Source: Bradyrhizobium sp. WSM471 (GTDB lineage Bacteria > Pseudomonadota > Alphaproteobacteria > Rhizobiales > Xanthobacteraceae). Taken from it: 64,000 nucleotides of DNA. Numbering within the stretch: the stretch's first letter is position 1; every line of letters starts with the position of its first letter. Under the pieces are notes generated by a model. That model worked only from the letters and a program-made list of their open reading frames with translations. It made no database searches and had not been told where the DNA came from. The position numbers and the translations under genes were made by a program. This document shows positions 1 through 64,000 of the stretch, in pieces. The stretch covers positions 6,646,012 to 6,710,011 of the forward strand of contig NZ_CM001442.1 of NCBI RefSeq assembly GCF_000244915.1, written 5' to 3'.

Positions 1-312
1 CTGGTGCGGCGGCTGCTGGCGATAGGCCGGCGCGGCTTGCGTGGGCGGCATGGCCGCGACATTGGGCTGGACCGGCGCCTGGCCGGGCGCGCCTTGCGCG
101 CCGCCCTCGAGCGCTCGCAGCCGCTCTTCGAGCTGGCGGTTGCGATATTGCAGCTCTTCGTTCTGGCCGGTGAGCTGGCGCAACTGGTTCTCCAGCCGCT
201 CGATCCGCATCTCGGGATCTGCATCGTCCGTCTGTGCGAGGGCGGGCGAGCACAACGAGAGCAGCGCGGCGATCGCCACGGTGCCGGTGAAGACCTTAAA
301 TCTGGATGACAT
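1..312 (-). CDS. cpoB: CpoB/YbgF, Tol-Pal system periplasmic coordinator (N-terminal part)
   Basis: Translating the minus strand from the ATG at 310-312 gives a signal peptide (hydrophobic core, then SPALA-Q cleavage site near residue 26). A heptad-rich coiled coil follows (repeated RIERLENQL and RNRQLEERL type segments, about residues 35-70), then a Gln/Pro/Ala-rich linker. That is the N-terminal plan of CpoB, which trimerises through the coiled coil and links outer-membrane constriction by Tol-Pal to peptidoglycan synthesis. The TPR half lies beyond the window edge. AGGGC lies just upstream of the ATG. pal is 187 bp upstream on the same strand, the usual partner. Partial because of the window border, not because of damage. 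Confidence 0.88.
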   Translation of the reverse strand, partial: MSSRFKVFTGTVAIAALLSLCSPALAQTDDADPEMRIERLENQLRQLTGQNEELQYRNRQLEERLRALEGGAQGAPGQAPVQPNVAAMPPTQAAPAYRQQPPHQ

Positions 313-437
313 CTTGCCCTGACGACGAAAGCGAAATGGCCTGCGACCGAACATTCGACGCGCCACACATTGAAGGGGAGTACGCCAAAACTGTGACTGT
401 AACAAACGGGTTTCTGTCACAGATCGCTGAAACGAAA

Positions 438-459
438 CCGGCGCCCGAGAGGGCGCCGG
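438..459 (-). terminator. hairpin between pal and cpoB
   Basis: A perfect 9-bp GC stem (CCGGCGCCC / GGGCGCCGG) with a GAGA loop lies 40 bp after the pal stop codon. An outer GAAACC/GGTTTC pairing extends it. On the minus strand it is followed only by a short TTTC, so it may be an attenuating or weak intrinsic terminator, or an mRNA 3' stabiliser, between pal and cpoB. Confidence 0.55.
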
Positions 460-499
460 CATAATCGGTTTCTGAAGATGAACGGCGCCTGAGCGATCG

Positions 500-988
500 T
501 CAGGAGCTCGCGTTCAGCACGGTGACGGCGCGGCGGTTCTGCGACCAGCAGGAGATGTCGTTGCAAACGGCCACCGGCCGCTCCTTGCCGTACGAGATCG
601 TGCGCATGCGGTTCGGATCGATGCCGCGCGAGGCAAGGAACGAACGCACCGATTGGGCGCGCCGGGCGCCGAGCGCGATGTTGTATTCGCGGGTGCCGCG
701 TTCGTCGGCATGACCTTCGACGGTGAAGCTGTAGCGCGGATAGCTCTGGAGCCACTGCGCCTGCTTCTCCAGGGTCACGATCGCCTGCGGGGTCAGATCG
801 GTCTGGTCGCTTTCGAAGAACACGCGGTCGCCGACATTGACGACGAAGTCTTGCTGGCTGCCCGGCGTCGCCGCGTTGGCCATCGCATCCGTGGCAGCGT
901 TCTTGTTGGCGCAGGCACCCATCGACAACGCGACGGCAAGCACCGCGGCCAGCTTCAATCCCTGGAGGATGCGCATAGGATGTTTCAT
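500..988 (-). CDS. pal: Pal, peptidoglycan-associated outer membrane lipoprotein
   Basis: 162 aa, the normal Pal length. The N-terminus is a lipoprotein signal with lipobox SMGAC (Cys26), and the residue after Cys is Ala, compatible with outer membrane sorting. The rest is an OmpA-like peptidoglycan-binding domain (about residues 55-155) with the typical VEGHADERGTREYN segment and the ALGARRAQSV helix that contact meso-diaminopimelate. The start is supported by GGAGG seven bases upstream of the ATG. Pal anchors the outer membrane to peptidoglycan and receives TolB. It does not directly follow tolB here: two unrelated genes and a terminator intervene, so it probably has its own promoter in 989-1258. 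Confidence 0.96.
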   Translation of the reverse strand: MKHPMRILQGLKLAAVLAVALSMGACANKNAATDAMANAATPGSQQDFVVNVGDRVFFESDQTDLTPQAIVTLEKQAQWLQSYPRYSFTVEGHADERGTREYNIALGARRAQSVRSFLASRGIDPNRMRTISYGKERPVAVCNDISCWSQNRRAVTVLNASS

Positions 989-1258
989 TCCGGAGCCTCC
1001 ACGCTCACGTTTTCGTCCACTGCTGTCCGGTCTACAGGGGGTTGGTTAAGCGAACGTTCCGTCAACCTTGATGGAACCTTGCCACAGCCGGTCAAATGCC
1101 CCCAACCAGCGAAAAGCAACCGTCATGGTTAATGGGTTGTAAATGTGGCGCGATGGTGAAGGCAAGCGGCGCCGACCGGCAAAAACCGCGGCTTTTGCCG
1201 GAATTTTAGGCTGGTCGCGTGGAGACGCTGGGGCCGGACCTGGGGCCAGACCCTGGGC

Positions 1259-2023
1259 CTAGCGGGCAGAACCCGTTGCCGAGGCGGCGACGTCGGGGGT
1301 CCGCTGGGTGGCCAGCGACACCGGGCGCGGGACCGCCTGGCGCGGGCTGCTGCGTTGAAACAACATGCGCCGCTCAAAAGCGCTGGAGCGCATGATCGGA
1401 AAGCGCGTCAGGACCTTTTCCCGCTGGTTCCGGAAATCGGACGCCATCAGCACGGCCTTCTTGGTGGGCCAGCCCGGAAACCCGCGGGGCTCCGGTGAAA
1501 TGGTCTCGTGCAGGAAGACGCGACGATAGAACGCCTGATGGTCGGTCCGGATCATGGCCAGCCCGGTGTCGGCGTTGAAATGATCGCAAGCCACAAAAGC
1601 CAGCCGCACCGTCAGATAGGGCAGCTCCGGAAAGCGCTGGTGCTTTTCGGGGTCGGCAACAAACCGGCATGGATCGATGAGAACTTCGCCGCGGTCGAGG
1701 CGGGGATGCAGGACGTCGCCAAACACTTCGGTCGTGTAGGACATCCGCCAGTCGGACGTCAGGACGTGAATGCGAACGGAGCTGCAGAGCTCTCCATCGA
1801 CATAGACCCCGAAATTCCAGGTGTTGGGCGCATCGTCAAAGCGATCGGTCACGCGCCGCGACTCCGACGGCTCGATCAGTCCGGCGTGCAGATAGGCCCG
1901 GTAGCGCATCAGATAGAGGTTGTCTCGGTCCTCAGGAGTTTCGATCAGGCGGTAATCGATGCGGTCAAACAGAGCGGCTCCCCGCGGAAGGAGCACCGTT
2001 TGCGGTTCGGCTCCAGACGTCAT
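1259..2023 (-). CDS. FeeM-like N-acyl amino acid synthase (GNAT/autoinducer-synthase fold)
   Basis: 254 aa. The pattern of an early MRYRAYLHAGLI segment, a C-S-S-x-R-I-H strand, a long loop with EVFGDVL, and the D-P-C-R-F-V block near residue 115 matches the FeeM family. These enzymes are related to acyl-homoserine lactone synthases and transfer an acyl group from acyl-ACP to an amino acid. The C-terminal 40 residues are low-complexity and rich in Arg, Ser and Pro, and are probably disordered. Family assignment rests on recognised sequence style; the acceptor amino acid cannot be read from the sequence. It lies between the GGDEF/EAL gene and pal, same strand, 161 bp after the former. Confidence 0.72.
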   Translation of the reverse strand: MTSGAEPQTVLLPRGAALFDRIDYRLIETPEDRDNLYLMRYRAYLHAGLIEPSESRRVTDRFDDAPNTWNFGVYVDGELCSSVRIHVLTSDWRMSYTTEVFGDVLHPRLDRGEVLIDPCRFVADPEKHQRFPELPYLTVRLAFVACDHFNADTGLAMIRTDHQAFYRRVFLHETISPEPRGFPGWPTKKAVLMASDFRNQREKVLTRFPIMRSSAFERRMLFQRSSPRQAVPRPVSLATQRTPDVAASATGSAR

Positions 2024-2183
2024 CCAGTACCCCTACACTCCAAGCAACTTCTACGAGTGTGACGAGATTAATGGTTCATTAACGGAATTGCAAAGGCTTA
2101 GAAACGTTAGGGTTAACCTTTGCAGCCCGCAAAAACACGGGGCGCACAAGAGCCAAGGCGTTGAAGGAGCAGGCAGTGAAAGA

Positions 2184-4514
2184 TCAGGCGATCGATCGGG
2201 AGGACACCATGACGATCTGGTCCTCAGCCCCGCGACGTCCATGCGAGGCATTGAGCAATTGGCGAATCCGGACTGCCGGCACCGGCCGGCTGAACAGATA
2301 GCCCTGCCCTTCGGTCACGGTGCCGTCGGCGCTGATCAGCTCGAGCTGGTCATTGGTCTCGATGCCCTCGACCACGACGGCCATGCCGAGATCGGCCGAC
2401 AGCCGCGCCACGCCGCGCAGCAGCGTCAGCGGCCGGTCGGCATCGATGCCTTCGAGGAAGGAGCGGTCGATCTTCACCTTCTGCATCGGGAAATTGTGCA
2501 GGTAGCTGAGGCTCGAATAGCCGGTGCCGAAATCATCCAGCGAAATGCGCACGCCGATCGCATGCAATTGCGACAGGATGTCGTGCGTGAGCTGGGTGTT
2601 GCGCAACAGCGAGGATTCGGTGATCTCGATCTCCAGCCGATGCGCCGGGAGCCCCGAAACCTCGAGTGCGTAGCGGATTTCGCTCAAGACGTCGCGCTGG
2701 TGGAATTGCTGCGGCGAGAAGTTGACGGCGACGCTGACGCCCTCCGGCCATTTCATGCATTCCATGCAGGCGCGGCGCAGGATCCAGCGGCCGAGATCGA
2801 CGATCAGCCCCATGTCCTCGGCGACCGGGATGATGTCGATCGGCGAGACCGTGCCGCGCACCGGATGATTCCAGCGCAGCAGCGCCTCGCACGTCGTGAT
2901 CTTGCCGGACTTCAGATTGACCAGCGGCTGGTAGAACAGCTCGAATTCCTCGTTGGCGAGCGCCTTGCGCAGATCGAGCTCGAGGATGCGGCGCGCCTCG
3001 ACGGTCGCCGCCATCTCGTCGCGGAAGAAGCAGAAGGTGCCGCGGCCGTCGGCCTTGGCCCGGTACAGCGCCATGTCGGCGTTCTTGAGCAGCGTGTCCG
3101 CGCTGACGCCCTCCGGCGAGGTCAGCGCGATGCCGACGCTGGCACCGATCTCGACCAGATGATTGTCGATGCGGTAGCGCTCGCTCAGCCGCTCGACGAT
3201 CCGGCGCGCCAGTGCAGCGGCGTCCTCCGGCGAGGAGATGTTCTCCTGGAACACGACGAATTCGTCACCGCCGAAGCGGGCGACGAAATCCTCCGGGCGC
3301 AGCATCTCGCGCAGACGGTTGGCGACCGCGCACAGCAGCTGATCGCCGCAGGGATGGCCGAGCGTGTCGTTGACCTGCTTGAACTGGTCGAGGTCGACGA
3401 ACAGCAGCGCGGACAGGCGCTCGGAATCGTGCGAGATCGCCAGCAGCCTTTCGATCTCATCGCGAAAATGAACGCGGTTGGGGAGCGCGGTGAGGTCGTC
3501 GTAGCGCGCCAGATGCGTAATCTTGGCTTCGGCGCTGCGACGGTCGGTAATGTCCTCGAGCAGCACCACCGCGCCGCCGTCAGCCATCGGCTGGACAGTC
3601 CAGGACAACGACCGGTTTCGCTGCGTATCGGGATCGGCGGTGATGATCTCCTTGGCTTGCGAACTCTCGATGTCCGCGACGATCCGCTCGCCGCTCCCAG
3701 CCGAGATGGATCCGGCGCTGACGCATGCCGCGACGATGTCACGCGCGTTGACGCCGCGTTGCGCCAGACCTTCCGGCAGATTCATCATTGCGCCGAAGCG
3801 GTGGTTCATGACCGCCAACTGTCCGTCGACGCGGAACATGCACAGGCCGTGCGGCATGTTGTTCAGCGCCGTGTCGAACTGGCCGGCGAGCGCGGCTTCA
3901 CGCTCCCGTGCCACGACCGCTCCCATGAAGATTCGGTGCAGATTCACCGAGAGCTGCATGATCGCCATCAGGAACGCGGCACTGACCAGCGCCATCGCGA
4001 TGTAGTAGGGCGTTCCACGCAGCGCCAAGGCAAGCACGGCCGGGCCGAAAATCAGCACGGCCTGGAGGTGGAAGATCGCAGGCCGGCCATATGCCCTGCC
4101 CGCGCCGCCCGCCGCGATTCCGGTGGTGACCGACAAGGCGATCATGTGGGCCACGGCGTCGTCCGTGGCCAACAGGGCCGTGGCGCACCAGATGCCGATC
4201 GCAGCCGCCTGGATCTTTGCCCCGATCTGATATCGCTTCTGCCAGCGTGCGGCCGCCTCGACAGTCATGACCGCCTGACGTGCCTGATAGAGGCGCAGGT
4301 CGATCGCCCGCGCGGTCCCGGCCAGGACAAGAAGTGCGACGCACGCCCAGATCAGCGGCTCGCCCGTCCTCAGCGCGGTCAGGGCCGCACCAATCGACAC
4401 GAAAATGAGTCCGGCCAGCAGCGGACCAGGCGCTTCGAACAGCGAATCGATTTGCGCCGCCGAAGTTTTCGGCGGCCGCTGTTCCGGCTCTCCGCTCTGA
4501 CTTGCAAACTGCAT
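2184..4514 (-). CDS. membrane PAS-GGDEF-EAL cyclic di-GMP turnover protein
   Basis: 776 aa. About six hydrophobic segments occupy residues 30-200, followed by a PAS-like sensor (about 215-330), a diguanylate cyclase domain and an EAL phosphodiesterase domain. The cyclase signature GGDEF is intact at residues 415-419 and has an inhibitory I-site RxxD (RPED, 406-409) exactly five residues upstream. The EAL motif is intact (543-545), with the downstream DDFGTGYSS loop and VVEGIET. Both activities are therefore possible; the net activity cannot be predicted. It lies downstream of tolB but beyond the hairpin at 4716-4745, so it likely has separate transcription. No convincing Shine-Dalgarno precedes this ATG. 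Confidence 0.92.
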   Translation of the reverse strand: MQFASQSGEPEQRPPKTSAAQIDSLFEAPGPLLAGLIFVSIGAALTALRTGEPLIWACVALLVLAGTARAIDLRLYQARQAVMTVEAAARWQKRYQIGAKIQAAAIGIWCATALLATDDAVAHMIALSVTTGIAAGGAGRAYGRPAIFHLQAVLIFGPAVLALALRGTPYYIAMALVSAAFLMAIMQLSVNLHRIFMGAVVAREREAALAGQFDTALNNMPHGLCMFRVDGQLAVMNHRFGAMMNLPEGLAQRGVNARDIVAACVSAGSISAGSGERIVADIESSQAKEIITADPDTQRNRSLSWTVQPMADGGAVVLLEDITDRRSAEAKITHLARYDDLTALPNRVHFRDEIERLLAISHDSERLSALLFVDLDQFKQVNDTLGHPCGDQLLCAVANRLREMLRPEDFVARFGGDEFVVFQENISSPEDAAALARRIVERLSERYRIDNHLVEIGASVGIALTSPEGVSADTLLKNADMALYRAKADGRGTFCFFRDEMAATVEARRILELDLRKALANEEFELFYQPLVNLKSGKITTCEALLRWNHPVRGTVSPIDIIPVAEDMGLIVDLGRWILRRACMECMKWPEGVSVAVNFSPQQFHQRDVLSEIRYALEVSGLPAHRLEIEITESSLLRNTQLTHDILSQLHAIGVRISLDDFGTGYSSLSYLHNFPMQKVKIDRSFLEGIDADRPLTLLRGVARLSADLGMAVVVEGIETNDQLELISADGTVTEGQGYLFSRPVPAVRIRQLLNASHGRRGAEDQIVMVSSRSIA

Positions 4515-4715
4515 CTGGTGTCTACGCGCGTCCTGTCTGGAGCGCAGTTTTACCGATCCGGTATGAAGTCTTTCTGAGGGAACATCGTTAAAGTCGAGTT
4601 GTTTTGAGTGACCAATAGTCGAAATACATCAATAGAAACAAACCCATGGGAAAAGTTTGCCGAGTGCAACCTTAAAGAACAATTATTGCGGGGAAACATC
4701 TGGCAAAGTTTTCGG

Positions 4716-4745
4716 AAAAGGCGCGCGGTCAAATCATCGCGCGCC
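4716..4745 (-). terminator. intrinsic terminator after tolB
   Basis: Read on the minus strand, an 8-bp all-GC stem (GGCGCGCG / CGCGCGCC, 10-nt loop) is followed immediately by TTTT. It begins 12 bp after the tolB stop codon. It would end the tolQRAB transcript before the GGDEF/EAL gene. Confidence 0.8.
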
Positions 4746-4756
4746 GCGGGCGGCGG

Positions 4757-6121
4757 CTAGCCCGATGTCGAGGACAATAGCGGCGACCATGCCGGGTCGG
4801 AGGCAAAGCCCGGCGTCGGCACCTTCAGCTCGTTGCGTCCCGAGATGTCGACGGAGAACAGCGACGGCCCGCCGCTGCCGCCGGGATCGCGGAAGAACAT
4901 CAGCACGCGGCCGTTCGGCGAGAAGGTCGGACCTTCGTTGTGGTAGCCCGAGGTGAGAAGCCGTTCGCCGGAGCCGTCCGGCTTCATCACGCCGATCGAG
5001 AACTGCCCGCCGCCTTGCCGGGTGAAAGCGATGTAATCGCCGCGCGGCGACCACACCGGCGTTGAATAGGTGGCGTTGTTGTCGTCCTTGGAGAAGGAGA
5101 TGCGCTGCGCCGCTCCGCCGCCCGCGGCCATGACATAGATCTGCGATCTGCCGCCGCGATCGGACTCGAAGCAGATGCGGGTGCCGTCCGGGGAGTAGGA
5201 CGGAGAGGTGTCGATCGCGGGCGTGTCGGTGAGGCGCGTGGTCGAGCGCGAGCGCAGATCCATCACGAACAGGTTGGAATTGCCGCCCTGCTGCAGGCTC
5301 ATGATGACGCGCTGGCCGTCCGGCGAGAAGCGCGGCGCAAAGGTCATGCCCGGGAAGTTGCCGACGATCTCGCGCTGGCCGGTCTCGATGTTGAAGAGAT
5401 AGACCTTCGGATCGCCCTGGCCGAACTCCATGTAGGTGATCTCTTGCGAGTTCGGCGAGAAGCGCGGCGTCAGCACGAGGTCGGAGCCGCGGGTCAGATA
5501 GCGCACATTGGCGCCGTCCTGATCCATCATCGCGAGCCGCTTGACGCGACGCTCCTTCGGCCCGGTCTCGTCGACGAACACCACGCGGCTGTCGAAATAG
5601 CCCTTCTCGCCGGTCAGCTTCTCATAGATCTGGTCGGAGATGATGTGGGCGATGCGGCGCCAATATTCCGGCGAGGTGAAATATTGCTGGCCCGCGAGCT
5701 GCTGGCCGGTGACCACGTCCCACAAGCGGAATTCGGCCTTGAGGCGGCCGTCCGGCTGCCGCGTCATGCGGCCCGTGACGAGGGCCTGCGCGTTGAGGGT
5801 TTTCCAGTTCTCGAATTGCGGCGCGACGTCGATGTTGCTGATGCGCTCGATGAAGGCGGCCTGGTCGACCGGCGCGAACAGGCCCGAGCGCTTCAGATTG
5901 TTGGTGATGACTTGTGTGACGCCGTTGCCGACGTCGCCGTCGGCCGGCGAGCCCGGCACGAAATTGGTGATCGCGATCGGAATTGGCCGAAACTCGGTGG
6001 GGTCGATGCGAAGCCGTCCCTGCGGCTGCTGGGCGAAGGCCTGTCCGCCCCCCAGCATCGCGAGCGTCGATCCGGTCAGGGTCATGAAGCGGCGGCGGTT
6101 CATCGATCGAACGTCATTCAT
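4757..6121 (-). CDS. tolB: TolB, periplasmic beta-propeller of the Tol-Pal system
   Basis: 454 aa from the ATG at 6119-6121. The N-terminus ([13 protein letters not shown], a hydrophobic stretch, then AFAQ) is a signal peptide with a twin-arginine-like NRRRF. An anticodon-binding-like domain follows, then repeated propeller blades with the TolB/PD40 motifs ([30 protein letters not shown]). TolB shuttles between TolA and Pal. An in-frame ATG exists 111 bp upstream, but it would overlap tolA by 88 bp and put a hydrophilic stretch before the signal peptide, so the inner start is preferred. It is the last gene of the tolQRAB unit, 23 bp after tolA. Confidence 0.96.
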
Positions 6122-6144
6122 CGCAAAATTCTTTTGTTCGGATG

Positions 6145-7104
6145 TCACAACATGTCTTTCAGGCCGAAAGTCATCGGAATGAGTTTCCAGCTCTCGTATT
6201 GCTGCTTCGGCAGGAACGAATAGACCTGACACTGCACGATGGCGCGCCTGGCACTCTCCGCCACCGCCTGTGCGATCGACCGCGACGGTCCCCTCACCGC
6301 GACGACGATCGGCTCGGACGCGAGCGATCCGTCGATCTTCATGGGAATGTCGATGTCGGCTTCGTATTGATCTGCATCCTGCCCGTTATAGGTCGGCGTG
6401 AAGCAGCGCTTCACCGCCCCCTGGAACGCTCCCCGCCAGGTCGCAATGTTGTTGGCGGCCGTTCCGGTCGTCGATCCCAGCGAGGCCGACGCATTCAGCG
6501 TCGATCCGGCGAGCTCGTGCCGGGTCGCCGCGCGCTTGTCCAGATCGCGCTGGATTTGCGCGGGATCGAAGCTGCGCTCCTTGGGCTTCGGCACCTGCGG
6601 CGGCTGCACCGCCGCGACCTTCTGCTCCGGCGGCTTGGGCGGGGGCTTCTTGGTTTCGAGCTTTTTCTGGAGCTCGGCGATCGGATCTTCCTTGGCCGGG
6701 TCAGGCTTTTTTTCCGGCGGCTTGGGTTCTTCCTTCGGCTTCGCCTCGGCGACGGGCTTGGGCGGCTCGGGCTTCTTCTCGACCGGCTTCTCGACGGGTT
6801 TTGGCGGCGGCTCGGGCGTCGAGTTGGTCTTGATCAGCTCTTTCTTCTCGGTGACCTTGCCGACGGCATCTTCCTCGGGCTTGGCTTCCGCGATCTTCTC
6901 GACCTTCGGCTTCGGCTCTTTCTTGTCGCCGGTCTTCTGCCCCGACATCATCTGCGCGAGCTGGTCGGTGGAGATGATGTCGATCGGCAGCGACTCTTCG
7001 GCCGGAACGAAAGCCCTGCTGCTGAAGGTGACGAGCCCCCATCCCAGCACGAGGACGTGGAGGGCAATCGACGCAACGAGTGTCTTGTCGACCTTCACCT
7101 TCAC
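6145..7104 (-). CDS. tolA: TolA-like energy-transducing envelope protein
   Basis: 319 aa with classical TolA architecture. One N-terminal transmembrane anchor (about residues 8-27, [17 protein letters not shown]) is followed by a long Lys/Pro/Glu-rich periplasmic spacer (about 60-190). The folded C-terminal domain is about 215-315, with the conserved [10 protein letters not shown] region. It connects the TolQR motor to TolB/Pal. The Pro-rich rather than Ala-rich spacer is the rhizobial form. It starts 3 bp after the tolR stop codon, so it is translationally coupled. Confidence 0.94.
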
Positions 7105-7107
7105 GGT

Positions 7108-7557
7108 CTACCCCTGATCCGCTTCCGTGACGAGCGCCAGCTTCTTGAAGCCTGCGCCGGATAACTGTCCCATGACCTTGGCCACCGTCCCGTAATCCGC
7201 CTTCTTGTCGGCACGCAGATAGATGCGTTCCTCGAGCCCGCCGCGCGCATCCGTGATCGCCTTCAGCTTCGGGATCAGGTCGTTGATCGCGATCTCGGCG
7301 TCGTTGATGAACACCTTGCCCTTGATGTCGACCGACATCTGGATCGGCTTCTGGTCGTTGTTTTCGAGGCTCTTGGCCTGGGTCTGCGGCAGGTCGAGCG
7401 GCACGCCGACCGTCAGCATCGGCGCCGACACCATGAAGATGATGAGCAGCACCAGCATCACGTCCACCATCGGCGTGACGTTGATCTCGGCCACGACCGG
7501 CTTGCGCCGGCCACGGCGCCCACCGCCTCCGGACGAACTCGCAACGTTCATGCCCAT
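7108..7557 (-). CDS. tolR: TolR/ExbD-family inner membrane motor protein
   Basis: 149 aa. A Gly/Arg-rich cytoplasmic leader is followed by the family signature EINVTPMVDVMLVLLIIFM, a single transmembrane helix whose Asp (in MVDV) is the proton-carrying residue. A periplasmic domain ends in the conserved YGTVAKVMGQLSGAGF block. With TolQ it forms the proton-driven stator that energises TolA. Two start codons six bases apart are possible (MGMN...); neither has a strong ribosome site. It lies 43 bp after tolQ. Confidence 0.95.
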   Translation of the reverse strand: MGMNVASSSGGGGRRGRRKPVVAEINVTPMVDVMLVLLIIFMVSAPMLTVGVPLDLPQTQAKSLENNDQKPIQMSVDIKGKVFINDAEIAINDLIPKLKAITDARGGLEERIYLRADKKADYGTVAKVMGQLSGAGFKKLALVTEADQG

Positions 7558-7600
7558 GGTCTGGTGCCCAAATTGCCCTTCACACTATACATGCCGTCCG

Positions 7601-8317
7601 TCACCCCCGCTCGTCGATCTGGCGCGACAGGATGGCTGAAAATTCATCGGCGAAGCCTTCGAGCCGCTGGGCCTGCCGGTTCACCTCGGAGGTGAACTTA
7701 TTGTAGAAAATAGTGGCAGGAATGGCGGCGATAAGGCCGACGGCGGTCGCAAACAGCGCCTCCGCGATGCCGGGGGCCACCACCGCCAGAGAGGTATTTT
7801 TCGACGCCGCGATCGACTGGAAGCTCGACATGATGCCCCAAACGGTGCCGAACAGGCCGACGAAGGGGCCTGCGGAGCCGACGGTGGCGAGCACCAGCAG
7901 CCGGCGTTCCAGCCGCTCGACCTCGCGGGCAATCGAGACATTCATGACCTTGTCGATGCGCATCTGAAGGCCCGCGACCGAGCGGGCCTGGCTCTCGAAC
8001 GAACGCTTCCACTCGCGCATCGCCGCGACGAAGCAGGCCGCCATGGAATGCGTCGGCTTGGCCGAGAGCGTGCGATAGAGGTCCTCGATCGACTCGCCGG
8101 ACCAGAAAGCCTGCTCGAAACGGTCCATCGAGCGGCGGGTGCGGGCAAACAGGAAGATCTTGTCGATGGCGATCGCCCAGACCCAGACCGAGCAGGCGAG
8201 AAGCCCCAGCATCACCGCTTTCACGATCCAGTGAGCCTGCCAGAACAGCGCGATCAGCGACACGTCCGCGGAAGCGGCAACCGGAAGGGCTGACTGAGCC
8301 ACGTCGGCCGGATTCAT
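7601..8317 (-). CDS. tolQ: TolQ/ExbB-family proton channel subunit
   Basis: 238 aa from the ATG at 8315-8317, chosen because GAGAGG lies nine bases upstream. A longer open frame to 8428 lacks this site. Three transmembrane helices are visible: about residues 22-45, then a pair after the long cytoplasmic loop (VLATVGSAGPFVGLFGTVWGIM and PGIAEALFATAVGLIAAIPATIFYN). These carry the conserved residues of the proton path. First gene of the tol operon. The usual upstream ybgC gene is absent here: the preceding 424 bp are non-coding and lead to a divergent gene. Confidence 0.95.
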   Translation of the reverse strand: MNPADVAQSALPVAASADVSLIALFWQAHWIVKAVMLGLLACSVWVWAIAIDKIFLFARTRRSMDRFEQAFWSGESIEDLYRTLSAKPTHSMAACFVAAMREWKRSFESQARSVAGLQMRIDKVMNVSIAREVERLERRLLVLATVGSAGPFVGLFGTVWGIMSSFQSIAASKNTSLAVVAPGIAEALFATAVGLIAAIPATIFYNKFTSEVNRQAQRLEGFADEFSAILSRQIDERG

Positions 8318-8741
8318 AAGCAGTATCCTCTCAAGGCGATCGTTACCTGATGTCCCGATCTCATGTCCCGGCCAGCAAATGGCCGCCGGTTCCCCAATGG
8401 CCGCGCTAGAACCCGGCGCGGCCGGCAAGCCCGCTCAAAGCCTTGTCTTTCTGGGGTGCAGGGCTCGTCCAAAGCCGGCCGCCTGCATTCCCTGCCAAGA
8501 TGTCAAAACTATGGGCCTCGACCCAAGGCTCAGACTTCGGGCTTTGGGCGCGATTGTCCGCAATTACCAGAGCCCGGCGATGGTTAATGCTGGGTTACCG
8601 GGACTGAATTTGGCCCCAGGAAAGCCTGGCGTTGCAGGCGGTTGGCAATCTGCCGGCCTCGGCGGGTGCTGACATCACGTCGGAGGAACCAGCCCTCGCC
8701 CGAAAATTTGTCCCGAAAATCACTTCTCGCGAGGTTTTGCC
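8318..8741. other. intergenic region between divergent tolQ and DUF2231 gene
   Basis: 424 bp without a credible gene; short open frames here have no ribosome sites and no recognisable product. It must hold the promoters of tolQ (minus) and of the DUF2231 gene (plus). I could not identify a clear -35/-10 pair. Confidence 0.6.
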
Positions 8742-9260
8742 ATGAGCATCAACCCCAAGTCGACCGCCGCCATCGGCGATCATCCGCTCCACCCCATGAT
8801 CATCCCGTTCCCCGTCGCCTTCCTGGTCGGCGCGCCCATCGCCGATCTCGCCTTCATCGGAACCGGTGACGGCTTCTGGGCCAGAGCCGCGATTTGGCTG
8901 ATCGGCGCCGGCATCGTCATGGCGCTCGTTGCCGCCGTGGCCGGCTTCACCGACTTCTTCAGCGACGCCCGTATCCGCAGCCTCAACGATGCCTGGTATC
9001 ACATGGTCGGCAATCTCGTGGCGGTCGTGCTCGCCGCAATCAATTTCTACCTCCGCTACGCGCAAGGCGCGGAGGCTGCGGTCAAGCCGTGGGGCGTGGT
9101 GCTCTCGCTGATCGTGGTCGGCATCCTCCTGTTCACGGGATGGAAGGGCTGGGAAATGGTCTACCGGCATCATGTCGCGGTACTGGACGCACCGGGCCAG
9201 ACCAGTTCGAAGCCAGTCACGCCGCATCATGGCGGCGAGAGCCGCCGCCGCGCCGCCTGA
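8742..9260 (+). CDS. DUF2231 family membrane protein
   Basis: 172 aa with four predicted membrane helices (about residues 20-38, 46-68, 88-106 and 118-136) and a charged, His/Arg-rich tail. The N-terminal GDHPLHPMIIPFPVAFLVGAPIADL block is the DUF2231 signature. The role is unknown; relatives are predicted redox or cytochrome-associated membrane proteins because of conserved His residues, which is inference only. GAGG lies eight bases upstream of the ATG. It is a single gene converging with cysE, with 35 bp between the stop codons. Confidence 0.88.
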   Translation: MSINPKSTAAIGDHPLHPMIIPFPVAFLVGAPIADLAFIGTGDGFWARAAIWLIGAGIVMALVAAVAGFTDFFSDARIRSLNDAWYHMVGNLVAVVLAAINFYLRYAQGAEAAVKPWGVVLSLIVVGILLFTGWKGWEMVYRHHVAVLDAPGQTSSKPVTPHHGGESRRRAA

Positions 9261-9295
9261 CCGAGGAGCACGTCGCCTGATGACGTGAGGGCGAG

Positions 9296-10063
9296 TCAGG
9301 CCGCCGAGGCGGGTTCGGGGCAATTGGTCAGCCGCGCCGGATTGCCGACTGCGGTACAGCCCGGGGGCACGTCGCACGTCACGACGGTCCCGGCGCCGAT
9401 CTTTGCAAAATCGCCGATCCTGACGTTGCCGAGAATTGTCGCGCCGGAGCCGATGAACACGCCGCGACCAATGCGAGGCGAGCGCGCCGGCAGTTCCGTG
9501 CCGCGACCGATGCTGACGTTCTGAAGGATGGTGGCCTCGTCGCCGATCACCACATCGGCGCCGATCACGATGCCGGTGGCGTGGTCGAGATACACCGATG
9601 ATCCCAAGCTCGCCGCCGGATGAATGCTGACCTGCAGGACGTTCGAGGCCTCGTTCTGAAACAGCAGCGCCGCGTCGCGATGGTCGTGATGCCAGAGCCA
9701 GTTCGAGACGCGCCAGGCCTGCAAGGCGACGTAGCCCTTGAAATGCAGCAGCGGCGCCAACAGTCCGGTGATGGCGGGATCGCGGAGCACGATGGCTTGC
9801 AAGTCGCGGCCGGCCGCCTCGATCAGATCGGGCTGGCCATTGAAGGCGTCGCGGGAAAATGTCGTGAAGCGCCCGCGTTCGGCCGCGCTGTCGCCAAGCC
9901 GCCGTCCGATCAGGTCGGATAGTGCGGCGGTAAAATCGTCATGGGCGAAGATGAGGCCGCCAAGAGTCCGGCCGAATATGGGGTCGGCTGCCGCTGCGCG
10001 CTGCGCCTCGTCGCGGATCTTCTGCCAAAGGGTTTCGCTCGCCATCATCGCCGCTTCCGTCAT
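9296..10063 (-). CDS. cysE: serine O-acetyltransferase
   Basis: 255 aa. The N-terminal helical domain (about residues 10-140) carries the SAT signatures LLHFKGYVALQAWRVSNWLW and NEASNVLQVSIHPAA. The C-terminal left-handed beta-helix has hexapeptide repeats (ATGIVIGADVVIGDEATILQ and similar). The catalytic DHATG His-Asp pair is present. It acetylates serine with acetyl-CoA, the first step of cysteine synthesis. The start is ambiguous: ATG at 10063 has AGGCGG in front, while ATG at 10048 has GGAAG. No cysteine synthase gene is adjacent. Confidence 0.93.
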   Translation of the reverse strand: MTEAAMMASETLWQKIRDEAQRAAAADPIFGRTLGGLIFAHDDFTAALSDLIGRRLGDSAAERGRFTTFSRDAFNGQPDLIEAAGRDLQAIVLRDPAITGLLAPLLHFKGYVALQAWRVSNWLWHHDHRDAALLFQNEASNVLQVSIHPAASLGSSVYLDHATGIVIGADVVIGDEATILQNVSIGRGTELPARSPRIGRGVFIGSGATILGNVRIGDFAKIGAGTVVTCDVPPGCTAVGNPARLTNCPEPASAA

Positions 10064-10377
10064 CGTTGCCGCCTGCGATGTTTTGACGCTTCCTTTTCAC
10101 TGACGGATATAGAGCGTCGGCAGCCCGCGCGCCACGCACCCCGTGAGGCTACGAGCTTGCATGCCAAGCGGACGGGATCATATATATGGGATCAGTCGAG
10201 TTCCCGGCCGAAGCTATGGTCTCAGGATCGTGCTGTCGCGCTGGCCCGGGTTGTTCAGGCAAAGTATCTCGTTCGAAGCCCCGCAGCGGTCCGCCACCCC
10301 CGGGTTTGTCGTACACAGCGGCCCTCAATGCTGCCGAAGCGACTCCGGAATCCCGTCATCCAAGGTCACGCCAATCC
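10064..10377. other. intergenic region between divergent cysE and desaturase genes
   Basis: 314 bp. An in-frame extension of the desaturase reading frame runs through its second half, but the encoded residues look non-conserved (Arg/Ser/Pro-rich). A TATATATG-rich patch near 10180-10190 could belong to a promoter. Nothing else is recognisable. Confidence 0.5.
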
Positions 10378-11541
10378 ATGTCGCCCAACGCCTCCGCCGA
10401 CGACCAACACGACGACATCATGTATCCCTCCGCCCTGCCATTCCTGCTGGTCCATCTCGGCTGCATTGCGGCGATCTGGACCGGCGTGACCTGGCAGGCC
10501 ATCGCGATCTGCGCCTCGCTGTATGTCGTCCGCATGTTTGCGATCGGAGCGGGCTACCACCGCTATTTCTCCCATCGGGCTTTCGCGACCGGCCGGGTGT
10601 TTCAATTCATCCTGGCCTGGCTTGCGCAAAGCACCGCGCAGAAAAGCGTTTTGTGGTGGGCGGCCAAGCATCGGCATCATCATCTGCATTCCGATACCGA
10701 AGACGACGTGCATTCGCCGCGTCATCGGGGCTTCCTCTACAGTCATCTCGGCTGGATTTTCTACCGGCAGCACGATGGCACCGACCTCGTGAAGGTCGGC
10801 GATTTCGCCGCCTATCCGGAGCTGATGTGGCTGCATCGCCTCGAACTCCTCCCAGCCGTCACGCTGGCTGCGCTCTGCTTCCTGGTTGGCGGATGGTCCG
10901 GTCTTGTCGTCGGCTTCCTGTGGAGCACCGTGCTGGTCTATCACGCGACCTTCTGCATCAATTCCCTCGCCCACGTGCATGGACGCAAGCGGTACGTGAC
11001 CGGCGATGATTCACGCAACAATTGGCTGCTGGCCTTGTTCACCCTCGGTGAGGGCTGGCACAACAATCACCACGCCTACCAGAGCAGCGTGCGGCAGGGT
11101 TTTCGCTGGTGGGAAATCGACGTCACCTATTACATCCTGAAGGTGCTGTCCTGGTTCGGCATCGTCTGGAACATGAAGTCGCCGCCCGAGCAGGTGCTGC
11201 GCAACGAGCAGCCGCTCGGCGCACGCGTCATCAACCGCGCGGGCCGCGAGCTTGCTGGACGGTTCGATGCGCAGACCCTGGCGCACGCGATCTCGTCGGC
11301 GCTACGCCGAGCCGATTTGGCCCAATTGCAACTGCCGACGCTGCACGACATCCTCAGTCGCGCGCACGAAGGCGTCGATGCACTGACGCATCTGCATTTG
11401 CCGAAGATTCCGACCCGCGAGGAGTTTCTCGCCGAGGCCAAGGCGATGTTCGCGCGCACGCGATCGCTCAACGAGATCGTGGACTACGCCTACGAACACT
11501 TCATGGAGTCGGTTCGCGCGCAGCTCGCCACGGCGCGCTGA
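10378..11541 (+). CDS. acyl-CoA/acyl-lipid delta-9 desaturase, membrane di-iron enzyme
   Basis: 387 aa from the ATG at 10378 (AAGG 14 bases upstream); a longer frame from 10186 exists but adds an unlikely leader. The three histidine boxes of the desaturase family are present: HRYFSH, then KHRHHHLH, then HNNHH. They are separated by hydrophobic helix pairs, and together bind the di-iron centre that inserts a double bond in C16/C18 acyl chains. The GEGWHNNHHAYQSS block is typical of bacterial stearoyl-CoA-type desaturases. The last 100 residues form a soluble, charged extension. A strong hairpin terminator follows. Confidence 0.94.
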   Translation: MSPNASADDQHDDIMYPSALPFLLVHLGCIAAIWTGVTWQAIAICASLYVVRMFAIGAGYHRYFSHRAFATGRVFQFILAWLAQSTAQKSVLWWAAKHRHHHLHSDTEDDVHSPRHRGFLYSHLGWIFYRQHDGTDLVKVGDFAAYPELMWLHRLELLPAVTLAALCFLVGGWSGLVVGFLWSTVLVYHATFCINSLAHVHGRKRYVTGDDSRNNWLLALFTLGEGWHNNHHAYQSSVRQGFRWWEIDVTYYILKVLSWFGIVWNMKSPPEQVLRNEQPLGARVINRAGRELAGRFDAQTLAHAISSALRRADLAQLQLPTLHDILSRAHEGVDALTHLHLPKIPTREEFLAEAKAMFARTRSLNEIVDYAYEHFMESVRAQLATAR

Positions 11542-11637
11542 CCAAGTCTCTCCGGACCAGACTTTCCAGACCAAGCTTTTTCCAAACCAAGGCAATCCGG
11601 ACGGTCGCGGCAGCCTGACGCGCATTCCCAAACCAAA

Positions 11638-11668
11638 CCGCCCGCCTGCGGGTTGCGCAGGCGGGCGG
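11638..11668. terminator. bidirectional terminator between desaturase and DUF2852 genes
   Basis: A perfect 13-bp stem (CCGCCCGCCTGCG / CGCAGGCGGGCGG) with a 5-nt loop sits between two convergent genes (stops at 11541 plus and 11744 minus). There is no strong T-run on either side, so it is a GC-rich hairpin that may serve both directions. Confidence 0.7.
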
Positions 11669-11743
11669 CTCGGGGCCATCAGGACTTTGGGGGCATGCGC
11701 CTGACGGCTTTGAGAGGCGTCAGTCCCGAGATCAAGTTTGAGA

Positions 11744-12229
11744 TCAACCCTGCTGCTGGTCGGTCGGCGGCGGGGTCGGGCGCGTCTTGTGTTGCGCCAT
11801 GAACTGGTCGAACTCTTCCTTGTCCTTGGCGTGACGCAGACGGTCGAGGAAATTCTTGAACTCGACCTGCTCTTCCTCGAGCCGCTGCAGTGTCTCGGTG
11901 CGGTACTCGTCAAAGGCGCGGTTGCCGCTCGAGGGCGGGCCGAAGCCAAAGCCGAAACCGTGGCGCTCCATGCGGCCGCGCATACGATCCATCTTGTACT
12001 GCATCCGCTCCATCTTGTTCTGCCAGCGATCCTGGTTGCTCCAGCACGACATTCTTCTGCTCCCGAGTGTGAAAAAGAGAAGGGCGAGTCCGATCGGCCA
12101 CCAGATGATGAAGCCGACGATGGTCACGGCGATCCAGCCGGGATGCCAGGGCGTATTGAGCATGTGGGGGCGCTCGTAGTGTTGGTCCGAAGGGCCGCGC
12201 CATCGATTGACATCAGCGGTGTAGGCCAT
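11744..12229 (-). CDS. DUF2852 membrane-anchored protein
   Basis: 161 aa from the ATG at 12227-12229; GGAG-AGGGAA directly before this ATG favours it over the ATG 12 bp upstream. One or two hydrophobic segments (about residues 30-58, HPGWIAVTIVGFIIWWPIGLALLFF) are followed by a Met/Arg-rich helix. A long charged coiled-coil region comes next (RTETLQRLEEEQVEFKNFLDRLRHAKDKEEFDQFM), then a Pro/Gln tail. This is the rhizobial DUF2852 family of unknown function. The 19-bp palindrome 35 bp upstream of the start matches one over the neighbouring TetR gene, so TetR control is likely. Confidence 0.87.
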   Translation of the reverse strand: MAYTADVNRWRGPSDQHYERPHMLNTPWHPGWIAVTIVGFIIWWPIGLALLFFTLGSRRMSCWSNQDRWQNKMERMQYKMDRMRGRMERHGFGFGFGPPSSGNRAFDEYRTETLQRLEEEQVEFKNFLDRLRHAKDKEEFDQFMAQHKTRPTPPPTDQQQG

Positions 12230-12263
12230 TTCCCTCTCCATGACGGCATCAGCGCCGTTGTGA

Positions 12264-12282
12264 ATGTAAATAACATTTACAT
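12264..12282. promoter_or_regulatory. palindromic TetR operator upstream of the DUF2852 gene
   Basis: ATGTAAATAACATTTACAT is a perfect inverted repeat with 8-bp arms. Viewed as ATGTAAA-N5-TTTACAT it has the same half-sites and spacing as the site over the TetR start codon at 13089-13107. It lies in an AT-rich patch in otherwise GC-rich DNA, where a promoter for the DUF2852 gene is expected. Confidence 0.8.
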
Positions 12283-12349
12283 AGGTAGATCATCCCGCGA
12301 TTTTGTCAAGCCGACCGCCTGACAGGGCGACGCAATTATTTGGGTAACT

Positions 12350-13090
12350 TTATTTCGGCTTCCCCCAGGGACCACCGGGCGGCACGCCTGAACCGGAGGA
12401 TGCCTCCGGTGGCACCGGCGGCGGCTCGGCGCTTTTCCCCGGAGGACGGCGATCGGTCGGGAAGCCGAGACCGCGCAGATAGATCAGCACCTCGGCTTCG
12501 AGCAGCTCGTCCGGCGACATCGGCAGCTTTCGACGCGCGGCGTCACCGCGGGAGAACAGCGAGGCCACGCCATGCGCCATCGACCAGATGTGCAGCGCCA
12601 TCATCATCGCCGGAGGCCGCGGCGTGCCCGGCGGCGCCAGCGCGGCAAGCCGCTCCGCCGCAGCACGAATGATGTTGAAAGCACGCTCACTGGCGGCCTG
12701 GAGCGCCGGATTGGAATCCACCGGCACGCCCGATTCGAACATCGCGTTGTAGAACGCGGGCTCCTCGCGGGCGAAGGCGAGATAGGCCCTGCCGACACGC
12801 TCGAACGCCGTGACGGTGTCGGGCCGTCCGTCGTCCCAGGCCGCGGTCAGGCGCGATTCAAACTGCTCGAAGCCGCGCTGCGCGATCGAGGACAGCAGTT
12901 CTTCACGGTCGCGAAAATGCCGGTACGGCGCCGCCGCACTGACGCCGGCCATGCGCGCGGCATCGGCAAAGGTGAAGCCGGCCGCGCCCTTCTCGGCGAT
13001 CAGCCCGAGGGCGGCCTGCAACAGGGCTTCCTTCAGATTGCCGTGGTGATAGCCGCGCTCGGCGCGGCGCGTCTCCTTGCGCCAGCTCAT
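12350..13090 (-). CDS. TetR/AcrR family transcriptional regulator
   Basis: 246 aa. The N-terminal helix-turn-helix domain is about residues 15-62 (ALGLIAEKGAAGFTFADAARMAGVSAAAPYRHFRDREELL). The ligand-binding part resembles the WHG/TetR_C_13 type, with the IWSMAHGVASLF segment. The last 35 residues are a Pro/Gly/Ser-rich disordered tail, unusual for the family. The operator ATGTGAA-N5-TTTACAT overlaps the start codon, suggesting autoregulation, and its twin precedes the adjacent DUF2852 gene. The ligand is unknown. Confidence 0.93.
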   Translation of the reverse strand: MSWRKETRRAERGYHHGNLKEALLQAALGLIAEKGAAGFTFADAARMAGVSAAAPYRHFRDREELLSSIAQRGFEQFESRLTAAWDDGRPDTVTAFERVGRAYLAFAREEPAFYNAMFESGVPVDSNPALQAASERAFNIIRAAAERLAALAPPGTPRPPAMMMALHIWSMAHGVASLFSRGDAARRKLPMSPDELLEAEVLIYLRGLGFPTDRRPPGKSAEPPPVPPEASSGSGVPPGGPWGKPK

Positions 13091-13107
13091 GTGAACGACC
13101 TTTACAT
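13089..13107. promoter_or_regulatory. palindromic operator overlapping the TetR start codon
   Basis: ATGTGAA-CGACC-TTTACAT has the same half-sites and the same 5-bp spacer as the perfect palindrome at 12264-12282, with one mismatch. The position over the start codon fits direct negative autoregulation. Confidence 0.72.
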
Positions 13108-13186
13108 GAGCCGGGCAGGAAGGTCACTAGCGGCGACGGGTTTGAGCGACCCGTATTCTTCCCGGTCCGGGGCGGCGGCCGAGATC

Positions 13187-13549
13187 CTAGCCGCCGGGGA
13201 TCGGGAGCACCGGCATGATCTCGACGCGTTCGCCGGGGAAGATCGTGAAATGCGGATGGTTCTCGAACATCTTGGCCGCGGCTTCATGGGATGCCGCGCG
13301 CACCACGGTGAATGCGCCCATCTCGTTGGCGATGTCGGCGAGGCCCTTGCCGTCCACCTTCTTGGTCTTACCGAGCGGCCCGCCCATGGCCTCGATCGCG
13401 CCCTGGTGCTTTTCCACCCAGCCCTTCCAGGCCGCCATGCCCTCCTGCTCCTTTGCTTTGCGCTCGACCTCGGGCATCGCATTCCATGCGGCCCATTTGG
13501 AGCTGGTCTTGCTGCCGAGGAAAACGGCGAGATAGGTGTCGGTGCTCAT
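13187..13549 (-). CDS. YciI/DGPF-related small protein
   Basis: 120 aa, no signal peptide or membrane segment. The pattern MSTDTYLAVFLG, a basic helix with KAKEQEGMAAWKGWVEKH, a GPLGKTKKVD turn and a C-terminal HPHFTIFPGERVEIMPVLPIPGG resembles YCII-related dimeric alpha/beta-barrel proteins. No enzymatic activity is established for this type. It lies 39 bp after another YciI gene (13589-13993) on the same strand and probably shares its ECF-type promoter at 14091-14117. Confidence 0.8.
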   Translation of the reverse strand: MSTDTYLAVFLGSKTSSKWAAWNAMPEVERKAKEQEGMAAWKGWVEKHQGAIEAMGGPLGKTKKVDGKGLADIANEMGAFTVVRAASHEAAAKMFENHPHFTIFPGERVEIMPVLPIPGG

Positions 13550-13588
13550 CGGTTCTCTCCTTTTGGTGATGGATAGACAAAGCTGCGG

Positions 13589-13993
13589 CTATTTCTTCAG
13601 GTCGCCGAAACCGGCGGCGGCCTCCTGCACGTCAGGCGGAAAGTCGCTCATCTCCTGCACCTGACGGATCTCGATGATTTCGTTCGGTGCGGCCGGACAC
13701 CGCCTGGCCCAGGCGATCGCCTCGGCACGCGAGGTAACCTCGATCATCCAGTAGCCGCCCAGGACCTCCTTGGCCTCGGCGAACGGACCATCAGTCACGA
13801 TGGGCTTGCCGGCCGCAAATGAGACGCGCGCGCCCATCGACGGCGGGTGCAGGCCGTCGAGCGTGATCAGCACGCCGGCGTCCTTCAGCGCCTCGTTGTA
13901 GCGCATCATCGCAGCAACCCGCTCGGGATCCAGTTGAACGTCGGGCGCTGCGGTCTCGTAGCCGAGCGGGATCATCAGCATCATGAATCGCAT
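13589..13993 (-). CDS. YciI (DGPF domain) family protein
   Basis: 134 aa from the ATG at 13991-13993, chosen because AAGGA lies six to seven bases upstream; the ATG two codons earlier is too close to it. It has the family signature TDGPFAEAKEVLGGYWMIEV in the middle and the usual MRFMMLMIP start. DGPF proteins are small ferredoxin-like-fold proteins that are typical neighbours and targets of ECF42-type sigma factors; the biochemical role is open. The element TGTCGG-N17-CGTC lies about 100 bp upstream, the same as before the sigma factor operon at 21713-21739. Confidence 0.9.
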   Translation of the reverse strand: MRFMMLMIPLGYETAAPDVQLDPERVAAMMRYNEALKDAGVLITLDGLHPPSMGARVSFAAGKPIVTDGPFAEAKEVLGGYWMIEVTSRAEAIAWARRCPAAPNEIIEIRQVQEMSDFPPDVQEAAAGFGDLKK

Positions 13994-14090
13994 GAGCATT
14001 CCTTGCGTGCTTTTGTCGTTCGGGTTGCGCGGCGAGGCGCCACTCCGGATGGACGGGAGCGACGGCCCGGGCCGCCCGCCCTCACCTCCA

Positions 14091-14117
14091 AGACGAAGGA
14101 ACCTTGGCGAAACCGAC
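14091..14117 (-). promoter_or_regulatory. ECF-type promoter for the YciI pair
   Basis: On the minus strand: TGTCGG, exactly 17 bp, then CGTCTT. Identical hexamer, spacing and CGTC core occur upstream of three other genes in this window (14550-14576, 19931-19957, 21713-21739). It predicts a leader of roughly 90 nt before the YciI start at 13993. Confidence 0.72.
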
Positions 14118-14155
14118 AGGTGACGAAAATTATTCTGGAGATTGTTGGCTGGCTG

Positions 14156-14518
14156 CTAGCGGGGCTGCGGCAGGAAACGCCCGTCCTGCCGGGCAGCGCC
14201 GAAATAAACCTCGATGCGGCGAACCTTGTCGCCGGCAAAGGTGAAGAACTCCGTGTTGCGAAAGCTCCTGCCATCTGTCGCCAAGCAAAAATAGGTGACG
14301 AAGGCCTCGTCGCCTTGGACGAAAATCCGCTCGATGTCGTGCCTTACGATCCAGCCGGTGTCCTTCCAGCAGCGCCCGAAATAGGCCGCCTTGTCGAGGT
14401 CTTCGTCGAACGGGCTGGTGAAGCGGAAATCGTCGGCCAACGCGTCGGCGACCTGTTGCCGGTCGTTGCCGAGATAGGCGGCGAAGAGGTCCCGAATCAG
14501 GCGCTCGGGATTGGTCAT
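14156..14518 (-). CDS. NTF2-like / SnoaL-like small protein
   Basis: 120 aa, single NTF2-like cone fold. An N-terminal helix (NPERLIRDLFAAYLGNDRQQVADALADDFRFTSPFDEDLD) is followed by paired beta-strands ending in RNTEFFTFAGDKVRRIEVYFG. Members are small hydrolase/isomerase-like or ligand-binding proteins; no catalytic role can be assigned here. It is the first of three small genes in a row. TGTCGG-N17-CGTC lies 32 bp upstream of its ATG, so ECF control is inferred. Confidence 0.85.
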   Translation of the reverse strand: MTNPERLIRDLFAAYLGNDRQQVADALADDFRFTSPFDEDLDKAAYFGRCWKDTGWIVRHDIERIFVQGDEAFVTYFCLATDGRSFRNTEFFTFAGDKVRRIEVYFGAARQDGRFLPQPR

Positions 14519-14835
14519 CGAACGGCTCCGTAATCAACATCGTCTTGAAGACGATTGACGCGCAGCCGCGCCGACATCACGTCCGGCAGCAACCACGCGA
14601 AAAATAATGCACGCGGCGGCCCGTACAAATACGGCTCGTTCTATGACCGCCGCCGTGCATATGAATCAAGAATGCTTGCAACCTGAGCAACATGGCGGAC
14701 GCGTGCGAAATACAGAGCGGGCAACGTCTCGTGCAGGAATTTACAGTTGCTAAAGAAGCCCATGCAACTTTTTAGCTTGAGCGAAACGGTATGACAATCC
14801 GGCTGATTCGCCCCTCAGCATTAGGCGGAGCTTAC
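14519..14835. other. intergenic region between NTF2-like gene and chemoreceptor
   Basis: 317 bp between divergent genes. It holds the ECF-type promoter at 14550-14576 on the minus strand and the ribosome site of the chemoreceptor. The central part (14640-14790) is relatively AT-rich and presumably carries the chemoreceptor promoter; no clear consensus was found. Confidence 0.55.
14550..14576 (-). promoter_or_regulatory. ECF-type promoter for the NTF2-like gene
   Basis: On the minus strand: TGTCGG, 17 bp, CGTCTTCAA. The nine bases CGTCTTCAA are identical to those in the sigma operon's own promoter at 21713-21739. It is placed about 30 bp before the start codon. Confidence 0.76.
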
Positions 14836-16500
14836 GTGTTCAATTTCCAAAGCAAGAAAGTCAGGCACGCGATCGCGGAAGTCGAGGCGCTCGACCGGTC
14901 CCAGGCCGTGATCGAATTCGGCCTCGACGGCACCATTCTCGATGCCAACGAAAATCTCCTCAAGATGAGCGGCTATACGCTCTCGGAGATCAAGGGTAAG
15001 CATCACAGCATCTTCGTCAGCCCGACTGAACGCGAGAGCGCCCGTTACCGCGACTTCTGGGCCAGCCTGAACCGCGGCGAGTTCCAGACCACGCAATACA
15101 AGCGCTTCGGCAAGAACGGCAAGGAAGTCTGGGTCCACGCCTCCTACGCGCCGCTGCGCGACGAGAACGGCAAGGTGGTCAGCTTCATCAAGTTCGCCAC
15201 CGACATCACGGCATACAAGGTCAAGACCATGGAGGACGCGGGCAAGATCGCCGCCGTCAACCGTGCCCAGGCCGTGATCGAATTCGACATGGACGGCACC
15301 ATCCTCACCGCCAACGAGAATTTCCTGGGCGCAATGGGCTACTCGCTCGACGAGATCCAGGGCAAGCACCACAGCATGTTCGTGACGCCGGAGGATCGCG
15401 CGAGCTCTGCCTATGCCGACTTCTGGGCGCGGCTGAACCGCGGCCAGTTCGAAGCCGCCGAATACAAGCGGATCGGCAAGGGCGGACGCGAAATCTGGAT
15501 TTTGGCAACCTACAACCCGATCCTCGATGAGATGGGCAGGCCGTTCAAGGTAGTGAAGTTTGCGACCGACGTCACCGCGCAGAAGATGAAGGCGGCCGAC
15601 AATGACGGACAGCTCGCCGCGATCCAGAAATCGCAAGCGGTGATCGAATTCAACATGGACGGCACCATCCGCACCGCCAACGAGAACTTCTTGAAGGCGA
15701 TGGGGTATTCGCTGGCAGAGATCAAGGGACAGCACCACTCCATGTTCGTCGAGCCGAACGTGAAGAATTCGACGGCCTACCGCCAGTTCTGGGAGACGCT
15801 CAACCGCGGCGAATACCAGGCCGCCGAATACAAGCGGATCGCCAAGGGCGGCCGCGAAATCTGGATCCAGGCGTCCTACAACCCGATCCTCGACCTCAAC
15901 GGAAAACCCTACAAGGTGGTGAAATATGCCACCGACATCACCGCGCAGGCGATCGGCCGCAAGAAGGCCGACAACGCGCGCGGTCTGATCGAGGCGGTCG
16001 CGGCCGGCAGCGAAGAGATGAGCGCCTCGATCCGCGAGATCTCCGCGACCATGGCGAAGTCGCGCGAGAATTCGAAGGTCGCGACCACCCGCGTCGAGGC
16101 CGCCGATGGCCAGGCGCAGCGGCTGAACGCAGCGGCGCAGGCGATGAGCGGCATCGTCGAGATGATCTCGGGCATCACCGGCCAGATCAACCTGCTCGCG
16201 CTCAACGCCACGATCGAATCGGCGCGCGCGGGCGAAGCCGGCCGCGGCTTCGCCGTGGTCGCCTCCGAGGTGAAGAGCCTAGCCAATCAGGCCAAGCAGG
16301 CGACCGACACCATCACATCAGAAATCGACGCGCTGAACACCATCTCCGGCGACGTTGCAAGCTCGCTGACCGCAATCAAGGTCGCCATCGCCGGCGTCAA
16401 CGAGTTCATCGCCTCTACCGCCGCCGCGGTCGAGGAACAGAGCATCGTGACGGCCGACATGTCGGCCAACATGCAGCGCGCCACGGCGGAGCTGGCCTAG
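14836..16500 (+). CDS. soluble methyl-accepting chemotaxis protein with three tandem PAS domains
   Basis: 554 aa from the GTG at 14836, preceded by AGGCGGAG at 14823-14830; an upstream ATG at 14791 has no good ribosome site. Three near-identical PAS domains (about residues 17-130, 140-252 and 262-374) are repeated with an exact period of 122 codons. Each has QAVIEF..DGTI..ANENFL and [11 protein letters not shown] cores and ends in FATDITA. A short MCP signalling domain (about 385-554) has the conserved hairpin tip [18 protein letters not shown]. No membrane helix, so it is a cytoplasmic receptor, perhaps haem- or flavin-binding. No C-terminal CheR/CheB docking pentapeptide is seen, and the gene is far from any che operon in this window. 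Confidence 0.93.
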
Positions 16501-16620
16501 GCCGACCTGCGCGGCCGCAACAGGAGAGCCTCGACGAGCTAAAGGCGCGATAGTTTGTCGCGTCTCCTCGCGGCTTTCGTGGTAGGGAGACCGCCTCAAT
16601 TCCCGAACCACGGATAAGCT

Positions 16621-17409
16621 ATGACCGCCTCCCCGCAGAAAATCGCCCTCGTTACCGGAGCCGCACGCGGCATCGGGCTTGCGACCGCGAAGAAATTTTT
16701 GACCGAGGGCTGGCGGGTGGCATTGCTCGACATCGAAGGCGAGCTGCTCGGCCGCGCGGTCGCCGAGATCGGCCGGGACGAAGCCACGCTGGCGTTGACC
16801 TGCGACGTCTCGGACGCAGCCGCGGTTGCCACCGCGATGACGACGGTCGAACAGCGGTTTGGCCGGCTCGACGCGCTCGTCAACAATGCCGGCATTGCCG
16901 TGTTCGCGCCGCTGATGGAGACGTCGGAGACCGATTGGCGGCGCGTGCTCGAGGTCAACCTCACCGGCCCGTTCCTCTGCACCAAGGCGGCGGTGCCGCT
17001 GATGCGCGACGGCAATGGCGGCGCCATCGTCAACGTCACCTCGATCTCGGCGGTGCGCGCCTCGACGCTGCGCTCGGCCTACGGCACCAGCAAGGCGGGC
17101 CTCGCGCACCTCACCAAGCAGCTCGCGGTCGAGCTCGCGTCCCTCAACATCCGCGTCAACGCGGTCGCGCCGGGACCGGTCGACACCGCGATGGCGAAGC
17201 AGGTGCACACCAGGGAGATCCGCGCCGACTATCACGACGCCATCCCGCTCAACCGCTACGGCCTGGAAGAGGAACTCGCCGAAGCCATCTACTTCCTGTG
17301 CTCGGAACGATCCAGCTACATCACCGGCCAAATTTTGGCCGTCGATGGCGGCTTCGATGCGGCGGGCATCGGCCTGCCGACGCTGCGCGGCGAACGGCGG
17401 AACGGATAG
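16621..17409 (+). CDS. short-chain dehydrogenase/reductase
   Basis: 262 aa classical SDR. Cofactor motif TGAARGIG (TGxxxGxG) near residue 12, structural NNAG (about 88-91), and catalytic Ser in the TSISAVRAS segment with YGTSK (Tyr-x-x-x-Lys). A C-terminal YITGQILAVDGGF motif is typical of the FabG-like subgroup. Asp after the second strand (LLDIEGE) suggests NAD(H) preference. The substrate is unknown. It is a monocistronic gene 120 bp after the chemoreceptor. Confidence 0.94.
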   Translation: MTASPQKIALVTGAARGIGLATAKKFLTEGWRVALLDIEGELLGRAVAEIGRDEATLALTCDVSDAAAVATAMTTVEQRFGRLDALVNNAGIAVFAPLMETSETDWRRVLEVNLTGPFLCTKAAVPLMRDGNGGAIVNVTSISAVRASTLRSAYGTSKAGLAHLTKQLAVELASLNIRVNAVAPGPVDTAMAKQVHTREIRADYHDAIPLNRYGLEEELAEAIYFLCSERSSYITGQILAVDGGFDAAGIGLPTLRGERRNG

Positions 17410-17491
17410 ACACGGCGCAGGTTGGCCTAGCGAAGCGTCACCCACCTCTTCTCGTCGGCCTATCCCACGGACTCGAATTCGCGGAGGCTTC

Positions 17492-17929
17492 ATGCGACGC
17501 GTCACCTTGCTCAGAGCCTTGATGCTCGCATCCGCGCTGCTCGCCGCCACGCCTGCCTCGGCCGAAATCCGCATCGTCCAGTCGCCCGGTGGACAGGTCG
17601 GGCCGTTCCTCGATTTGTTCGAGAAGGTGCGCGAGAGCGGCGAGCGCGTGGTGATCGACGGTCCCTGCCTGTCCGCCTGCACGCTGGTACTGAGCATCGT
17701 GCCGGGCGAGCGGATATGCGTCACCAAGCGTGCCGTGCTCGGCTTCCATGCGGCGCGCTCGATCGATCGGCGCGGACGCTTCTACGCCGAGCCGGAAGCA
17801 TCAGATGCGGTGCTTGCGGCCTATCCCGGCCCGGTGCGCGACTGGATCAGCCGCCGCGGCGGCCTCTCGTCGCGGTTGCTTCTGCTGAAGGGACGCGACC
17901 TCGCCGCGATCTATCCGCGCTGCCGGTGA
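17492..17929 (+). CDS. secreted ClpP/crotonase-like-fold protein of unknown function
   Basis: 145 aa from the ATG at 17492, with GGAGG five bases upstream. A longer open frame starting further upstream would overlap the SDR gene and is rejected. It has a clear signal peptide (MRRVTLLRALMLASALLAATPASAE, cleavage after ASA). The mature part has VIDGPCLSACT, with a Ser in a nucleophile-like turn, and VLGFHAAR, whose His could pair with it, as in periplasmic ClpP-like proteins of the COG3904 type. Catalysis is inference. No operon partner. Confidence 0.78.
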   Translation: MRRVTLLRALMLASALLAATPASAEIRIVQSPGGQVGPFLDLFEKVRESGERVVIDGPCLSACTLVLSIVPGERICVTKRAVLGFHAARSIDRRGRFYAEPEASDAVLAAYPGPVRDWISRRGGLSSRLLLLKGRDLAAIYPRCR

Positions 17930-18079
17930 TGATCAGGCGGACGCAAGCGCCCGCACGGTAGGGCCGCGCAACGACACCGCCTCGATGATCGCGAGCGTCA
18001 ACTTCACGGCCATCGCGTTGCACGTGAGCCAGCGAACAAGCGCGCCGGCAAAATTGCGCCGGTCACATGCTTCGTGAGT

Positions 18080-18172
18080 CTAGTAAAAGCTCTGGATCAG
18101 CTGGGCCAATTCCATGCTCGCGCAGATGAGCATACCCCAAAGTGCAAAGTTGATCTGCAGCGCCGCCGCCAT
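18080..18172 (-). CDS. 30-residue hydrophobic micro-protein
   Basis: A 31-codon frame starts at the ATG 18170-18172 and ends at TAG 18080-18082. The peptide begins MAAALQINFALWGMLICAS and ends MELAQLIQSFY, one hydrophobic helix with a polar C-terminus. The ribosome site is unusually good: GGAAGGGGAG lies six to seven bases before the ATG, against a non-coding background. An AT-rich stretch (about 18205-18245) upstream on the same strand could supply the promoter. Function unknown. The case rests on the ribosome site, coding composition and isolated position between larger genes. Confidence 0.62.
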   Translation of the reverse strand: MAAALQINFALWGMLICASMELAQLIQSFY

Positions 18173-18457
18173 CGGTCGCTCCCCTTCCAAGTCCGCCCGC
18201 CCCAGTTTTTAGAATTTATGACGAAATAAATAACGATTCTGTCCCGGAGTTCACAGCCTAATATTGCGCCAGTTGTTGTGCGATGCGGTCCGCATGATTT
18301 CACGAAGCGGCCTCACTGCTCTCGCAATGTGGTGCGACAGCAACATCCATATTCGGCCGTGTCGGCCAGGCGTTTCCCTTAGGTTCCATTTGAGCGGTGC
18401 GAGGCAAGCTTCGGCAAGCGGACTTTGCGCGTCGCATACAACACCCAAGGGCCCGGC
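18173..18457. other. intergenic region around AT-rich patch
   Basis: 285 bp. 18205-18245 is strikingly AT-rich (TTTTTAGAATTTATGACGAAATAAATAACG in two parts) compared with its surroundings and is a likely promoter zone for the minus-strand micro-ORF. The open frames through the rest look non-coding. Confidence 0.45.
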
Positions 18458-18811
18458 ATGATACGACACGGCTTTGTCTTGCTCACTTTTTGCGCAACGC
18501 TCATGGGATGCGTGGTCGCGCCTGCGCAGGAACGCCGTCCGATCGCATGGGACGGCCTCGGTCAGGATCCGAACCGTCCCTCCGTCATCAAGCGTCGTGT
18601 GGCGACCCAAGCTCCCGCGGCGAGTGATTCGAATCAGGAGCGGGAGAGAGTCCTCGGCACCTTGCGCCCGTACTCCGCGGCATGGTGGGCAATCCATGAC
18701 GAAATCGAAGCGGAGAATGACAGGCAGCTCGGGACCAAGCTCGTAATCTGTCCGCGCTGCGTTCCCTCCTCCCAACCACCGAGCAATGACGTGACCGGAT
18801 CGATCCGCTGA
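18458..18811 (+). CDS. small putative lipoprotein of unknown function
   Basis: 117 aa from the ATG at 18458 (AAGGG seven bases upstream). The N-terminus MIRHGFVLLTFCATLMGC ends in a lipobox-like LMGC at Cys18. The body is hydrophilic with a conserved-looking RPYSAAWWAIHDEIEAENDRQLGTKLVIC block and a CPRC pair, and the tail ends NDVTGSIR. I recognise this as a rhizobial hypothetical protein type but no domain. It is a single gene converging with the VOC gene; a hairpin at 18858-18886 lies between. Confidence 0.72.
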   Translation: MIRHGFVLLTFCATLMGCVVAPAQERRPIAWDGLGQDPNRPSVIKRRVATQAPAASDSNQERERVLGTLRPYSAAWWAIHDEIEAENDRQLGTKLVICPRCVPSSQPPSNDVTGSIR

Positions 18812-18857
18812 TAGGGCACGCGGTCGATCGGCCCATGACGCAACGTCCTCATGCGCG

Positions 18858-18886
18858 CCCCTCTCCCGCATCGTCGTGGAGAGGGG
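18858..18886. terminator. hairpin between convergent lipoprotein and VOC genes
   Basis: CCCCTCTCC and GGAGAGGGG form a perfect 9-bp stem with an 11-nt loop, 47 bp after the plus-strand stop and 34 bp after the minus-strand stop. It probably serves as a two-way terminator. It may be a degenerate copy of the dispersed palindromic repeats found at 50949-51055. Confidence 0.6.
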
Positions 18887-18919
18887 ATCGCCGCTTGGCG
18901 CGTCAGGCGATCGCGCCTG

Positions 18920-19333
18920 TCACATTCCCTCGGCCGGGCAATTCACCATCCAGGGAATGCCGAACTTGTCGACGCACATGCCAAAACCCTTGGCCCAAAA
19001 GGTCTTGCTGAAGGGCATGGTGACGTTGCCGCCATCGGCGAGCGCGTTGAACTTGCGCTCGCCCTCCGCCGGGTCCGCGACCGTGAGCGAGATCGAAAAG
19101 CCCTGCGGCTTGTGACGATGCTCGGGCGGCGCATCCGACCCCATCAGCACGCTGCCGTCGGGTAGCGACATCCGCGCATGCATGATCGTCTTCTCGCGGC
19201 CGGGCGCCGCGGCCATGTCCGGCGGTGCGTCCGACGAACGCATCATGGCGTCGATCTTGCCGCCGAGAACCTTGGCGTAATAATTGAACGCCGCTTCGCA
19301 GGTGTCCTGATAGAACAGATAGGGATTGAGCAT
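18920..19333 (-). CDS. VOC family (PhnB-like) protein
   Basis: 137 aa. Two beta-alpha-beta-beta-beta modules of the vicinal oxygen chelate fold: the LNPYLFYQDTCEAAFNYYAKVLGGK start, the HARMSLPDGSVLMGSDAPP centre, and the GGNVTMPFSKTFWAKGFGMCVDKFGIPWMVN end. This is the PhnB/3-demethylubiquinone-methyltransferase-like subgroup, whose members are mostly of unknown activity. It lies 37 bp after the SRPBCC gene on the same strand and probably is transcribed with it from the ECF-type promoter at 19931-19957. Confidence 0.9.
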   Translation of the reverse strand: MLNPYLFYQDTCEAAFNYYAKVLGGKIDAMMRSSDAPPDMAAAPGREKTIMHARMSLPDGSVLMGSDAPPEHRHKPQGFSISLTVADPAEGERKFNALADGGNVTMPFSKTFWAKGFGMCVDKFGIPWMVNCPAEGM

Positions 19334-19370
19334 CGTTTCTCTCCGTTTTGCTTTCGTTCGGGTGACGGCG

Positions 19371-19904
19371 CTACTTCTCGGTGAGCTTCTTCAGGCTGGC
19401 CAGGCCCGCCTCGAAATCCTTGCCGATCATGTTGTCCATGTTGATGAACACCTGCATGACCTTGGACAGGAACGGGGCCGGACCGGACATCGCCCACGTG
19501 ACCAGTGTGGCATCGCCTTGCGGCACAAAGGTGAACTCGGCGGTGTTGTGGCCTTCGAAAGGCCGCTCGAAATCGAGCTTGATGCGTAGTTTTGACGGCG
19601 CACTCGCCTCGAGGATCTCCATATGGCCGGCGCCGACATTGTTGTTGCCGTCCCAGGCATAGGTCGCGCCCCTTCCTTCGGTTCCGCCGAATCTGCGCTT
19701 CATGGCGGGATCGCGGCCCTCGTAGGGGGACCAGGCCGTCCAGCGATGGAAATCGGCGACCAAGGGATAGACCGCATTGGCCGGCGCTTTCACGGCGAGG
19801 CTGCGCTCGACGCGGAATGTGTCGGGCTTCGTCAGGGCGAGGCCGAGCACGCCCACGATTCCGACCGCGAGCAGGATGACGATGACGGCAATGGCTTTCA
19901 ACAT
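19371..19904 (-). CDS. SRPBCC family protein with N-terminal membrane anchor
   Basis: 177 aa from the ATG at 19902-19904, with AGGGAG upstream. One N-terminal hydrophobic helix (LKAIAVIVILLAVGIVGVLGLAL) is followed by a START/Bet v1-like hydrophobic-pocket domain (about residues 30-170, with FHRWTAWSPYEGRDPAMKR and LRIKLDFERPFEGHNTAEFTF). It is commonly annotated as polyketide cyclase/dehydrase-like; ligand unknown. First gene of a two-gene unit with the VOC protein, and it carries the TGTCGG-N17-CGTC element 27 bp upstream. Confidence 0.9.
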   Translation of the reverse strand: MLKAIAVIVILLAVGIVGVLGLALTKPDTFRVERSLAVKAPANAVYPLVADFHRWTAWSPYEGRDPAMKRRFGGTEGRGATYAWDGNNNVGAGHMEILEASAPSKLRIKLDFERPFEGHNTAEFTFVPQGDATLVTWAMSGPAPFLSKVMQVFINMDNMIGKDFEAGLASLKKLTEK

Positions 19905-19930
19905 GAATGGCTCCCTGGATACGCTCCTAG

Positions 19931-19957
19931 GACGAAGGGAGGGGGTCGAGCCCGACA
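19931..19957 (-). promoter_or_regulatory. ECF-type promoter for the SRPBCC-VOC unit
   Basis: On the minus strand: TGTCGG, 17 bp, CGTCCT. One of four copies in the window with identical -35 hexamer and spacing. Confidence 0.7.
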
Positions 19958-19998
19958 AGGCGAAGCAAAAATTTTGCAACGCCCGAAACAGGCGCTCC

Positions 19999-21315
19999 CT
20001 ACTTCACCTTGGCGCCTTCGACCTTGGCGTCTTGCCTGGCGCCGCCATTTGCGCCCTTGGGCTGGCTGTCCCGGATCAGGCGATCGAGATGCATGCGGAT
20101 GTGAGCCGCTTCTGCGGACGTGTTAGCGAGGGCGATGGCGCGGTCGAAGGCGATGCGGGCTTCGTCGTTGCGGCCGAGCTGCATCAGGAAGGCGCCGCGC
20201 ACGCCGTAGAAGTGGAAGTAGTTGGCAAGCTTTGGCGCCAGCGGCTCGATCAGGTCGAGCGCGGCTTGCGGTCCGCGCACCTTGGAAACCGCGACCGCGC
20301 GGTTGAGCGTCACCACCGGCGAGGGCTGAACCACCTCCAGCGCACCATAGAGCAGGTCGATCTGCGCCCAGTCGGTCTCCGCGGGCGTGGACGCGCGGGC
20401 ATGCAGCGCGGCAATCGCGGCCTGGATCTGGTAGGGCCCGCTGCGGCGATGGCGTATCGCCTTGTCGATCAGCGCGAGGCCTTCCGCGATCATCGTGCCG
20501 TTCCACAGCGAACGATCCTGGTCGTCCAGCAGGATCAGCGAGCCATCCGCGGCAAAGCGCGAGGCACTGCGCGCATGCTGCAACAAGATGAGCGCCGTGA
20601 GGCCCATGATCTCCGGCTCGCTCTGGAACAGCCGCAACAGCAGCCGCGCCAGCCGGATCGCTTCCTCGCACAGCGGCTTTCTGATCTCGGCGGTGTCGCC
20701 GCTCGCCGAGTAGCCTTCGTTGAAGATCAAATAGATCATCGCGGCGACGACGGCGAGCCGCTCCGAGCGCTCGACCGCGCCCGGCGTTTCAAATGGTGTA
20801 CCGGCCTCCGCGACCTTGGCCTTGGCACGCGTGATGCGCTGCTCCATCGCCGCATCCGACACCAGGAAGGCGCGCGCGATCTGCTTCACCGTCAGGCCGC
20901 AGACGATACGGAGCGCCAGCGCGATCTGCTGCGTCGCCGGCAGGCCTGGATGGCAGCAGATGAACATCAGCCGCAAAATGTCGTCGCGGTAGTGCGAGCC
21001 GTCGAGCCGCTCCGCGAGCGCGCCCTCAGCGTCGTCGAGATCGGAGATCGCCTGGTCGTCCTCCGGCAGCGGCTGCTGCTTGCGGGTGCGGCGCACTTCG
21101 TCGATCGCAACGTTGCGGCCGACCATGATCAGCCAGGCCGCGGGATCGCGAGGCGGCCCGTTCTGCGGCCAGGTCTTCAGCGCGCGCAGGCAGGCGTTCT
21201 GGAAGGCCTCCTCCGCGGTGTCGAGATCCCGGAAATAGCGCAGCAGTGCGCCGACCGCCTGGGGGCGCGCCGAGGTCAGCGCGGTCTCGATCCAGGCGGT
21301 ATCGGCCTCGCTCAC
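19999..21315 (-). CDS. ECF42-type RNA polymerase sigma factor with C-terminal TPR-like extension
   Basis: 438 aa, far longer than a plain ECF sigma. Sigma-2 region about residues 10-80 (AEEAFQNACLRALKTWPQNGPPRDPAAWLIMVGRNVAIDEVRR), sigma-4 about 110-170 (QIALALRIVCGLTVKQIARAFLVSDAAMEQRITRAKAKV). A roughly 250-residue helical extension follows, with the IFNEGYSAS and LNRAVAV motifs of the COG4941/ECF42 group. No anti-sigma gene is adjacent; in this group the extension is thought to control activity. The start is GTG at 21313-21315, overlapping the YciI stop as GTGA, so translation is coupled. Its likely promoter is 21713-21739. Confidence 0.93.
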   Translation of the reverse strand: MSEADTAWIETALTSARPQAVGALLRYFRDLDTAEEAFQNACLRALKTWPQNGPPRDPAAWLIMVGRNVAIDEVRRTRKQQPLPEDDQAISDLDDAEGALAERLDGSHYRDDILRLMFICCHPGLPATQQIALALRIVCGLTVKQIARAFLVSDAAMEQRITRAKAKVAEAGTPFETPGAVERSERLAVVAAMIYLIFNEGYSASGDTAEIRKPLCEEAIRLARLLLRLFQSEPEIMGLTALILLQHARSASRFAADGSLILLDDQDRSLWNGTMIAEGLALIDKAIRHRRSGPYQIQAAIAALHARASTPAETDWAQIDLLYGALEVVQPSPVVTLNRAVAVSKVRGPQAALDLIEPLAPKLANYFHFYGVRGAFLMQLGRNDEARIAFDRAIALANTSAEAAHIRMHLDRLIRDSQPKGANGGARQDAKVEGAKVK

Positions 21316-21680
21316 GTCAGATTCCCTCCGGGCCTGAACACGCCGACGGGGCGCACCTCGTAGGCGCCGCCGGGATTGGCGGCGCCGAGGTCGCGGGCGA
21401 CATCGAGTGCGTCATCGAGATTCTTGCAATCCACGATATAGAAGCCGAGCAACTGCTCCTTGGTCTCCGCGTAGGGGCCGTCGAGCACCAACGGCGGGTC
21501 CTCCTTGCGCAGCGTCGCTGCCGCAGTGGTCGGCAGCAGCCGCGCCACCGGGCCGAGCCGGCCCTGCTGTGTCAGCTTCTCCTGCACCACGGCGAGCTTC
21601 TTCATCACGGCCTCATCCTGGTCCTTGCTCCATGAGCCGACGAAGTCCTCGTCGTGATAGCAAAGGATCGCATAAAGCAT
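21312..21680 (-). CDS. YciI (DGPF domain) partner of the ECF42 sigma factor
   Basis: 122 aa from the ATG at 21678-21680; GAGAAGG lies eight bases upstream, so the longer frame to 21785 is rejected. It has the family motif LDGPYAETKEQLLGFYIVDC. Genes of this type sit next to ECF42 sigma genes in many bacteria. Here the two reading frames overlap by four bases (GTGA), with the YciI gene first. The unit starts with the promoter-like TGTCGG-N17-CGTCTTCAA, indicating autoregulation. Confidence 0.93.
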   Translation of the reverse strand: MLYAILCYHDEDFVGSWSKDQDEAVMKKLAVVQEKLTQQGRLGPVARLLPTTAAATLRKEDPPLVLDGPYAETKEQLLGFYIVDCKNLDDALDVARDLGAANPGGAYEVRPVGVFRPGGNLT

Positions 21681-21712
21681 GGGCAGTACCTTCTCTGAAC
21701 GCTTGTTTTGAA

Positions 21713-21739
21713 GACGATCCACTATGCCCCGCCCCGACA
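21713..21739 (-). promoter_or_regulatory. autoregulatory ECF-type promoter of the YciI-sigma operon
   Basis: On the minus strand: TGTCGG, 17 bp, CGTCTTCAA, ending 33 bp before the YciI start codon. It shares the 9-base -10 region exactly with 14550-14576. Confidence 0.78.
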
Positions 21740-21824
21740 TGGCTGCGGAAAAAAATTGCAAGAAAAATCCGGCAGATCGTGCCAAGGAGGGCCTTCAAAA
21801 ACGGAACTTAAAGAGGCACTTCGA

Positions 21825-22790
21825 ATGACCGTGGGCACACTGGCCGTCCTGATCAACAGCACGCAGCAAAACTGGCTGCCGGAGCGCTGGAAGGCCCGGT
21901 TCGACGCGGTCAGCGGCGGCCGCCGCGTGGTGCTGCTGCCCGATGCCGGGCTCGATCCGGCCGAGGTGCACTATGCCGCGGTGTGGAAGCCGGTGCCGGG
22001 CGACCTCGGCTCCTTCCCCAATCTACGGGCGATCTTCAATCTTGGCGCCGGCGTCGATGCGCTGATGGCGGACAAGAGCCTTCCGAACGTGCCGCTGGTG
22101 CGCGTCGCCGTGCCTGACCTGACCGGCCGCATGACCGAATACGTCGTGCAGCACGTGCTGATGCACCACCGCCAGGAGCTTTATCTGCGCCAGTCGCAGC
22201 GCGAAAAGCGCTGGGAGCCGACCTATCAATGGCCGGCGAGCGCCGTCACGGTTGGTGTCATGGGACTGGGCACGCTCGGTGCCGACGCGGCCGATGTGCT
22301 GCGGCGGCTTGGTTTCGGCGTCGCCGGCTGGAGCCGCAGCCCGCGCACCATCGCGGGTGTCGAATGCTTCCATGGCGCCGGGCAGATCGACGCATTCCTG
22401 CGCACGACCGATATTCTGGTCAGCCTGTTGCCGCTGACGCCCGATACACACGGCATCCTCAACCGCGACGTCTTCACCAAGCTCAACCGCAAGAGCCCGC
22501 TCGGTGCGCCCGTGCTGATCAACGCCGGCCGCGGCGGCCTTCAGAACGAAGCCGACATCCTGGCCTGCCTCGACGACGGCACGCTGGGCGCCGCCTCGCT
22601 CGACGTCTTCGTGCAGGAGCCGCAGCCGAAGGACAGCCGGTTCTGGACCCATCCAAAGGTTTTGCTGACGCCACATAACGCCGCCGACACCGACGCCGAT
22701 GCGATCTCGGCCTATGTCGCCGAGCAGATCGCGCGGTTCGAGGCCGGTGGTGTGCTGGAGAACGTGGTGGACCGGACGCGGGGGTATTAG
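21825..22790 (+). CDS. D-2-hydroxyacid dehydrogenase (glyoxylate/hydroxypyruvate reductase A type)
   Basis: 321 aa from the ATG at 21825 (AAAGAGG eight bases upstream); the frame is open upstream but without a ribosome site. It has the Rossmann motif VGVMGLGTLGADAADVL and the catalytic Arg in NAGRGG. The acid residue is in the QEPQP loop and the catalytic His in LTPHNAA. These are features of NAD(P)H-dependent 2-ketoacid reductases such as GhrA. It probably reduces glyoxylate or hydroxypyruvate. It is divergent from the YciI-sigma operon and followed by a 26-bp repeat palindrome. Confidence 0.93.
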   Translation: MTVGTLAVLINSTQQNWLPERWKARFDAVSGGRRVVLLPDAGLDPAEVHYAAVWKPVPGDLGSFPNLRAIFNLGAGVDALMADKSLPNVPLVRVAVPDLTGRMTEYVVQHVLMHHRQELYLRQSQREKRWEPTYQWPASAVTVGVMGLGTLGADAADVLRRLGFGVAGWSRSPRTIAGVECFHGAGQIDAFLRTTDILVSLLPLTPDTHGILNRDVFTKLNRKSPLGAPVLINAGRGGLQNEADILACLDDGTLGAASLDVFVQEPQPKDSRFWTHPKVLLTPHNAADTDADAISAYVAEQIARFEAGGVLENVVDRTRGY

Positions 22791-22816
22791 GCCGCACGCG
22801 GCGCCTCATTCCCGGT

Positions 22817-22842
22817 GTCGTCCTGGCGAAGGCCAGGACGAC
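22817..22842. repeat. dispersed palindrome, short form
   Basis: GTCGTCCTGGC-gaag-GCCAGGACGAC, a perfect 11-bp stem 26 bp after a stop codon. The same arm sequence makes up both ends of the 122-bp element at 24950-25071, so it is a minimal or decayed copy of one repeat family. Confidence 0.8.
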
Positions 22843-22964
22843 GCCAGAGTTCTCGGTCACTCCGTCCCCCCACGAAGGCACCCGCTCGGCCGGTATCCCG
22901 TTCACCCTCTCTTAGCGAGAAGTTGATAGGTCTCCTTAATCAACGCTCAACGAACGAGTCGGAC

Positions 22965-24932
22965 ATGCGCTTGACGCTCGGCCTCAGGATGCGGATCACG
23001 GTTGCGCTGGCGGTGACGGCAGCCGCGACCGCGCTGTTTGCGGTGCTCGGTGCAATGTGGATCATCGCGGGGATCATCGACCGCGCCGACCAGCGCGAGC
23101 TGCGCAGCCATTACGATGCCCTGCAATCGCGCATCACCGAAGAGTCCCGCCGCGCCGCCGCCATGAGCGCCGTCGTCGCCGCGATGCCCGCGACGCAGGA
23201 CGCCATGGCCAAACAGGATCGCAATGCCCTGGTCAGCCTGTTCGGGCCGGTCTTTGCCGCGACCAAATCGGAGTACGGCGTCGAACAGTTCCAGTTCCAC
23301 GTGGCGCCCGCGACCTCATTCTTGCGCGTGCACCAGCCTGCCAAATTTGGCGACGACCTCTCGGGCTTCCGCAAGACCGTGATCATGGCCAACCAGGAGC
23401 GCAAGGTCGTGGTCGGCCTCGAGGGCGGCCTGGCCGGGCTCGGCATCCGCGGCGTCGTGCCGATCGCGCAAGGCGGCAAGCATCTCGGCTCAGTGGAGTT
23501 TGGCCTGACCTTCGGCCAGTCTTTCCTGGACGACTTCAAGACCAACCGCCATGTCGACATCGCCTTCCATCTCGCGGACGGCGGCGGTTTCAAGCTGTTC
23601 GGCGGAACGCTGAAGGGCAAGAGCTTCTTCGACGCGACCGATTACGGCCGCGCCGCCGGCGGTGACTTCACGATGCGGCAGGCCAAGCTCGACACGACGC
23701 CGGTGGCCGCGCTGCTCGGACCGATCAGGGATTTTTCCGGCAAGCCCCTCGGCGCGGTCGAACTGGTGATGGACAATGCCGACTATGTGGCCTCCGCCGA
23801 CCGTGCCTGGCTGCTGGCATTCGGCATCGCCGCGCTCGGGCTCGTGCTCGCCGCAATCGTCGGCTATCTCATCGCCCGCAGCATCTCGCGTCCGATCATC
23901 TCCATCACCACCGTGATGCGCGAGCTGGCAGACGGACACCTCGATGTCGCCGTCCCCGCCAGCAAAGCGAATGACGAGGTCGGCGCAATGGTCAAGGCGG
24001 TCGCAGTGTTCCGCGACAACGCCGTCAACTTCAACAAGCTCCAGGCCGACCAGGCCGACACCAAGGCGCAGTCCGAAGCGGAGAAACGGCGCGCGTTCGC
24101 CGCGCTCGCCGACAATTTCGAAGCCAGCATCCGCGACGTCGTCACCACGGTCTCCTCGGCAGCGGTCGAGATGGAGAACACCGCGCGCTCTATGTCTGAT
24201 ATCGTCGAGCGGCCGCGGCAGCAGACCGGCACGGTGTCGTCGGCCTCGGCGCTCGCCTCGGAAAATGTGCAGACGGTCGCTGCCGCCGCGGAAGAGCTGT
24301 CGTCGTCGATGACCGAGATCAGCCGGCGCCTTGCGCACGCGACCGCGGTGGTCGGCAAAGCTGCGAGCGACGGTCGACGGTCGAATGAGCGCGTGCAGAG
24401 CCTGGCCGACGCCGCGCAGAAAATCGGCGACGTGGTCTCCTTCATCAGCGGTATTGCCGAGCAAACCAATCTGCTGGCACTCAACGCGACGATCGAGGCG
24501 GCGCGCGCGGGCGAAGCCGGCCGCGGCTTTGCGGTGGTCGCCTCCGAGGTAAAGGCGCTGGCCACCCAGACCGCCAAGGCGACCGAGGAGATCGGCGCGC
24601 AGGTGACGGCGGTGCAAGGCGAGACCACCGGCGCAGTGGACGGCATCCAGTCGATCTGCGCCACGATCCAGGAGGTCGACGAGATCTCCGCGGCGATTGC
24701 CGCCGCCGTCGGCCAGCAGGGCACCGCGACGCAGGAGATCGCCCAGAACGTCCAGCAGGCAGCCGCCCGCACCGGCGAGGTCTCGCAAAACATTGCGGGC
24801 GTCACCGCCGGCATCGCCGCGACCGGGACAGCGGCGGAGGAAGTCCTGGGCTCGGCGATCGAGCTATCAAAGCAATCGCAGCGGCTGCGGGACGAGGTGG
24901 ACCGTTTCCTCGCGCATATTCGCGCGGCGTAG
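22965..24932 (+). CDS. membrane methyl-accepting chemotaxis protein
   Basis: 655 aa from the ATG at 22965. TM1 about residues 8-30, a periplasmic Cache-like sensor about 32-275 (with the repeated [19 protein letters not shown] and [18 protein letters not shown] strands), TM2 about 280-303, HAMP about 303-360. The MCP signalling domain is about 370-650, with tip [28 protein letters not shown]. The sensor resembles double-Cache ligand domains, so a small organic ligand is plausible. The ORF can be extended upstream through the repeat at 22817-22842, but that leader is rejected. Ribosome site is weak (GGAC). It is orphan, with no che genes nearby. Confidence 0.93.
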
Positions 24933-24949
24933 CAGGCTACAAACTCAGT

Positions 24950-25071
24950 GTCGTCCTGACGAAAGCCAGGACCCATTACCCCAGGGAGGAGCTGCGGCGC
25001 GACGGCGGCAACTCCGAATCTTCGCCAAACCAGATTCGGGTGCCTATGGTCCTGGCTTTCGCCAGGACGAC
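24950..25071. repeat. 122-bp dispersed inverted repeat element
   Basis: Both ends are copies of a 23-bp arm (first arm 24950-24972, second 25049-25071) in inverted orientation, differing at one base. Each arm is itself a palindrome, GTCCTGGC...GCCAGGAC. The core is non-coding. It lies between a chemoreceptor and a convergent TetR gene. The short palindrome at 22817-22842 belongs to the same family. Confidence 0.85.
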
Positions 25072-25102
25072 GTTTGGGAGATAGCTCGCGCCACGCAACC
25101 GC

Positions 25103-25747
25103 CTAGCTCTTTCGTCCCACCATCACGTCGATCGCCCCCTTCACGATCGCCTCGAGCTCCTTCCGCGACACGCGGGCGCGGGAGCGGATAGCGATTGAAT
25201 GCACTGTCGCTGAAGCGAGCTGTGCCAGCACTGCTGGATCGGCGCTCTCGGGCAACTCGCCTTTCTCCTTGGCGCGGCGGAAGCAACTCGCAAATGCCTT
25301 GTCGAGTTCGTTGAGGCCATCGAGCACCATGGCCCGGATGTCGGGATCGCCGATCGCTTCGGAGGCCGCCGTGACCACGGTGAAGCAGCCGCGCGGGCCG
25401 GTCTCGCCGGAGAGATAGATGTTCAGCGCGGAGGCGAAGATACGCTCCAGCCGCTGGCGCACCGGCATCTCCTGGCGAAAGATCTCCACCATCGATGCGC
25501 GCGCATCCTCGCGGTAGCGTTGATAGCTCTTGATGTAGAGCTCGCGCTTGTCGCCGAAGGCGCCATAGAGGCTCGGGCGATTCATTCCGGTAGCTTCGCT
25601 GAGATCGTCGAGCGAGGTCGCCGCGAAACCTTGCGTGCGGAACAGATCGAGCGCCTTGCCCAGCGCGACGTCGGGTTCGTAGGCGCGCGGACGGCCGCGG
25701 CGTTTGGGTTCGCTGGCAGCAGCTGGCGGCTTGGCTTTTTGTACCAT
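25103..25747 (-). CDS. TetR family transcriptional regulator divergent from GST
   Basis: 214 aa from the ATG at 25745-25747. A basic leader (EPKRRGRPRAYEP) is followed by the helix-turn-helix (about residues 25-70, ALDLFRTQGFAATSLDDLSEATGMNRPSLYGAFGDKRELY). The C-terminal domain contains GPRGCFTVVTAASEAIGDP, typical of the TetR_C_16/YP_-like subgroup with a conserved Cys that may sense electrophiles (inference). It is divergent from a glutathione S-transferase gene 116 bp away, and inverted operator-like arms overlap its start codon. Confidence 0.92.
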   Translation of the reverse strand: MVQKAKPPAAASEPKRRGRPRAYEPDVALGKALDLFRTQGFAATSLDDLSEATGMNRPSLYGAFGDKRELYIKSYQRYREDARASMVEIFRQEMPVRQRLERIFASALNIYLSGETGPRGCFTVVTAASEAIGDPDIRAMVLDGLNELDKAFASCFRRAKEKGELPESADPAVLAQLASATVHSIAIRSRARVSRKELEAIVKGAIDVMVGRKS

Positions 25748-25797
25748 TTTGCAATTTAATCCTTGACCGTCCTCATAATATGCAAGACAGTACAAAA
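25737..25797. promoter_or_regulatory. inverted operator-like arms between TetR and GST genes
   Basis: TTTTGTAC-N4-TTGCA at 25737-25753 and its inverse TGCAA-N4-GTACAAAA at 25781-25797 match at 14 of 17 positions. One overlaps the TetR start codon, the other lies 66 bp before the GST start. Probable TetR binding sites controlling both divergent genes. Confidence 0.6.
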
Positions 25798-25863
25798 ATC
25801 AATCTGGCCAGGTTGAGCGACACTCCAAAAGTCACATCGAGGAATTGCCCAAGGAGGCTCAAG

Positions 25864-26508
25864 ATGGATCTTTATTTCTCGCCGCTCGCCTGTTCGATGG
25901 CGAGCCGCGTCGCGCTGTATGAAGCCGGCGCCGAAGCCAAATATCTCGAAGTCGATCCGCCGACCAAGACAGTGCTGAGCGACGGCACTGACTTCCGAAC
26001 CGTGAACCCGATCGGCCTGGTGCCGACACTGCGCACCGACGAGGGCGTGGTGCTGACCGAGAACGCCGCGATCCTGCAATATATCGCCGACCGTTTCCCG
26101 CAATCGGGCCTCGGCGCCGCGGCGGGCATCGAGCGCACGCGGCTTCATCAATGGCTCTGCTTCATCGGCACCGAGCTGCACAAGGGCCTGTTCATCCCGG
26201 TGCTCGACCGCAAGGCGCCGCAGGAGACGAAAGCCTATGCGCTGGAGAAGAACCTGTCGCGGCTGGATTACCTCGACAATTACCTGAAGGGGCGCGACTT
26301 CCTGCTCGACCATTTCAGCGTCGCCGACGCCTATCTCGTCACGGTCATCAACTGGACCATGGCGACGCCGCCGATCGAGCTCGCCAAATGGCCGAACGTG
26401 AAGGCCTATTACGAACGCCTGCGTCAGCGACCGTCGATCGCCAAGGCGATCGCGGAAGAGTTCGAACTGTACAAGGCCGAGCAGGCGCGGAAGAAGGCCG
26501 CGGCGTAA
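25864..26508 (+). CDS. glutathione S-transferase
   Basis: 214 aa from the ATG at 25864, with an excellent AAGGAGG seven bases upstream. Thioredoxin-like N-terminal domain about residues 1-78, with SPLACSMASRVALYEAG (Ser/Cys at the active-site position of bacterial beta-class GSTs) and the glutathione-binding GLVPTLRTDEGVVLTENAAILQYI. All-helical C-terminal domain about 85-205, with HFSVADAYLVTVINW. It conjugates or reduces electrophiles using glutathione. Control by the divergent TetR is likely. A GC-rich hairpin follows 18 bp after the stop. Confidence 0.94.
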   Translation: MDLYFSPLACSMASRVALYEAGAEAKYLEVDPPTKTVLSDGTDFRTVNPIGLVPTLRTDEGVVLTENAAILQYIADRFPQSGLGAAAGIERTRLHQWLCFIGTELHKGLFIPVLDRKAPQETKAYALEKNLSRLDYLDNYLKGRDFLLDHFSVADAYLVTVINWTMATPPIELAKWPNVKAYYERLRQRPSIAKAIAEEFELYKAEQARKKAAA

Positions 26509-26525
26509 GCGGCATTCGAAACGAC

Positions 26526-26556
26526 CGTCGTTCCGGCCAATGCGGCCGGGACGACG
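26526..26556. repeat. palindromic hairpin after GST
   Basis: CGTCGTTCCGGCC-aatgc-GGCCGGGACGACG, a 13-bp stem with one non-Watson-Crick pair, starting 18 bp after the GST stop and 21 bp before the end of the convergent binding-protein gene. It is a repeat-like palindrome that probably also ends transcription in both directions. Confidence 0.65.
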
Positions 26557-26576
26557 GGTCCGGACGGAACACGTGA

Positions 26577-27377
26577 CTATTTCGGCGTCTGCAGTACGAC
26601 CCCGTAGCGGCCGTATATCCGATCGATCGTACCGTCGTTTCGCAGCCGTTCAACCGCTCCATCGATGGTGTCGCGCAATGCATCATCCGGACGGACCATG
26701 CCGACCGCGACGTTCCAGTTGAGATCGGCCACGGACTCGTCGCGATCCAGGATACGAAATGCCTTGTCTGGATGCGTCAGATTGAAATAACTCGCTGCAG
26801 TGGGTGTGACCGCAGCGGCATCGATCTCATGGTTTGACAAGGCATCGAGGCTGTCGCTCTCGAAGCCGAAAGTCGACGTCGGGACGTGCCGTTGACTGAT
26901 GATCATGGCAGCGACGGATCCGACCTGCACCCCGACCTTGGTATGCTCGTTGAGGCTCTGGAACGAGGCGAGCGCGCTGGATGAGGGGACGGCGAGCGCG
27001 ACGCCTGTGCGATAATACGGTTTTGAGAATCTCAAGCGGGTTTCACCCTGCGCTTCGCGGTCGGCGATGACGTCCAGAACAATGTCGCATCCGGCGCTCC
27101 GCATCTGGTACTGGGTGATGATCCAGTCGAGACGCAGCGAGACGCCGAGCTCGTGTGCCAGCGCCTCGCCCAATTCGATCTGAAAGCCGGGAGGATCGGC
27201 GGCCTTGCTTGCGAACGGAAGCGAGTTCGGATGGGCGCATAATCCGAGCACACCGGATGCGCGGATCGCGTCCAGGGTTCGCCCCTGCGCAGGATTCAGC
27301 AATCCGATCACGGCGCCGACCACAAGCGGGAGAACTGTCTTCATCCCGCGTCCTCGTATCGACATCGGCTGGTCCAT
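26577..27377 (-). CDS. periplasmic substrate-binding protein associated with the PQQ dehydrogenase (MoxJ/XoxJ-like)
   Basis: 266 aa. Signal peptide (MKTVLPLVVGAVIGLLNPAQG), then a family-3 type binding fold: LDAIRASGVLGLCAHPNSLPFAS, FQIELGEALAHELGVSLRLDW, then the central CDIVLDVIADREAQGETRLRFSKPYY. This is the kind found next to methanol-type quinoprotein dehydrogenases, where MoxJ/XoxJ assists enzyme activation. No permease is nearby, which supports that role. The ATG at 27377 directly follows the cytochrome stop (TGAATG), with GAGGG in front; a second start at 27344 is also possible. Confidence 0.85.
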   Translation of the reverse strand: MDQPMSIRGRGMKTVLPLVVGAVIGLLNPAQGRTLDAIRASGVLGLCAHPNSLPFASKAADPPGFQIELGEALAHELGVSLRLDWIITQYQMRSAGCDIVLDVIADREAQGETRLRFSKPYYRTGVALAVPSSSALASFQSLNEHTKVGVQVGSVAAMIISQRHVPTSTFGFESDSLDALSNHEIDAAAVTPTAASYFNLTHPDKAFRILDRDESVADLNWNVAVGMVRPDDALRDTIDGAVERLRNDGTIDRIYGRYGVVLQTPK

Positions 27378-27770
27378 TCAGCCCTCGCGCGGCTTCAGGG
27401 CGCGGATGTATTTGACGATCTGGTCGATCTGCGCGTCGGTGAAGGCCCCGCCGAATGCCGGCATCGCACCAGACTTGCCGTTCTTGATGCGGCTGTGCAG
27501 ATAGTCGTCGTCGCGCGGCGAGTTCATCAGCTGTGGTCCCTTGCCGGCGGCCCGGCCGCCTGCGGAGTGACAAAAGCCGCAAGTCCCCGCGAATAGCTGT
27601 TCGACGTCGAACGTCCCGTTGTCGGGTACGGGAGTGGCAGACTGCGCCTGAATCGGTGCGGCATACAGTGACGAGGCGCCCAGCACCGCCGATAGCAGCG
27701 CGGTGATCTTCTTCACATGCAAGTTCAAGGTATCCAGCTCCATATCCTGAAGCGCCACGCCCCGAAGCAC
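27378..27770 (-). CDS. periplasmic c-type cytochrome, electron acceptor of the PQQ dehydrogenase
   Basis: 130 aa. An N-terminal signal sequence (KKITALLSAVLGASSLYAAPIQAQS) is followed by one haem site CGFCH (Cys64, Cys67, His68) and a likely distal Met ligand in SGAMPAFGG (Met103). The IDQIVKYIRALKP C-terminal helix is typical of class I cytochromes. Its placement right after the dehydrogenase and before the MoxJ-like protein matches xoxG. The start is uncertain: GTG at 27770 or ATG at 27743. Lies 76 bp after the dehydrogenase. Confidence 0.88.
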   Translation of the reverse strand: MLRGVALQDMELDTLNLHVKKITALLSAVLGASSLYAAPIQAQSATPVPDNGTFDVEQLFAGTCGFCHSAGGRAAGKGPQLMNSPRDDDYLHSRIKNGKSGAMPAFGGAFTDAQIDQIVKYIRALKPREG

Positions 27771-27846
27771 GAGTCCTGAAGCACACCCGGAAATTCCAAT
27801 GCACGGGAAGCAAGCTTGCGCCTGCTCCCCGGCAATCTGCGATGAT

Positions 27847-29565
27847 TTATTTCAAGCTGAAGACGACGAGCGCCCCGTCATCACGCGGCATGCTCTTGTA
27901 GGCGCCGCCGAAGTTTGGCGCGTATTCGTCCGCCAGCATGCCGCCAAAGCCTGCGACTACGGCAATGTACTGCTTGCCGTTGACGGAATAGGAAACGATG
28001 CCGCCCTGGTGGCCGGTGCCGTTGTTGTGACTCCAGAGCTCGGCCCCGGTTTCGGCATCGTAGGCATGAAGGATGCCGCGGGAGTCGGGCACGAATACGA
28101 GATTGCCCGCAGTCGACAGCACGCTTCCGAGCGGCGGCTCAGGATAGCGAACCTCCCACTTCTTGGCGCCGGTGATGGGGTCGCGCGCGTCGAGATGTCC
28201 ATAAATCTCTCCGCCCGGAGGGGGCACCATCTTGAAATCGGCGCCGATGTTGAGCTGGACCTGGGGCGCTGTGACCGGCGTCGTCTTCTGGACGTCGAGC
28301 GTCATGCACCATTCCTGGCCGATCTTGTAGTACAGGCCGGTCTTCGGGTTGTAGGAGCCGGCGTTCCAGCTGACGCCGCCGCCGATGAAGGGGCACAGCG
28401 GCGGTTCGGTGACCTTCCCGGCGGTGAAGTCGCGACGGCCGATCAAGGCACCCGTCTTGGGATCGATATCCTTGACGAAATTGATGTTCTCAACGAGCCG
28501 CCAGACATTTTTCACGGCGAGATTGCGGTCATAGACGAAGACGAAACCGCCCTTGTTCGGGTGAACCACGAACTTCTGACCGTCGCGTTCCAGCATCACA
28601 AACTCGCCGACCGCGCTGTCGAAATCCCAGGCGTCGTGGGGCAATTCCTGATGATGGAATTTCAGCCTGCCGGTATCGACGTCGAGACCGATCACCGAAC
28701 TCGTGTAGAGATTGTCGCCGGGACGCGCGCCTTGCGTCTTGTAATCGGCACCCGACCAATCGTAGAGCGGCGCCGGGTTTGCGGTGCCCCACAGGATCGT
28801 GTTGGTCTCGGAATCGTAAGTGCCCGGCATCCAGCCACCGCCACCGCCCGTGCGCCAGGAATCGTTTCCCCACGTCTTCATGGCCTCGTCGGTGCCGGCG
28901 ACGGTCAAGAACTCCCACTTCTTCTTCCCGGTGGTGGCATCCAGGCCGAAGATCGGGCCGCGGCCCGGCCATTCACCACCTTGCGCTCCGATGATCACCG
29001 TACCCTTTGCGTAAAGCGGTGCACCGGTGAAACCGACCGTGAGCTTCTGCGAGTCGATCAGCCTGGTTTCCCAGAGGACCTTCCCCGACTTCATATCCAG
29101 GCCGAGGACCCTGCCATCCATGGTGCCGACGAAAACCTTGCCCTCGCCGAGCGCTACGCCGCGATTGTAGGGGGAATGGGTCTGACGGGAGATCAGGGCC
29201 TCGTCCAGCTCCGGAAAATGGGACCAGATCACCTCGCCTGTCGCGCCGTTGAGCGCAAAAACCCGGCTGTAAGAACCCGAGTAATAGAGCACGCCATCCG
29301 CCGCTAGCGGCATCGATTGCAGGCCGCGGGTCGAGCGCCCTGGAATGTGGGTCCAGGCAACGTTCAGATTGCCGACATTGTTTGCATTGATCTGCGCCAG
29401 CGGGCTGTAGTGATAGGATTTGTATGAACCGTGGTAGGTCAGCCAATCGTTCTGACCGCCGTTTTCGATCCGCGCAGTATCCACGGACTGGGCCAAGGCC
29501 GACGACACCACCAGCGTCGCGCCTGCAAGAAGAGGTAGACCAGACTTACACCAACGCTTCTTCAT
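27847..29565 (-). CDS. PQQ-dependent alcohol dehydrogenase, lanthanide-type active site
   Basis: 572 aa from the ATG at 29563-29565 (GGGAGGA upstream). Signal peptide ending ALAQ, then an eight-bladed quinoprotein propeller with W-docking repeats (ATGEVIWSH, KSGKVLWETR, TGKKKWEF). The active-site segment PHDAWDFD has catalytic Asp314 and a second Asp316 two residues on, the feature that marks lanthanide-using XoxF/PedH enzymes. Unusually, the adjacent-cysteine pair of methanol dehydrogenases is replaced by Thr129-His130. It oxidises a primary alcohol or aldehyde in the periplasm and passes electrons to the adjacent cytochrome. The substrate is unknown. Confidence 0.92.
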   Translation of the reverse strand: MKKRWCKSGLPLLAGATLVVSSALAQSVDTARIENGGQNDWLTYHGSYKSYHYSPLAQINANNVGNLNVAWTHIPGRSTRGLQSMPLAADGVLYYSGSYSRVFALNGATGEVIWSHFPELDEALISRQTHSPYNRGVALGEGKVFVGTMDGRVLGLDMKSGKVLWETRLIDSQKLTVGFTGAPLYAKGTVIIGAQGGEWPGRGPIFGLDATTGKKKWEFLTVAGTDEAMKTWGNDSWRTGGGGGWMPGTYDSETNTILWGTANPAPLYDWSGADYKTQGARPGDNLYTSSVIGLDVDTGRLKFHHQELPHDAWDFDSAVGEFVMLERDGQKFVVHPNKGGFVFVYDRNLAVKNVWRLVENINFVKDIDPKTGALIGRRDFTAGKVTEPPLCPFIGGGVSWNAGSYNPKTGLYYKIGQEWCMTLDVQKTTPVTAPQVQLNIGADFKMVPPPGGEIYGHLDARDPITGAKKWEVRYPEPPLGSVLSTAGNLVFVPDSRGILHAYDAETGAELWSHNNGTGHQGGIVSYSVNGKQYIAVVAGFGGMLADEYAPNFGGAYKSMPRDDGALVVFSLK

Positions 29566-29922
29566 CCGTTCCTCCCGCTTTATGTTGTTTAACTTGCGTC
29601 TCACAGACGCCGCCGCGAGGGATGTTGCAGTCCGCTATCTGTCGGTTCTTCTCCATTGCAGACGAGCCGCCAACGGCTCTCGATCGCTCTCGGCGGACAT
29701 CGCCAAAAGGTGCTACGTTCTCTGGATTGGTTGCAGTTGTGCTTATCCTCGCTCCGGCAGCGTACGCCGGATGACGAGGAGCGCAAAGACGGAACACGCG
29801 CACGGCGCGAATTTGACGCGCGGCGCAGGTCACAAACGTCAGTTGCGCTGTCCGGTTCGTTTGGCCTCGCAGTCTCAGACTGCTGCGGGCGGACGCGATA
29901 GCGCCAAGCCCCGAGGAAGGAT
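29566..29922. other. intergenic region upstream of the PQQ dehydrogenase
   Basis: 357 bp containing only short open frames with no recognisable product. It must hold the dehydrogenase promoter and the end of the TRAP operon transcript. No clear terminator or promoter consensus was found. Confidence 0.5.
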
Positions 29923-31227
29923 TTACCCGTACAGCACGCGCGGGAGGATCGTGACGATGCCGGGCCAGAGCGTCAGCAGCAGCACGAAGCCGACCATGAT
30001 GAGCAGATAAGGCATCGTGACGCGCGCGATGTAGCCGAGGCCATCGTCTGTCAAGCCCTGGATTACGAACAGATTGAAGCCGACCGGCGGGGTGATTTGC
30101 GCCATCTCGACCGCAAGCACGAGGAAGATGCCGAACCAGATCTCGTCGAAGCCGGCGCCCTTCACGATCGGCAGCACGATGGGCAGCGTCATCACGATCA
30201 TCGAGAAGCCATCGAGGAAGCAGCCGAGGATCAGATAAAAGATAATCAGCACCACGATCAGCATGAAGGGCGATAGCCCCAAGCCCTTCACGAAGGCGGC
30301 GACTGTTTGCGGGATGCCGAGGAAGGCCGCAGCGTTGCCGAGGATCGAGGCGCCGAGCACGATCAGCGCGATCATCGAGCAGGTCACGACCGAGCCGATC
30401 AGCACGTCACGCATCACCTGCTGCGACATCGAGCCCTGCGCCCAGGCGACCAGCGCCGCGCCGAACACGCCGACCGCTGCGGCCTCCGACGGCGTCGCCA
30501 GCCCGCCATACATCGAGCCGAGCACGCAGGCGATCAGGAACAGCGCCGGCGCGAGGTCCTTCAGCGCCGCAAAACGTTCGCGCCACGGCACCTGCGAGAG
30601 TTTGGCTTCCGTCTCCGGCACCATGCTGGGGTTGAGGGTCGTGTGCAGCATCACCCAGCCCATGAAGGTGGCGGCCAGCAGCAGGCCGGGCAGCAAGCCG
30701 GCCGTGAACAGCTTCAAGATCGAAACGTCGCCCAGCACGCCGTAGATGATCATGATGTTGGAGGGCGGGATCAGGAAGCCGAGCGTGCCGGCGCCGGCGA
30801 GCGAGCCGATCGCGATGTCACGGGAATAGCCGCGGCGCGTGAGCTCGTTGAGCGACATGCGGCCGATCACCTGCGTCGTCGCCGCCGACGAGCCGGAGAT
30901 CGCCGCGAATATGGTGCAGCCGATTACGTTCACATGCAGAAGACGACCCGGCAGAAGCCCTGCCCAGGGTGCGAGTCCCTGGAACAGCGAACGCGATAGA
31001 CGGGTGCGAAACAGCAGCTCGCCCATCAGGATGAACAGCGGCAACGCCAGCAGCTCCTGCGTCGTCAAGATGTTCCAGGCGTATTGCGGCAGCAGCTTGT
31101 CGAGCGGGATCGAGCGGAACATCGCCAGCAGCAGCGTCGCGGTGAGCGCAAGCGTCAGGCCGATCCATACGCCGCATGCCAGAAGCGCAAACAGGATCGC
31201 AAAGAGAGCGACGACTTCTATGGTCAT
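29923..31227 (-). CDS. dctM: TRAP transporter large permease (DctM-like)
   Basis: 434 aa, about 12 membrane helices, the normal DctM length. Conserved landmarks are LPLFILMGELLFRTRLSR, GCTIFAAISGSSAATTQVIG, AGTLGFLIPPSNIMIIYG and the C-terminal EMAQITPPVGFNLFVIQGL. It is the ion-coupled subunit that moves the substrate delivered by the DctP protein. Last gene of the hydantoinase-TRAP operon, 34 bp after DctQ. Confidence 0.95.
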   Translation of the reverse strand: MTIEVVALFAILFALLACGVWIGLTLALTATLLLAMFRSIPLDKLLPQYAWNILTTQELLALPLFILMGELLFRTRLSRSLFQGLAPWAGLLPGRLLHVNVIGCTIFAAISGSSAATTQVIGRMSLNELTRRGYSRDIAIGSLAGAGTLGFLIPPSNIMIIYGVLGDVSILKLFTAGLLPGLLLAATFMGWVMLHTTLNPSMVPETEAKLSQVPWRERFAALKDLAPALFLIACVLGSMYGGLATPSEAAAVGVFGAALVAWAQGSMSQQVMRDVLIGSVVTCSMIALIVLGASILGNAAAFLGIPQTVAAFVKGLGLSPFMLIVVLIIFYLILGCFLDGFSMIVMTLPIVLPIVKGAGFDEIWFGIFLVLAVEMAQITPPVGFNLFVIQGLTDDGLGYIARVTMPYLLIMVGFVLLLTLWPGIVTILPRVLYG

Positions 31228-31261
31228 GGAGTCCGGTGTCCGCTGGCTTGCGCAAGGGCGA

Positions 31262-31855
31262 TCATTCGACGGGCGAGGCCTTCATGCGATGATCCTCCAG
31301 CGGCAGGCCGAGCACGGCCTGAATCGCGCGCGCCAGGAACTGGAGCGTCAGCAGCAGCATGCCGAAGGTGACGACTCCTTGCGGAAACCACAGCGGGGTA
31401 TCGCTCGAGGTCGAAACCTGGCCGCGCACATAGGCGCCGAAGGCGAACTTCGCCATCGACGAGGTCAGGAAGGCCATGAAGGCGAAGCCCGCGGCGGCCG
31501 ACAGGATTTCGATCGCGCGCTGAAAGAGGGCCGGGACGTTCTTCAGCAGCAGCACGACGCGGATATGGCCACCGACGCGCAGGGTCATGGCAGCCCCGAA
31601 GGTGAAGGACGCCGCCATCAGATAGGAGGAATACTCCCACGCGATCGAGATCGTGGGCGGAAAGAACGACAGGAAGTTCGAGAGGAAGCGCGTTGCGACC
31701 TCGCACAGCATCAGCAGCGTCAGCATCAAGAGACAGCCGCCGCCGATCCAGCCGTCCAGCCGGCCAAGACGATCGATGCCGTCGAGCAGGATGCGCAGCG
31801 GCGCCGGCGCCGCTGCGTTGAGACTCTGCGGAGCTGCGGGCGAAACGCTTGCCAC
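31262..31855 (-). CDS. dctQ: TRAP transporter small permease (DctQ-like)
   Basis: 197 aa with four membrane helices (about residues 35-58, 75-95, 115-135 and 160-180). It has the WEYSSYLMAASFTFGAAMTLRVGGHIRV segment of DctQ proteins, including the conserved basic residues between helices 2 and 3. It partners with DctM. It lies 9 bp after the binding protein gene, so it is within the same transcript. Confidence 0.93.
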   Translation of the reverse strand: MASVSPAAPQSLNAAAPAPLRILLDGIDRLGRLDGWIGGGCLLMLTLLMLCEVATRFLSNFLSFFPPTISIAWEYSSYLMAASFTFGAAMTLRVGGHIRVVLLLKNVPALFQRAIEILSAAAGFAFMAFLTSSMAKFAFGAYVRGQVSTSSDTPLWFPQGVVTFGMLLLTLQFLARAIQAVLGLPLEDHRMKASPVE

Positions 31856-31864
31856 GCTCCGTCC

Positions 31865-32863
31865 TCAGCGCTTCATTTCGGCGAGATAGGCCCGCACCGG
31901 CTTGTCGGCCGCCGGCACGCGCTTGACGAAAGCGTCGAGCTGCGGCGCGGTCTTGGCGCGAATGTCCGTCATCATGGCCTCCGAGACCGGCACCACCTCC
32001 ATCCCGCCTTCCTTGAGCCGGTTGAGACTGTCGACGTCCGCCTTGAGCGAGTTCGCCCAGAAGCCCGGCTCCATCTTCGCGGCGATGCCTGCGACGAGCT
32101 GTTGCTGATCGGCGCTCAGTGCCTTCCAGGAATCGAGGTTGACGGTGAGCATCTGCGACGACCAGACGTGGTTGGTCGCGTAGATGTATTTCAGGAATTC
32201 CCAGAATTTTCCGTCGACGCCCGACACCGCCGAGGTGGAGACGCCGGAGACCGCGCCCGAGGCCAGCGCCGGGATCGTCTCACCCCACGGAATCATCACC
32301 GGCGCCATGCCGACCACGGCCAGCATCTCGACGGCGTTCTTGTCGGGCACGCGGATCTTGATGTTCTTCAACCCGTCGACATCGGCGACCTTGACCTTAA
32401 GGTGCAGATATTGGGTCGGCCAGGGCACGATGTAGAGGATCTTCTGGTTGTTGCGCGCGGCGACCTTCTCGTATTCGGGCCGCACATATTTGTGCAGCAC
32501 CTTCAATTCGTCCATGGAGCCGCAGAGAAAGGGAATGCTCTCGACGCCCATGAAGGGCTCGTCGCCGACCTGCTGAATATTGAGGACGTCGGCGAGCGGC
32601 ACCAGGCCGTCGCGCACGGCGCGCAGATGCTCGGGGCCCTTGAAGCCGAGCTGGCCACCGGCCTTCACGGTGATCGCGACCGAGCCGCCGCTCTGCTTCT
32701 TCACCTCCTCCGCGAAGGCAAACGCGTTCTGGGTGTGGAAATTGCCGTCAGGCCATACCGTCGACATGTCCCAGCTCACCGTCGCCGCTTGCGCACGGGT
32801 CGAGATGTGGCCGGCCGCGAGCAGCGTCGCTGCGCCCGCTGTAAAATTCCGTCGCGTGATCAT
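31865..32863 (-). CDS. dctP: TRAP transporter substrate-binding protein (DctP-like)
   Basis: 332 aa. Twin-arginine signal peptide (TRRNFTAGAATLLAAG, cleavage near ARAQA). DctP fold with LAFAEEVKKQSGG-like helix, the conserved substrate-anchoring Arg in KNIKIRVPDKNAVEML, and an IPWGETIPALASGAVSGV segment. Its location behind hydantoinase genes suggests a carboxylated ureide or cyclic amide as ligand (inference). Tat export, rather than Sec, is common for this family in rhizobia. Confidence 0.94.
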   Translation of the reverse strand: MITRRNFTAGAATLLAAGHISTRAQAATVSWDMSTVWPDGNFHTQNAFAFAEEVKKQSGGSVAITVKAGGQLGFKGPEHLRAVRDGLVPLADVLNIQQVGDEPFMGVESIPFLCGSMDELKVLHKYVRPEYEKVAARNNQKILYIVPWPTQYLHLKVKVADVDGLKNIKIRVPDKNAVEMLAVVGMAPVMIPWGETIPALASGAVSGVSTSAVSGVDGKFWEFLKYIYATNHVWSSQMLTVNLDSWKALSADQQQLVAGIAAKMEPGFWANSLKADVDSLNRLKEGGMEVVPVSEAMMTDIRAKTAPQLDAFVKRVPAADKPVRAYLAEMKR

Positions 32864-32902
32864 TGAGCCCCTCCGTTTGCTACGCGCACGACGCCTGAAG
32901 CG

Positions 32903-34561
32903 TCATCGCGTATGCCCATAAACTGCAACCGCGTTGTCGGCCGACACCAGGCCGCTTTCGATATCGTCGTTGACGGCTGTCGGCGCGCGCTCCCGGGGAT
33001 CGCCGATGCCGGCGCCGCCTGGTGTCAGCACCACCAGCCGGTCGTCCGGCGGCACCTGCTGAAAGCCTTTCCCACGCAGCTTCTTGCCGGACTTCAGGCC
33101 GACATAGCCGGCCTCGCCGTTCTTGCCGCCATCGCGGCCGCGTGGCGGATGATCGATGCGGTCGAACGCGGCCAGGATGTCGAACGGCGCATCGACCCCG
33201 CTGCCGACTTCGATGATCTGGCCGAGACCGCCGCGGGTGCGCCCTGCCCCGCCGGAATCCGGACGCAGCTCCTTGCGCCAGAAGATCAGCGGCGTCTGCG
33301 TCTCGGCGATCTCGACCGGCGTGCCGCGCACGCCGCTGGGATAGGCGGTCGCCGATAGCCCGTCCTTCGCGAAGCGCGCGCCGGTGCCGCCATTGGAAGT
33401 CACCGCCATCGAGAATCCGTAATTGCCGCCGGCGCCCGAGCGGGTCTGTCCGCGCACGTTGAGATTCCACAGGCACGATGTCCCTTCCGCGGGCACGCGC
33501 TCGGGAATGATCTGGCGCAGGCAGCCGAACACGACGTCGGGCAGCATCTGGCCGATGATGTGGCGCGAGGCGACCGGCGCCGGCTTCGGCGCATTGAGGA
33601 TCGCGCCCGGGGGAGCCGATACCGTCAGCGGCGAGAGCGAGCCGGCATTGTTCGGGATCTGCGAGGCGACGACGCAGCCGAGACCGAACACGGTGTAGGC
33701 GATGGTGTAGGACAGAGGCACGTTGATGCCGAATCTGGACGCGGCCGAGGTGCCGTCGAAATCGACGTGGATGCCTTCGTCCGAGATCGTCAACGTCGCC
33801 TCAAGCGAGACCGGCGCGTCATAGCCGTCGACCACCATGGTGTTGCGCCAGGTGCCCTTCGGCAGCCTGGCGATCTCGGCCAGCACGGCCTCGCGCGAGC
33901 GGTCGCAAATGTAGTCGCCGAGCGCATCGAGCGAGTCGATGCCGAACTCGGTCATCATCTCGACCAGGCGCTCGCAGCCGACGTCGTTGCAGCCGGCGAG
34001 CGAGTAGGTGTCGCCCTCGGTGTCGATCGGCAGCCGCGTGTTGGTGCGGATCATCGCCATCAGCGTCTCGTTGACGACACCCTGGTCGATCAGCTTCAGC
34101 ATGGGGATGTAGAGCCCCTCCATGAACACGTCGGTGGCGTCGGGTCCGAAGCCGATGCCGCCGATGTCCATGAGATGGCTGGTGCAGGAAAACAGCGCGA
34201 CCGGCTTGCCGTCCTTGAAGCAGGGCGTGGTGACGACGAAATCGTTGAGATGGCCGGTGCCCATCCAGGGATCGTTGGTGATATAGGCGTCGCCCTCCTT
34301 CATCGTCTCGATCGGAAAGTGGGCGATGAAGTGCTTGACCGATTCCGCCATCGAGTTGACGTGGCCGGGCGTGCCGGTCACCGCCTGCGCCAGCATCCGT
34401 CCCTTGAGGTCGAACACGCCGGCCGAGAGGTCGCCGCATTCACGCACGATCGGACTGAAGGCGGTGCGGAGCAGCACCTGCGCCTGCTCCTCGACCACGG
34501 CGATCAGCCGGTGCCACATGATCTGAAGGTCGATCAGGCTCGCGCCGCTTGCCTTGCTCAT
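32903..34561 (-). CDS. hyuB: hydantoinase B / oxoprolinase family subunit
   Basis: 552 aa, family length. Diagnostic segments are IMWHRLIAVVEEQAQVLLRTAFSPIVRECGDLSAGVFD near the N-terminus, GTPGHVNSMA, YITNDPWMGTGHLNDF (metal-binding region), and GGAGRTRGGLGQIIEVG near residue 425. With the A subunit it performs ATP-dependent opening of hydantoins, 5-oxoproline or related cyclic amides, or carboxylation in acetone-carboxylase-like relatives. It begins 2 bp after the hyuA stop, and the TRAP genes follow 39 bp later. Confidence 0.94.
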   Translation of the reverse strand: MSKASGASLIDLQIMWHRLIAVVEEQAQVLLRTAFSPIVRECGDLSAGVFDLKGRMLAQAVTGTPGHVNSMAESVKHFIAHFPIETMKEGDAYITNDPWMGTGHLNDFVVTTPCFKDGKPVALFSCTSHLMDIGGIGFGPDATDVFMEGLYIPMLKLIDQGVVNETLMAMIRTNTRLPIDTEGDTYSLAGCNDVGCERLVEMMTEFGIDSLDALGDYICDRSREAVLAEIARLPKGTWRNTMVVDGYDAPVSLEATLTISDEGIHVDFDGTSAASRFGINVPLSYTIAYTVFGLGCVVASQIPNNAGSLSPLTVSAPPGAILNAPKPAPVASRHIIGQMLPDVVFGCLRQIIPERVPAEGTSCLWNLNVRGQTRSGAGGNYGFSMAVTSNGGTGARFAKDGLSATAYPSGVRGTPVEIAETQTPLIFWRKELRPDSGGAGRTRGGLGQIIEVGSGVDAPFDILAAFDRIDHPPRGRDGGKNGEAGYVGLKSGKKLRGKGFQQVPPDDRLVVLTPGGAGIGDPRERAPTAVNDDIESGLVSADNAVAVYGHTR

Positions 34562-34563
34562 GA

Positions 34564-36648
34564 TCAGGCCGCCTTCCGTTCCATGACGATGCTGCCGGCA
34601 CCATCGATATGGGCATCAAAACTGTTAGAGACGAATGTCGAGGTCTCGTCCTCCGCGATCACGGCGGGACCTGCAATCGTCGCGCCCGGCGCCATGTCCT
34701 CGCGGCGGTAGAGCGGGATCTCGATCACCTGCCCTGCCCGGCCGTCGAAGAATTTTCGGCTGCCCGACGCCTTGCCCGCGGGCATGCGTGCCACGTCGGC
34801 GACGCGCGGCGGATTGCGTGCCTCGGTCGTCGCAAGCACCGACCAGCTCAACACCTCGATCGCGGCACCCGGAATCGATCGCTCGAACATCGCCGCATAA
34901 TCCGCCTCGAACTTCTGGCGCAGGCCGGCCAGATCGGCCGTCGCCAACCGCCGGTTCGGCAGTTCGATCGATATCTCATGGCCTTGGCCGACATAGCGCA
35001 TGAAGGCGGCGCGGCGCTCGCGAACCTGCGCGCCTGCCGCACCCGTCTCGACCAGCGCACGCGCTTCGGTCACCATCTCCTGGAGCAGGTCGGAGACCCC
35101 CTCGGTGTCGAAATCGTCGAGCCGCACGTGACGGCTGCGCACCAACTCATAGGCGATCGGAGCCGCAAGGAAGCCGACGGCCGACCCGACGCCGGCATTG
35201 GAAGGGACGATCACGCGGGAGACGCCGATCTTCTCGGCGACGCGCGCTGCATGCAGCGGTGCCGCGCCGCCGAAGGCGATCAGCGTATGCTGACCGACAA
35301 TCTCGCCGCGCTCGACCGCATGCACGCGCGCCGCGCTTGCCATGTTCTCGCAGACGACCTCGTGCACGGCATAGGCCGCGGTTTCCGCCGACAGGCCGAG
35401 CGGCTCGCCGACGCTGCGCAGCAGCGCCTGCTTCGAGAGCGCAGGGTCGAGCTTGATCGTTCCACCCGCAAAGGCATCGGGATCAATCAGGCCGAGCGCA
35501 ACGTCGGCATCCGTCACGGCCGGGCGCAGGCCGCCGCGGCCGTAGCAGGCGGGCCCGGGCTCCGACGAGGCACTCTCGGGGCCGACGGTGACGCGCTTCA
35601 TCGCGTCGACATGGGCGATCGAACCGCCGCCGGCGCCGATCTCGACCATCTCGATCACGGGAATCCGCACCGGCAGACCCGAACCTTTCAGGAAGCGCGC
35701 TGCGCGATCGACCTCGAACACGCGCGAGGTCTCGGGCTGGTATTTTTCGATCAGGCAGATCTTTGCCGTGGTGCCGCCCATGTCGAAGGACAGCACCTTG
35801 CTCTCGCCGAGACGCGCCGCGATCTGCGCCGCAAAAATGGCGCCGCCGGCAGGACCGGATTCGACGAGGCGCACCGGAAAGCGCCGCGCCGTCTCGATCG
35901 AGGTGACACCGCCGCCGGAGGTGACGAGATAGATCGCGCCGCGGTACTGCTCGACCTGCAAGGCGTCGGACATGCGGGCGAGATAACCGTCGATCAGCGG
36001 CTGCACATAGGCGTTGGCCACCGCAGTCGATGTCCGCTCATATTCGCGGATCTCCGGGCACACCGCGGACGATACAGTCACGGAAATGCCGGGCATCTCC
36101 TCGCTGATGATCGCTGCCGTACGGCGCTCGTGTTCGGGATTGGCATAGGAGTGCAGGAAGGCGACCGCGACGCTCTCGACGTTCAGCGCGCGCAATCTTG
36201 GCGCGAGAGCGCGCACCGCCGCTTCGTCCAGCGGGAGGCGGACGCCACCGTGCGCGTCGATACGCTCGGGCACGGTGAAGCGCAGGGATCGTGGCGCCAG
36301 CGGCTTCGGCTTGTCGATGCTGAGGTCATACTGGTCGTAGCGGCTCTCGGTGCCGATATCGAGCACGTCACGAAAGCCCTCGGTCGCGATCAGCGCCGTC
36401 CTGGCGCCGCGACGCTCGATGATGGCGTTGGTCGCGAGCGTCGTGCCGTGAATGAAGACGTCGATGTCGCTGATATGGGCGCGCGCATCAGCGAGAATGA
36501 GCCGCATGCCGTCCAGCACCGCCTGCTCGGGCCGTTGCGGTGTCGTCAGCAATTTGCGCGTCTTGCGATCCTGCCCCACGTCCAGCACGATGTCGGTGAA
36601 CGTGCCACCGATATCGACGGCAAGCCGCACCTCGGCTCCCTCAAGCAT
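34564..36648 (-). CDS. hyuA: hydantoinase A / oxoprolinase family subunit
   Basis: 694 aa. Actin/HSP70-like ATP-binding subunit: the phosphate-1 motif VDIGGTFTDIVL is at the N-terminus, FIHGTTLATNAIIERRG at about residues 65-82, and the second phosphate motif SFDMGGTTAKICLI at about 287-300. A C-terminal Hydant_A_C region ends near 685. It is the first gene of the five-gene operon hyuA-hyuB-dctP-dctQ-dctM. The substrate is not defined by sequence; nearby N-carbamoyl and racemase genes make a hydantoin plausible. Confidence 0.95.
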   Translation of the reverse strand: MLEGAEVRLAVDIGGTFTDIVLDVGQDRKTRKLLTTPQRPEQAVLDGMRLILADARAHISDIDVFIHGTTLATNAIIERRGARTALIATEGFRDVLDIGTESRYDQYDLSIDKPKPLAPRSLRFTVPERIDAHGGVRLPLDEAAVRALAPRLRALNVESVAVAFLHSYANPEHERRTAAIISEEMPGISVTVSSAVCPEIREYERTSTAVANAYVQPLIDGYLARMSDALQVEQYRGAIYLVTSGGGVTSIETARRFPVRLVESGPAGGAIFAAQIAARLGESKVLSFDMGGTTAKICLIEKYQPETSRVFEVDRAARFLKGSGLPVRIPVIEMVEIGAGGGSIAHVDAMKRVTVGPESASSEPGPACYGRGGLRPAVTDADVALGLIDPDAFAGGTIKLDPALSKQALLRSVGEPLGLSAETAAYAVHEVVCENMASAARVHAVERGEIVGQHTLIAFGGAAPLHAARVAEKIGVSRVIVPSNAGVGSAVGFLAAPIAYELVRSRHVRLDDFDTEGVSDLLQEMVTEARALVETGAAGAQVRERRAAFMRYVGQGHEISIELPNRRLATADLAGLRQKFEADYAAMFERSIPGAAIEVLSWSVLATTEARNPPRVADVARMPAGKASGSRKFFDGRAGQVIEIPLYRREDMAPGATIAGPAVIAEDETSTFVSNSFDAHIDGAGSIVMERKAA

Positions 36649-36787
36649 TCCAAATTCTCCGTGCTGATCGTCAAGACTGAGGACAAAAGCGCAGCAATTT
36701 CCATGCCATGGATGACAGGAACATGCTGTGTCCAGCTATTCTGCTTGGCACCCATGCAATAGGCAAGGCATGTCGCAGCCTGCGCGA

Positions 36788-37594
36788 TCAGAGCAGGAAT
36801 GCAAGCGCCGCTTCGCAGCGCTCCTCGATCTTGAGCGTGAGGAGATCATCGGCGCGGGTGCGTCCGAGATTGACCGCAGCGATCGGAATGTTGCGCTGCG
36901 CGGCCGCCTTGACGAAGCGGAAGCCGGAATAGACCATCAGCGAGGAGCCGACGATGAGCATGGCGTCGGCCTGCGCCAGATGATCCTGCGCGGTGGCGAC
37001 GACGTCGCGCGGGACGTTCTCGCCGAAGAACACGACATCCGGCTTGACGATGCCGCCGCAGGCTTCGCAAGGAGGCACCGTGAACGACGAAAAATCCGCA
37101 TACTCCAGGTCGGCATCGCCATCGGGTGCATCGGCGGCGTCGAGCGTCAACCATTCTGCGTTGGCGTGGCCGAGCGTCTCCTGGAATTCGCGCCGCGGCG
37201 TCTTTTGCCCACAGCCCATGCAGCGGACCAGATCGAGCCGGCCGTGCAGGTCGATCACCTGGCGGTGCCCGGCGGATTGATGCAGCCGGTCGACATTCTG
37301 GGTCAGCAGCATTCCGCAACGCCCGCTTGCCTCAAGCCGGGCGAGCGCGTGATGCGCATCGTTCGGCCTCGCCTGGCCGAACCGCCGCCAGCCGATCAGG
37401 CTGCGCGCCCAATAGCGCCGGCGCGTATGCTCTTCCGACATAAAAGCCTGGAAGTTCACCGGCTGGGCCCGCTTCCAGTTGCCGTGAGTGTCGCGATAAT
37501 CGGGAATGCCCGAATTGGTGCTGCAGCCAGCACCGGTCAGCACGAACAGGTTTTCGTGCCGCTGAACGAAGTCTTCGAGCGGAGCTTTTTCCAT
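36788..37594 (-). CDS. NAD-dependent protein deacylase, Sir2 family
   Basis: 268 aa sirtuin. NAD-binding GAGCSTNSGIPDYRDTHGNW at about residues 20-40, TQNVDRLHQSAG, catalytic His in DLHGRLD. A zinc site is formed by two Cys pairs (CMGCG and CEACG) separated by about 55 residues, and VGSSLMV follows. It removes acyl groups from lysine with NAD consumption. The CSTNSGIPDYRD variant is that of alphaproteobacterial class II sirtuins (SIRT4-like). It is monocistronic, 139 bp before hyuA on the same strand. Confidence 0.95.
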   Translation of the reverse strand: MEKAPLEDFVQRHENLFVLTGAGCSTNSGIPDYRDTHGNWKRAQPVNFQAFMSEEHTRRRYWARSLIGWRRFGQARPNDAHHALARLEASGRCGMLLTQNVDRLHQSAGHRQVIDLHGRLDLVRCMGCGQKTPRREFQETLGHANAEWLTLDAADAPDGDADLEYADFSSFTVPPCEACGGIVKPDVVFFGENVPRDVVATAQDHLAQADAMLIVGSSLMVYSGFRFVKAAAQRNIPIAAVNLGRTRADDLLTLKIEERCEAALAFLL

Positions 37595-37646
37595 GGCGCA
37601 GATGTAGTCTGCTGCGCTCGGTTTTGCCAGATGGCCAGGAAGCCCG

Positions 37647-38483
37647 TTAACTCGCCCAGTTCTCGCGGAATTCGGGAAACAGCGTCAGACCTCCGCAGGC
37701 GTAGATGGTCTGCCCCGTGATGTAGCTGGCTTCATCCGAGGCGAGGAAGGCGAACACGGCGGCGATCTCTTCCGGTGTACCGACGCGGCCGAGCGGAATG
37801 TGGCTGGTGACCACGCCGCGCTTTTCCGGATCGCCGGTCCAGGCCGCGTTGATCGGCGTGTCGATCGCGCCGGGACCGACCGCATTGACGCGAATGCCAC
37901 GGCCGGCAAATTCGAGCGCCAGCGTACGCGTCAGATTGGCCATGCCGCCCTTGCTGATCGAGTAAGCGAGGTAGCCGGGTTTCGGGATGATCTGGTGCAC
38001 GCTGGAGCAGTTGATGATGCTGCCGCCTGCGCCCCGCGCGACGAAATGCGCGAGCGCCTTCTGCGCGCAGAGCACGGCGCCGTTGAGATTGACGTCGATG
38101 ATGCGGCGATAGGTATCGATGTCGAGCGCCTCGCTCGGCGATTCCCGCTGGAAGCCGGCATTGTTGACGAGACAGTCGAGGCGCTTCCAGCGCGCCAAAA
38201 CCGTCTCGAACATCGCGGCGACCTCCTGCTCATTGCTCACGTCGGCCTTGACGATGGCATGATCGAGCCTGCCGTGGCCCCGATCGCTCGATGCCGTCCG
38301 TGCCAGCGCGAGCGTCTCCTCTGCCTTTTCGGGATGATCGACATAGTTGATGGCGACGGTCGCGCCTTCCTGAGCGAGCCGGATGGTGACGGCGCGGCCG
38401 ATGCCTTGGGAGGCGCCGGTCACCAGCGCGTACTGGCCGACGAGGCGCGAGGAAAAGGTGGTCGAGCGGTCGGTATGTGGCAT
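37647..38483 (-). CDS. short-chain dehydrogenase/reductase (glucose 1-dehydrogenase-like)
   Basis: 278 aa from the ATG at 38481-38483, which has GGAG eight bases upstream. TGASQGIG cofactor motif, N-Y-V-D after the second strand, NNAG, catalytic SSVHQ Ser with YSISKGG, and the YITGQTIYACGGLTLFPEF C-terminus. The last segment resembles bacterial glucose/sugar-type SDRs. Substrate unknown. It lies 73 bp after the NCS2 permease gene on the same strand and 52 bp before the sirtuin. Confidence 0.92.
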   Translation of the reverse strand: MPHTDRSTTFSSRLVGQYALVTGASQGIGRAVTIRLAQEGATVAINYVDHPEKAEETLALARTASSDRGHGRLDHAIVKADVSNEQEVAAMFETVLARWKRLDCLVNNAGFQRESPSEALDIDTYRRIIDVNLNGAVLCAQKALAHFVARGAGGSIINCSSVHQIIPKPGYLAYSISKGGMANLTRTLALEFAGRGIRVNAVGPGAIDTPINAAWTGDPEKRGVVTSHIPLGRVGTPEEIAAVFAFLASDEASYITGQTIYACGGLTLFPEFRENWAS

Positions 38484-38556
38484 CGTTGTTCTCCGAGGAC
38501 ACATCAACATGGACGGAACCGGCGTTTTGTTCCATCCCTCAGCGCATCGCTGGGAT

Positions 38557-39876
38557 TCACTTCTCGCGGCGAGCCAGCGGCGAAGTCAGGATTTGGTACA
38601 GGATAATAGCGCCAAAGGTTGCGGTGCCGATCCCACCCATCGTGAAGGCGCCGAATTTGAGCGTGAAGTCGCCGGCGCCTGCGGTGAGCGCGACCGCGAC
38701 GGTGATCAGGTTTGCCGGATTTGAGAAGTCGACCTTGTTCTCGACCCAGATCCGGCCGGCCATCGCTGCGATCAATCCGAACAGCACGATCGAGAGTCCA
38801 CCGATGACGGGACCCGGGATCGACAGGATCAGCGCGCCGAATTTCGGCGAGAAGCCGAGCACGATCGACACCACCGCCGCAAAGGCAAACAGCAAGGTCG
38901 AATAGACCTTCGTCGCCGCCATGACGCCGATGTTCTCGGCATAGGTGGTGACGCCGGTGCCGCCGCCGCAGGCCGCCACGATGGTCGCGAGACTGTCGGC
39001 GAGCAAGGCGCGGCCGAGATAGTCATCGAGGCTCCGGCCCGTCATGGCGCCGACGGCCTTGATGTGACCGAGGTTCTCGGCGACGAGAATGATCGCGACC
39101 GGCGCGATCAGGACGATCGCATCAGTCTGGAAGCTCGGCGTCGTAAAACTCGGCAGGCCGATCCACGGCGCAGCCGCAAGCGGGGCGAAGTCGATCGGCT
39201 TGCCGAAGCCAAGGCCGTTCGCGAACAGCAGGTACAAAAGATATCCGCCGATCGCGCCGAGGATGATCGGCAGGCGGCGCCACAGGCCAGGTGCACCAAC
39301 GGCAACCACGCCGATGATCAGAACGGTCGCGAGCCCGATTCCTGTGTCGAACGCATCGGCGCTCACTGCCTTGACGGCCACGGGCGCGAGGTTGAGGCCG
39401 ATCGCGGCGACCACGGCGCCGGTGACGGCCGGCGGCAACAGTCTCTCGATCCAGCCAACCCCCGACCACATCACGACCAGCGCGATCACGCCGTAGAGGA
39501 CGCCGGCCCCGACGATGCCGCCAAGCGCAACCGACAGGTTCGGGTTCGGCCCGTGCCCAACGTAGCCGGTGGCGGCGATGACGACCGCGATGAACGCGAA
39601 GCTCGAGCCGAGATAGCTCGGCACGCGCCCCGCGACGATGACGAAGAAGATCAGCGTGCCGATGCCGGAAAACAGCACCGCAACATTGGGATCGAACCCC
39701 ATCAGCAGCGGCGCGATGATCGTCGAGCCCGACATTGCGACGCAATGCTGGAGACCGGAGACGACGGTCTGGGCAAGCGGCAGCCGCTCCTCGGGCATGA
39801 TCACGCCGGAGGACTTCAGAGTCCAACGCGGGAAATAGCCTTGCGCTCGCTCATCTGAGTCCGTTGCAATCGGCAT
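38557..39876 (-). CDS. NCS2 family nucleobase (uracil/xanthine-type) permease
   Basis: 439 aa from the ATG at 39874-39876 (GGGGGGA upstream). It has 12-14 membrane helices, with an early QHCVAMSGSTIIAPLLMG segment and the NCS2 signature AENLGHIKAVGAMTGR in the middle. GGGTGVTTYAENIGVMAATKVYS and a late PGPVIGGLSIVLFG follow. These residues form the nucleobase site in UraA-like proton symporters. It may be uracil, xanthine or another cyclic ureide permease. It is divergent from dctA, 125 bp apart. Confidence 0.93.
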   Translation of the reverse strand: MPIATDSDERAQGYFPRWTLKSSGVIMPEERLPLAQTVVSGLQHCVAMSGSTIIAPLLMGFDPNVAVLFSGIGTLIFFVIVAGRVPSYLGSSFAFIAVVIAATGYVGHGPNPNLSVALGGIVGAGVLYGVIALVVMWSGVGWIERLLPPAVTGAVVAAIGLNLAPVAVKAVSADAFDTGIGLATVLIIGVVAVGAPGLWRRLPIILGAIGGYLLYLLFANGLGFGKPIDFAPLAAAPWIGLPSFTTPSFQTDAIVLIAPVAIILVAENLGHIKAVGAMTGRSLDDYLGRALLADSLATIVAACGGGTGVTTYAENIGVMAATKVYSTLLFAFAAVVSIVLGFSPKFGALILSIPGPVIGGLSIVLFGLIAAMAGRIWVENKVDFSNPANLITVAVALTAGAGDFTLKFGAFTMGGIGTATFGAIILYQILTSPLARREK

Positions 39877-40001
39877 GTTCCCCCCAGTTGCGGTGCAGCG
39901 ACCGATCTTCGTGCGAACAGACAAAAATGTGATTGTCGCTTCTGCGGCGACCATCACATGATGCAAATCAAACAAGATCAATACGTTCCGGGGCCTATTC
40001 T

Positions 40002-41336
40002 ATGACACAGATCGCGATCCAGCCAGCCATCCATCGCCGGCACCAGCCCTGGTACACGATCCTCTACATCCAGGTGCTGATCGCGATCGTGCTCGGGGTG
40101 CTCGTTGGCTATTTCTATCCCGATCTCGGCAAGGCCCTGAAGCCGCTCGGTGACGGCTTCATCGCGCTGATCAAGATGATGATCGCGCCGGTGATCTTCT
40201 GCACCGTGGTGCACGGCATCTCCTCGATGGGCGACCTCAAGCGCGTCGGCCGGGTCGGGCTGAAGTCACTGATCTATTTCGAGACGGTCTCGACCGTGGC
40301 GCTCGCAGTCGGCCTGCTGGTCGGCGAGGTGCTCCAGCCCGGCCACGGCTTCAACATCGATCCCGCCACGATCGACCCGAAATCGGTGGCGACCTACGTC
40401 ACCAAGGCCAAGGAAGAAGGCATCGTCGCCCATCTGATGGCGATCATCCCCGACAGCTATCTTGGCGCCATCGCACGCGGCGATCTGTTGCAGGTGCTGC
40501 TGATCTCGATCCTGTCGGGCTTCGCCATCGCGTTTCTCGGCAAGGCCGGCGAGCCCATTGCGGAAGCGATCGACAAGGCCGCAAAGATGTTCTTCGGCAT
40601 CATCCGCATCATCGTGCGGGTCGCCCCGATCGGAGCGTTCGGCGCGATGGCCTTCACCGTCGGCGCCTACGGCCTCGGTTCGCTGCTCAACCTCGCGGCC
40701 CTGATCGGCACGTTCTATCTCACCAGCATCCTGTTCGTTGTGGTCGTGCTCGGCGCAATCGCGCGGCTCGCCGGCTTCTCGATCCTGCGTTTCATTGCTT
40801 ACATCAAGGACGAGCTCCTGATCGTGCTCGGCACCTCGTCGTCGGAAACGGTGCTGCCGCAGATGATCCAGAAGATGGAGCATCTCGGCGCATCGCGCTC
40901 GGTGGTGGGCCTCGTCATTCCAACCGGCTACAGCTTCAACCTCGACGGCACCAACATCTACATGACGCTGGCGACGCTGTTCCTGGCCCAGGCGACCAAC
41001 ACCCACCTGACCATCTGGCAGGAGCTCGGCATTCTCGGCATCGCCATGATCACCTCGAAGGGCGCCTCGGGCGTGACCGGGGCGGGCTTCATCACGCTCG
41101 CGGCGACGCTCTCGATCGTGCCCGACATCCCGATCCAGTCGATCGCGATCCTGGTCGGCATCGACAAGTTCATGAGCGAGTGCCGCGCGCTGACCAATCT
41201 GATCGGTAACGGCGTCGCCTGCGTCGTCATCAGCATCTCCGAAGGCGAGCTCGACCGCGATGCGCTGCACGAGACCATGGCCCATCCGCTGGAGATGGGT
41301 GAGGCTCTCGAACCGGGCGGCAGCGCCGCCTCCTAG
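40002..41336 (+). CDS. dctA: C4-dicarboxylate:cation symporter DctA
   Basis: 444 aa from the ATG at 40002. It has the dicarboxylate/amino acid:cation symporter fold, with [21 protein letters not shown], the serine-rich re-entrant loop [12 protein letters not shown], and [39 protein letters not shown] and the late [14 protein letters not shown] follow. It imports succinate, malate and fumarate. Unlike in classical rhizobial loci, no dctBD two-component genes are adjacent, and I saw no sigma-54 -24/-12 element upstream. A clear terminator follows. Confidence 0.96.
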
Positions 41337-41454
41337 GCCGCGCGCAAGTATGGCGGAGTCCGGTTCCAACGCGGTAGTTTCCCGGAGTGGTCAATCAATG
41401 CGCAACGCGCCACAACAACCGGGTTGGGATCACGGATTGATACTCATTCTTTCC

Positions 41455-41489
41455 ACCCGACGCGCTGGGGGCAGGGCGTCGGGTTTTTG
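41455..41489 (+). terminator. intrinsic terminator of dctA
   Basis: ACCCGACGC (41455-41463) pairs with GCGTCGGGT (41476-41484) across a 12-nt loop and is followed by TTTT. It lies 118 bp after the dctA stop codon. Confidence 0.85.
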
Positions 41490-41601
41490 ATAATCACTGT
41501 GAGGGACGACGCGCCGGGATCGGCGCGCCGTCGGCGGCCCGGATCGGCATCATCGTTCCGGCGGCTGGACGCCCGGCTTCAGTCCACATCGGCAGACGTC
41601 G

Positions 41602-41949
41602 TTAGTCCTTGAGCGCGGTGACCACGACCTCGATCAGCGCGCTGCCGCCGAGATCGGCGACGCCGACGGTGGCGCGGGTCGGCAGATTGTCGCCGAAGAA
41701 CTCGGTCCAGACCGCGTCCATCTCCTTCTTCTTCGAAAGGTCGGTGACGAAGATCGAGGTGCTCACGACGCGCGACTTGTCGGTGCCCGCTTCCTTCAGA
41801 TAGCCCGCGATCTTGCCGAGGATGTTGCGGGTCTGCTCGCCCATCGACAGCGAAGTGTCGTCGGCGATGGTGCCGCCAATGAAGACGAAGCCGTTGGCTT
41901 CGACGGCGCGGTGCATGATGGGCGTGCGGATGCTGCGGGTAATGCTCAT
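41602..41949 (-). CDS. ridA: RidA family enamine/imine deaminase
   Basis: 115 aa. YjgF/RidA fold with FVFIGGTIADDTSLSMGEQTRNILGKI, the catalytic-type Arg in LPTRATVGVADL, and C-terminal LIEVVVTALK. RidA proteins hydrolyse reactive imines released by amino acid oxidation. As the last gene of an operon carrying several FAD amine/amino acid oxidases, it fits detoxification of their imine products. It begins 15 bp after the DAO gene. A shorter start at Met12 is possible. Confidence 0.92.
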   Translation of the reverse strand: MSITRSIRTPIMHRAVEANGFVFIGGTIADDTSLSMGEQTRNILGKIAGYLKEAGTDKSRVVSTSIFVTDLSKKKEMDAVWTEFFGDNLPTRATVGVADLGGSALIEVVVTALKD

Positions 41950-41964
41950 GATGTCCTCTTGATG

Positions 41965-43086
41965 CTAGAGCGTGGAAGGATGGAAACGGTCGATGCCGAG
42001 ATCGCCGATGCGGGTTTGGGTGCCGCCGTTGACGATCAGCTCCGCCATGACGGCGCCGGCGCCGGGGCCGAGCTGGAAACCGTGCAGCGAGAAGCCGAAC
42101 TGGTGATAGAGGCCCTTGTGGCGGCTGCTCGGCCCGAACACGGGCAGATCGTCCTTCGTCTTGGCCTCGATGCCGGCCCAGGCCCGCATGATCGTCGCAT
42201 CGCGCATCACAGGAAACAGCTCGAACACGGTGCGCGCGCTGGTCGCGAGGCTCTTCCAGTCCAGCACCGTCTCGTTGCGGTCCCGGTACGGCGTTGCCAG
42301 ATGACCGCCGCCGATCAGCACGGTGCCGTTCTTGAATTGCTTGAAGGACAGTTTGCGCCCGCGCAGGATCACGACGGGGTCGATGAAATGCGGCACGCGC
42401 GAGGTGATCATCAGCATCGGCGCCACGGTTTCGACCGGAACGGGCTCACCGAGCGCGGCTGCGATGGTCCCGGCCCAGGCGCCGGCGGCATTGACGAGCA
42501 CCGGCGCGGCAAAGCTCTCCGCGCCGACGTCGACGTGCCAGAGGCCATCGGTGCGCCTGATATTCGTGGCGGCAATACCCTCGCGCACGGTCGCACCGAG
42601 CTGCCCGGCCTTGCGCCGGAACGCCGTCGTTGCCTGCGCGGGATTGGCCGCACCGTCGCGGCGCGAGACCACGCCGCCGGGACAGCTCTCGGCGACCGCA
42701 GGCACGAGGCGTCGCAACTCGGCCGCATCGATCAGCTCCTCGTGGGTGAAGCCGAGCGCGTTGAGCTCGGCCACACGTGCGCGGCAGACCGCGAGTTCCT
42801 CCTCGTTCTCTGCGACGAGGACCTGGCCATAGCTCTCAAAGCTGCAATCGTCGTCGAGGAGATCGGTGATCTTCTCCCAGATTCCCATCGAGCGGATCGA
42901 GAGCGGGATTTCGGGGATGTGCCGCGCAAGCTGGCGCACGCCGCCGGCGTTGACGCCCGAGGCATGCCGGCCGGCATAGTCCTTCTCGATCAGCACCGGC
43001 TTCAGGCCGGCAAGGCACAGATGCAGCGCAGTCGAGCACCCGTGGATGCCGCCGCCGACGACTATCGCATCCACGTTTTTCGTCAT
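41965..43086 (-). CDS. FAD-dependent oxidoreductase (DAO family), opine-oxidase beta/HcnC-like
   Basis: 373 aa from the ATG at 43084-43086, whose A-TGA overlaps the preceding stop. The frame is open much further upstream but that part is antisense-like noise over the alpha-subunit gene. It has an N-terminal dinucleotide fold VVGGGIHGCSTALHL, an E-K-D-Y acidic strand end, the SGVNAGGVRQLARH segment, and a C-terminal FGFSLHGFQLGPGAG FAD motif. It resembles the catalytic subunit of HcnABC, octopine/nopaline oxidase and hydroxyproline dehydrogenases. Partner of the two upstream proteins. Confidence 0.9.
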   Translation of the reverse strand: MTKNVDAIVVGGGIHGCSTALHLCLAGLKPVLIEKDYAGRHASGVNAGGVRQLARHIPEIPLSIRSMGIWEKITDLLDDDCSFESYGQVLVAENEEELAVCRARVAELNALGFTHEELIDAAELRRLVPAVAESCPGGVVSRRDGAANPAQATTAFRRKAGQLGATVREGIAATNIRRTDGLWHVDVGAESFAAPVLVNAAGAWAGTIAAALGEPVPVETVAPMLMITSRVPHFIDPVVILRGRKLSFKQFKNGTVLIGGGHLATPYRDRNETVLDWKSLATSARTVFELFPVMRDATIMRAWAGIEAKTKDDLPVFGPSSRHKGLYHQFGFSLHGFQLGPGAGAVMAELIVNGGTQTRIGDLGIDRFHPSTL

Positions 43087-44501
43087 CCGCGCACCACCGC
43101 CTTGATGTCGTCTTCGCTCTTCGGAACCGCGGCAAGCTCGGCGAGCGTGATCGGCTTGACCGGCGCGCGCAGCCGGTAATAGCCGATCTCCTGCGGGCTC
43201 TTGCCCCGCGCCTGCGCCATCAGCTCGGAGACGGTGAGGCCGCAGAGCCGGCCCTGGCACGGACCCATGCCGGTGCGGCGATAGGCCTTGAGCTGGTTCG
43301 GCCCGGTCGCGCCGATCGCGACGGCGTCGAGAATGTCCTTTGCGGTGACCTCCTCGCAGCGACAGACGATGGTGTCGCCCGCGGGAATGCGAAACTGCGG
43401 CGCCGGGCGAAACAGCGTGTCGAGGAAGACACGGCCACGCTCGGCCTTGGCGAGATCGGCGCGGAGGCTCGCCATTGCTGGAAGCTTCGCGGCGGCCGGG
43501 GGCGCCAACGCTTCCACTGCCGCGCGCGCCGCGATGCGGCCGCGCACCACGGCTGCATTCGCGCCGCCGATGCCGGCGCCGTCGCCGGCGATCGCAATGC
43601 CGGCGACCGATGAACTGCCGCTGGCATCGAGCACCGGAGACCAGCACAATTGCAGATCATCCCAGCGATGCTCGATTCCGGCCGCCATCGCCAGATTGAC
43701 ATTGGGCACGACGCCCTGGTGCAGCAGCAAGAGATCCGCAAGGACGGTCTCGCGCTTGCCGCCGGCGACATAGCTCACGCTCGCGAGCTGGCCGTCGCCG
43801 GATGCCGAAAGCTCGGTGACGCCGGACACGACCTGCACCTTCGCCTTCACTTCGCGCATCATCGAGAGGCCCTTGGCGAAATACGGCGAGGTCAGGAAAG
43901 CAAAGGCGTGGGGAAGAGCCGCGAAGTAATTGCCGCGCTCGGTGGTGTCGAGAATGCGATCGATGCGACCGCCGAGACGCAAGATCTGCGCGGCGAGCAG
44001 CCAGAGCAGCGGCCCCTGCCCCGCGATCACCGTGCGTCCGTCAGGCACCAGGGCCGACGATTTCAGCATCGTCTGCGCCGCGCCCGCGGTCATCACGCCC
44101 GGCAGCGTCCAGCCGGGAATCGGAAACGGCCGTTCCAGCGCACCGGTCGCGAGGATCACGCGCCTGGCCTTGACGAAGGCGGACGCACCGCCGACCGAGA
44201 CGGCGATGTCGAGATTGCGGTCGAGGCTCCAGACGGTGGCACGGTGGATGACCTCGGCGTCGCTCGCGCGCAGCGCCTGCACGAGTTCGGTGCCTACCCA
44301 ATAGTCCTCACCGAGCTGTTTGCGGTCGGTCACGGGCGTCGAGGCGATGGCACGAAACACTTGGCCGCCCGGGCCGATATTCTCGTCGAGCAGTAGCGTC
44401 GACAGGCCGGCTTCGGCGGATGTCGCGGCGGCGGCGAGGCCGGCGGGGCCGGCACCGATCACCACCACATCATAATCTTCGCGCTTGGGAGCCATAATCA
44501 T
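43083..44501 (-). CDS. NAD(P)/FAD oxidoreductase with BFD-like [2Fe-2S] domain, opine-oxidase alpha/HcnB-like
   Basis: 472 aa. VVVIGAGPAGLAAAATSAEAG near the start, ATGALERPFPIPGWTLPGV, and a second nucleotide fold VIAGQGPLLWLLAAQILRLGG, giving a two-dinucleotide disulfide-reductase-like fold. The C-terminal 90 residues hold a BFD-like cluster: CRCEEVTAKDI, then GMGPCQGRLCG. This domain order is that of HcnB, OoxA and sarcosine/hydroxyproline oxidase alpha subunits. It overlaps by four bases with both neighbours, so the three subunits are translationally coupled. Confidence 0.92.
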   Translation of the reverse strand: MIMAPKREDYDVVVIGAGPAGLAAAATSAEAGLSTLLLDENIGPGGQVFRAIASTPVTDRKQLGEDYWVGTELVQALRASDAEVIHRATVWSLDRNLDIAVSVGGASAFVKARRVILATGALERPFPIPGWTLPGVMTAGAAQTMLKSSALVPDGRTVIAGQGPLLWLLAAQILRLGGRIDRILDTTERGNYFAALPHAFAFLTSPYFAKGLSMMREVKAKVQVVSGVTELSASGDGQLASVSYVAGGKRETVLADLLLLHQGVVPNVNLAMAAGIEHRWDDLQLCWSPVLDASGSSSVAGIAIAGDGAGIGGANAAVVRGRIAARAAVEALAPPAAAKLPAMASLRADLAKAERGRVFLDTLFRPAPQFRIPAGDTIVCRCEEVTAKDILDAVAIGATGPNQLKAYRRTGMGPCQGRLCGLTVSELMAQARGKSPQEIGYYRLRAPVKPITLAELAAVPKSEDDIKAVVRG

Positions 44502-44794
44502 TTTCCGATCTCCCGCTTGCCCTTCTGGATCTCGATCTGCATGCCTTCAGTGACCGGCACCAGGCAGCCCTGTCGGTTGCCGACGCCATCGATGGTGACG
44601 AGACAATCGAAGCACACGCCCATCATGCAATAGGGCAAACGCGGCGCGCCGCTCACCGCGGTCGAACGGCGTGCATCGCAGCTCGAGGCCAGCAGCGCCG
44701 CGGAGACGGTGTCGCCCTGCCGCGCGGCGACGGCAACGCCATCGACGAAGATTTGCACCGGCGGCCGTTTGTCCTGTTCGGATCGTTTGAACAT
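44498..44794 (-). CDS. small (2Fe-2S)-binding protein, HcnA-like subunit
   Basis: 98 aa. It is a plant-ferredoxin-like cluster protein with CMMGVCFDC (Cys-x4-Cys-x2-Cys) and a fourth Cys in NRQGCLVPV. It starts with VQIFVDGVAVAARQGDTVSAALLA, as in the N-terminal domain of sarcosine oxidase alpha and in HcnA. It ferries electrons within the three-subunit flavoenzyme. ATGA overlap with the next gene. Confidence 0.9.
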   Translation of the reverse strand: MFKRSEQDKRPPVQIFVDGVAVAARQGDTVSAALLASSCDARRSTAVSGAPRLPYCMMGVCFDCLVTIDGVGNRQGCLVPVTEGMQIEIQKGKREIGK

Positions 44795-44813
44795 CTGGGC
44801 TCCTTCAATATCC

Positions 44814-45950
44814 CTAGTAGCCGCTATTGTTCGCAGCGCCCGCGCCGCCGAAACGGCTGGCCGAGAACGCGCCGACCAGCTCCGGCTCGAGCGAACCTTG
44901 CGCGACCATGCGCGCGATCTCGAAAGCGTGGTTGGAGGCGAGCGTCACGCCGGAATGGCAGCAGGCGACGAAGGCGCCGGGATGCGTTTCCGACTGGTCG
45001 TAGATCGGAAAGCCGTCCTGCGGCATGACGCGGATGCCGGCCCAGCTCCTGACCACATTGAGCCGCGCGAGATGCGGAAACATGCGCTGGGCGCGATCCG
45101 TCATCACGGCGCTGATCGAATGCTTCAGCGTGCGGTCGTCGAGCTCGTCTTCCTTGCTGTCGCCGATCATCACCGTGCCCTCATCGGTCTGGCGGATCGT
45201 GGTCAGCGGGTGCGGCAGAAACGGCATGGTGCGCTCGGTCACCACGATCTGGCCGCGGGTCGGGCCCATCGGAGCGGTGAGACCGACCATCGGCGCCAGC
45301 GTCTGGTTGGCATTGCCGGCGGCGAGCACGATCTTGGCGGCACGGAGCTCGCCCTGCGGCGTTATCAGGCGGAATTCGCCGCCGTTCTGGCTGATCGACG
45401 AGACCGGGCGCTCCGGAAGATAATCGATGCCGAATGCCCTGAAGCCGGTGTGGAACGCACGAAACGTGCGCAGCGAATTGACGTGACCGTCGAGTGGACA
45501 AAAGCTGCCGCCGGAGACTTCAGGCCCGATCAGCGGCAGCACCTTCTTGACCTCGGACGCCGGCAGCATCTCCATCTTGTAGTCGGCAGCGCCCGTCTGG
45601 TTGTGCATGCGCTTGACCAGCTCAGTGCGCTGGCCGAATTCGTCTTCGCCGAGCGTGAGATGAAAGCCGCCATTCTGCTGAAGCGAGACGTCGAGGCCGG
45701 TCTGCTGCTTCAGCTCGGACGCGAGCCGGCTCCATGCCTGTGACGCCTGCACGGTCCACACCGTATAGGCCGGCATGCCGAGGCCCTTGCTCTGCACCCA
45801 GACCAGCGCAAAGTTGGCACGCGAGGCACGCTTGGTGATGTCGCCTTCGTCGAGCACGGCGACGCGCTTGCCGAGCCGGCCGAGGCCCCAGGCGATGGCG
45901 GAGCCGAGCAATCCGCCGCCGACGACGGCGACGTCGTAATCTGTTCGCAT
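44814..45950 (-). CDS. second FAD-dependent amino acid/amine oxidase (DAO family)
   Basis: 378 aa. VAVVGGGLLGSAIAWGLGRLG FAD-binding start, DEGDITKRASRANFALVWVQSKGLG, and VRSWAGIRVMPQDGFPIYDQ near residue 315. CCHSGVTLASNHAFEIARMV at the C-terminus closes the FAD site. It resembles glycine/D-amino acid oxidases and opine oxidase B. Two DAO proteins in one operon suggest either sequential oxidation steps or alternative catalytic subunits. It lies 8 bp after the permease gene. Confidence 0.9.
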   Translation of the reverse strand: MRTDYDVAVVGGGLLGSAIAWGLGRLGKRVAVLDEGDITKRASRANFALVWVQSKGLGMPAYTVWTVQASQAWSRLASELKQQTGLDVSLQQNGGFHLTLGEDEFGQRTELVKRMHNQTGAADYKMEMLPASEVKKVLPLIGPEVSGGSFCPLDGHVNSLRTFRAFHTGFRAFGIDYLPERPVSSISQNGGEFRLITPQGELRAAKIVLAAGNANQTLAPMVGLTAPMGPTRGQIVVTERTMPFLPHPLTTIRQTDEGTVMIGDSKEDELDDRTLKHSISAVMTDRAQRMFPHLARLNVVRSWAGIRVMPQDGFPIYDQSETHPGAFVACCHSGVTLASNHAFEIARMVAQGSLEPELVGAFSASRFGGAGAANNSGY

Positions 45951-45958
45951 GGATTCTC

Positions 45959-46765
45959 CTATCGCCCCGTATCGCCCTTGCCGGCGAGCACGCGATCGAG
46001 CCCGTAGAAGCGGTCGAGCAGAATGAGGGCGGTCATGGTGATCGCGATCACGCAGGCAGAGACCGACGTCACCAGCGGATCGATGTTGTCCTGGATGTAC
46101 AAAAACATGCGCACCGGCAATGTTTCGGTGCCGGGTGCCGCGAGGAAGACGGTCATGGTGAGATCGTCGAAGGACTGGATGAAGGCGAGCGCCCAGCCGC
46201 TGATGACGCCGGGCAGGATCAGCGGCAGCGTCACGCGGCGGAACAGCGTCCAGCCGCCGGCGCCGAGCGAGACCGCGGCCATCTCGACCGAAAGATCCAT
46301 GCCGGTGGCCGCCGCCAGCGTCAGCCGCAGCGCGAACGGAAACACGATGATGACATGCGCGATGATCAGCGCGGCGAAGCTGCCGCCGAGGCCAGCCGAG
46401 GTGAAGAAGCGCAGGAAGGCGATGCCGAGCACGACATGCGGGATCATCAGCGGCGACAGGAACAACGCCGCCAATGTGTCACGACCGCGAAACCGATAGC
46501 GCGCGATCGCCAGCGCCGCAGGGACCGCGAACAGCAGCGCCACGAAAGAGGATAGTGCGCCAAGGCCAAGGCTGACCCAGAAAGCATGGATGAATTCGGG
46601 ATAGTTGGCGATCGCCCTGAACCAGCGCAGCGAAAAGCCGTTGGTCGGCAGCGACAGGAAGCCTTCTGGCGTGAACGCGACGAGGCAGACGACGAGGATC
46701 GGCGCCACCATGACGATGACGAAGATGGTGTGGAAGATCAGCGCGAGCGGCCCGTTCCGGCTCAT
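45959..46765 (-). CDS. ABC transporter permease, PotC-like
   Basis: 268 aa, six membrane helices. The binding-protein-dependent transport signature is in the cytoplasmic loop: EMAAVSLGAGGWTLFRRVTLPLILPGVISG (EAA motif). It belongs to the spermidine/putrescine/opine type. It pairs with the permease encoded upstream, which it overlaps by four bases (ATGA). Confidence 0.94.
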   Translation of the reverse strand: MSRNGPLALIFHTIFVIVMVAPILVVCLVAFTPEGFLSLPTNGFSLRWFRAIANYPEFIHAFWVSLGLGALSSFVALLFAVPAALAIARYRFRGRDTLAALFLSPLMIPHVVLGIAFLRFFTSAGLGGSFAALIIAHVIIVFPFALRLTLAAATGMDLSVEMAAVSLGAGGWTLFRRVTLPLILPGVISGWALAFIQSFDDLTMTVFLAAPGTETLPVRMFLYIQDNIDPLVTSVSACVIAITMTALILLDRFYGLDRVLAGKGDTGR

Positions 46766-47633
46766 CGGAACACCTCCGCGTAACGGCGCTCGATCAGCGC
46801 GTTGCTGCCGACGACAATCAGCACCAGCGCGGCCAGCAGCAGCGTGGCAACCGCCGCACCCAGCGGCCAGTTCAGCGTGTTGAGGAATTCGTCATAAGCG
46901 AGCGTCGCCGCGACCTTGAGTCGGCGGCCGCCGATGATGGCGGGCGTCGCAAACGCACTGGCCGAGAGCGAGAACACGATGATCGCCCCCGACAGCACGC
47001 CCGGCATGATCTGCGGCATGATGATGCGGCGGATGATGGTCACAGGGGCGGCGCCGAGCGACATCGCGGCATTCTCGATCTGCGGATCGAGACGCTGCAG
47101 CGCCGCCCACACCGACAGCACCATGAACGGCATCATCACGTGCGCAAGCGCGACAACCATACCGGTTTCGGTGAACATGAAGGGGATAGGCGCGCGGATC
47201 AGCCCGGCCGACATCAGCAGCTTGTTGACGAGCCCGTTGTTGCCGCCGAACAGCAGCGCCCAGCCGAGCGTCCTCGCCACCACGGAAATCAGCAGCGGCC
47301 CCAGGATGACCAGCAGGAAAACGCTCTTCCAGCGTCCGCTCATGCGGTTGAGGATGTAGGCCTCGGGCGCACCGAGCAGTGCGGTGAGCAGCGTGGTCAG
47401 GATCGCGATGCGAAACGTCCGCCAGAACATCTCGGCGTAATAGGGATCGGTTACGATCTCGCGCCAGTTCTTGAGGATGAAGACGGGCTCGATGCCCTTG
47501 TACTGGCCCCAATCGTGGAACGACAGCATCACGGTCATTGCCAGCGGAATCAGGAGCACGCCGAAGAACAACATCAAGGCGGGCGCGGTCAGCGCCCAGG
47601 GCGTGCGTGCGTTTCGTTCCTCGGCGGAAGCGC

Positions 47634-47637
<4 letters not shown>
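46762..47637 (-). CDS. ABC transporter permease, PotB-like
   Basis: 291 aa, six membrane helices. EAA loop: ENAAMSLGAAPVTIIRRIIMPQIMPGVLSG. It has a long N-terminal helix-loop typical of PotB, with PEAYILNRMSGRWKS. It overlaps by four bases with the ATPase gene before and the PotC-like gene after. Confidence 0.94.
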
Positions 47638-48671
<1,034 letters not shown>

Positions 48672-48691
48672 ACTGACTCCGGTATGACCGA

Positions 48692-49726
48692 TCAGCGCTC
48701 GACCTCGCGATTCCAGCGCTTGGTCCATTCCTCGCGCTTCTCGTTGATGACGGTCCAGTCCGGATTATAGAGCTTTGCCGCGCGCTCGCCGATCGGCGCC
48801 ATCTTGCCGAGCTCGGGCGGGATCACCAGCGATTTCAGCACCGGGCCGTAGCCGTAATCCTTCAGCATCACGAGCTGGATCTTGGGTTCGAGCAGCATCT
48901 TGACGAAGCTGGACGCAAGCGGCGAGGCGTTCGGCTTGGTGATCGGACAGGCGGTCGTCAGCAGCGTCGCGGCGCCTTCCTTCGGGTAGACGAAGTCGAC
49001 GGGAAAACCGGTATTGGCAAAGCTCTGCACGCGGCCCGTGCCCCACACCGCGATCACGGCCTGGCCGGACTGAAACAGCTCGGTCATCTTGCCCGGCGAC
49101 GGCTCATAGGCGAGCACGTTCGGATTGATCTGCTCCTTGAAGATCTTGAAGCCGGAATCGACATTGGACTCGCCGCCGCCATTCATCTTCGACAGCATCA
49201 CCAGCGCTTCGAGACCATAGGTGTTGTTGATCGGCGGGATCACGAGCTGCTTGGCGTATTTCGTGTCCTTCAAATCGTTCCAGGAGGTCGGCGGCGCCCA
49301 GCCCTTCTCCGCAAACACCTTGGTGTTGTACATCAGACCGGTCGCGACGATGCCGATGGCGACCGCACGATCGTCCTTGAAGCGCGCGGTGTCGTAGAGA
49401 TCGGCCGGCAGGCCCTCGAGCTTGCCGCAGAAGCCGAGCTGGATCGCCTGGTACATCGGGCCGTCGTCGACGATGGCGACGTCGATCTGCTGGTTGCCCT
49501 TCTGCGCCTGGAGCTTTGCCAGCGTGTCGGTAGAGTTGCCGGCGACGTACTCGACCTTGACGCCGTTCTCCTTCTCGAAGGCCGGGATCACCTCGTCGCG
49601 GATGGTCTTCTCGAACGAGCCGCCATAGCCGGCGACATAGAGCGTCTTTTGCTGGGCCGTGGCGACCGACGGGGCGGCGATAAGCGCCGCGATGCTGACC
49701 GCTGTCAGAAGGCGAAAAGTCTTCAT
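48692..49726 (-). CDS. ABC transporter substrate-binding protein, PotD/opine-type
   Basis: 344 aa from the ATG at 49724-49726. Signal peptide MKTFRLLTAVSIAALIAAPSVATAQ. Family-1/13 periplasmic fold with LYVAGYGGSFEKTIRDEVIPAFEKENGVKVEYV, VDVAIVDDGPMYQAIQLG-like core, and a late PNASPLASSFVKMLLEP. It is close in style to spermidine/putrescine and opine-binding proteins. First gene of the nine-gene operon, divergent from the LysR gene with about 275 bp between. Confidence 0.93.
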   Translation of the reverse strand: MKTFRLLTAVSIAALIAAPSVATAQQKTLYVAGYGGSFEKTIRDEVIPAFEKENGVKVEYVAGNSTDTLAKLQAQKGNQQIDVAIVDDGPMYQAIQLGFCGKLEGLPADLYDTARFKDDRAVAIGIVATGLMYNTKVFAEKGWAPPTSWNDLKDTKYAKQLVIPPINNTYGLEALVMLSKMNGGGESNVDSGFKIFKEQINPNVLAYEPSPGKMTELFQSGQAVIAVWGTGRVQSFANTGFPVDFVYPKEGAATLLTTACPITKPNASPLASSFVKMLLEPKIQLVMLKDYGYGPVLKSLVIPPELGKMAPIGERAAKLYNPDWTVINEKREEWTKRWNREVER

Positions 49727-50001
49727 GTGGTCCGATCTCCATACCGGGATGAGGTGATGTGCCGACGAGTCTCGCTGGCCGAAGCGCGTTGCCGCATTTC
49801 CTTCCGCGCAAATCCCTCTCTGATCAGGGCTCCGGCCCCTGCTTGGCGGGTTTGGCGCGATCTGGAGGTTCGAACCCCTCCAATCTGCCGGAAAAGCGGG
49901 CTGTCTCCAGTCCTGATGAAAAAGATTGCAAACCCAAGCTTCCATCGTCCAATGAATAATGGCACCCTTTGCATGCCTAAATGTTATGAATGGAATTGAG
50001 G

Positions 50002-50901
50002 ATGGCACGGATCAATTCGCGGCAGGTCGAGGCCTTCCGGGCCACAATGCTGACCGGCAGCGTGACCGAGGCGGCGGCGCTGATGACGGTGACGCAGCCG
50101 GCGGTCAGCCGGTTGCTGCGCGACCTCCAGGCGCTGTTGAAGATGGAGCTGTTCGAGCGGCGCGGCACCGGCCTCGTGCCGACCGCTGCGGCCATGGCAC
50201 TCTACACCGAAGTCGAGCGCTCCTTCGTCGGCCTCGAACGCATCACCGCGGCAGCCGAAGAAATTCGCGGCCGCCGCACCGGCTCGCTGCGGATCGCGGC
50301 ACTTCCAGCACTGTCGAATGGCTATTTGCCGCGGCTCACCGGGCACTTCCTGAAGGAGCGGCCGAACCTCAACCTCGCTTTCTTCGGCGTGATCTCGCCG
50401 ATCGTGGTCGATTGGGTGCTGAACAACCAGTGCGACGTCGGCTTTGCCGAGGTGCCGATCGCGCATTCGGGCTTGCCGAGCCAGAAGCTGCCAGCGCCGG
50501 CCCGCGTCGCGGTGCTGCCGACCGGTCATCGCCTCGCGGAAAAGGAAGTGCTGGAGCCCCGCGATTTCGAGGGCGAGACCTTCATCTCGTTGTCGGCGGG
50601 ATCATCAAGCCGGCATCTCGTCGACCAGGTCTTCCATCGCCACGATGTCCGCCGCGTGCTCAGGGTCGAGACCACGCTGTCGGAGATCATGTGCGGCATG
50701 GTATCGTCGGGACTTGGCGTCGCCATCTGCGATCCCTTCACCGCGCAGGAATTTTCGACCCGCGGCATCGTCGTGCGCCGCTTCCTGCCTCGCATCGACT
50801 TCGAATTCTCGGCGGTCTTTCCAGCGCAGCGCAGCCCCTCGCCGGTGGCGCTGGATCTGGTGGAGACCATGCGCAAGTCGCTCGCCGAATTCGACGACTA
50901 G
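50002..50901 (+). CDS. LysR family regulator, NocR/OccR-like
   Basis: 299 aa from the ATG at 50002; GGAA eight bases upstream favours it over the ATG four codons earlier. The helix-turn-helix (about residues 3-62, INSRQVEAFRATMLTGSVTEAAALMTVTQPAVSRLLRDLQ) is characteristic of the NocR/OccR group that controls octopine and nopaline catabolism. The rest is the usual periplasmic-binding-like effector domain. It is divergent from the transporter-oxidase operon, its most likely target. A dispersed palindromic element follows downstream. Confidence 0.93.
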   Translation: MARINSRQVEAFRATMLTGSVTEAAALMTVTQPAVSRLLRDLQALLKMELFERRGTGLVPTAAAMALYTEVERSFVGLERITAAAEEIRGRRTGSLRIAALPALSNGYLPRLTGHFLKERPNLNLAFFGVISPIVVDWVLNNQCDVGFAEVPIAHSGLPSQKLPAPARVAVLPTGHRLAEKEVLEPRDFEGETFISLSAGSSSRHLVDQVFHRHDVRRVLRVETTLSEIMCGMVSSGLGVAICDPFTAQEFSTRGIVVRRFLPRIDFEFSAVFPAQRSPSPVALDLVETMRKSLAEFDD

Positions 50902-50948
50902 CCAAGAACGTTTTGAGTTCAATCGATCTCGCCGCGGGCTCGCTGCAA

Positions 50949-51055
50949 CCTCTCCCGCTTGCGGGGGAGGTCGGCGCGAAGCGCCGGGTGGGGGCTCTCT
51001 CCTCATCGGGAGTGTCCCCGTGTGGAGAGAGCCCTCTCCCGCAAGCGGGAGAGGG
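50949..51055. repeat. nested palindromic dispersed repeat
   Basis: Three nested or adjacent palindromes are visible: CCTCTCCCGC/GCGGGGGAGG at 50949-50970, an 11-bp stem GGGCTCTCTCC/GGAGAGAGCCC spanning 50992-51034, and a perfect CCCTCTCCCGC/GCGGGAGAGGG at 51032-51055. It is non-coding and lies between the LysR stop and the end of the convergent amidohydrolase gene. This is a distinct family from the 24950 element. Confidence 0.82.
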
Positions 51056-51087
51056 AGCGCACCACCTTCGTGGCTCCAGGAGACCCC

Positions 51088-52461
51088 TCAACCGTTGAAC
51101 GCCGCCTGCGCCTCGGACAGGTCCCAGATCTTGCCGATCGCAGCGGTGCCCGCCGCCGTGATCGCCGCCTCGTCGGCGCCAAGATAGCGGCCGGCATCGA
51201 TCAGCATGCGGCCGTCGACCATGACCTGATCGATATTGGCGCGATTGGCGAGCGCGATCAGCGCGCGGCGCGGATCGAACAGCGGCTGAAGATGCGGATG
51301 GGTGAGATCGACGATCGTGAGGTCGGCGGTCGCACCGGGCTCGATCCGGCCGAGGTCGGGCCGCTTGATGACATCGGCGGCGATTGCCGTGTTCGCCTCG
51401 ATCAACTCGGGCGAGCTCGCGACATCGGCGCGCGCCGAGGTGATCTTGGAGATCAGCGATGCCGCATTGAGCTCGCCGAGCAGGTCCATGTTGTAGCCGT
51501 CGGTGCCGACCACGGTGCGAACGCCGTGCTCCGCAAACCGGCTGAATGCGGCAGTGACGCCGGCGCGCGCAAACACGCGCGGGCAGTTGAGAACCGTCAT
51601 GCCGCGCGCGGCCATCAGCTTGAGATCGTCGTCGGTGCTGAACATGCAGTGCGCCGCCATCAGATCGGGCGCCAGCAGGCCTAGCCAGTCGAGATATTGC
51701 GCCGGCGTGCGGCCGCCATAGCGCTTGCCGATGGTCTCGACCTCGGCGCGGCTCTGCGCCATATGCGTCGTGATGGGAACGCCAAGCTCGCGCGCCCGCG
51801 CGGCGCAGGCCTTCAGCAGATCGGGGCCGCAGGTATCGGTCGCATGCGGGCTCATCGCAAGGCCGATGCGGCCATCGCCGCGATTATTCCAGCGCTGATA
51901 GAGCGCATCCCACGTCGCCATGTCGGCGGTCCCGTCATCGCCGGAATAGTGCACGACCCCATCGGGTCCGGCCTTGGCGTCCGACGTCGAAAACAGATAG
52001 GGCGCGCCGTAGAAACGGATGCCCATCTCCTCGGCCGCGCCGAACATCTCCGGGATCGAGTTGCGGAACGGCTCCATCACCGTGGTGGCGCCGCCCTTCA
52101 GGAGTTGAAGGATGCCGAGCCGCGCGACTGCCATGCGCTCTTCCGCCGACAAGATATCTGCGCCGCGCTTGGTCAGCGGCAAAAGCACCGTGTAGACGAT
52201 GCTCTGGTTGTTCTTGCGACCATTGCCGTCCTCGGTGTGGCTGCGCGCCACCGCCTCAGAGAAGCAGTGATTATGCAGATTCAGCAGGCCCGGGAGAACG
52301 AAACGGCCGGGACGGTCATGCACCTCGTCCGCGCGCGGCTTGTCGCGCGTGACCGCGGCGATCGTCTTGCCTTCGATCAGGACCCAGTGGTCGCGCAACA
52401 CGTCCTGCGCGCCGTCCTTGCGTGACAGCACATAGCTGCCGAAGATTGCGATCGTGCTCAT
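51088..52461 (-). CDS. metal-dependent amidohydrolase (ATZ/TRZ-SsnA-like)
   Basis: 457 aa from the ATG at 52459-52461, overlapping the preceding stop by four bases. Amidohydrolase signatures: LPGLLNLHNHCFSEAV (metal His-x-His), TTHMAQS (His), AHCMFSTDDD (His), GTDGYNMDLLGEL (Asp). It resembles the guanine/N-ethylammeline/hydroxyatrazine deaminase and chlorohydrolase group. The substrate is a cyclic or N-heterocyclic amine or amidine, by inference. Last gene of the nine-gene operon. Confidence 0.92.
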   Translation of the reverse strand: MSTIAIFGSYVLSRKDGAQDVLRDHWVLIEGKTIAAVTRDKPRADEVHDRPGRFVLPGLLNLHNHCFSEAVARSHTEDGNGRKNNQSIVYTVLLPLTKRGADILSAEERMAVARLGILQLLKGGATTVMEPFRNSIPEMFGAAEEMGIRFYGAPYLFSTSDAKAGPDGVVHYSGDDGTADMATWDALYQRWNNRGDGRIGLAMSPHATDTCGPDLLKACAARARELGVPITTHMAQSRAEVETIGKRYGGRTPAQYLDWLGLLAPDLMAAHCMFSTDDDLKLMAARGMTVLNCPRVFARAGVTAAFSRFAEHGVRTVVGTDGYNMDLLGELNAASLISKITSARADVASSPELIEANTAIAADVIKRPDLGRIEPGATADLTIVDLTHPHLQPLFDPRRALIALANRANIDQVMVDGRMLIDAGRYLGADEAAITAAGTAAIGKIWDLSEAQAAFNG

Positions 52462-54041
52462 GCGGGGCGTACGTTCCAGAAGACGGCGGTGCCGTCGAGA
52501 ATGCCGGTGATGGCTTTGCGATAGGCGGTCGGCTGCTTGTACAGGCCGATCGGAATATAGGGGATTTCCTGAAACGCCACCGCCTGGATCTCGCGGCAGA
52601 TGCGCTGCTGCTCGGCGAGCTCGGAGGCCGCGAGCCATTGGCTGCGCAGGCCGGCCATCTTCTCGCTCGCATACCAGCCGGCGACCTTGCCCTCGCCACG
52701 GATGTTGGTGTTGCCGGCCGGATTGAGCCAGTCGATGCCCTGCCAGTTGCCGACCGCCGCGCTCCAGCCGCCCTGCGGAAGCGGATCCTTCTTGAGCTGG
52801 CGCTGCAACACCACGGCGAAATCGAGCCCGGCATATTCGACGTTCATGCCGGCCTTCCGCAGACTGTCGACGGCGATCTCGCCAAGCGGCTTCTGCGCCA
52901 GCGAGTTGGTGGGGACGAGCACCACGATCTTCTCACCATTGTAGCCCGCGGCCTTGAGATCGGCCTTCACCTTGGCGTAGTCACGCGGGCCGCGGAACAC
53001 ATCGAGGCCGACCTCGCTCGCCATCGGCGTATTCGGCGCGAAATAGCCGATGGGAGAGACCTGAAAGTTCGGATCGGTACCGGCCACCGCGGTCATGAAG
53101 GCGGATTGATCGATCGCCCCCAGCAGCGCGCGGCGAACGGCAGGGTTGTCGAACGGCGGCTGAAGATGATTGAGGCGCAGCATGCAGGCATAACCTCGGG
53201 GATCGAGCACGCGCGTCTCGATGTCGCCGGCCGCCTTGATGATCGGCAGCAGGTCGTGCGGCGTGGTCTCCTGCCAGTCCTGCTCGCCGGTCTGCAGCGC
53301 GGCGACGCCGGTGCCGGCATCGGGCGTGGTGGTCCAGACCACCCGATCGTAATGCACGATCTTCGGACCCGCGGTCCAATCCGGCTTGCCGTCGCCGCGC
53401 GGCTGATAGCGTTCGAATTTGGCATAGGCATTGCGCGCGCCCTGCACACGCTCGTCGGCGAGATAGCGGAACGGGCCGCTGCCGATCACTTCGGTCAGCG
53501 GCTTGAACGGATCCTGGCTCGCCAGCCGCTCCGGCATCATGAAGCACGCGTTGATCGCGGCCTTGCCGAGCGCCTGCGGTAGCAGCGGGAACGGACGCTT
53601 TAGGCGGAAGCGGATGGTGCGGTCGTCGGTGGCCGACAGCTCGTCCGTCGCCTCCATCAGTTCGCCGCCAAAGCCGTCGCGCGCGGCCCAGCGGCGGATG
53701 CTGGCAACGCAGTCCCGCGCAAGGACGCGCTCGCCGTCGTGCCAGAACAGGCCGTCGCGCAACGTCAGATCCCACTGGAGTTGGTCACCGGAGATGGCGT
53801 GGCCCGACAGCATCTGCGGCGAGACTTGCAGGGAGGAGCTCATGCCATAGAGCGTGTCGTAGACCATGAAGCCGTGGTTTCGCGACACCTGTGCCGTGGA
53901 ATAGATGGGATCGACGAAGGCGAGGTCGATCACGGGAATGAAGCGCAGCGTGGTCTGGGATTCGGCGCGCAGGATGCCCGGGAATGACAGCGCCGGTACA
54001 GCGGCTGCGGCCTTGAGGAGCGAACGGCGAGAGACGGGCAT
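52458..54041 (-). CDS. ABC transporter substrate-binding protein, family 5 (peptide/opine type), orphan
   Basis: 527 aa. Twin-arginine signal peptide (SRRSLLKAAAAVPALSFPGILRAES). SBP_bac_5 fold with NHGFMVYDTLYGM, LTLRDGLFWHDGERVLARDCVASIRRW, and a late VGNWQGIDWLNPAGNTN. No DppBCDF-type permease or ATPase lies anywhere in the operon, so it must feed another transporter, serve as a sensor, or be a remnant. It lies 22 bp after the racemase-like gene. Confidence 0.93.
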   Translation of the reverse strand: MPVSRRSLLKAAAAVPALSFPGILRAESQTTLRFIPVIDLAFVDPIYSTAQVSRNHGFMVYDTLYGMSSSLQVSPQMLSGHAISGDQLQWDLTLRDGLFWHDGERVLARDCVASIRRWAARDGFGGELMEATDELSATDDRTIRFRLKRPFPLLPQALGKAAINACFMMPERLASQDPFKPLTEVIGSGPFRYLADERVQGARNAYAKFERYQPRGDGKPDWTAGPKIVHYDRVVWTTTPDAGTGVAALQTGEQDWQETTPHDLLPIIKAAGDIETRVLDPRGYACMLRLNHLQPPFDNPAVRRALLGAIDQSAFMTAVAGTDPNFQVSPIGYFAPNTPMASEVGLDVFRGPRDYAKVKADLKAAGYNGEKIVVLVPTNSLAQKPLGEIAVDSLRKAGMNVEYAGLDFAVVLQRQLKKDPLPQGGWSAAVGNWQGIDWLNPAGNTNIRGEGKVAGWYASEKMAGLRSQWLAASELAEQQRICREIQAVAFQEIPYIPIGLYKQPTAYRKAITGILDGTAVFWNVRPA

Positions 54042-54063
54042 TGCAAGAGGCTCCTGAAGGATC

Positions 54064-54714
54064 TTACGTGTTCAACAAAATGGCACCGATCGCAGCGGCC
54101 ACCGCCTGCTGCGCAGGCTCGACCACGGGCACACCGATGGCCTCCGCAATCGCCGCGCGATGCGAGGCCATGCCGGCGCAGCCCAACACCACGACATCGG
54201 CACGGCATTGCGAGACCAGCGCGCGGCCGGCTTCGATCAACCGTCCGCGGATGTCCGCGCCCGCCGTCTCCGCCGCGCTCGCGCCGACCGACCAGCTTCC
54301 GGCATAACGGCTATCGACGCCCATCAGCCGCACCATGCGCTGCTGGCGGCGGATGCTCGAGGGCGACAGCGCGATGATTCCGAAGCGCTCGCCCAGCATC
54401 AGCGCACGAAAGATGCCGCACTCGGCGATGCCCATCACCGGGCGCCCGCCGGCTGCCTCGCGCACCGCATGCAGGCCGGGATCACTGAAGCAGGCGAGCA
54501 CGAAGGCATCCGCCTCGTCGCGCATGACGCGATTGACCAGCGGCATGACGACGCTGTCGGCGTCGCGTTGCGAGCTGATGCCGGGCGGCCCCTCGGCAAG
54601 ACCGACGACCTCGATTTGGGGTCCGCCGACGATGCGCAGCGGCGCGACGGCGTCATCGATTGCCGCCGTCACCGATGCGGAGGAGTTGGGGTTGATGACG
54701 AGGATGCGGGTCAT
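54064..54714 (-). CDS. Asp/Glu/hydantoin racemase family protein
   Basis: 216 aa from the ATG at 54712-54714. It has a duplicated Rossmann-like fold with two catalytic cysteines, in FVLACFSDPGLHA and VVLGCAGMASHR. The start RILVINPNSSASVTAAID and the GFGIIAL-like middle (FGIIALSPSSIRRQQ) are those of hydantoin racemases. Together with the N-carbamoyl hydrolase in the same operon it suggests racemisation of a 5-substituted hydantoin or N-carbamoyl amino acid, but aspartate/glutamate racemase activity is also possible. Confidence 0.9.
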   Translation of the reverse strand: MTRILVINPNSSASVTAAIDDAVAPLRIVGGPQIEVVGLAEGPPGISSQRDADSVVMPLVNRVMRDEADAFVLACFSDPGLHAVREAAGGRPVMGIAECGIFRALMLGERFGIIALSPSSIRRQQRMVRLMGVDSRYAGSWSVGASAAETAGADIRGRLIEAGRALVSQCRADVVVLGCAGMASHRAAIAEAIGVPVVEPAQQAVAAAIGAILLNT

Positions 54715-54722
54715 GGCGTGGC

Positions 54723-55607
54723 TCAGCTTTTTCCGGCCTCGTGGCGCAGGAAGTTGGCCGCGATCTTCTCGCCGGTCGTGATCCAGACATCCGGGCACGA
54801 CTTCGCGTAAGTCAGGAACTCACGCAGCAGGCGCAGCCGCATCGGTCGGCCGCTGCATTGCGGATGCAGCACGGTCGTCACCATCGCGCCCCAGTCGCGG
54901 ACTTCGTCAAGCTCGTCCTTCCAGATCGAAAGCACATGCTCCTTGGGGAAAATTGAGCGCGGACTGAAGCGCGCGGACAGACCGTGCATCCAGTCGTCAT
55001 AGCTTGCGGTCACCGGCAGCTCGATCGTGCCCGGCTTGCCGTCGGCGAGACGATGGCGGTAAGGCCGCACGTCGTCGCGAAACGAGGAGGTGTAGACGAT
55101 GCCGTGGCGCACCAACCCCACCCGCAGCTCCTCGGTGAACTCGCCGTAGGGCGCGCGGTAGCCGGTCGGCTTGACGCCAAGCCGGCGCTTGAGCGCCTCG
55201 AAGCCGCGCTCAAGCTCCTCCTCGATCCAGGGATCGCCGGGATCGGGAAGGAGATGGTGATAACCGTGGTGGCCGATCTCGTGACCGGCCTTGAGAATGG
55301 CCTCGGCCATCGCCGGATGCGCGTCGACCGACCATCCCGTGACGAAGAAGGTCGCCTTGAGATCCAGCTGGTCGAGCAGCTCCAGGAGCTTCGGCGTGCC
55401 GACGCGCGCCTCATAGCCGCCATAGCTCATGGTGATGAGCCGCTGCGCATGCATCGCGTCCTTGCTGGTCCAGGCGCTCTCCGCGTCCACGTCGAACGAC
55501 AGGAACATCGCCGAATTGTACGGCTTCGGCCAGGGGTATTCCGGCGCAGGATCCGCGGTGTTGGCTGGGGTGAGCGGAATGCTCTGGAGTGCCTTACTGT
55601 CCAGCAT
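54723..55607 (-). CDS. polysaccharide deacetylase family hydrolase (PuuE/allantoinase-like)
   Basis: 294 aa. NodB-homology barrel with the metal Asp in SFDVDAESAW, two His in HEIGHHGYHH, the RAPYGEFTEELR motif, and a late TTVLHPQCSGRPMRL. No signal peptide, so it acts in the cytoplasm, which fits the PuuE-type cyclic amide hydrolases or N-deformylases rather than cell wall deacetylases. It overlaps the downstream end of the second binding-protein gene by 14 bp, and the racemase gene follows 8 bp later. Confidence 0.9.
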   Translation of the reverse strand: MLDSKALQSIPLTPANTADPAPEYPWPKPYNSAMFLSFDVDAESAWTSKDAMHAQRLITMSYGGYEARVGTPKLLELLDQLDLKATFFVTGWSVDAHPAMAEAILKAGHEIGHHGYHHLLPDPGDPWIEEELERGFEALKRRLGVKPTGYRAPYGEFTEELRVGLVRHGIVYTSSFRDDVRPYRHRLADGKPGTIELPVTASYDDWMHGLSARFSPRSIFPKEHVLSIWKDELDEVRDWGAMVTTVLHPQCSGRPMRLRLLREFLTYAKSCPDVWITTGEKIAANFLRHEAGKS

Positions 55608-56409
55608 TGATGGTCGCCTTTTCGAGTGCGTTGTCAGTCAGTTTCCACTTGGCCAGCAGCGTACGATAGGTGCCGTCCGCGATCAGCGCATCGACCGCCT
55701 CCAGCATGGCTTGCTGCAGCGCCTTTTCCTTGACCGGCAGAGCGATGCCGGTGAATTGCTGCGCAATGGGCTCGCCCACAGTCGCATAGGTGCCGGGCTC
55801 GAGGTCCATGATGTAGGGCAGCGTCTCGTTGCCCTGGGCGGCGGCATCGATGCGGCCCTGCCTCAGCTGGGTGCGGGCGTCGGCCGATCCGTCGGTGCCG
55901 ACGAACTGGATCGGATTGGTACCGCAATTCTTCTCGCTCCAGGCCGCGATCTGGGCCGGGAACATGGTGCGGCGGCTGGCGCCGACCTTCTTGCCGCAGA
56001 GCGCGGCCGCGTCCTTGAACTCCGCCTTGCGCGACTGCTGCACGAAGAACTGCGGACCGCTGCGCAAATAATCGACGAAGGACGCGATCTCGTGCCGGCT
56101 GGCATAGTCCGTGAAGCCGGACAGGATGGCGTCCACCCGCCCGGTCGAGATCGACGGCATGAACTCGGCAAAGCTGGTCTCCTGCCATTCGATCTTGACG
56201 CCGAGCTTGCGGCCGATGGCCTCGCCGAGATCGACGTCGAAACCGGACAACGCGTTGGTGGCGGGATCGCGGAACTCCATCGGCGGATAGTTCGGCACCA
56301 GCGCGACCTTGATGCTGCCGCGCTTGGCGATCTCCGCCGGCAGCTCGACTGCCATGACCGGAGCGCTCATGGCGCCCACGAGTGCTGCCGTAACCAGAAG
56401 TCTCTTCAT
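55594..56409 (-). CDS. polar amino acid ABC transporter binding protein (copy 2)
   Basis: 271 aa. Signal peptide (MKRLLVTAALVGAMSAPVMAVE). Family-3 fold with PPMEFRDPATNALSGFDVDLGEAIGRKLGVKIEW and the ALCGKKVGASRRT hinge. It is clearly paralogous over its full length to the protein encoded at 58039-58863 (shared ELPAEI start, PMEYRDPATNELVG block, RQGRIDAA..GNETLPY). Likely an alternative ligand receptor for the same permease. It lies 14 bp after the ATPase gene. Confidence 0.93.
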   Translation of the reverse strand: MKRLLVTAALVGAMSAPVMAVELPAEIAKRGSIKVALVPNYPPMEFRDPATNALSGFDVDLGEAIGRKLGVKIEWQETSFAEFMPSISTGRVDAILSGFTDYASRHEIASFVDYLRSGPQFFVQQSRKAEFKDAAALCGKKVGASRRTMFPAQIAAWSEKNCGTNPIQFVGTDGSADARTQLRQGRIDAAAQGNETLPYIMDLEPGTYATVGEPIAQQFTGIALPVKEKALQQAMLEAVDALIADGTYRTLLAKWKLTDNALEKATINAGQ

Positions 56410-56423
56410 CGATACGCCCCCAT

Positions 56424-57188
56424 TCAGATCACTGCCGAAAGAAATGCCCTGGTGCGCTCCTCGCGCGGCGCGCCCAAGACGTCGGATGCGCGCCCCTGCT
56501 CGATGATCGCGCCCTGGTCCATGTAGACGACGCGGTCGGCGACCTCGCGCGCGAAGCCGAGCTCGTGCGTCACGACCATCATGGTCATGCCGCTCCGCGC
56601 CAGCTCCTTCATGACCGCCAAGACCTCGCCGACGAGCTCGGGATCGAGCGCGCTGGTCGGCTCGTCGAACAACATCAGCATCGGCTTCATGGCAAGCGCG
56701 CGGGCAATCGCGACGCGCTGCTGCTGGCCGCCGGAGAGCTGGGCGGGATACGAGTCGGCTTTGGCCGACAATCCGACGCGCCGCAGCAGCTCGATCGCCT
56801 CCGCACGCACCTCGTCGGATTTTCGGCCCTGAACCTGGAGCGGACCCTCGGTGATGTTTTCGAGCGCGGTCTTGTGCGGAAACAGGTTGAAACGCTGGAA
56901 CACCATGCCGGTCTTCAGCCGCTGCCGCCCGATTTCGCGCTCGGCGAGGCGATGGAGCCGCCCGCCCTTCTCGCGCACGCCCAGGAGCTCGCCGTCGAGC
57001 CAGATGCCGCCACTGTCGATCGCGGCGAGCTGGTTAATGCAGCGGAGCAGCGTGGTCTTGCCGGAGCCGGAGGCGCCGATCAGACACATCACCTCGCCGG
57101 GCCGGACATCGAGCGTGACGTTTTTGAGAGCCTGAAATTCGCCAAAACTCTTGCTGACGGAGCGGATCGCGACGAGGGGTTTTGTCAT
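56424..57188 (-). CDS. polar amino acid ABC transporter ATP-binding protein (GlnQ-like)
   Basis: 254 aa. Walker [10 protein letters not shown], signature [15 protein letters not shown], Walker [13 protein letters not shown], switch His in [11 protein letters not shown]. The length and [19 protein letters not shown] segment are those of the GlnQ/HisP group. It overlaps the permease stop by four bases. Only one ATPase and one permease are encoded for the two amino acid binding proteins. Confidence 0.95.
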
Positions 57189-58042
57189 CGTGACAGCCGC
57201 AATGTGCCGCGCGCAAAACGGCGTTCGAGCAGCATCTGGAGCGGCGTCAGCACCGAGACGACGAGCAGGTACCAGAGCCCGGCGACGATCAGGAGCTCGA
57301 TCACGCGCGAATTGGCGTAGTAGATGTTTTCGGCGTTGTGCAGCAGTTCCGGATACTGGATGACGCTGGCGAGCGAGGTCGCCTTCACCATGCCGATGAA
57401 CTCGTTGCCGAGCGGCGGGATCACCACCCGCATCGCCTGCGGCAGAACGATCCGGCGCAACGCACGCAAGCGTCCCATGCCGATCGCCTGCGCCGCCTCA
57501 TATTGCCCGATATCGACCGACAGCATGCCCGCGCGCATCACTTCCGACGTATAGGCGCCCTGGTTGATGCCGAGCCCGAGCAGCGCGGCAAGGAACGGCG
57601 TCATGACGTCGACGGCGCGCGCGCTCCAAAGGCCGGGAATGCCGATGGTCGGAAACACCAGCGCAAGATTGAACCACAGCAGCAGCTGCAGGATCAGCGG
57701 CGTGCCGCGAAACAGCCAGGTATAGCCAGCGGCGACGGTCTTCAGCACCGGGTTGGGCGACAGCCGCATGACCGCGACGACCACGCCGAGGAAGATGCCG
57801 AGCGCCATCGCGAGCACCGCCATCACCATGGTGTTGACGATGCCTTCCAGAATGACCTTCGCGGTCAGGAAGCGGCTGACATAGGCCCATTCGATCTGGC
57901 CGCCCGCAAAAGCGCGCACGATCAAGGCGAGCACAAAAACGATCAGCGCTGCGCTGAGCCAGCGAAACCAGTGCGGCTCGCGCGCGATCCGCATCCCCGA
58001 CAGATCGGGAAAACCCTCCGCGAGTGCCGGTACCGTCTTCAT
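57185..58042 (-). CDS. polar amino acid ABC transporter permease
   Basis: 285 aa from the ATG at 58040-58042, overlapping the preceding stop by four bases (ATGA). Five or six membrane helices. It has the HEQRo/His-Glu-Gln permease signature [18 protein letters not shown] and the EAA loop [40 protein letters not shown]. It is a single permease, so the importer is presumably a homodimer. Confidence 0.95.
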
Positions 58043-58863
58043 TGCGGCGCCGCGTTCAGCATGGGCTTCTCGACTGCGTTGGCGCCGAGACCCCATTTGT
58101 CGAGGACAGCCTTGTAGGAGCCGTCGGCGATCATGGCGGTGAGCTTCTCGGTCACCACCTCACGAAGCGCCGCATCGTCCTTGCGGAACATGATGCCCTG
58201 ATATCCTTTGGCAAAAGGCTCGCCGATCACGCGGTATTTGCCCGCTTCCTGCGTCTGCGCGTAAGGCAGGGTTTCGCTGCCCTGTACGGCGGCGTCGATG
58301 CGGCCCTGCTTGAGCTGGTTGCGAACGTCGATCGAGTTCTCGCCCGGCACGTACTGGATCGCCGGCTTGCCGGCCGGCTCGCAATTTTGCTTGCTCCACT
58401 TCTCGATCTCGACCGGGAAGCTGGTGCTGCGGGTAGTGCCGACCTTCTTGCCGCAGAGATCGGTGGCGACCTTGGCTTCGTTCTCCGCCATCACGAAGAA
58501 CTGCGGGCCGGTCCCGAGATAATCGACGAAATCCGCGGTCTCGCGCCGCGAGGCGCGATCGGAGATGCCGGAAATGATGAAATCGGCGCGCCTGGTCTGG
58601 AGCGACGGGATCAATTCGGCGAACGGCGTCTCGCTCCAGACGATCTTCACGCCGAGACGCTTGGCGAGCTCGTTCGCCAGATCGACATCGAGCCCGACGA
58701 GCTCATTCGTCGCGGGATCGCGATATTCCATCGGCGCGTAAGTGGAGTTGACCGTGAGCTTCAACGCGCCCGCCTGCTTGATCTCCGCCGGGAGCTCCGC
58801 CGCCTGCGCGGACATCACGGCAGCCAACGCTGCGAACCCGAGGAAATGCGAGAGGCGTGTCAT
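58039..58863 (-). CDS. polar amino acid ABC transporter binding protein (copy 1)
   Basis: 274 aa. Signal peptide ending SAQAAE. Family-3 fold with STYAPMEYRDPATNELVGLDVDLANELAKRLGVKIVW, GISDRASRRETADFVDYL and DLCGKKVGTTRSTSFP. It is a paralogue of the 55594-56409 protein. It lies 35 bp after the N-carbamoyl hydrolase gene, second gene of the operon. Confidence 0.94.
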   Translation of the reverse strand: MTRLSHFLGFAALAAVMSAQAAELPAEIKQAGALKLTVNSTYAPMEYRDPATNELVGLDVDLANELAKRLGVKIVWSETPFAELIPSLQTRRADFIISGISDRASRRETADFVDYLGTGPQFFVMAENEAKVATDLCGKKVGTTRSTSFPVEIEKWSKQNCEPAGKPAIQYVPGENSIDVRNQLKQGRIDAAVQGSETLPYAQTQEAGKYRVIGEPFAKGYQGIMFRKDDAALREVVTEKLTAMIADGSYKAVLDKWGLGANAVEKPMLNAAPQ

Positions 58864-58898
58864 GTCAGCTCCTTTGCCAACGTTGTTGGAACGTCCTG

Positions 58899-59867
58899 TC
58901 AGTCTGCGTCGAGAACCGCGGGTTCGATCACGCCGGCACGTTCGGTGATCACCCTGTATTGCTCCGGCCGCCGGTGGGCGGCGAAGTTGAACATCTTGTC
59001 CTTGCCCTGGCGGCAGAGGTCGAGATCGATGTCGGCGACGATCACCTCGTCAGTCAGCGTTGCGGCCTGCGCGACGATGCGGCCATTGGGATCAACGATG
59101 CAGGAGCCGCCGATCAGCCCGGAGCCGTCCTCCTCGCCTGCCTTCGCCACCGAGATCGCCCAGGTCGCGTTCATGTAGGCGTTGGCCTGCGTCACCAGCG
59201 TGGAGTGGAAGGTGCGCAAGGAGGCATCCTCCGTGCTGCCGCCATTGGGATCATAGGCCGCGGAATTGTAGCCGATGCAGACAAGCTCGACGCCCTGCAG
59301 GCCAAGCACGCGCCAGGATTCCGGCCAGCGGCGATCGTTGCAGATCATCATGCCCATGATGGCGTGGGCCCAGGCCGAGCCGGCGCGGAAGGCGGGAAAG
59401 CCGAGGTCGCCATAGTCGAAATAGCGTTTCTCGAGCTGCTGGTAGCGCGCACCTTGTCGCGGCTCGACCGAGCCCGGCAGATGCACCTTGCGATAGCGGC
59501 CGAGCAGCTCGCCGTCGCGATCGACCAGGATGGCGCAATTGTAGCGGCGTCCATCCGGCGTCAGCTCGGCATATCCGACATAGAAGCCGACGCGCAGCGC
59601 ACGCGCACGGTCGAACAAGGCGGCGACGTTCGGGTTCGGCATCCCGCGTTCGAAATAATGGTCGAGCGACTCGCCTTCGAGCAGCCAACGCGGAAAGAAT
59701 GTGGTGAAGGCAAGCTCGGGAAACACCACGAGGCTGGCGCCGCGGCCGGCCGCCTCCTCCAGCAGCGCAAGCATCCGCGACAGCGTATGCTCGCGCGTAT
59801 CGGCTTTTTGCGTCGGCCCCATCTGTGCGGCGGCGGCGCGAAGGACACGAACCAAGACTGCCTCCAA
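58899..59867 (-). CDS. carbon-nitrogen hydrolase, N-carbamoyl-D-amino acid amidohydrolase type
   Basis: 322 aa. Nitrilase-superfamily catalytic triad: Glu in VFPELAF (about residue 51), Lys in YRKVHLPG (about 127), Cys in MMICNDRRWPES (about 177). The LGRYRKVHLPGS.EP and NDRRWPESWRVLGLQG blocks are those of D-carbamoylases, which convert N-carbamoyl-D-amino acids to D-amino acids, CO2 and ammonia. First gene of the nine-gene operon and divergent from the LysR gene (139 bp). Confidence 0.93.
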   Translation of the reverse strand: MEAVLVRVLRAAAAQMGPTQKADTREHTLSRMLALLEEAAGRGASLVVFPELAFTTFFPRWLLEGESLDHYFERGMPNPNVAALFDRARALRVGFYVGYAELTPDGRRYNCAILVDRDGELLGRYRKVHLPGSVEPRQGARYQQLEKRYFDYGDLGFPAFRAGSAWAHAIMGMMICNDRRWPESWRVLGLQGVELVCIGYNSAAYDPNGGSTEDASLRTFHSTLVTQANAYMNATWAISVAKAGEEDGSGLIGGSCIVDPNGRIVAQAATLTDEVIVADIDLDLCRQGKDKMFNFAAHRRPEQYRVITERAGVIEPAVLDAD

Positions 59868-60006
59868 TCTGTGCGCAGTGCCGCCTCAATGGGCGAATGA
59901 ACCCCTTGATGCGACGTGCAAATCCGCTGCCATTACGCGGAAGCGGGGCTGCAAAATCAATTCGTTCTGCTATGATGTTTTGGCCCAGAGTATAATCGGC
60001 AGTGAT

Positions 60007-60939
60007 ATGAACCTGCGCCAGCTCGAGATTCTCCGCGCCGTCATCCGCCACCGCACCACCGTTGCGGCTGCCGACGAACTGGCGCTGTCGCAGCCCGCCG
60101 TCAGCAACGCGCTGAAGACGATGGAGGCGCAGGCGGGTTTTGCGCTATTCGAACGCGTCAACAACCGGCTGTTTCCGACCACGGAAGCGATGGCGCTCTA
60201 CAAGGAGAGCGAGGCGATCTTCGCGCTGCACGCAAAGCTCGAGAACCGCGTGCGCGATCTGCGCGAGAACCGCTCCGGGCATCTCGCGCTGGTCGCGACG
60301 CCGCCGCTCGCCTACAGCATCATCCCCTCGGCGCTGTCAGGCTTCCTGCGCCGACGCCCGGAGACGCGGGTGTTCTTCGACGTGCGACGCTACGAGGGCA
60401 TCATCGAAGGCGTGCTCAACCGCGTCGCCGAGCTCGGCTTTGCGCTCGGGCTGACACATCATCCAGGCATCGCCCATGAGGTGGTGCACACCGGCGAGAT
60501 GGTCTGCGTGCTGCCGCCGCAGCATCCGCTCGCCGACCGGCCGGTGATCTCGGCCGCGGACCTGTCTGGCCTGCCCTTCATCGGGCTCGAGCGCGGCACG
60601 CGGCTTGGTGAGGCCGTGCGCGACAGTTTCGCACGCGCCGGCGCGCCGTTCCAGCCGACCGTCGAGGTGCGCTACTGCAACACGGCCTGCGTGCTCGCCG
60701 CCGCCGGCGTCGGCGCCGCGGTGGTCGATCCCTTCTCGCCGCGGCAGAACGGCGGGACCGGCCTCGTCGTACGGCCGTTCGCGCCGACAACGCACGCGGT
60801 GGCCTATATGCTATGGTCGGAAGCCGAGCCGCTGTCGCGCCTGGCCAAGGCGTTTCTCAACGAGGTCCGTAAAGAGAGTGCGCTGCTGGAGCGCACAGCG
60901 CCACACCAGCAACATGGAGCAGGAAGCGACGAGGCTTGA
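60007..60939 (+). CDS. LysR family transcriptional regulator
   Basis: 310 aa from the ATG at 60007. HTH about residues 1-60 (MNLRQLEILRAVIRHRTTVAAADELALSQPAVSNALKTME), effector domain to about 290, then a polar tail. It is divergent from the N-carbamoyl hydrolase operon and therefore its probable regulator. The glutamine amidotransferase gene starts 17 bp after its stop, so the two are co-transcribed. A perfect TATAAT lies at 59991-59996, only 10 bp before the ATG. Confidence 0.93.
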   Translation: MNLRQLEILRAVIRHRTTVAAADELALSQPAVSNALKTMEAQAGFALFERVNNRLFPTTEAMALYKESEAIFALHAKLENRVRDLRENRSGHLALVATPPLAYSIIPSALSGFLRRRPETRVFFDVRRYEGIIEGVLNRVAELGFALGLTHHPGIAHEVVHTGEMVCVLPPQHPLADRPVISAADLSGLPFIGLERGTRLGEAVRDSFARAGAPFQPTVEVRYCNTACVLAAAGVGAAVVDPFSPRQNGGTGLVVRPFAPTTHAVAYMLWSEAEPLSRLAKAFLNEVRKESALLERTAPHQQHGAGSDEA

Positions 60940-60956
60940 CCTTGACCAGAGGGCAC

Positions 60957-61676
60957 ATGGCACGCATCACCATCATCGAGACCGGGCAGGTCCCACAAAA
61001 ATATCGCGAGCGCCACGGTTCGTTCCCGGACATGTTCGAACGCATGGTCCGCGCCGAGGATCCGACGGCCACGATCGACATCGTCAGCATCCCGAATGGC
61101 GAAGCGCTTCCCGACCCGCGCAGTTTGGGGGCGGTGCTGATCACCGGCGCGGCGGCCGGCGTCTATGACGGGCTCGACTGGATCGCACCGCTGGAGGATT
61201 TCGTCCGCACCGCCTATGCGAACAAGACGCCCATGGTCGGCATCTGCTTCGGTCATCAGTTGATCGCGCAGGCGCTCGGCGGCACCGTGCGCAAATCGGA
61301 GAAGGGCTGGGGCATCGGCCGGCACGTCTATCAGGTGCTGCCGGACAACGGCGTCGTCGACGGCGAAGCGGTCGCCATCGCCTGCTCGCATCAGGACCAG
61401 GTGATTGAGCCGCCAAACGATGCGCTGACGATTCTCTCCTCCGACTTCACCCCGCATGCCGGCCTGCTCTACGCCAACGGCGCAACGCTCACCGTGCAGC
61501 CGCATCCGGAGTTCGACGTGGAGTTTGCGCAAGTGTGCTGCGAGCTGCGCGACGGCAAAGCGCCGGACGATGTCGTTGCAACCGCGAGGAAGTCACTGGC
61601 GCAGCCGATGGACCACGCCAAACTCGGAGGCGCGATTACGCGGTTTCTGGCGCGCAAATCCATCCCCTCATCCTGA
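60957..61676 (+). CDS. class I glutamine amidotransferase / gamma-glutamyl hydrolase-like protein
   Basis: 239 aa from the ATG at 60957 (AGAGGG just upstream). Nucleophile elbow GICFGHQLIAQALGG with the catalytic Cys, and the His-Glu pair in QPHPEFD. It resembles the stand-alone GATase1 proteins related to PuuD and GuaA N-termini. The acceptor reaction is unknown; hydrolysis of a gamma-glutamyl intermediate from amine uptake is plausible. The last codons (IPSS, stop) lie inside the dispersed repeat at 61664-61778, so the C-terminus is repeat-derived. Confidence 0.9.
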   Translation: MARITIIETGQVPQKYRERHGSFPDMFERMVRAEDPTATIDIVSIPNGEALPDPRSLGAVLITGAAAGVYDGLDWIAPLEDFVRTAYANKTPMVGICFGHQLIAQALGGTVRKSEKGWGIGRHVYQVLPDNGVVDGEAVAIACSHQDQVIEPPNDALTILSSDFTPHAGLLYANGATLTVQPHPEFDVEFAQVCCELRDGKAPDDVVATARKSLAQPMDHAKLGGAITRFLARKSIPSS

Positions 61677-61778
61677 GGAGCGCGCTCTCGCGCGCGTCTC
61701 GAAGGATAGAGGCCCGGATGCGGCAACGGGGGCCTGCATGGTTCGAGACGCCGCTTCGCGGCTCCTCACCATGAGGGG
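61664..61778. repeat. dispersed inverted repeat overlapping the end of the amidotransferase gene
   Basis: Arm CCCCTCATCCTGAGGAGC at 61664-61681 is inverted as GCTCCTCACCATGAGGGG at 61761-61778 (two mismatches). Inner arms pair CGTCTCGAA with TTCGAGACG, and AGGCCC with GGGCCT. It is a third repeat family. The first arm supplies the last codons and stop of the preceding gene. Confidence 0.82.
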
Positions 61779-61796
61779 TGACAGTTGTGTCTCGGC

Positions 61797-62264
61797 TCAG
61801 AAAGGATCCGTCCCCAACCCCGCCACGTCCGCAGGCCTCGGCCCCGGCGCCGGCCATTGAAACCGTCGGTCCTTCTCCGCGATCGCGATGTCGTTGATCG
61901 AGGCTTCGCGCCGCCGCATCAGGCCGTGCTCGTCGAACTCCCACTGCTCGTTGCCGTAGGAGCGGTACCAGTGGCCGCTCGCGTCGTGCCATTCGTACTG
62001 GAAGCGCACGGCGATCCGGTTTTCGTCGAACGCCCAGAGGTCCTTGATCAGGCGGTAGTCGTGCTCCTTCCCCCATTTGCGGGTGAGGAATGCGACGATG
62101 GCTTCACGCCCCTGAAAAACCTCGGAGCGATTGCGCCAGCGGCTGTCCTCGGTATAGGCGAGCGACACGCGCACCGGGTCGCGCGAATTCCAGGCATCCT
62201 CGGCCATGCGGGCCTTCTGCGCTGCGGTCTCACGGGTAAAGGGCGGAAGCGGCGGGCGCGACAT
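61797..62264 (-). CDS. DUF1348 (NTF2-like) family protein
   Basis: 155 aa. One NTF2-like domain with the family blocks [54 protein letters not shown] and [23 protein letters not shown]. The biochemical role is unknown. The gene stands alone. The ATG is the first in the frame, with no strong ribosome site. Confidence 0.9.
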
Positions 62265-62341
62265 GATGGCCTCATCGGTTGGCGGGAGTGCAATCTATCG
62301 CCGCGCGCGGGGGAGTCGAGAGGCCGTCCGCTATCGCCCGA

Positions 62342-62857
62342 TCACGAAATCAGATCAGCCTTCATCAAGGCGCGGATCGACTTCGGGATCGGCTGGGCGC
62401 GGCCGCCGCTGATGAAGGCGACACGCACCTCGGCTTTCACCAGCACGTTTTCCCCGCGCCGCACCTCCTGCGCCAGCACGATGGACGCACCCTTCACGGC
62501 GACCGGCCAGGTCACGACATCGAGCACGTCATCCATCCGGGCAGGCTTGAGGAAATCGAGATGCATCGAACGCACCACGAAGGCAAAGCTTGCGTCTTCC
62601 GTCTCGGCCTGCTCGAACAGCGCCTGCTGTTCGGCACCCATCAGTCGCAGATGGTTGGTCCGTCCGCGCTCCATGAAGCGCAAATAGTTGGCGTGATAGA
62701 CGATGCCGGAAAACTCTGGTTTGACGATATCGCAACAGAATACCAACTTCTTGATTTCGTTGGGGCGCTGGAGGGCGATAGCGTGAACAAGCGCAGATTT
62801 TTCTACGTCCCTTTCATGGCGAGCCGCAGCGCCTTCGGGATCAGCTTCAGTGTTCAC
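62342..62857 (-). pseudogene. YbgC-like acyl-CoA thioesterase with replaced 5' end
   Basis: From FSGIVYHANYLRFMERGRTNHLRLMG onward (62342-about 62714) this is a normal hot-dog-fold YbgC/FadM-type thioesterase. The residues before it should read like VYYEDTD-FSG, where the second Asp is catalytic. Instead the frame reads CDIVKPE-FSG, preceded by about 45 residues unlike any thioesterase. The break coincides with the start of the degenerate region that contains the IS21 remnant. It is still open from 62857, so a chimeric protein with Glu at the catalytic position could be made. More likely it is a 5'-truncated gene. Confidence 0.65.
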
Positions 62858-63379
62858 CTAGCTCGCCTCGAGAGAAATGTCAGCCCGGCCGCGAGCATAG
62901 CGGCCCGAAGGGGCATGCGGGACGAGTGCAGCGACAACACCGGTGTTTGAGCGGTACGCGGGAACGGGGCCGTGATAACGCTCGCCACAGGCGAGCCCGT
63001 TTTCCGAGTGCCCCCGGCGAGGAGCACTTTATGGCTTGCGCGAGGCATCGTGATCCGAAGGGCCGAGACAGCATGGCTCGGCAAGCTGGCTCATAGAGCC
63101 CCGTCCGCGGAGCGGACGCGCCCACAACCTAATTAGACCCGTACTTGTGCCATGGGCGAAACCGCGGCACTTATGAGCCTGATTTCGGGAGATCCTATCG
63201 CGGACCTCACACCACTGACCCACATTAAGAACGTGTGCGGTTATTTGCGTGAGAGTTTCCGGGTTCGTTGCTCCGTCGGCGCCGCCCCTGACCGAAAGCC
63301 CAACCGATCGCTCCTGCATTGACGGTTTCGTCCGCGGAGCCGGAGCAGGACTGGCGTGTATCGTACTCCGTCAACCCAG
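62858..63379. other. degenerate non-coding region
   Basis: About 520 bp with several short overlapping open frames on both strands, none with a recognisable product or ribosome site. Coding-style codon periodicity seen elsewhere in the window is absent. It lies between a broken thioesterase and an IS21-family fragment, so it is probably a scar of successive insertions and deletions. Confidence 0.5.
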
Positions 63380-63500
63380 CTCCATGGCCTGGCCGGAATA
63401 GTCGACGAACAGCTTCTCGCCGGCGACATGGACCTGGGGACAGGATGGGCTTGAGGGGGCCGGCCCATTGCTTGTCGCGTTCGCATAGCTGAAGCAGTCG
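63380..63500 (-). pseudogene. istA: istA fragment (IS21-family transposase), frameshifted
   Basis: On the minus strand the segment reads QVHVAGEKLFVDYSGQAMEL, the conserved start of the IstA DDE catalytic core. The preceding bases in a different frame read LLQLCERDKQWAGPLKPIL, which is the region that normally joins directly to it. A frameshift therefore separates the two. After QAMEL the homology stops at a TGA. The N-terminal HTH, the rest of the catalytic core and istB are missing. Confidence 0.78.
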
Positions 63501-63587
63501 GAGTTAGGCAAAAGACCAAGGTAGCTGGGTTGCAGACTGTCAGCGGTGCGCGCCTCCTGGTTACCCCCGATCGCAATCGCTGAAATA

Positions 63588-63676
63588 GCGATCACGATCG
63601 GCTGGAAACGGTGATCACGATGCTCTGGAATGGGCGATCACGATGGCTTGGACTTCGTGATCGCGAACGGCTGGAA
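63588..63676. repeat. four 23-bp-period terminal repeats of the IS21 remnant
   Basis: Cores: GCGATCACGATCGGCTGGAA at 63588, GTGATCACGATGCTCTGGAA at 63611, GCGATCACGATGGCTTGGA at 63634, GTGATCGCGAACGGCTGGAA at 63657. The spacing is exactly 23 bp each time, about two helical turns, as expected for transposase binding sites. Confidence 0.85.
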
Positions 63677-63961
63677 CACGCACTTACCGGGCGCCCCGTC
63701 GACCTGCCACGCTACTACGTCGCGACGTGGAGCGATGCCGTCAAGCTGTCGGGTGCGCAAGAGGCAGGACACCGCGCTGATCTACGCTCGCAAGCGAAGG
63801 GGCATGTCAAGGAGTTGGAGATATCTGCAACGCCGCAACCTGACGCGGCGTTTGATTCACGCATTTCTTCCAGCGCCAATGTTGCGATGCAGTTACAGCA
63901 ATTTGCGTGCACGTTGTTAAGACGCAGCCGGCTCGGGGGCACTCAAGACATGGGAATAGAA

Positions 63962-64000
63962 ATGAAGAACTTGTTGCTTATGACAGTCAGTACGGTGGCG
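63962..64000 (+). CDS. start of a probable outer membrane beta-barrel protein
   Basis: The last 13 codons of the window read MKNLLLMTVSTVA, the beginning of a signal peptide of the kind found on rhizobial outer membrane proteins (Omp31/OmpW-like). GGGAATA lies seven bases upstream. The frame is open upstream as well, but that part lies over the IS21 remnant. The call depends on 13 residues, so the family is a guess; the gene start itself is likely. Confidence 0.5.
   Translation, partial: MKNLLLMTVSTVA

Follow-up and report, generated by a model that had tools for sequence, protein, structure and literature searches.

Within the window, a 64-kb stretch of the Bradyrhizobium sp. WSM471 genome, an ECF42-type sigma factor gene lies directly 3' of a YciI gene, with which it overlaps by 4 bp, and is found near SRPBCC, VOC, NTF2-like and further YciI genes. 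Four copies of a two-box element, TGTCGG-N17-CGTC, are located among these genes:

21713..21739, minus strand: putative promoter element of the YciI-sigma operon (motif match; CGTC 32 bp 5' of the YciI ATG)
21312..21680, minus strand: YciI protein (YCII/DGPF), first gene of the sigma operon (Pfam YCII 6.4e-20)
19999..21315, minus strand: ECF42-type sigma factor with C-terminal extension (Sigma70_r2, Sigma70_r4_2, DUF6596)
19931..19957, minus strand: putative promoter element of the SRPBCC-VOC unit (motif match; CGTC 26 bp 5' of the ATG)
19371..19904, minus strand: SRPBCC (Polyketide_cyc2) protein (Pfam 4.5e-14)
18920..19333, minus strand: VOC protein (glyoxalase/3-dmu-9_3-mt; Pfam), second gene of the SRPBCC-VOC unit, with no element of its own
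14550..14576, minus strand: putative promoter element of the NTF2-like gene (motif match; CGTC 31 bp 5' of the ATG)
14156..14518, minus strand: NTF2-like (SnoaL_2) protein (Pfam SnoaL_2 2.5e-08)
14092..14118, minus strand: putative promoter element of the YciI pair, between the NTF2-like gene and the pair (CGTC 92 bp from the first YciI start)
13589..13999, minus strand: YciI protein, first gene of the pair (Pfam YCII 2.5e-22)
13187..13549, minus strand: YciI-like protein, second gene of the pair (Pfam YCII 3.4e-4, just under the Pfam cut-off), with no element of its own

A motif scan of the window returned five TGTCGG-N17-CGTC matches, all on the minus strand, with 0.40 expected (100 shuffles, none reaching 5). 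Four of these, with 26–92 bp between CGTC and the start codon, stand where the original prediction had placed them and on the strand expected of promoters. For the YciI pair the element was present but the predicted coordinates (14091–14117) were one base off, and the description of the four copies as identical holds for the ten fixed bases and not for the spacers, which differ among copies. The nine-base stretch CGTCTTCAA reported as common to two copies is indeed shared, although its true length is 11 bases (ATCGTCTTCAA). The fifth match (47091–47117, minus strand), absent from that prediction, lies within a coding frame (L030). By eye, the SRPBCC protein was judged to carry an N-terminal hydrophobic stretch.

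Across the 7.78 Mb genome, TGTCGG-N17-CGTC occurs exactly 31 times, with 14 sites promoter-placed, 14 in genes and 3 elsewhere, and four of the 31 fall inside 8.15 kb of the window (Poisson p ~4.5e-8). Most of the promoter-placed sites are 26–41 bp from the start codon, and 10 of the 14 lie beyond the window, so that the ‘local’ regulon originally proposed was too narrow. CGTC alone is insufficiently specific as a -10. When extended to TGTCGG-N17-CGTCYT, 13 of 15 matches were promoter-placed compared with 1 of 70 at spacings 12–16 and 18–22 (Fisher 1.9e-12), ruling out spacings other than 17 as equals. Equal frequency inside genes or upstream of unrelated genes, named in the original prediction as the outcome that would count against it, did not occur with the CGTCYT form; the looser CGTC form, with almost half of its matches in genes, fared less well. 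The raw spacing histogram is weak when taken alone (15 at N17 versus 12 at N12 and 13 at N21); its in-gene counts probably stem from coding-frame periodicity, and the other spacings in the phase of N17, N14 and N20, have 1 each. A few relatives naturally carry an 18-bp spacing.

Allowing one mismatch in TGTCGG-N17-CGTCYT gave 94 sites (15 exact and 79 one-mismatch). The 82 loci classified from this search, comprising the 79 one-mismatch sites, two duplicates and one exact in-gene site, were 9 promoter-placed, 55 in genes and 18 elsewhere. One of the nine, an AHSA1 gene (L011) with CGTCAT, was already among the counted sites. A DUF1428 gene (L319) fits the regulon by type and a DUF2277 gene (L342) is a possible member, while the LysM (L163), MotA/ExbB (L318) and 2-hydroxyacid dehydrogenase (L344) genes look unrelated to it. 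No family was assigned to L324, and L334 and L339 were left out of the family scan.

The genes behind the 14 promoter-placed exact sites are of a few recurrent types. Nine precede YciI, VOC, SRPBCC/AHSA1 or NTF2/SnoaL genes, the enrichment that the original prediction had expected of a genome-wide scan, and two more precede GST genes. With GST included, a class membership added post hoc after the data had been seen (9 of 14 without it), 11 of the 14 promoter-placed genes belong to the YciI/VOC/SRPBCC/SnoaL/GST class compared with 0 of 30 background genes (Fisher 4.7e-8). The wider set carrying the element contains two GST units, two AHSA1 genes, further VOC and YciI genes, one MFS transporter gene and, against expectation, two Ku genes.

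The element is conserved in relatives. At the sigma operon all of the 80 related loci (79 with Bradyrhizobium in the title) have an exact copy, as do all 79 YciI orthologues examined; at order level it is found in 25 of 29 loci from 12 families, although several spacers share a GGCATA-like core across families, so that this footprint cannot be treated as separate from the conservation of a longer stretch. Exact copies precede 72 of 79 SRPBCC orthologues (of the other seven, five have TGTCGA, one an 18-bp spacer and one nothing), 28 of the 32 orthologues of the NTF2-like gene found in the 80 loci, and 57 of 75 orthologues of the first gene of the YciI pair, or 64 of 75 if TGTC(G/T)(G/A) is allowed. 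Within 200 bp of the second genes no element was present, in 0 of 77 VOC orthologues and 0 of 75 orthologues of the YciI-like gene. What the computation establishes is the element itself together with its spacing, placement and conservation. TGTCGA, the -35 of the Streptomyces venezuelae and Pseudomonas putida ECF42 systems, is also a natural variant here, among the SRPBCC orthologues.

The sigma factor contains regions 2 and 4 only (Sigma70_r2 6.5e-12, Sigma70_r4_2 1.2e-10; Pfam), matches TIGR02937 over the cut-off of that model, and continues into a C-terminal extension of ~270 residues (DUF6596 1.9e-33). Sub-threshold TPR matches occur in the extension at residues 369–413, with TPR_2 (0.0012 at 372–398) under the Pfam cut-off. 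The predicted structure, based on 7 similar sequences, is helical and of low confidence (mean pLDDT 50.3, with blocks of ~61–85 between residues 281 and 410), and many of its top fold matches were TPR proteins at TM of only ~0.15–0.26. Among the four nearest genes (YciI, SRPBCC, VOC and a divergent 2-hydroxyacid dehydrogenase) no anti-sigma family was detected with Pfam. The domain content and the neighbouring YciI gene bear out the assignment to an ECF42-type sigma, and the promoter element of the group, TGTCGG-N17-CGTC as in Sinorhizobium meliloti RpoE10, is found at its locus.

It is highly likely that the four sites are -35/-10 promoters of this ECF42 sigma, driving a dispersed regulon of detoxification-type and Ku genes, perhaps together with its own operon. 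RNA polymerase carrying the sigma (19999–21315) would read the refined form TGTCGG-N16-T-CGTC-Y-T, a role assigned to the window sigma from sequence. A signal would activate the sigma, probably via the C-terminal extension, and the active sigma would then switch on the dispersed YciI, VOC, SRPBCC/AHSA1, SnoaL and GST genes, one MFS transporter gene and one clade of Ku genes. Induction of its own operon is doubtful, because in S. meliloti overexpressed RpoE10 did not induce the YCII gene, whose motif coincides in part with the mapped start, according to the available part of PMC6180224.

The elements could instead be read by another ECF sigma, such as a second ECF42 paralogue or the general-stress sigma EcfG, but this is improbable. 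The same genome does encode a second ECF42-like sigma (47% identity) beside a YciI-like gene, which could share targets; however, TGTCGG-N17-CGTC is absent from its 4.1-kb locus, whereas the element precedes the operon of the close sigma itself in most order-level loci. Across genomes of the order, in statistics that ignore kinship among phylogenetically non-independent genomes, the 39 genomes that encode a close ECF42 had a motif/control ratio of 2.14, and the 48 whose only ECF42 relative is distant had 1.01, or no excess. A small excess (1.28) persists in the 112 other genomes, which have no close ECF42.

The case for EcfG lies at the Ku promoters, which have GGAAC, half an EcfG box, in TGTCGGAAC. 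The EcfG/RpoE2 general stress promoter consensus is GGAAC-N16/17-CGTT. A scan of 29 Ku loci of Bradyrhizobium (L133 not included) found no GGAA(C/T)-N15–18-(C/G)GTT within 200 bp 5' of the genes, which speaks against EcfG control of them, and 20 of the 29 carry the ECF42 element in its place. Among close Ku homologues, 20 of 22 have the ECF42 element 5' of the gene; among the more distant Ku paralogues the count is 0 of 8. The EcfG/RpoE2 box absent from these Bradyrhizobium loci, in the form GGAAC-N17-CGTT, is present 5' of single Ku homologues from Microvirga ossetica and Sinorhizobium fredii, the only two Ku promoters covered outside Bradyrhizobium. The balance is about even on whether a distinct Bradyrhizobium Ku clade, conjugative-plasmid copies included, shifted from EcfG to ECF42 control, such that end-joining would be co-induced with electrophile/xenobiotic detoxification and an exporter in a single response that limits damage, with the cell's other Ku paralogues staying outside. 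A search of open-licence literature found no paper joining an ECF sigma, non-homologous end joining and Ku.

That the element is an operator for a different DNA-binding protein and no sigma promoter is very improbable. The tests behind the promoter role are sequence tests, which leaves some room for an operator, but the two-box form, the 17-bp spacing and the 26–41 bp that separate most of the 14 sites from the start codon are against one. The same element stands at three S. meliloti sites listed as RNA-seq- or 5'-RACE-mapped, two of which precede operons induced by RpoE10, in the available portion of PMC6180224. Exact TGTCGG-N17-CGTC is present at these sites (SMc01151, SMc01149 and SMb20475), one having been re-read in the pSymB sequence. 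It is scarcely credible that the four copies match by chance in a GC-rich genome or form a repeat without regulatory role, since the in-gene occurrences that would suit these readings are outweighed by the shuffles, the spacing contrast and the Poisson clustering, on which both were rejected, and by the same position being kept 5' of orthologues from several unrelated gene families.

Read as promoters of the ECF42 sigma, the 14 promoter-placed sites of this conserved regulon provide a concrete gene list for ECF42 sigmas. The recurring VOC, GST, SRPBCC, SnoaL and YciI genes, together with a transporter, suggest a small, reactive compound, possibly a DNA-breaking one in view of the Ku genes; the mix offers testable inducers and a measurable output.

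Searches of open-licence literature found no paper joining ECF42 with glyoxalase or DGPF, or YciI with an ECF sigma and glyoxalase, and neither TGTCG nor CGTC appears in the available main text of the Bradyrhizobium TSS paper PMC4842269. The ECF42 sigmas of S. venezuelae and P. putida (ECF-10), distant organisms, also end in a C-terminal extension; in those sigmas it is described as TPR-rich and needed for activity, and control by protein interaction has been proposed (PMC8999054 and PMC9023288, in the parts available). The closest known system is S. meliloti RpoE10, which likewise has a YCII gene 5' of the sigma and the exact element. In the available part of PMC6180224, six genes were up on RpoE10 overexpression, the targets including a hydrophobic-ligand-domain and glyoxalase-like operon tabulated right after the sigma gene and a VOC (3-dmu-9_3-mt) operon at another locus, and a strain without any ECF sigma had no major defects. 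SRPBCC and VOC targets therefore have a precedent, while the NTF2-like gene and the YciI pair are additions, and the original interpretation is mostly right yet largely known already. Unlike the RpoE10 system, in whose available description NTF2-like, YciI-pair, GST, AHSA1, MFS and Ku genes are not named, this Bradyrhizobium genome has 14 promoter-placed sites, and this wider regulon, with its GST, AHSA1, additional VOC and YciI, MFS and Ku genes, looks new.

The exact site TGTCGG-N17-CGTC was found five times within the window (6646012-6710011 of the 7.78-Mb chromosome), against 0.40 expected, and all five matches lie on the minus strand. One match (47091-47117, minus strand) is located within a coding frame. 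The other four are those of the original prediction, which had placed them upstream of genes on the expected strand; all were present, with one coordinate off by one, and they stand 26-92 bp ahead of same-strand genes. The gene units behind them are:

21312-21680 and 19999-21315, minus strand: YciI-sigma operon (YciI, then the ECF42-type sigma)
19371-19904 and 18920-19333, minus strand: SRPBCC and VOC
14156-14518, minus strand: SnoaL (NTF2-like)
13589-13999 and 13187-13549, minus strand: YciI pair

By eye, the SRPBCC protein (19371-19904) has a hydrophobic N-terminal start, a possible membrane anchor or signal. Divergent from the NTF2-like gene is a gene for a chemotaxis-like protein (14791-16500) with three repeated sensor-like segments, again as judged by eye.

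The ECF42 regulon is most probably real, and it is well conserved. Relatives of the sigma (86-98% identity) were collected from 80 named genomes, 79 Bradyrhizobium and one Frankia sp. by title, and the sigma-operon site was exact in 80/80 loci. No opposite-strand matches were present in these loci, and the reversed control pattern occurred twice in 1.63 Mb. Among orthologues of at least 50% identity with enough upstream DNA, the exact element preceded the sigma-operon YciI in 79/79, SRPBCC in 72/79, the NTF2-like gene in 28/32 and the first YciI of the pair in 57/75; the second genes of the units lacked it (VOC 0/77, second YciI 0/75). Instead of the exact form, several orthologues have TGTCGA, TGTCTG or an 18-bp spacer, and for 11 of the 75 first-YciI orthologues TGTC(G/T)(G/A)-N17-CGTC was not found within 450 bp. 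Of the 259 exact sites in the 80 loci, the script put 242 in promoter position, 8 inside genes and the other 9 elsewhere; it misplaces a few, as some of the sites in the two smaller classes are the sigma-operon site itself. In the 242 promoter-placed sites, CGTC is directly preceded by T in 86%, and YT comes directly after it in 99%. At the level of the order (best 30 matches, 29 once the own locus was excluded), the exact element lies upstream of the YciI-sigma operon in 25/29 loci from 12 families with sigma identities of 68-96%; three of the others have a near-miss and one has nothing. The sigma-operon spacers of these loci (L419-L447) differ widely between some families, yet a GGCATA-like core recurs in several, and the footprint there therefore reaches beyond the two boxes.

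Across the WSM471 genome the exact pattern has 31 matches, against 13 for the pattern read backwards. With genes called by a simple codon-usage script, and promoter position taken to mean that CGTC lies no more than 101 bp ahead of a start on the same strand, 14 were promoter-placed, 14 lay within genes and three elsewhere (loci L005, L012 and L021). The promoter-placed sites are the four in the window and those preceding the following genes, by retrieved locus:

L003, genome 879103-880029: Ku
L007, genome 2078023-2078946: Ku
L008: VOC, then 3-dmu-9_3-mt VOC
L011 and L020: AHSA1
L014: MFS
L016: GST
L018: YciI
L024: VOC
L025: GST, running on into a second GST

L024 and L025 form a divergent pair with 117 bp between their sites, and the Ku promoters of L003 and L007 resemble each other and are not independent. 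The expectation that the motif would be rarer inside genes than ahead of them failed for the bare pattern (14 versus 14) and held once it was narrowed to CGTCYT, for which 13 of the 15 remaining genome sites are promoter-placed. At spacings of 12-16 and 18-22, the 70 control sites comprised 63 in genes, six elsewhere and one promoter-placed (13/15 versus 1/70, Fisher 1.9e-12). The predicted enrichment of target classes was likewise borne out in large part: YciI, VOC, SRPBCC, SnoaL or GST genes made up 11/14 promoter-placed genes versus 0/30 in a random sample of the 70 complete frames present in the control loci (Fisher 4.7e-8), and 9/14 when GST, absent from the classes first proposed, is left out. 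In the retrieved locus L319, a DUF1428 gene (1053-1415) is a possible extra target, with 28 bp between its start and the end of a one-mismatch element, GGTCGG-N17-CGTCCT.

Motif abundance was compared with sigma presence in 199 genomes of the order, with close ECF42 defined as E below 1e-150 and at most eight candidates scored per genome. The 39 genomes with a close ECF42 gave motif and reversed counts of 942/440; for the 48 whose only full-length relative is a distant one the counts were 452/448, and for the remaining 112 they were 1018/797. The first and last of these classes differ strongly (Mann-Whitney 1.6e-13, ignoring shared descent). WSM471 itself encodes a second ECF42-like sigma (6204185-6205312, locus L032; 47% identity) adjoining a YciI-like gene, and this 4.1-kb locus contained no element even when TGTC(G/T)(G/A), N16-18 and CGT(C/T) were allowed. 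Positions 3170-3690 of L032 show what we take to be a resemblance to RNase P RNA.

The predicted Ku branch of the regulon was unexpected and merits experiment. Bradyrhizobium genomes are rich in Ku-like genes and fragments, one genome of 31 having as many as 21 matches, and among the Ku loci examined (L003, L007, L115-L144) the element is confined to those of at least 82% identity to L003. It is present in 20/22 of these close homologues, starting at -60 to -65, and in 0/8 Ku genes at 72-75% identity. L136 and L133 are the two close homologues without it; the upstream DNA of L133 spans 114 bp, in which such a site would have been visible. On named plasmids, the element was found at five of the six Bradyrhizobium Ku genes retrieved, from 13 Bradyrhizobium entries listed; four of these five (L449-L453) are on plasmids typed conjugative. 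An annotated DNA-ligase gene lies near the plasmid Ku in L451 and L453. The plasmid-borne Ku genes of Microvirga ossetica and Sinorhizobium fredii (L455 and L456, one each) are without the ECF42 element and have GGAAC-N17-CGTT 98 and 90 bp upstream, which we take to be the EcfG general-stress box and a possible general-stress promoter.

Four other dispersed targets, the MFS gene, a GST, the VOC of L024 and the AHSA1 of L020, were each followed through 30 loci retrieved from 31 genomes of the genus. The MFS promoter has the exact element in 21/30 loci and a near-miss in four of the other nine. The GST promoter has it in 19/30; a second GST type (41-42% identity) has it in all three loci holding one, and the three most distant GSTs lack it. 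For the VOC of L024 the element is present in 15/30 loci, comprising 11/11 at 83% identity or more and 4/19 at 52% or less. The AHSA1 of L020 was read in the 14 closest of its 30 loci, the other 16 standing at 29% identity or less, and has the element in 12 of the 14, both misses being at 73-74% identity.

The best reading of the regulator is a one-component sigma, in which the C-terminal extension, consisting of DUF6596 and, tentatively, TPR-like helices, would sense a ligand or partner, and the active sigma holoenzyme would then transcribe the regulon. Control of ECF42 sigmas by interaction via this extension is described in PMC8999054 and PMC9023288. The gene list suggests that the regulon serves to remove a reactive small molecule and to repair DNA ends.

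The closest known system is RpoE10 of Sinorhizobium meliloti, classed as ECF42 in PMC6180224. There, TGTCGG-N17-CGTC is reported upstream of SMc01151 (YCII), adjoining rpoE10, of SMc01149-SMc01148 (hydrophobic-ligand domain, glyoxalase-like) and of SMb20475-SMb20474 (glyoxalase-like), in which our domain scan found DUF4287. According to the same paper, overexpression of RpoE10 induces the latter two operons and does not induce SMc01151, a result that speaks against simple self-activation. The original prediction's promoter model and its SRPBCC/VOC target class are consistent with the RpoE10 element and, as that paper puts both in print, are not new. The S. meliloti locus described there resembles that of WSM471 in having the same TGTCGG-N17-CGTC before a YCII gene adjoining the sigma gene.
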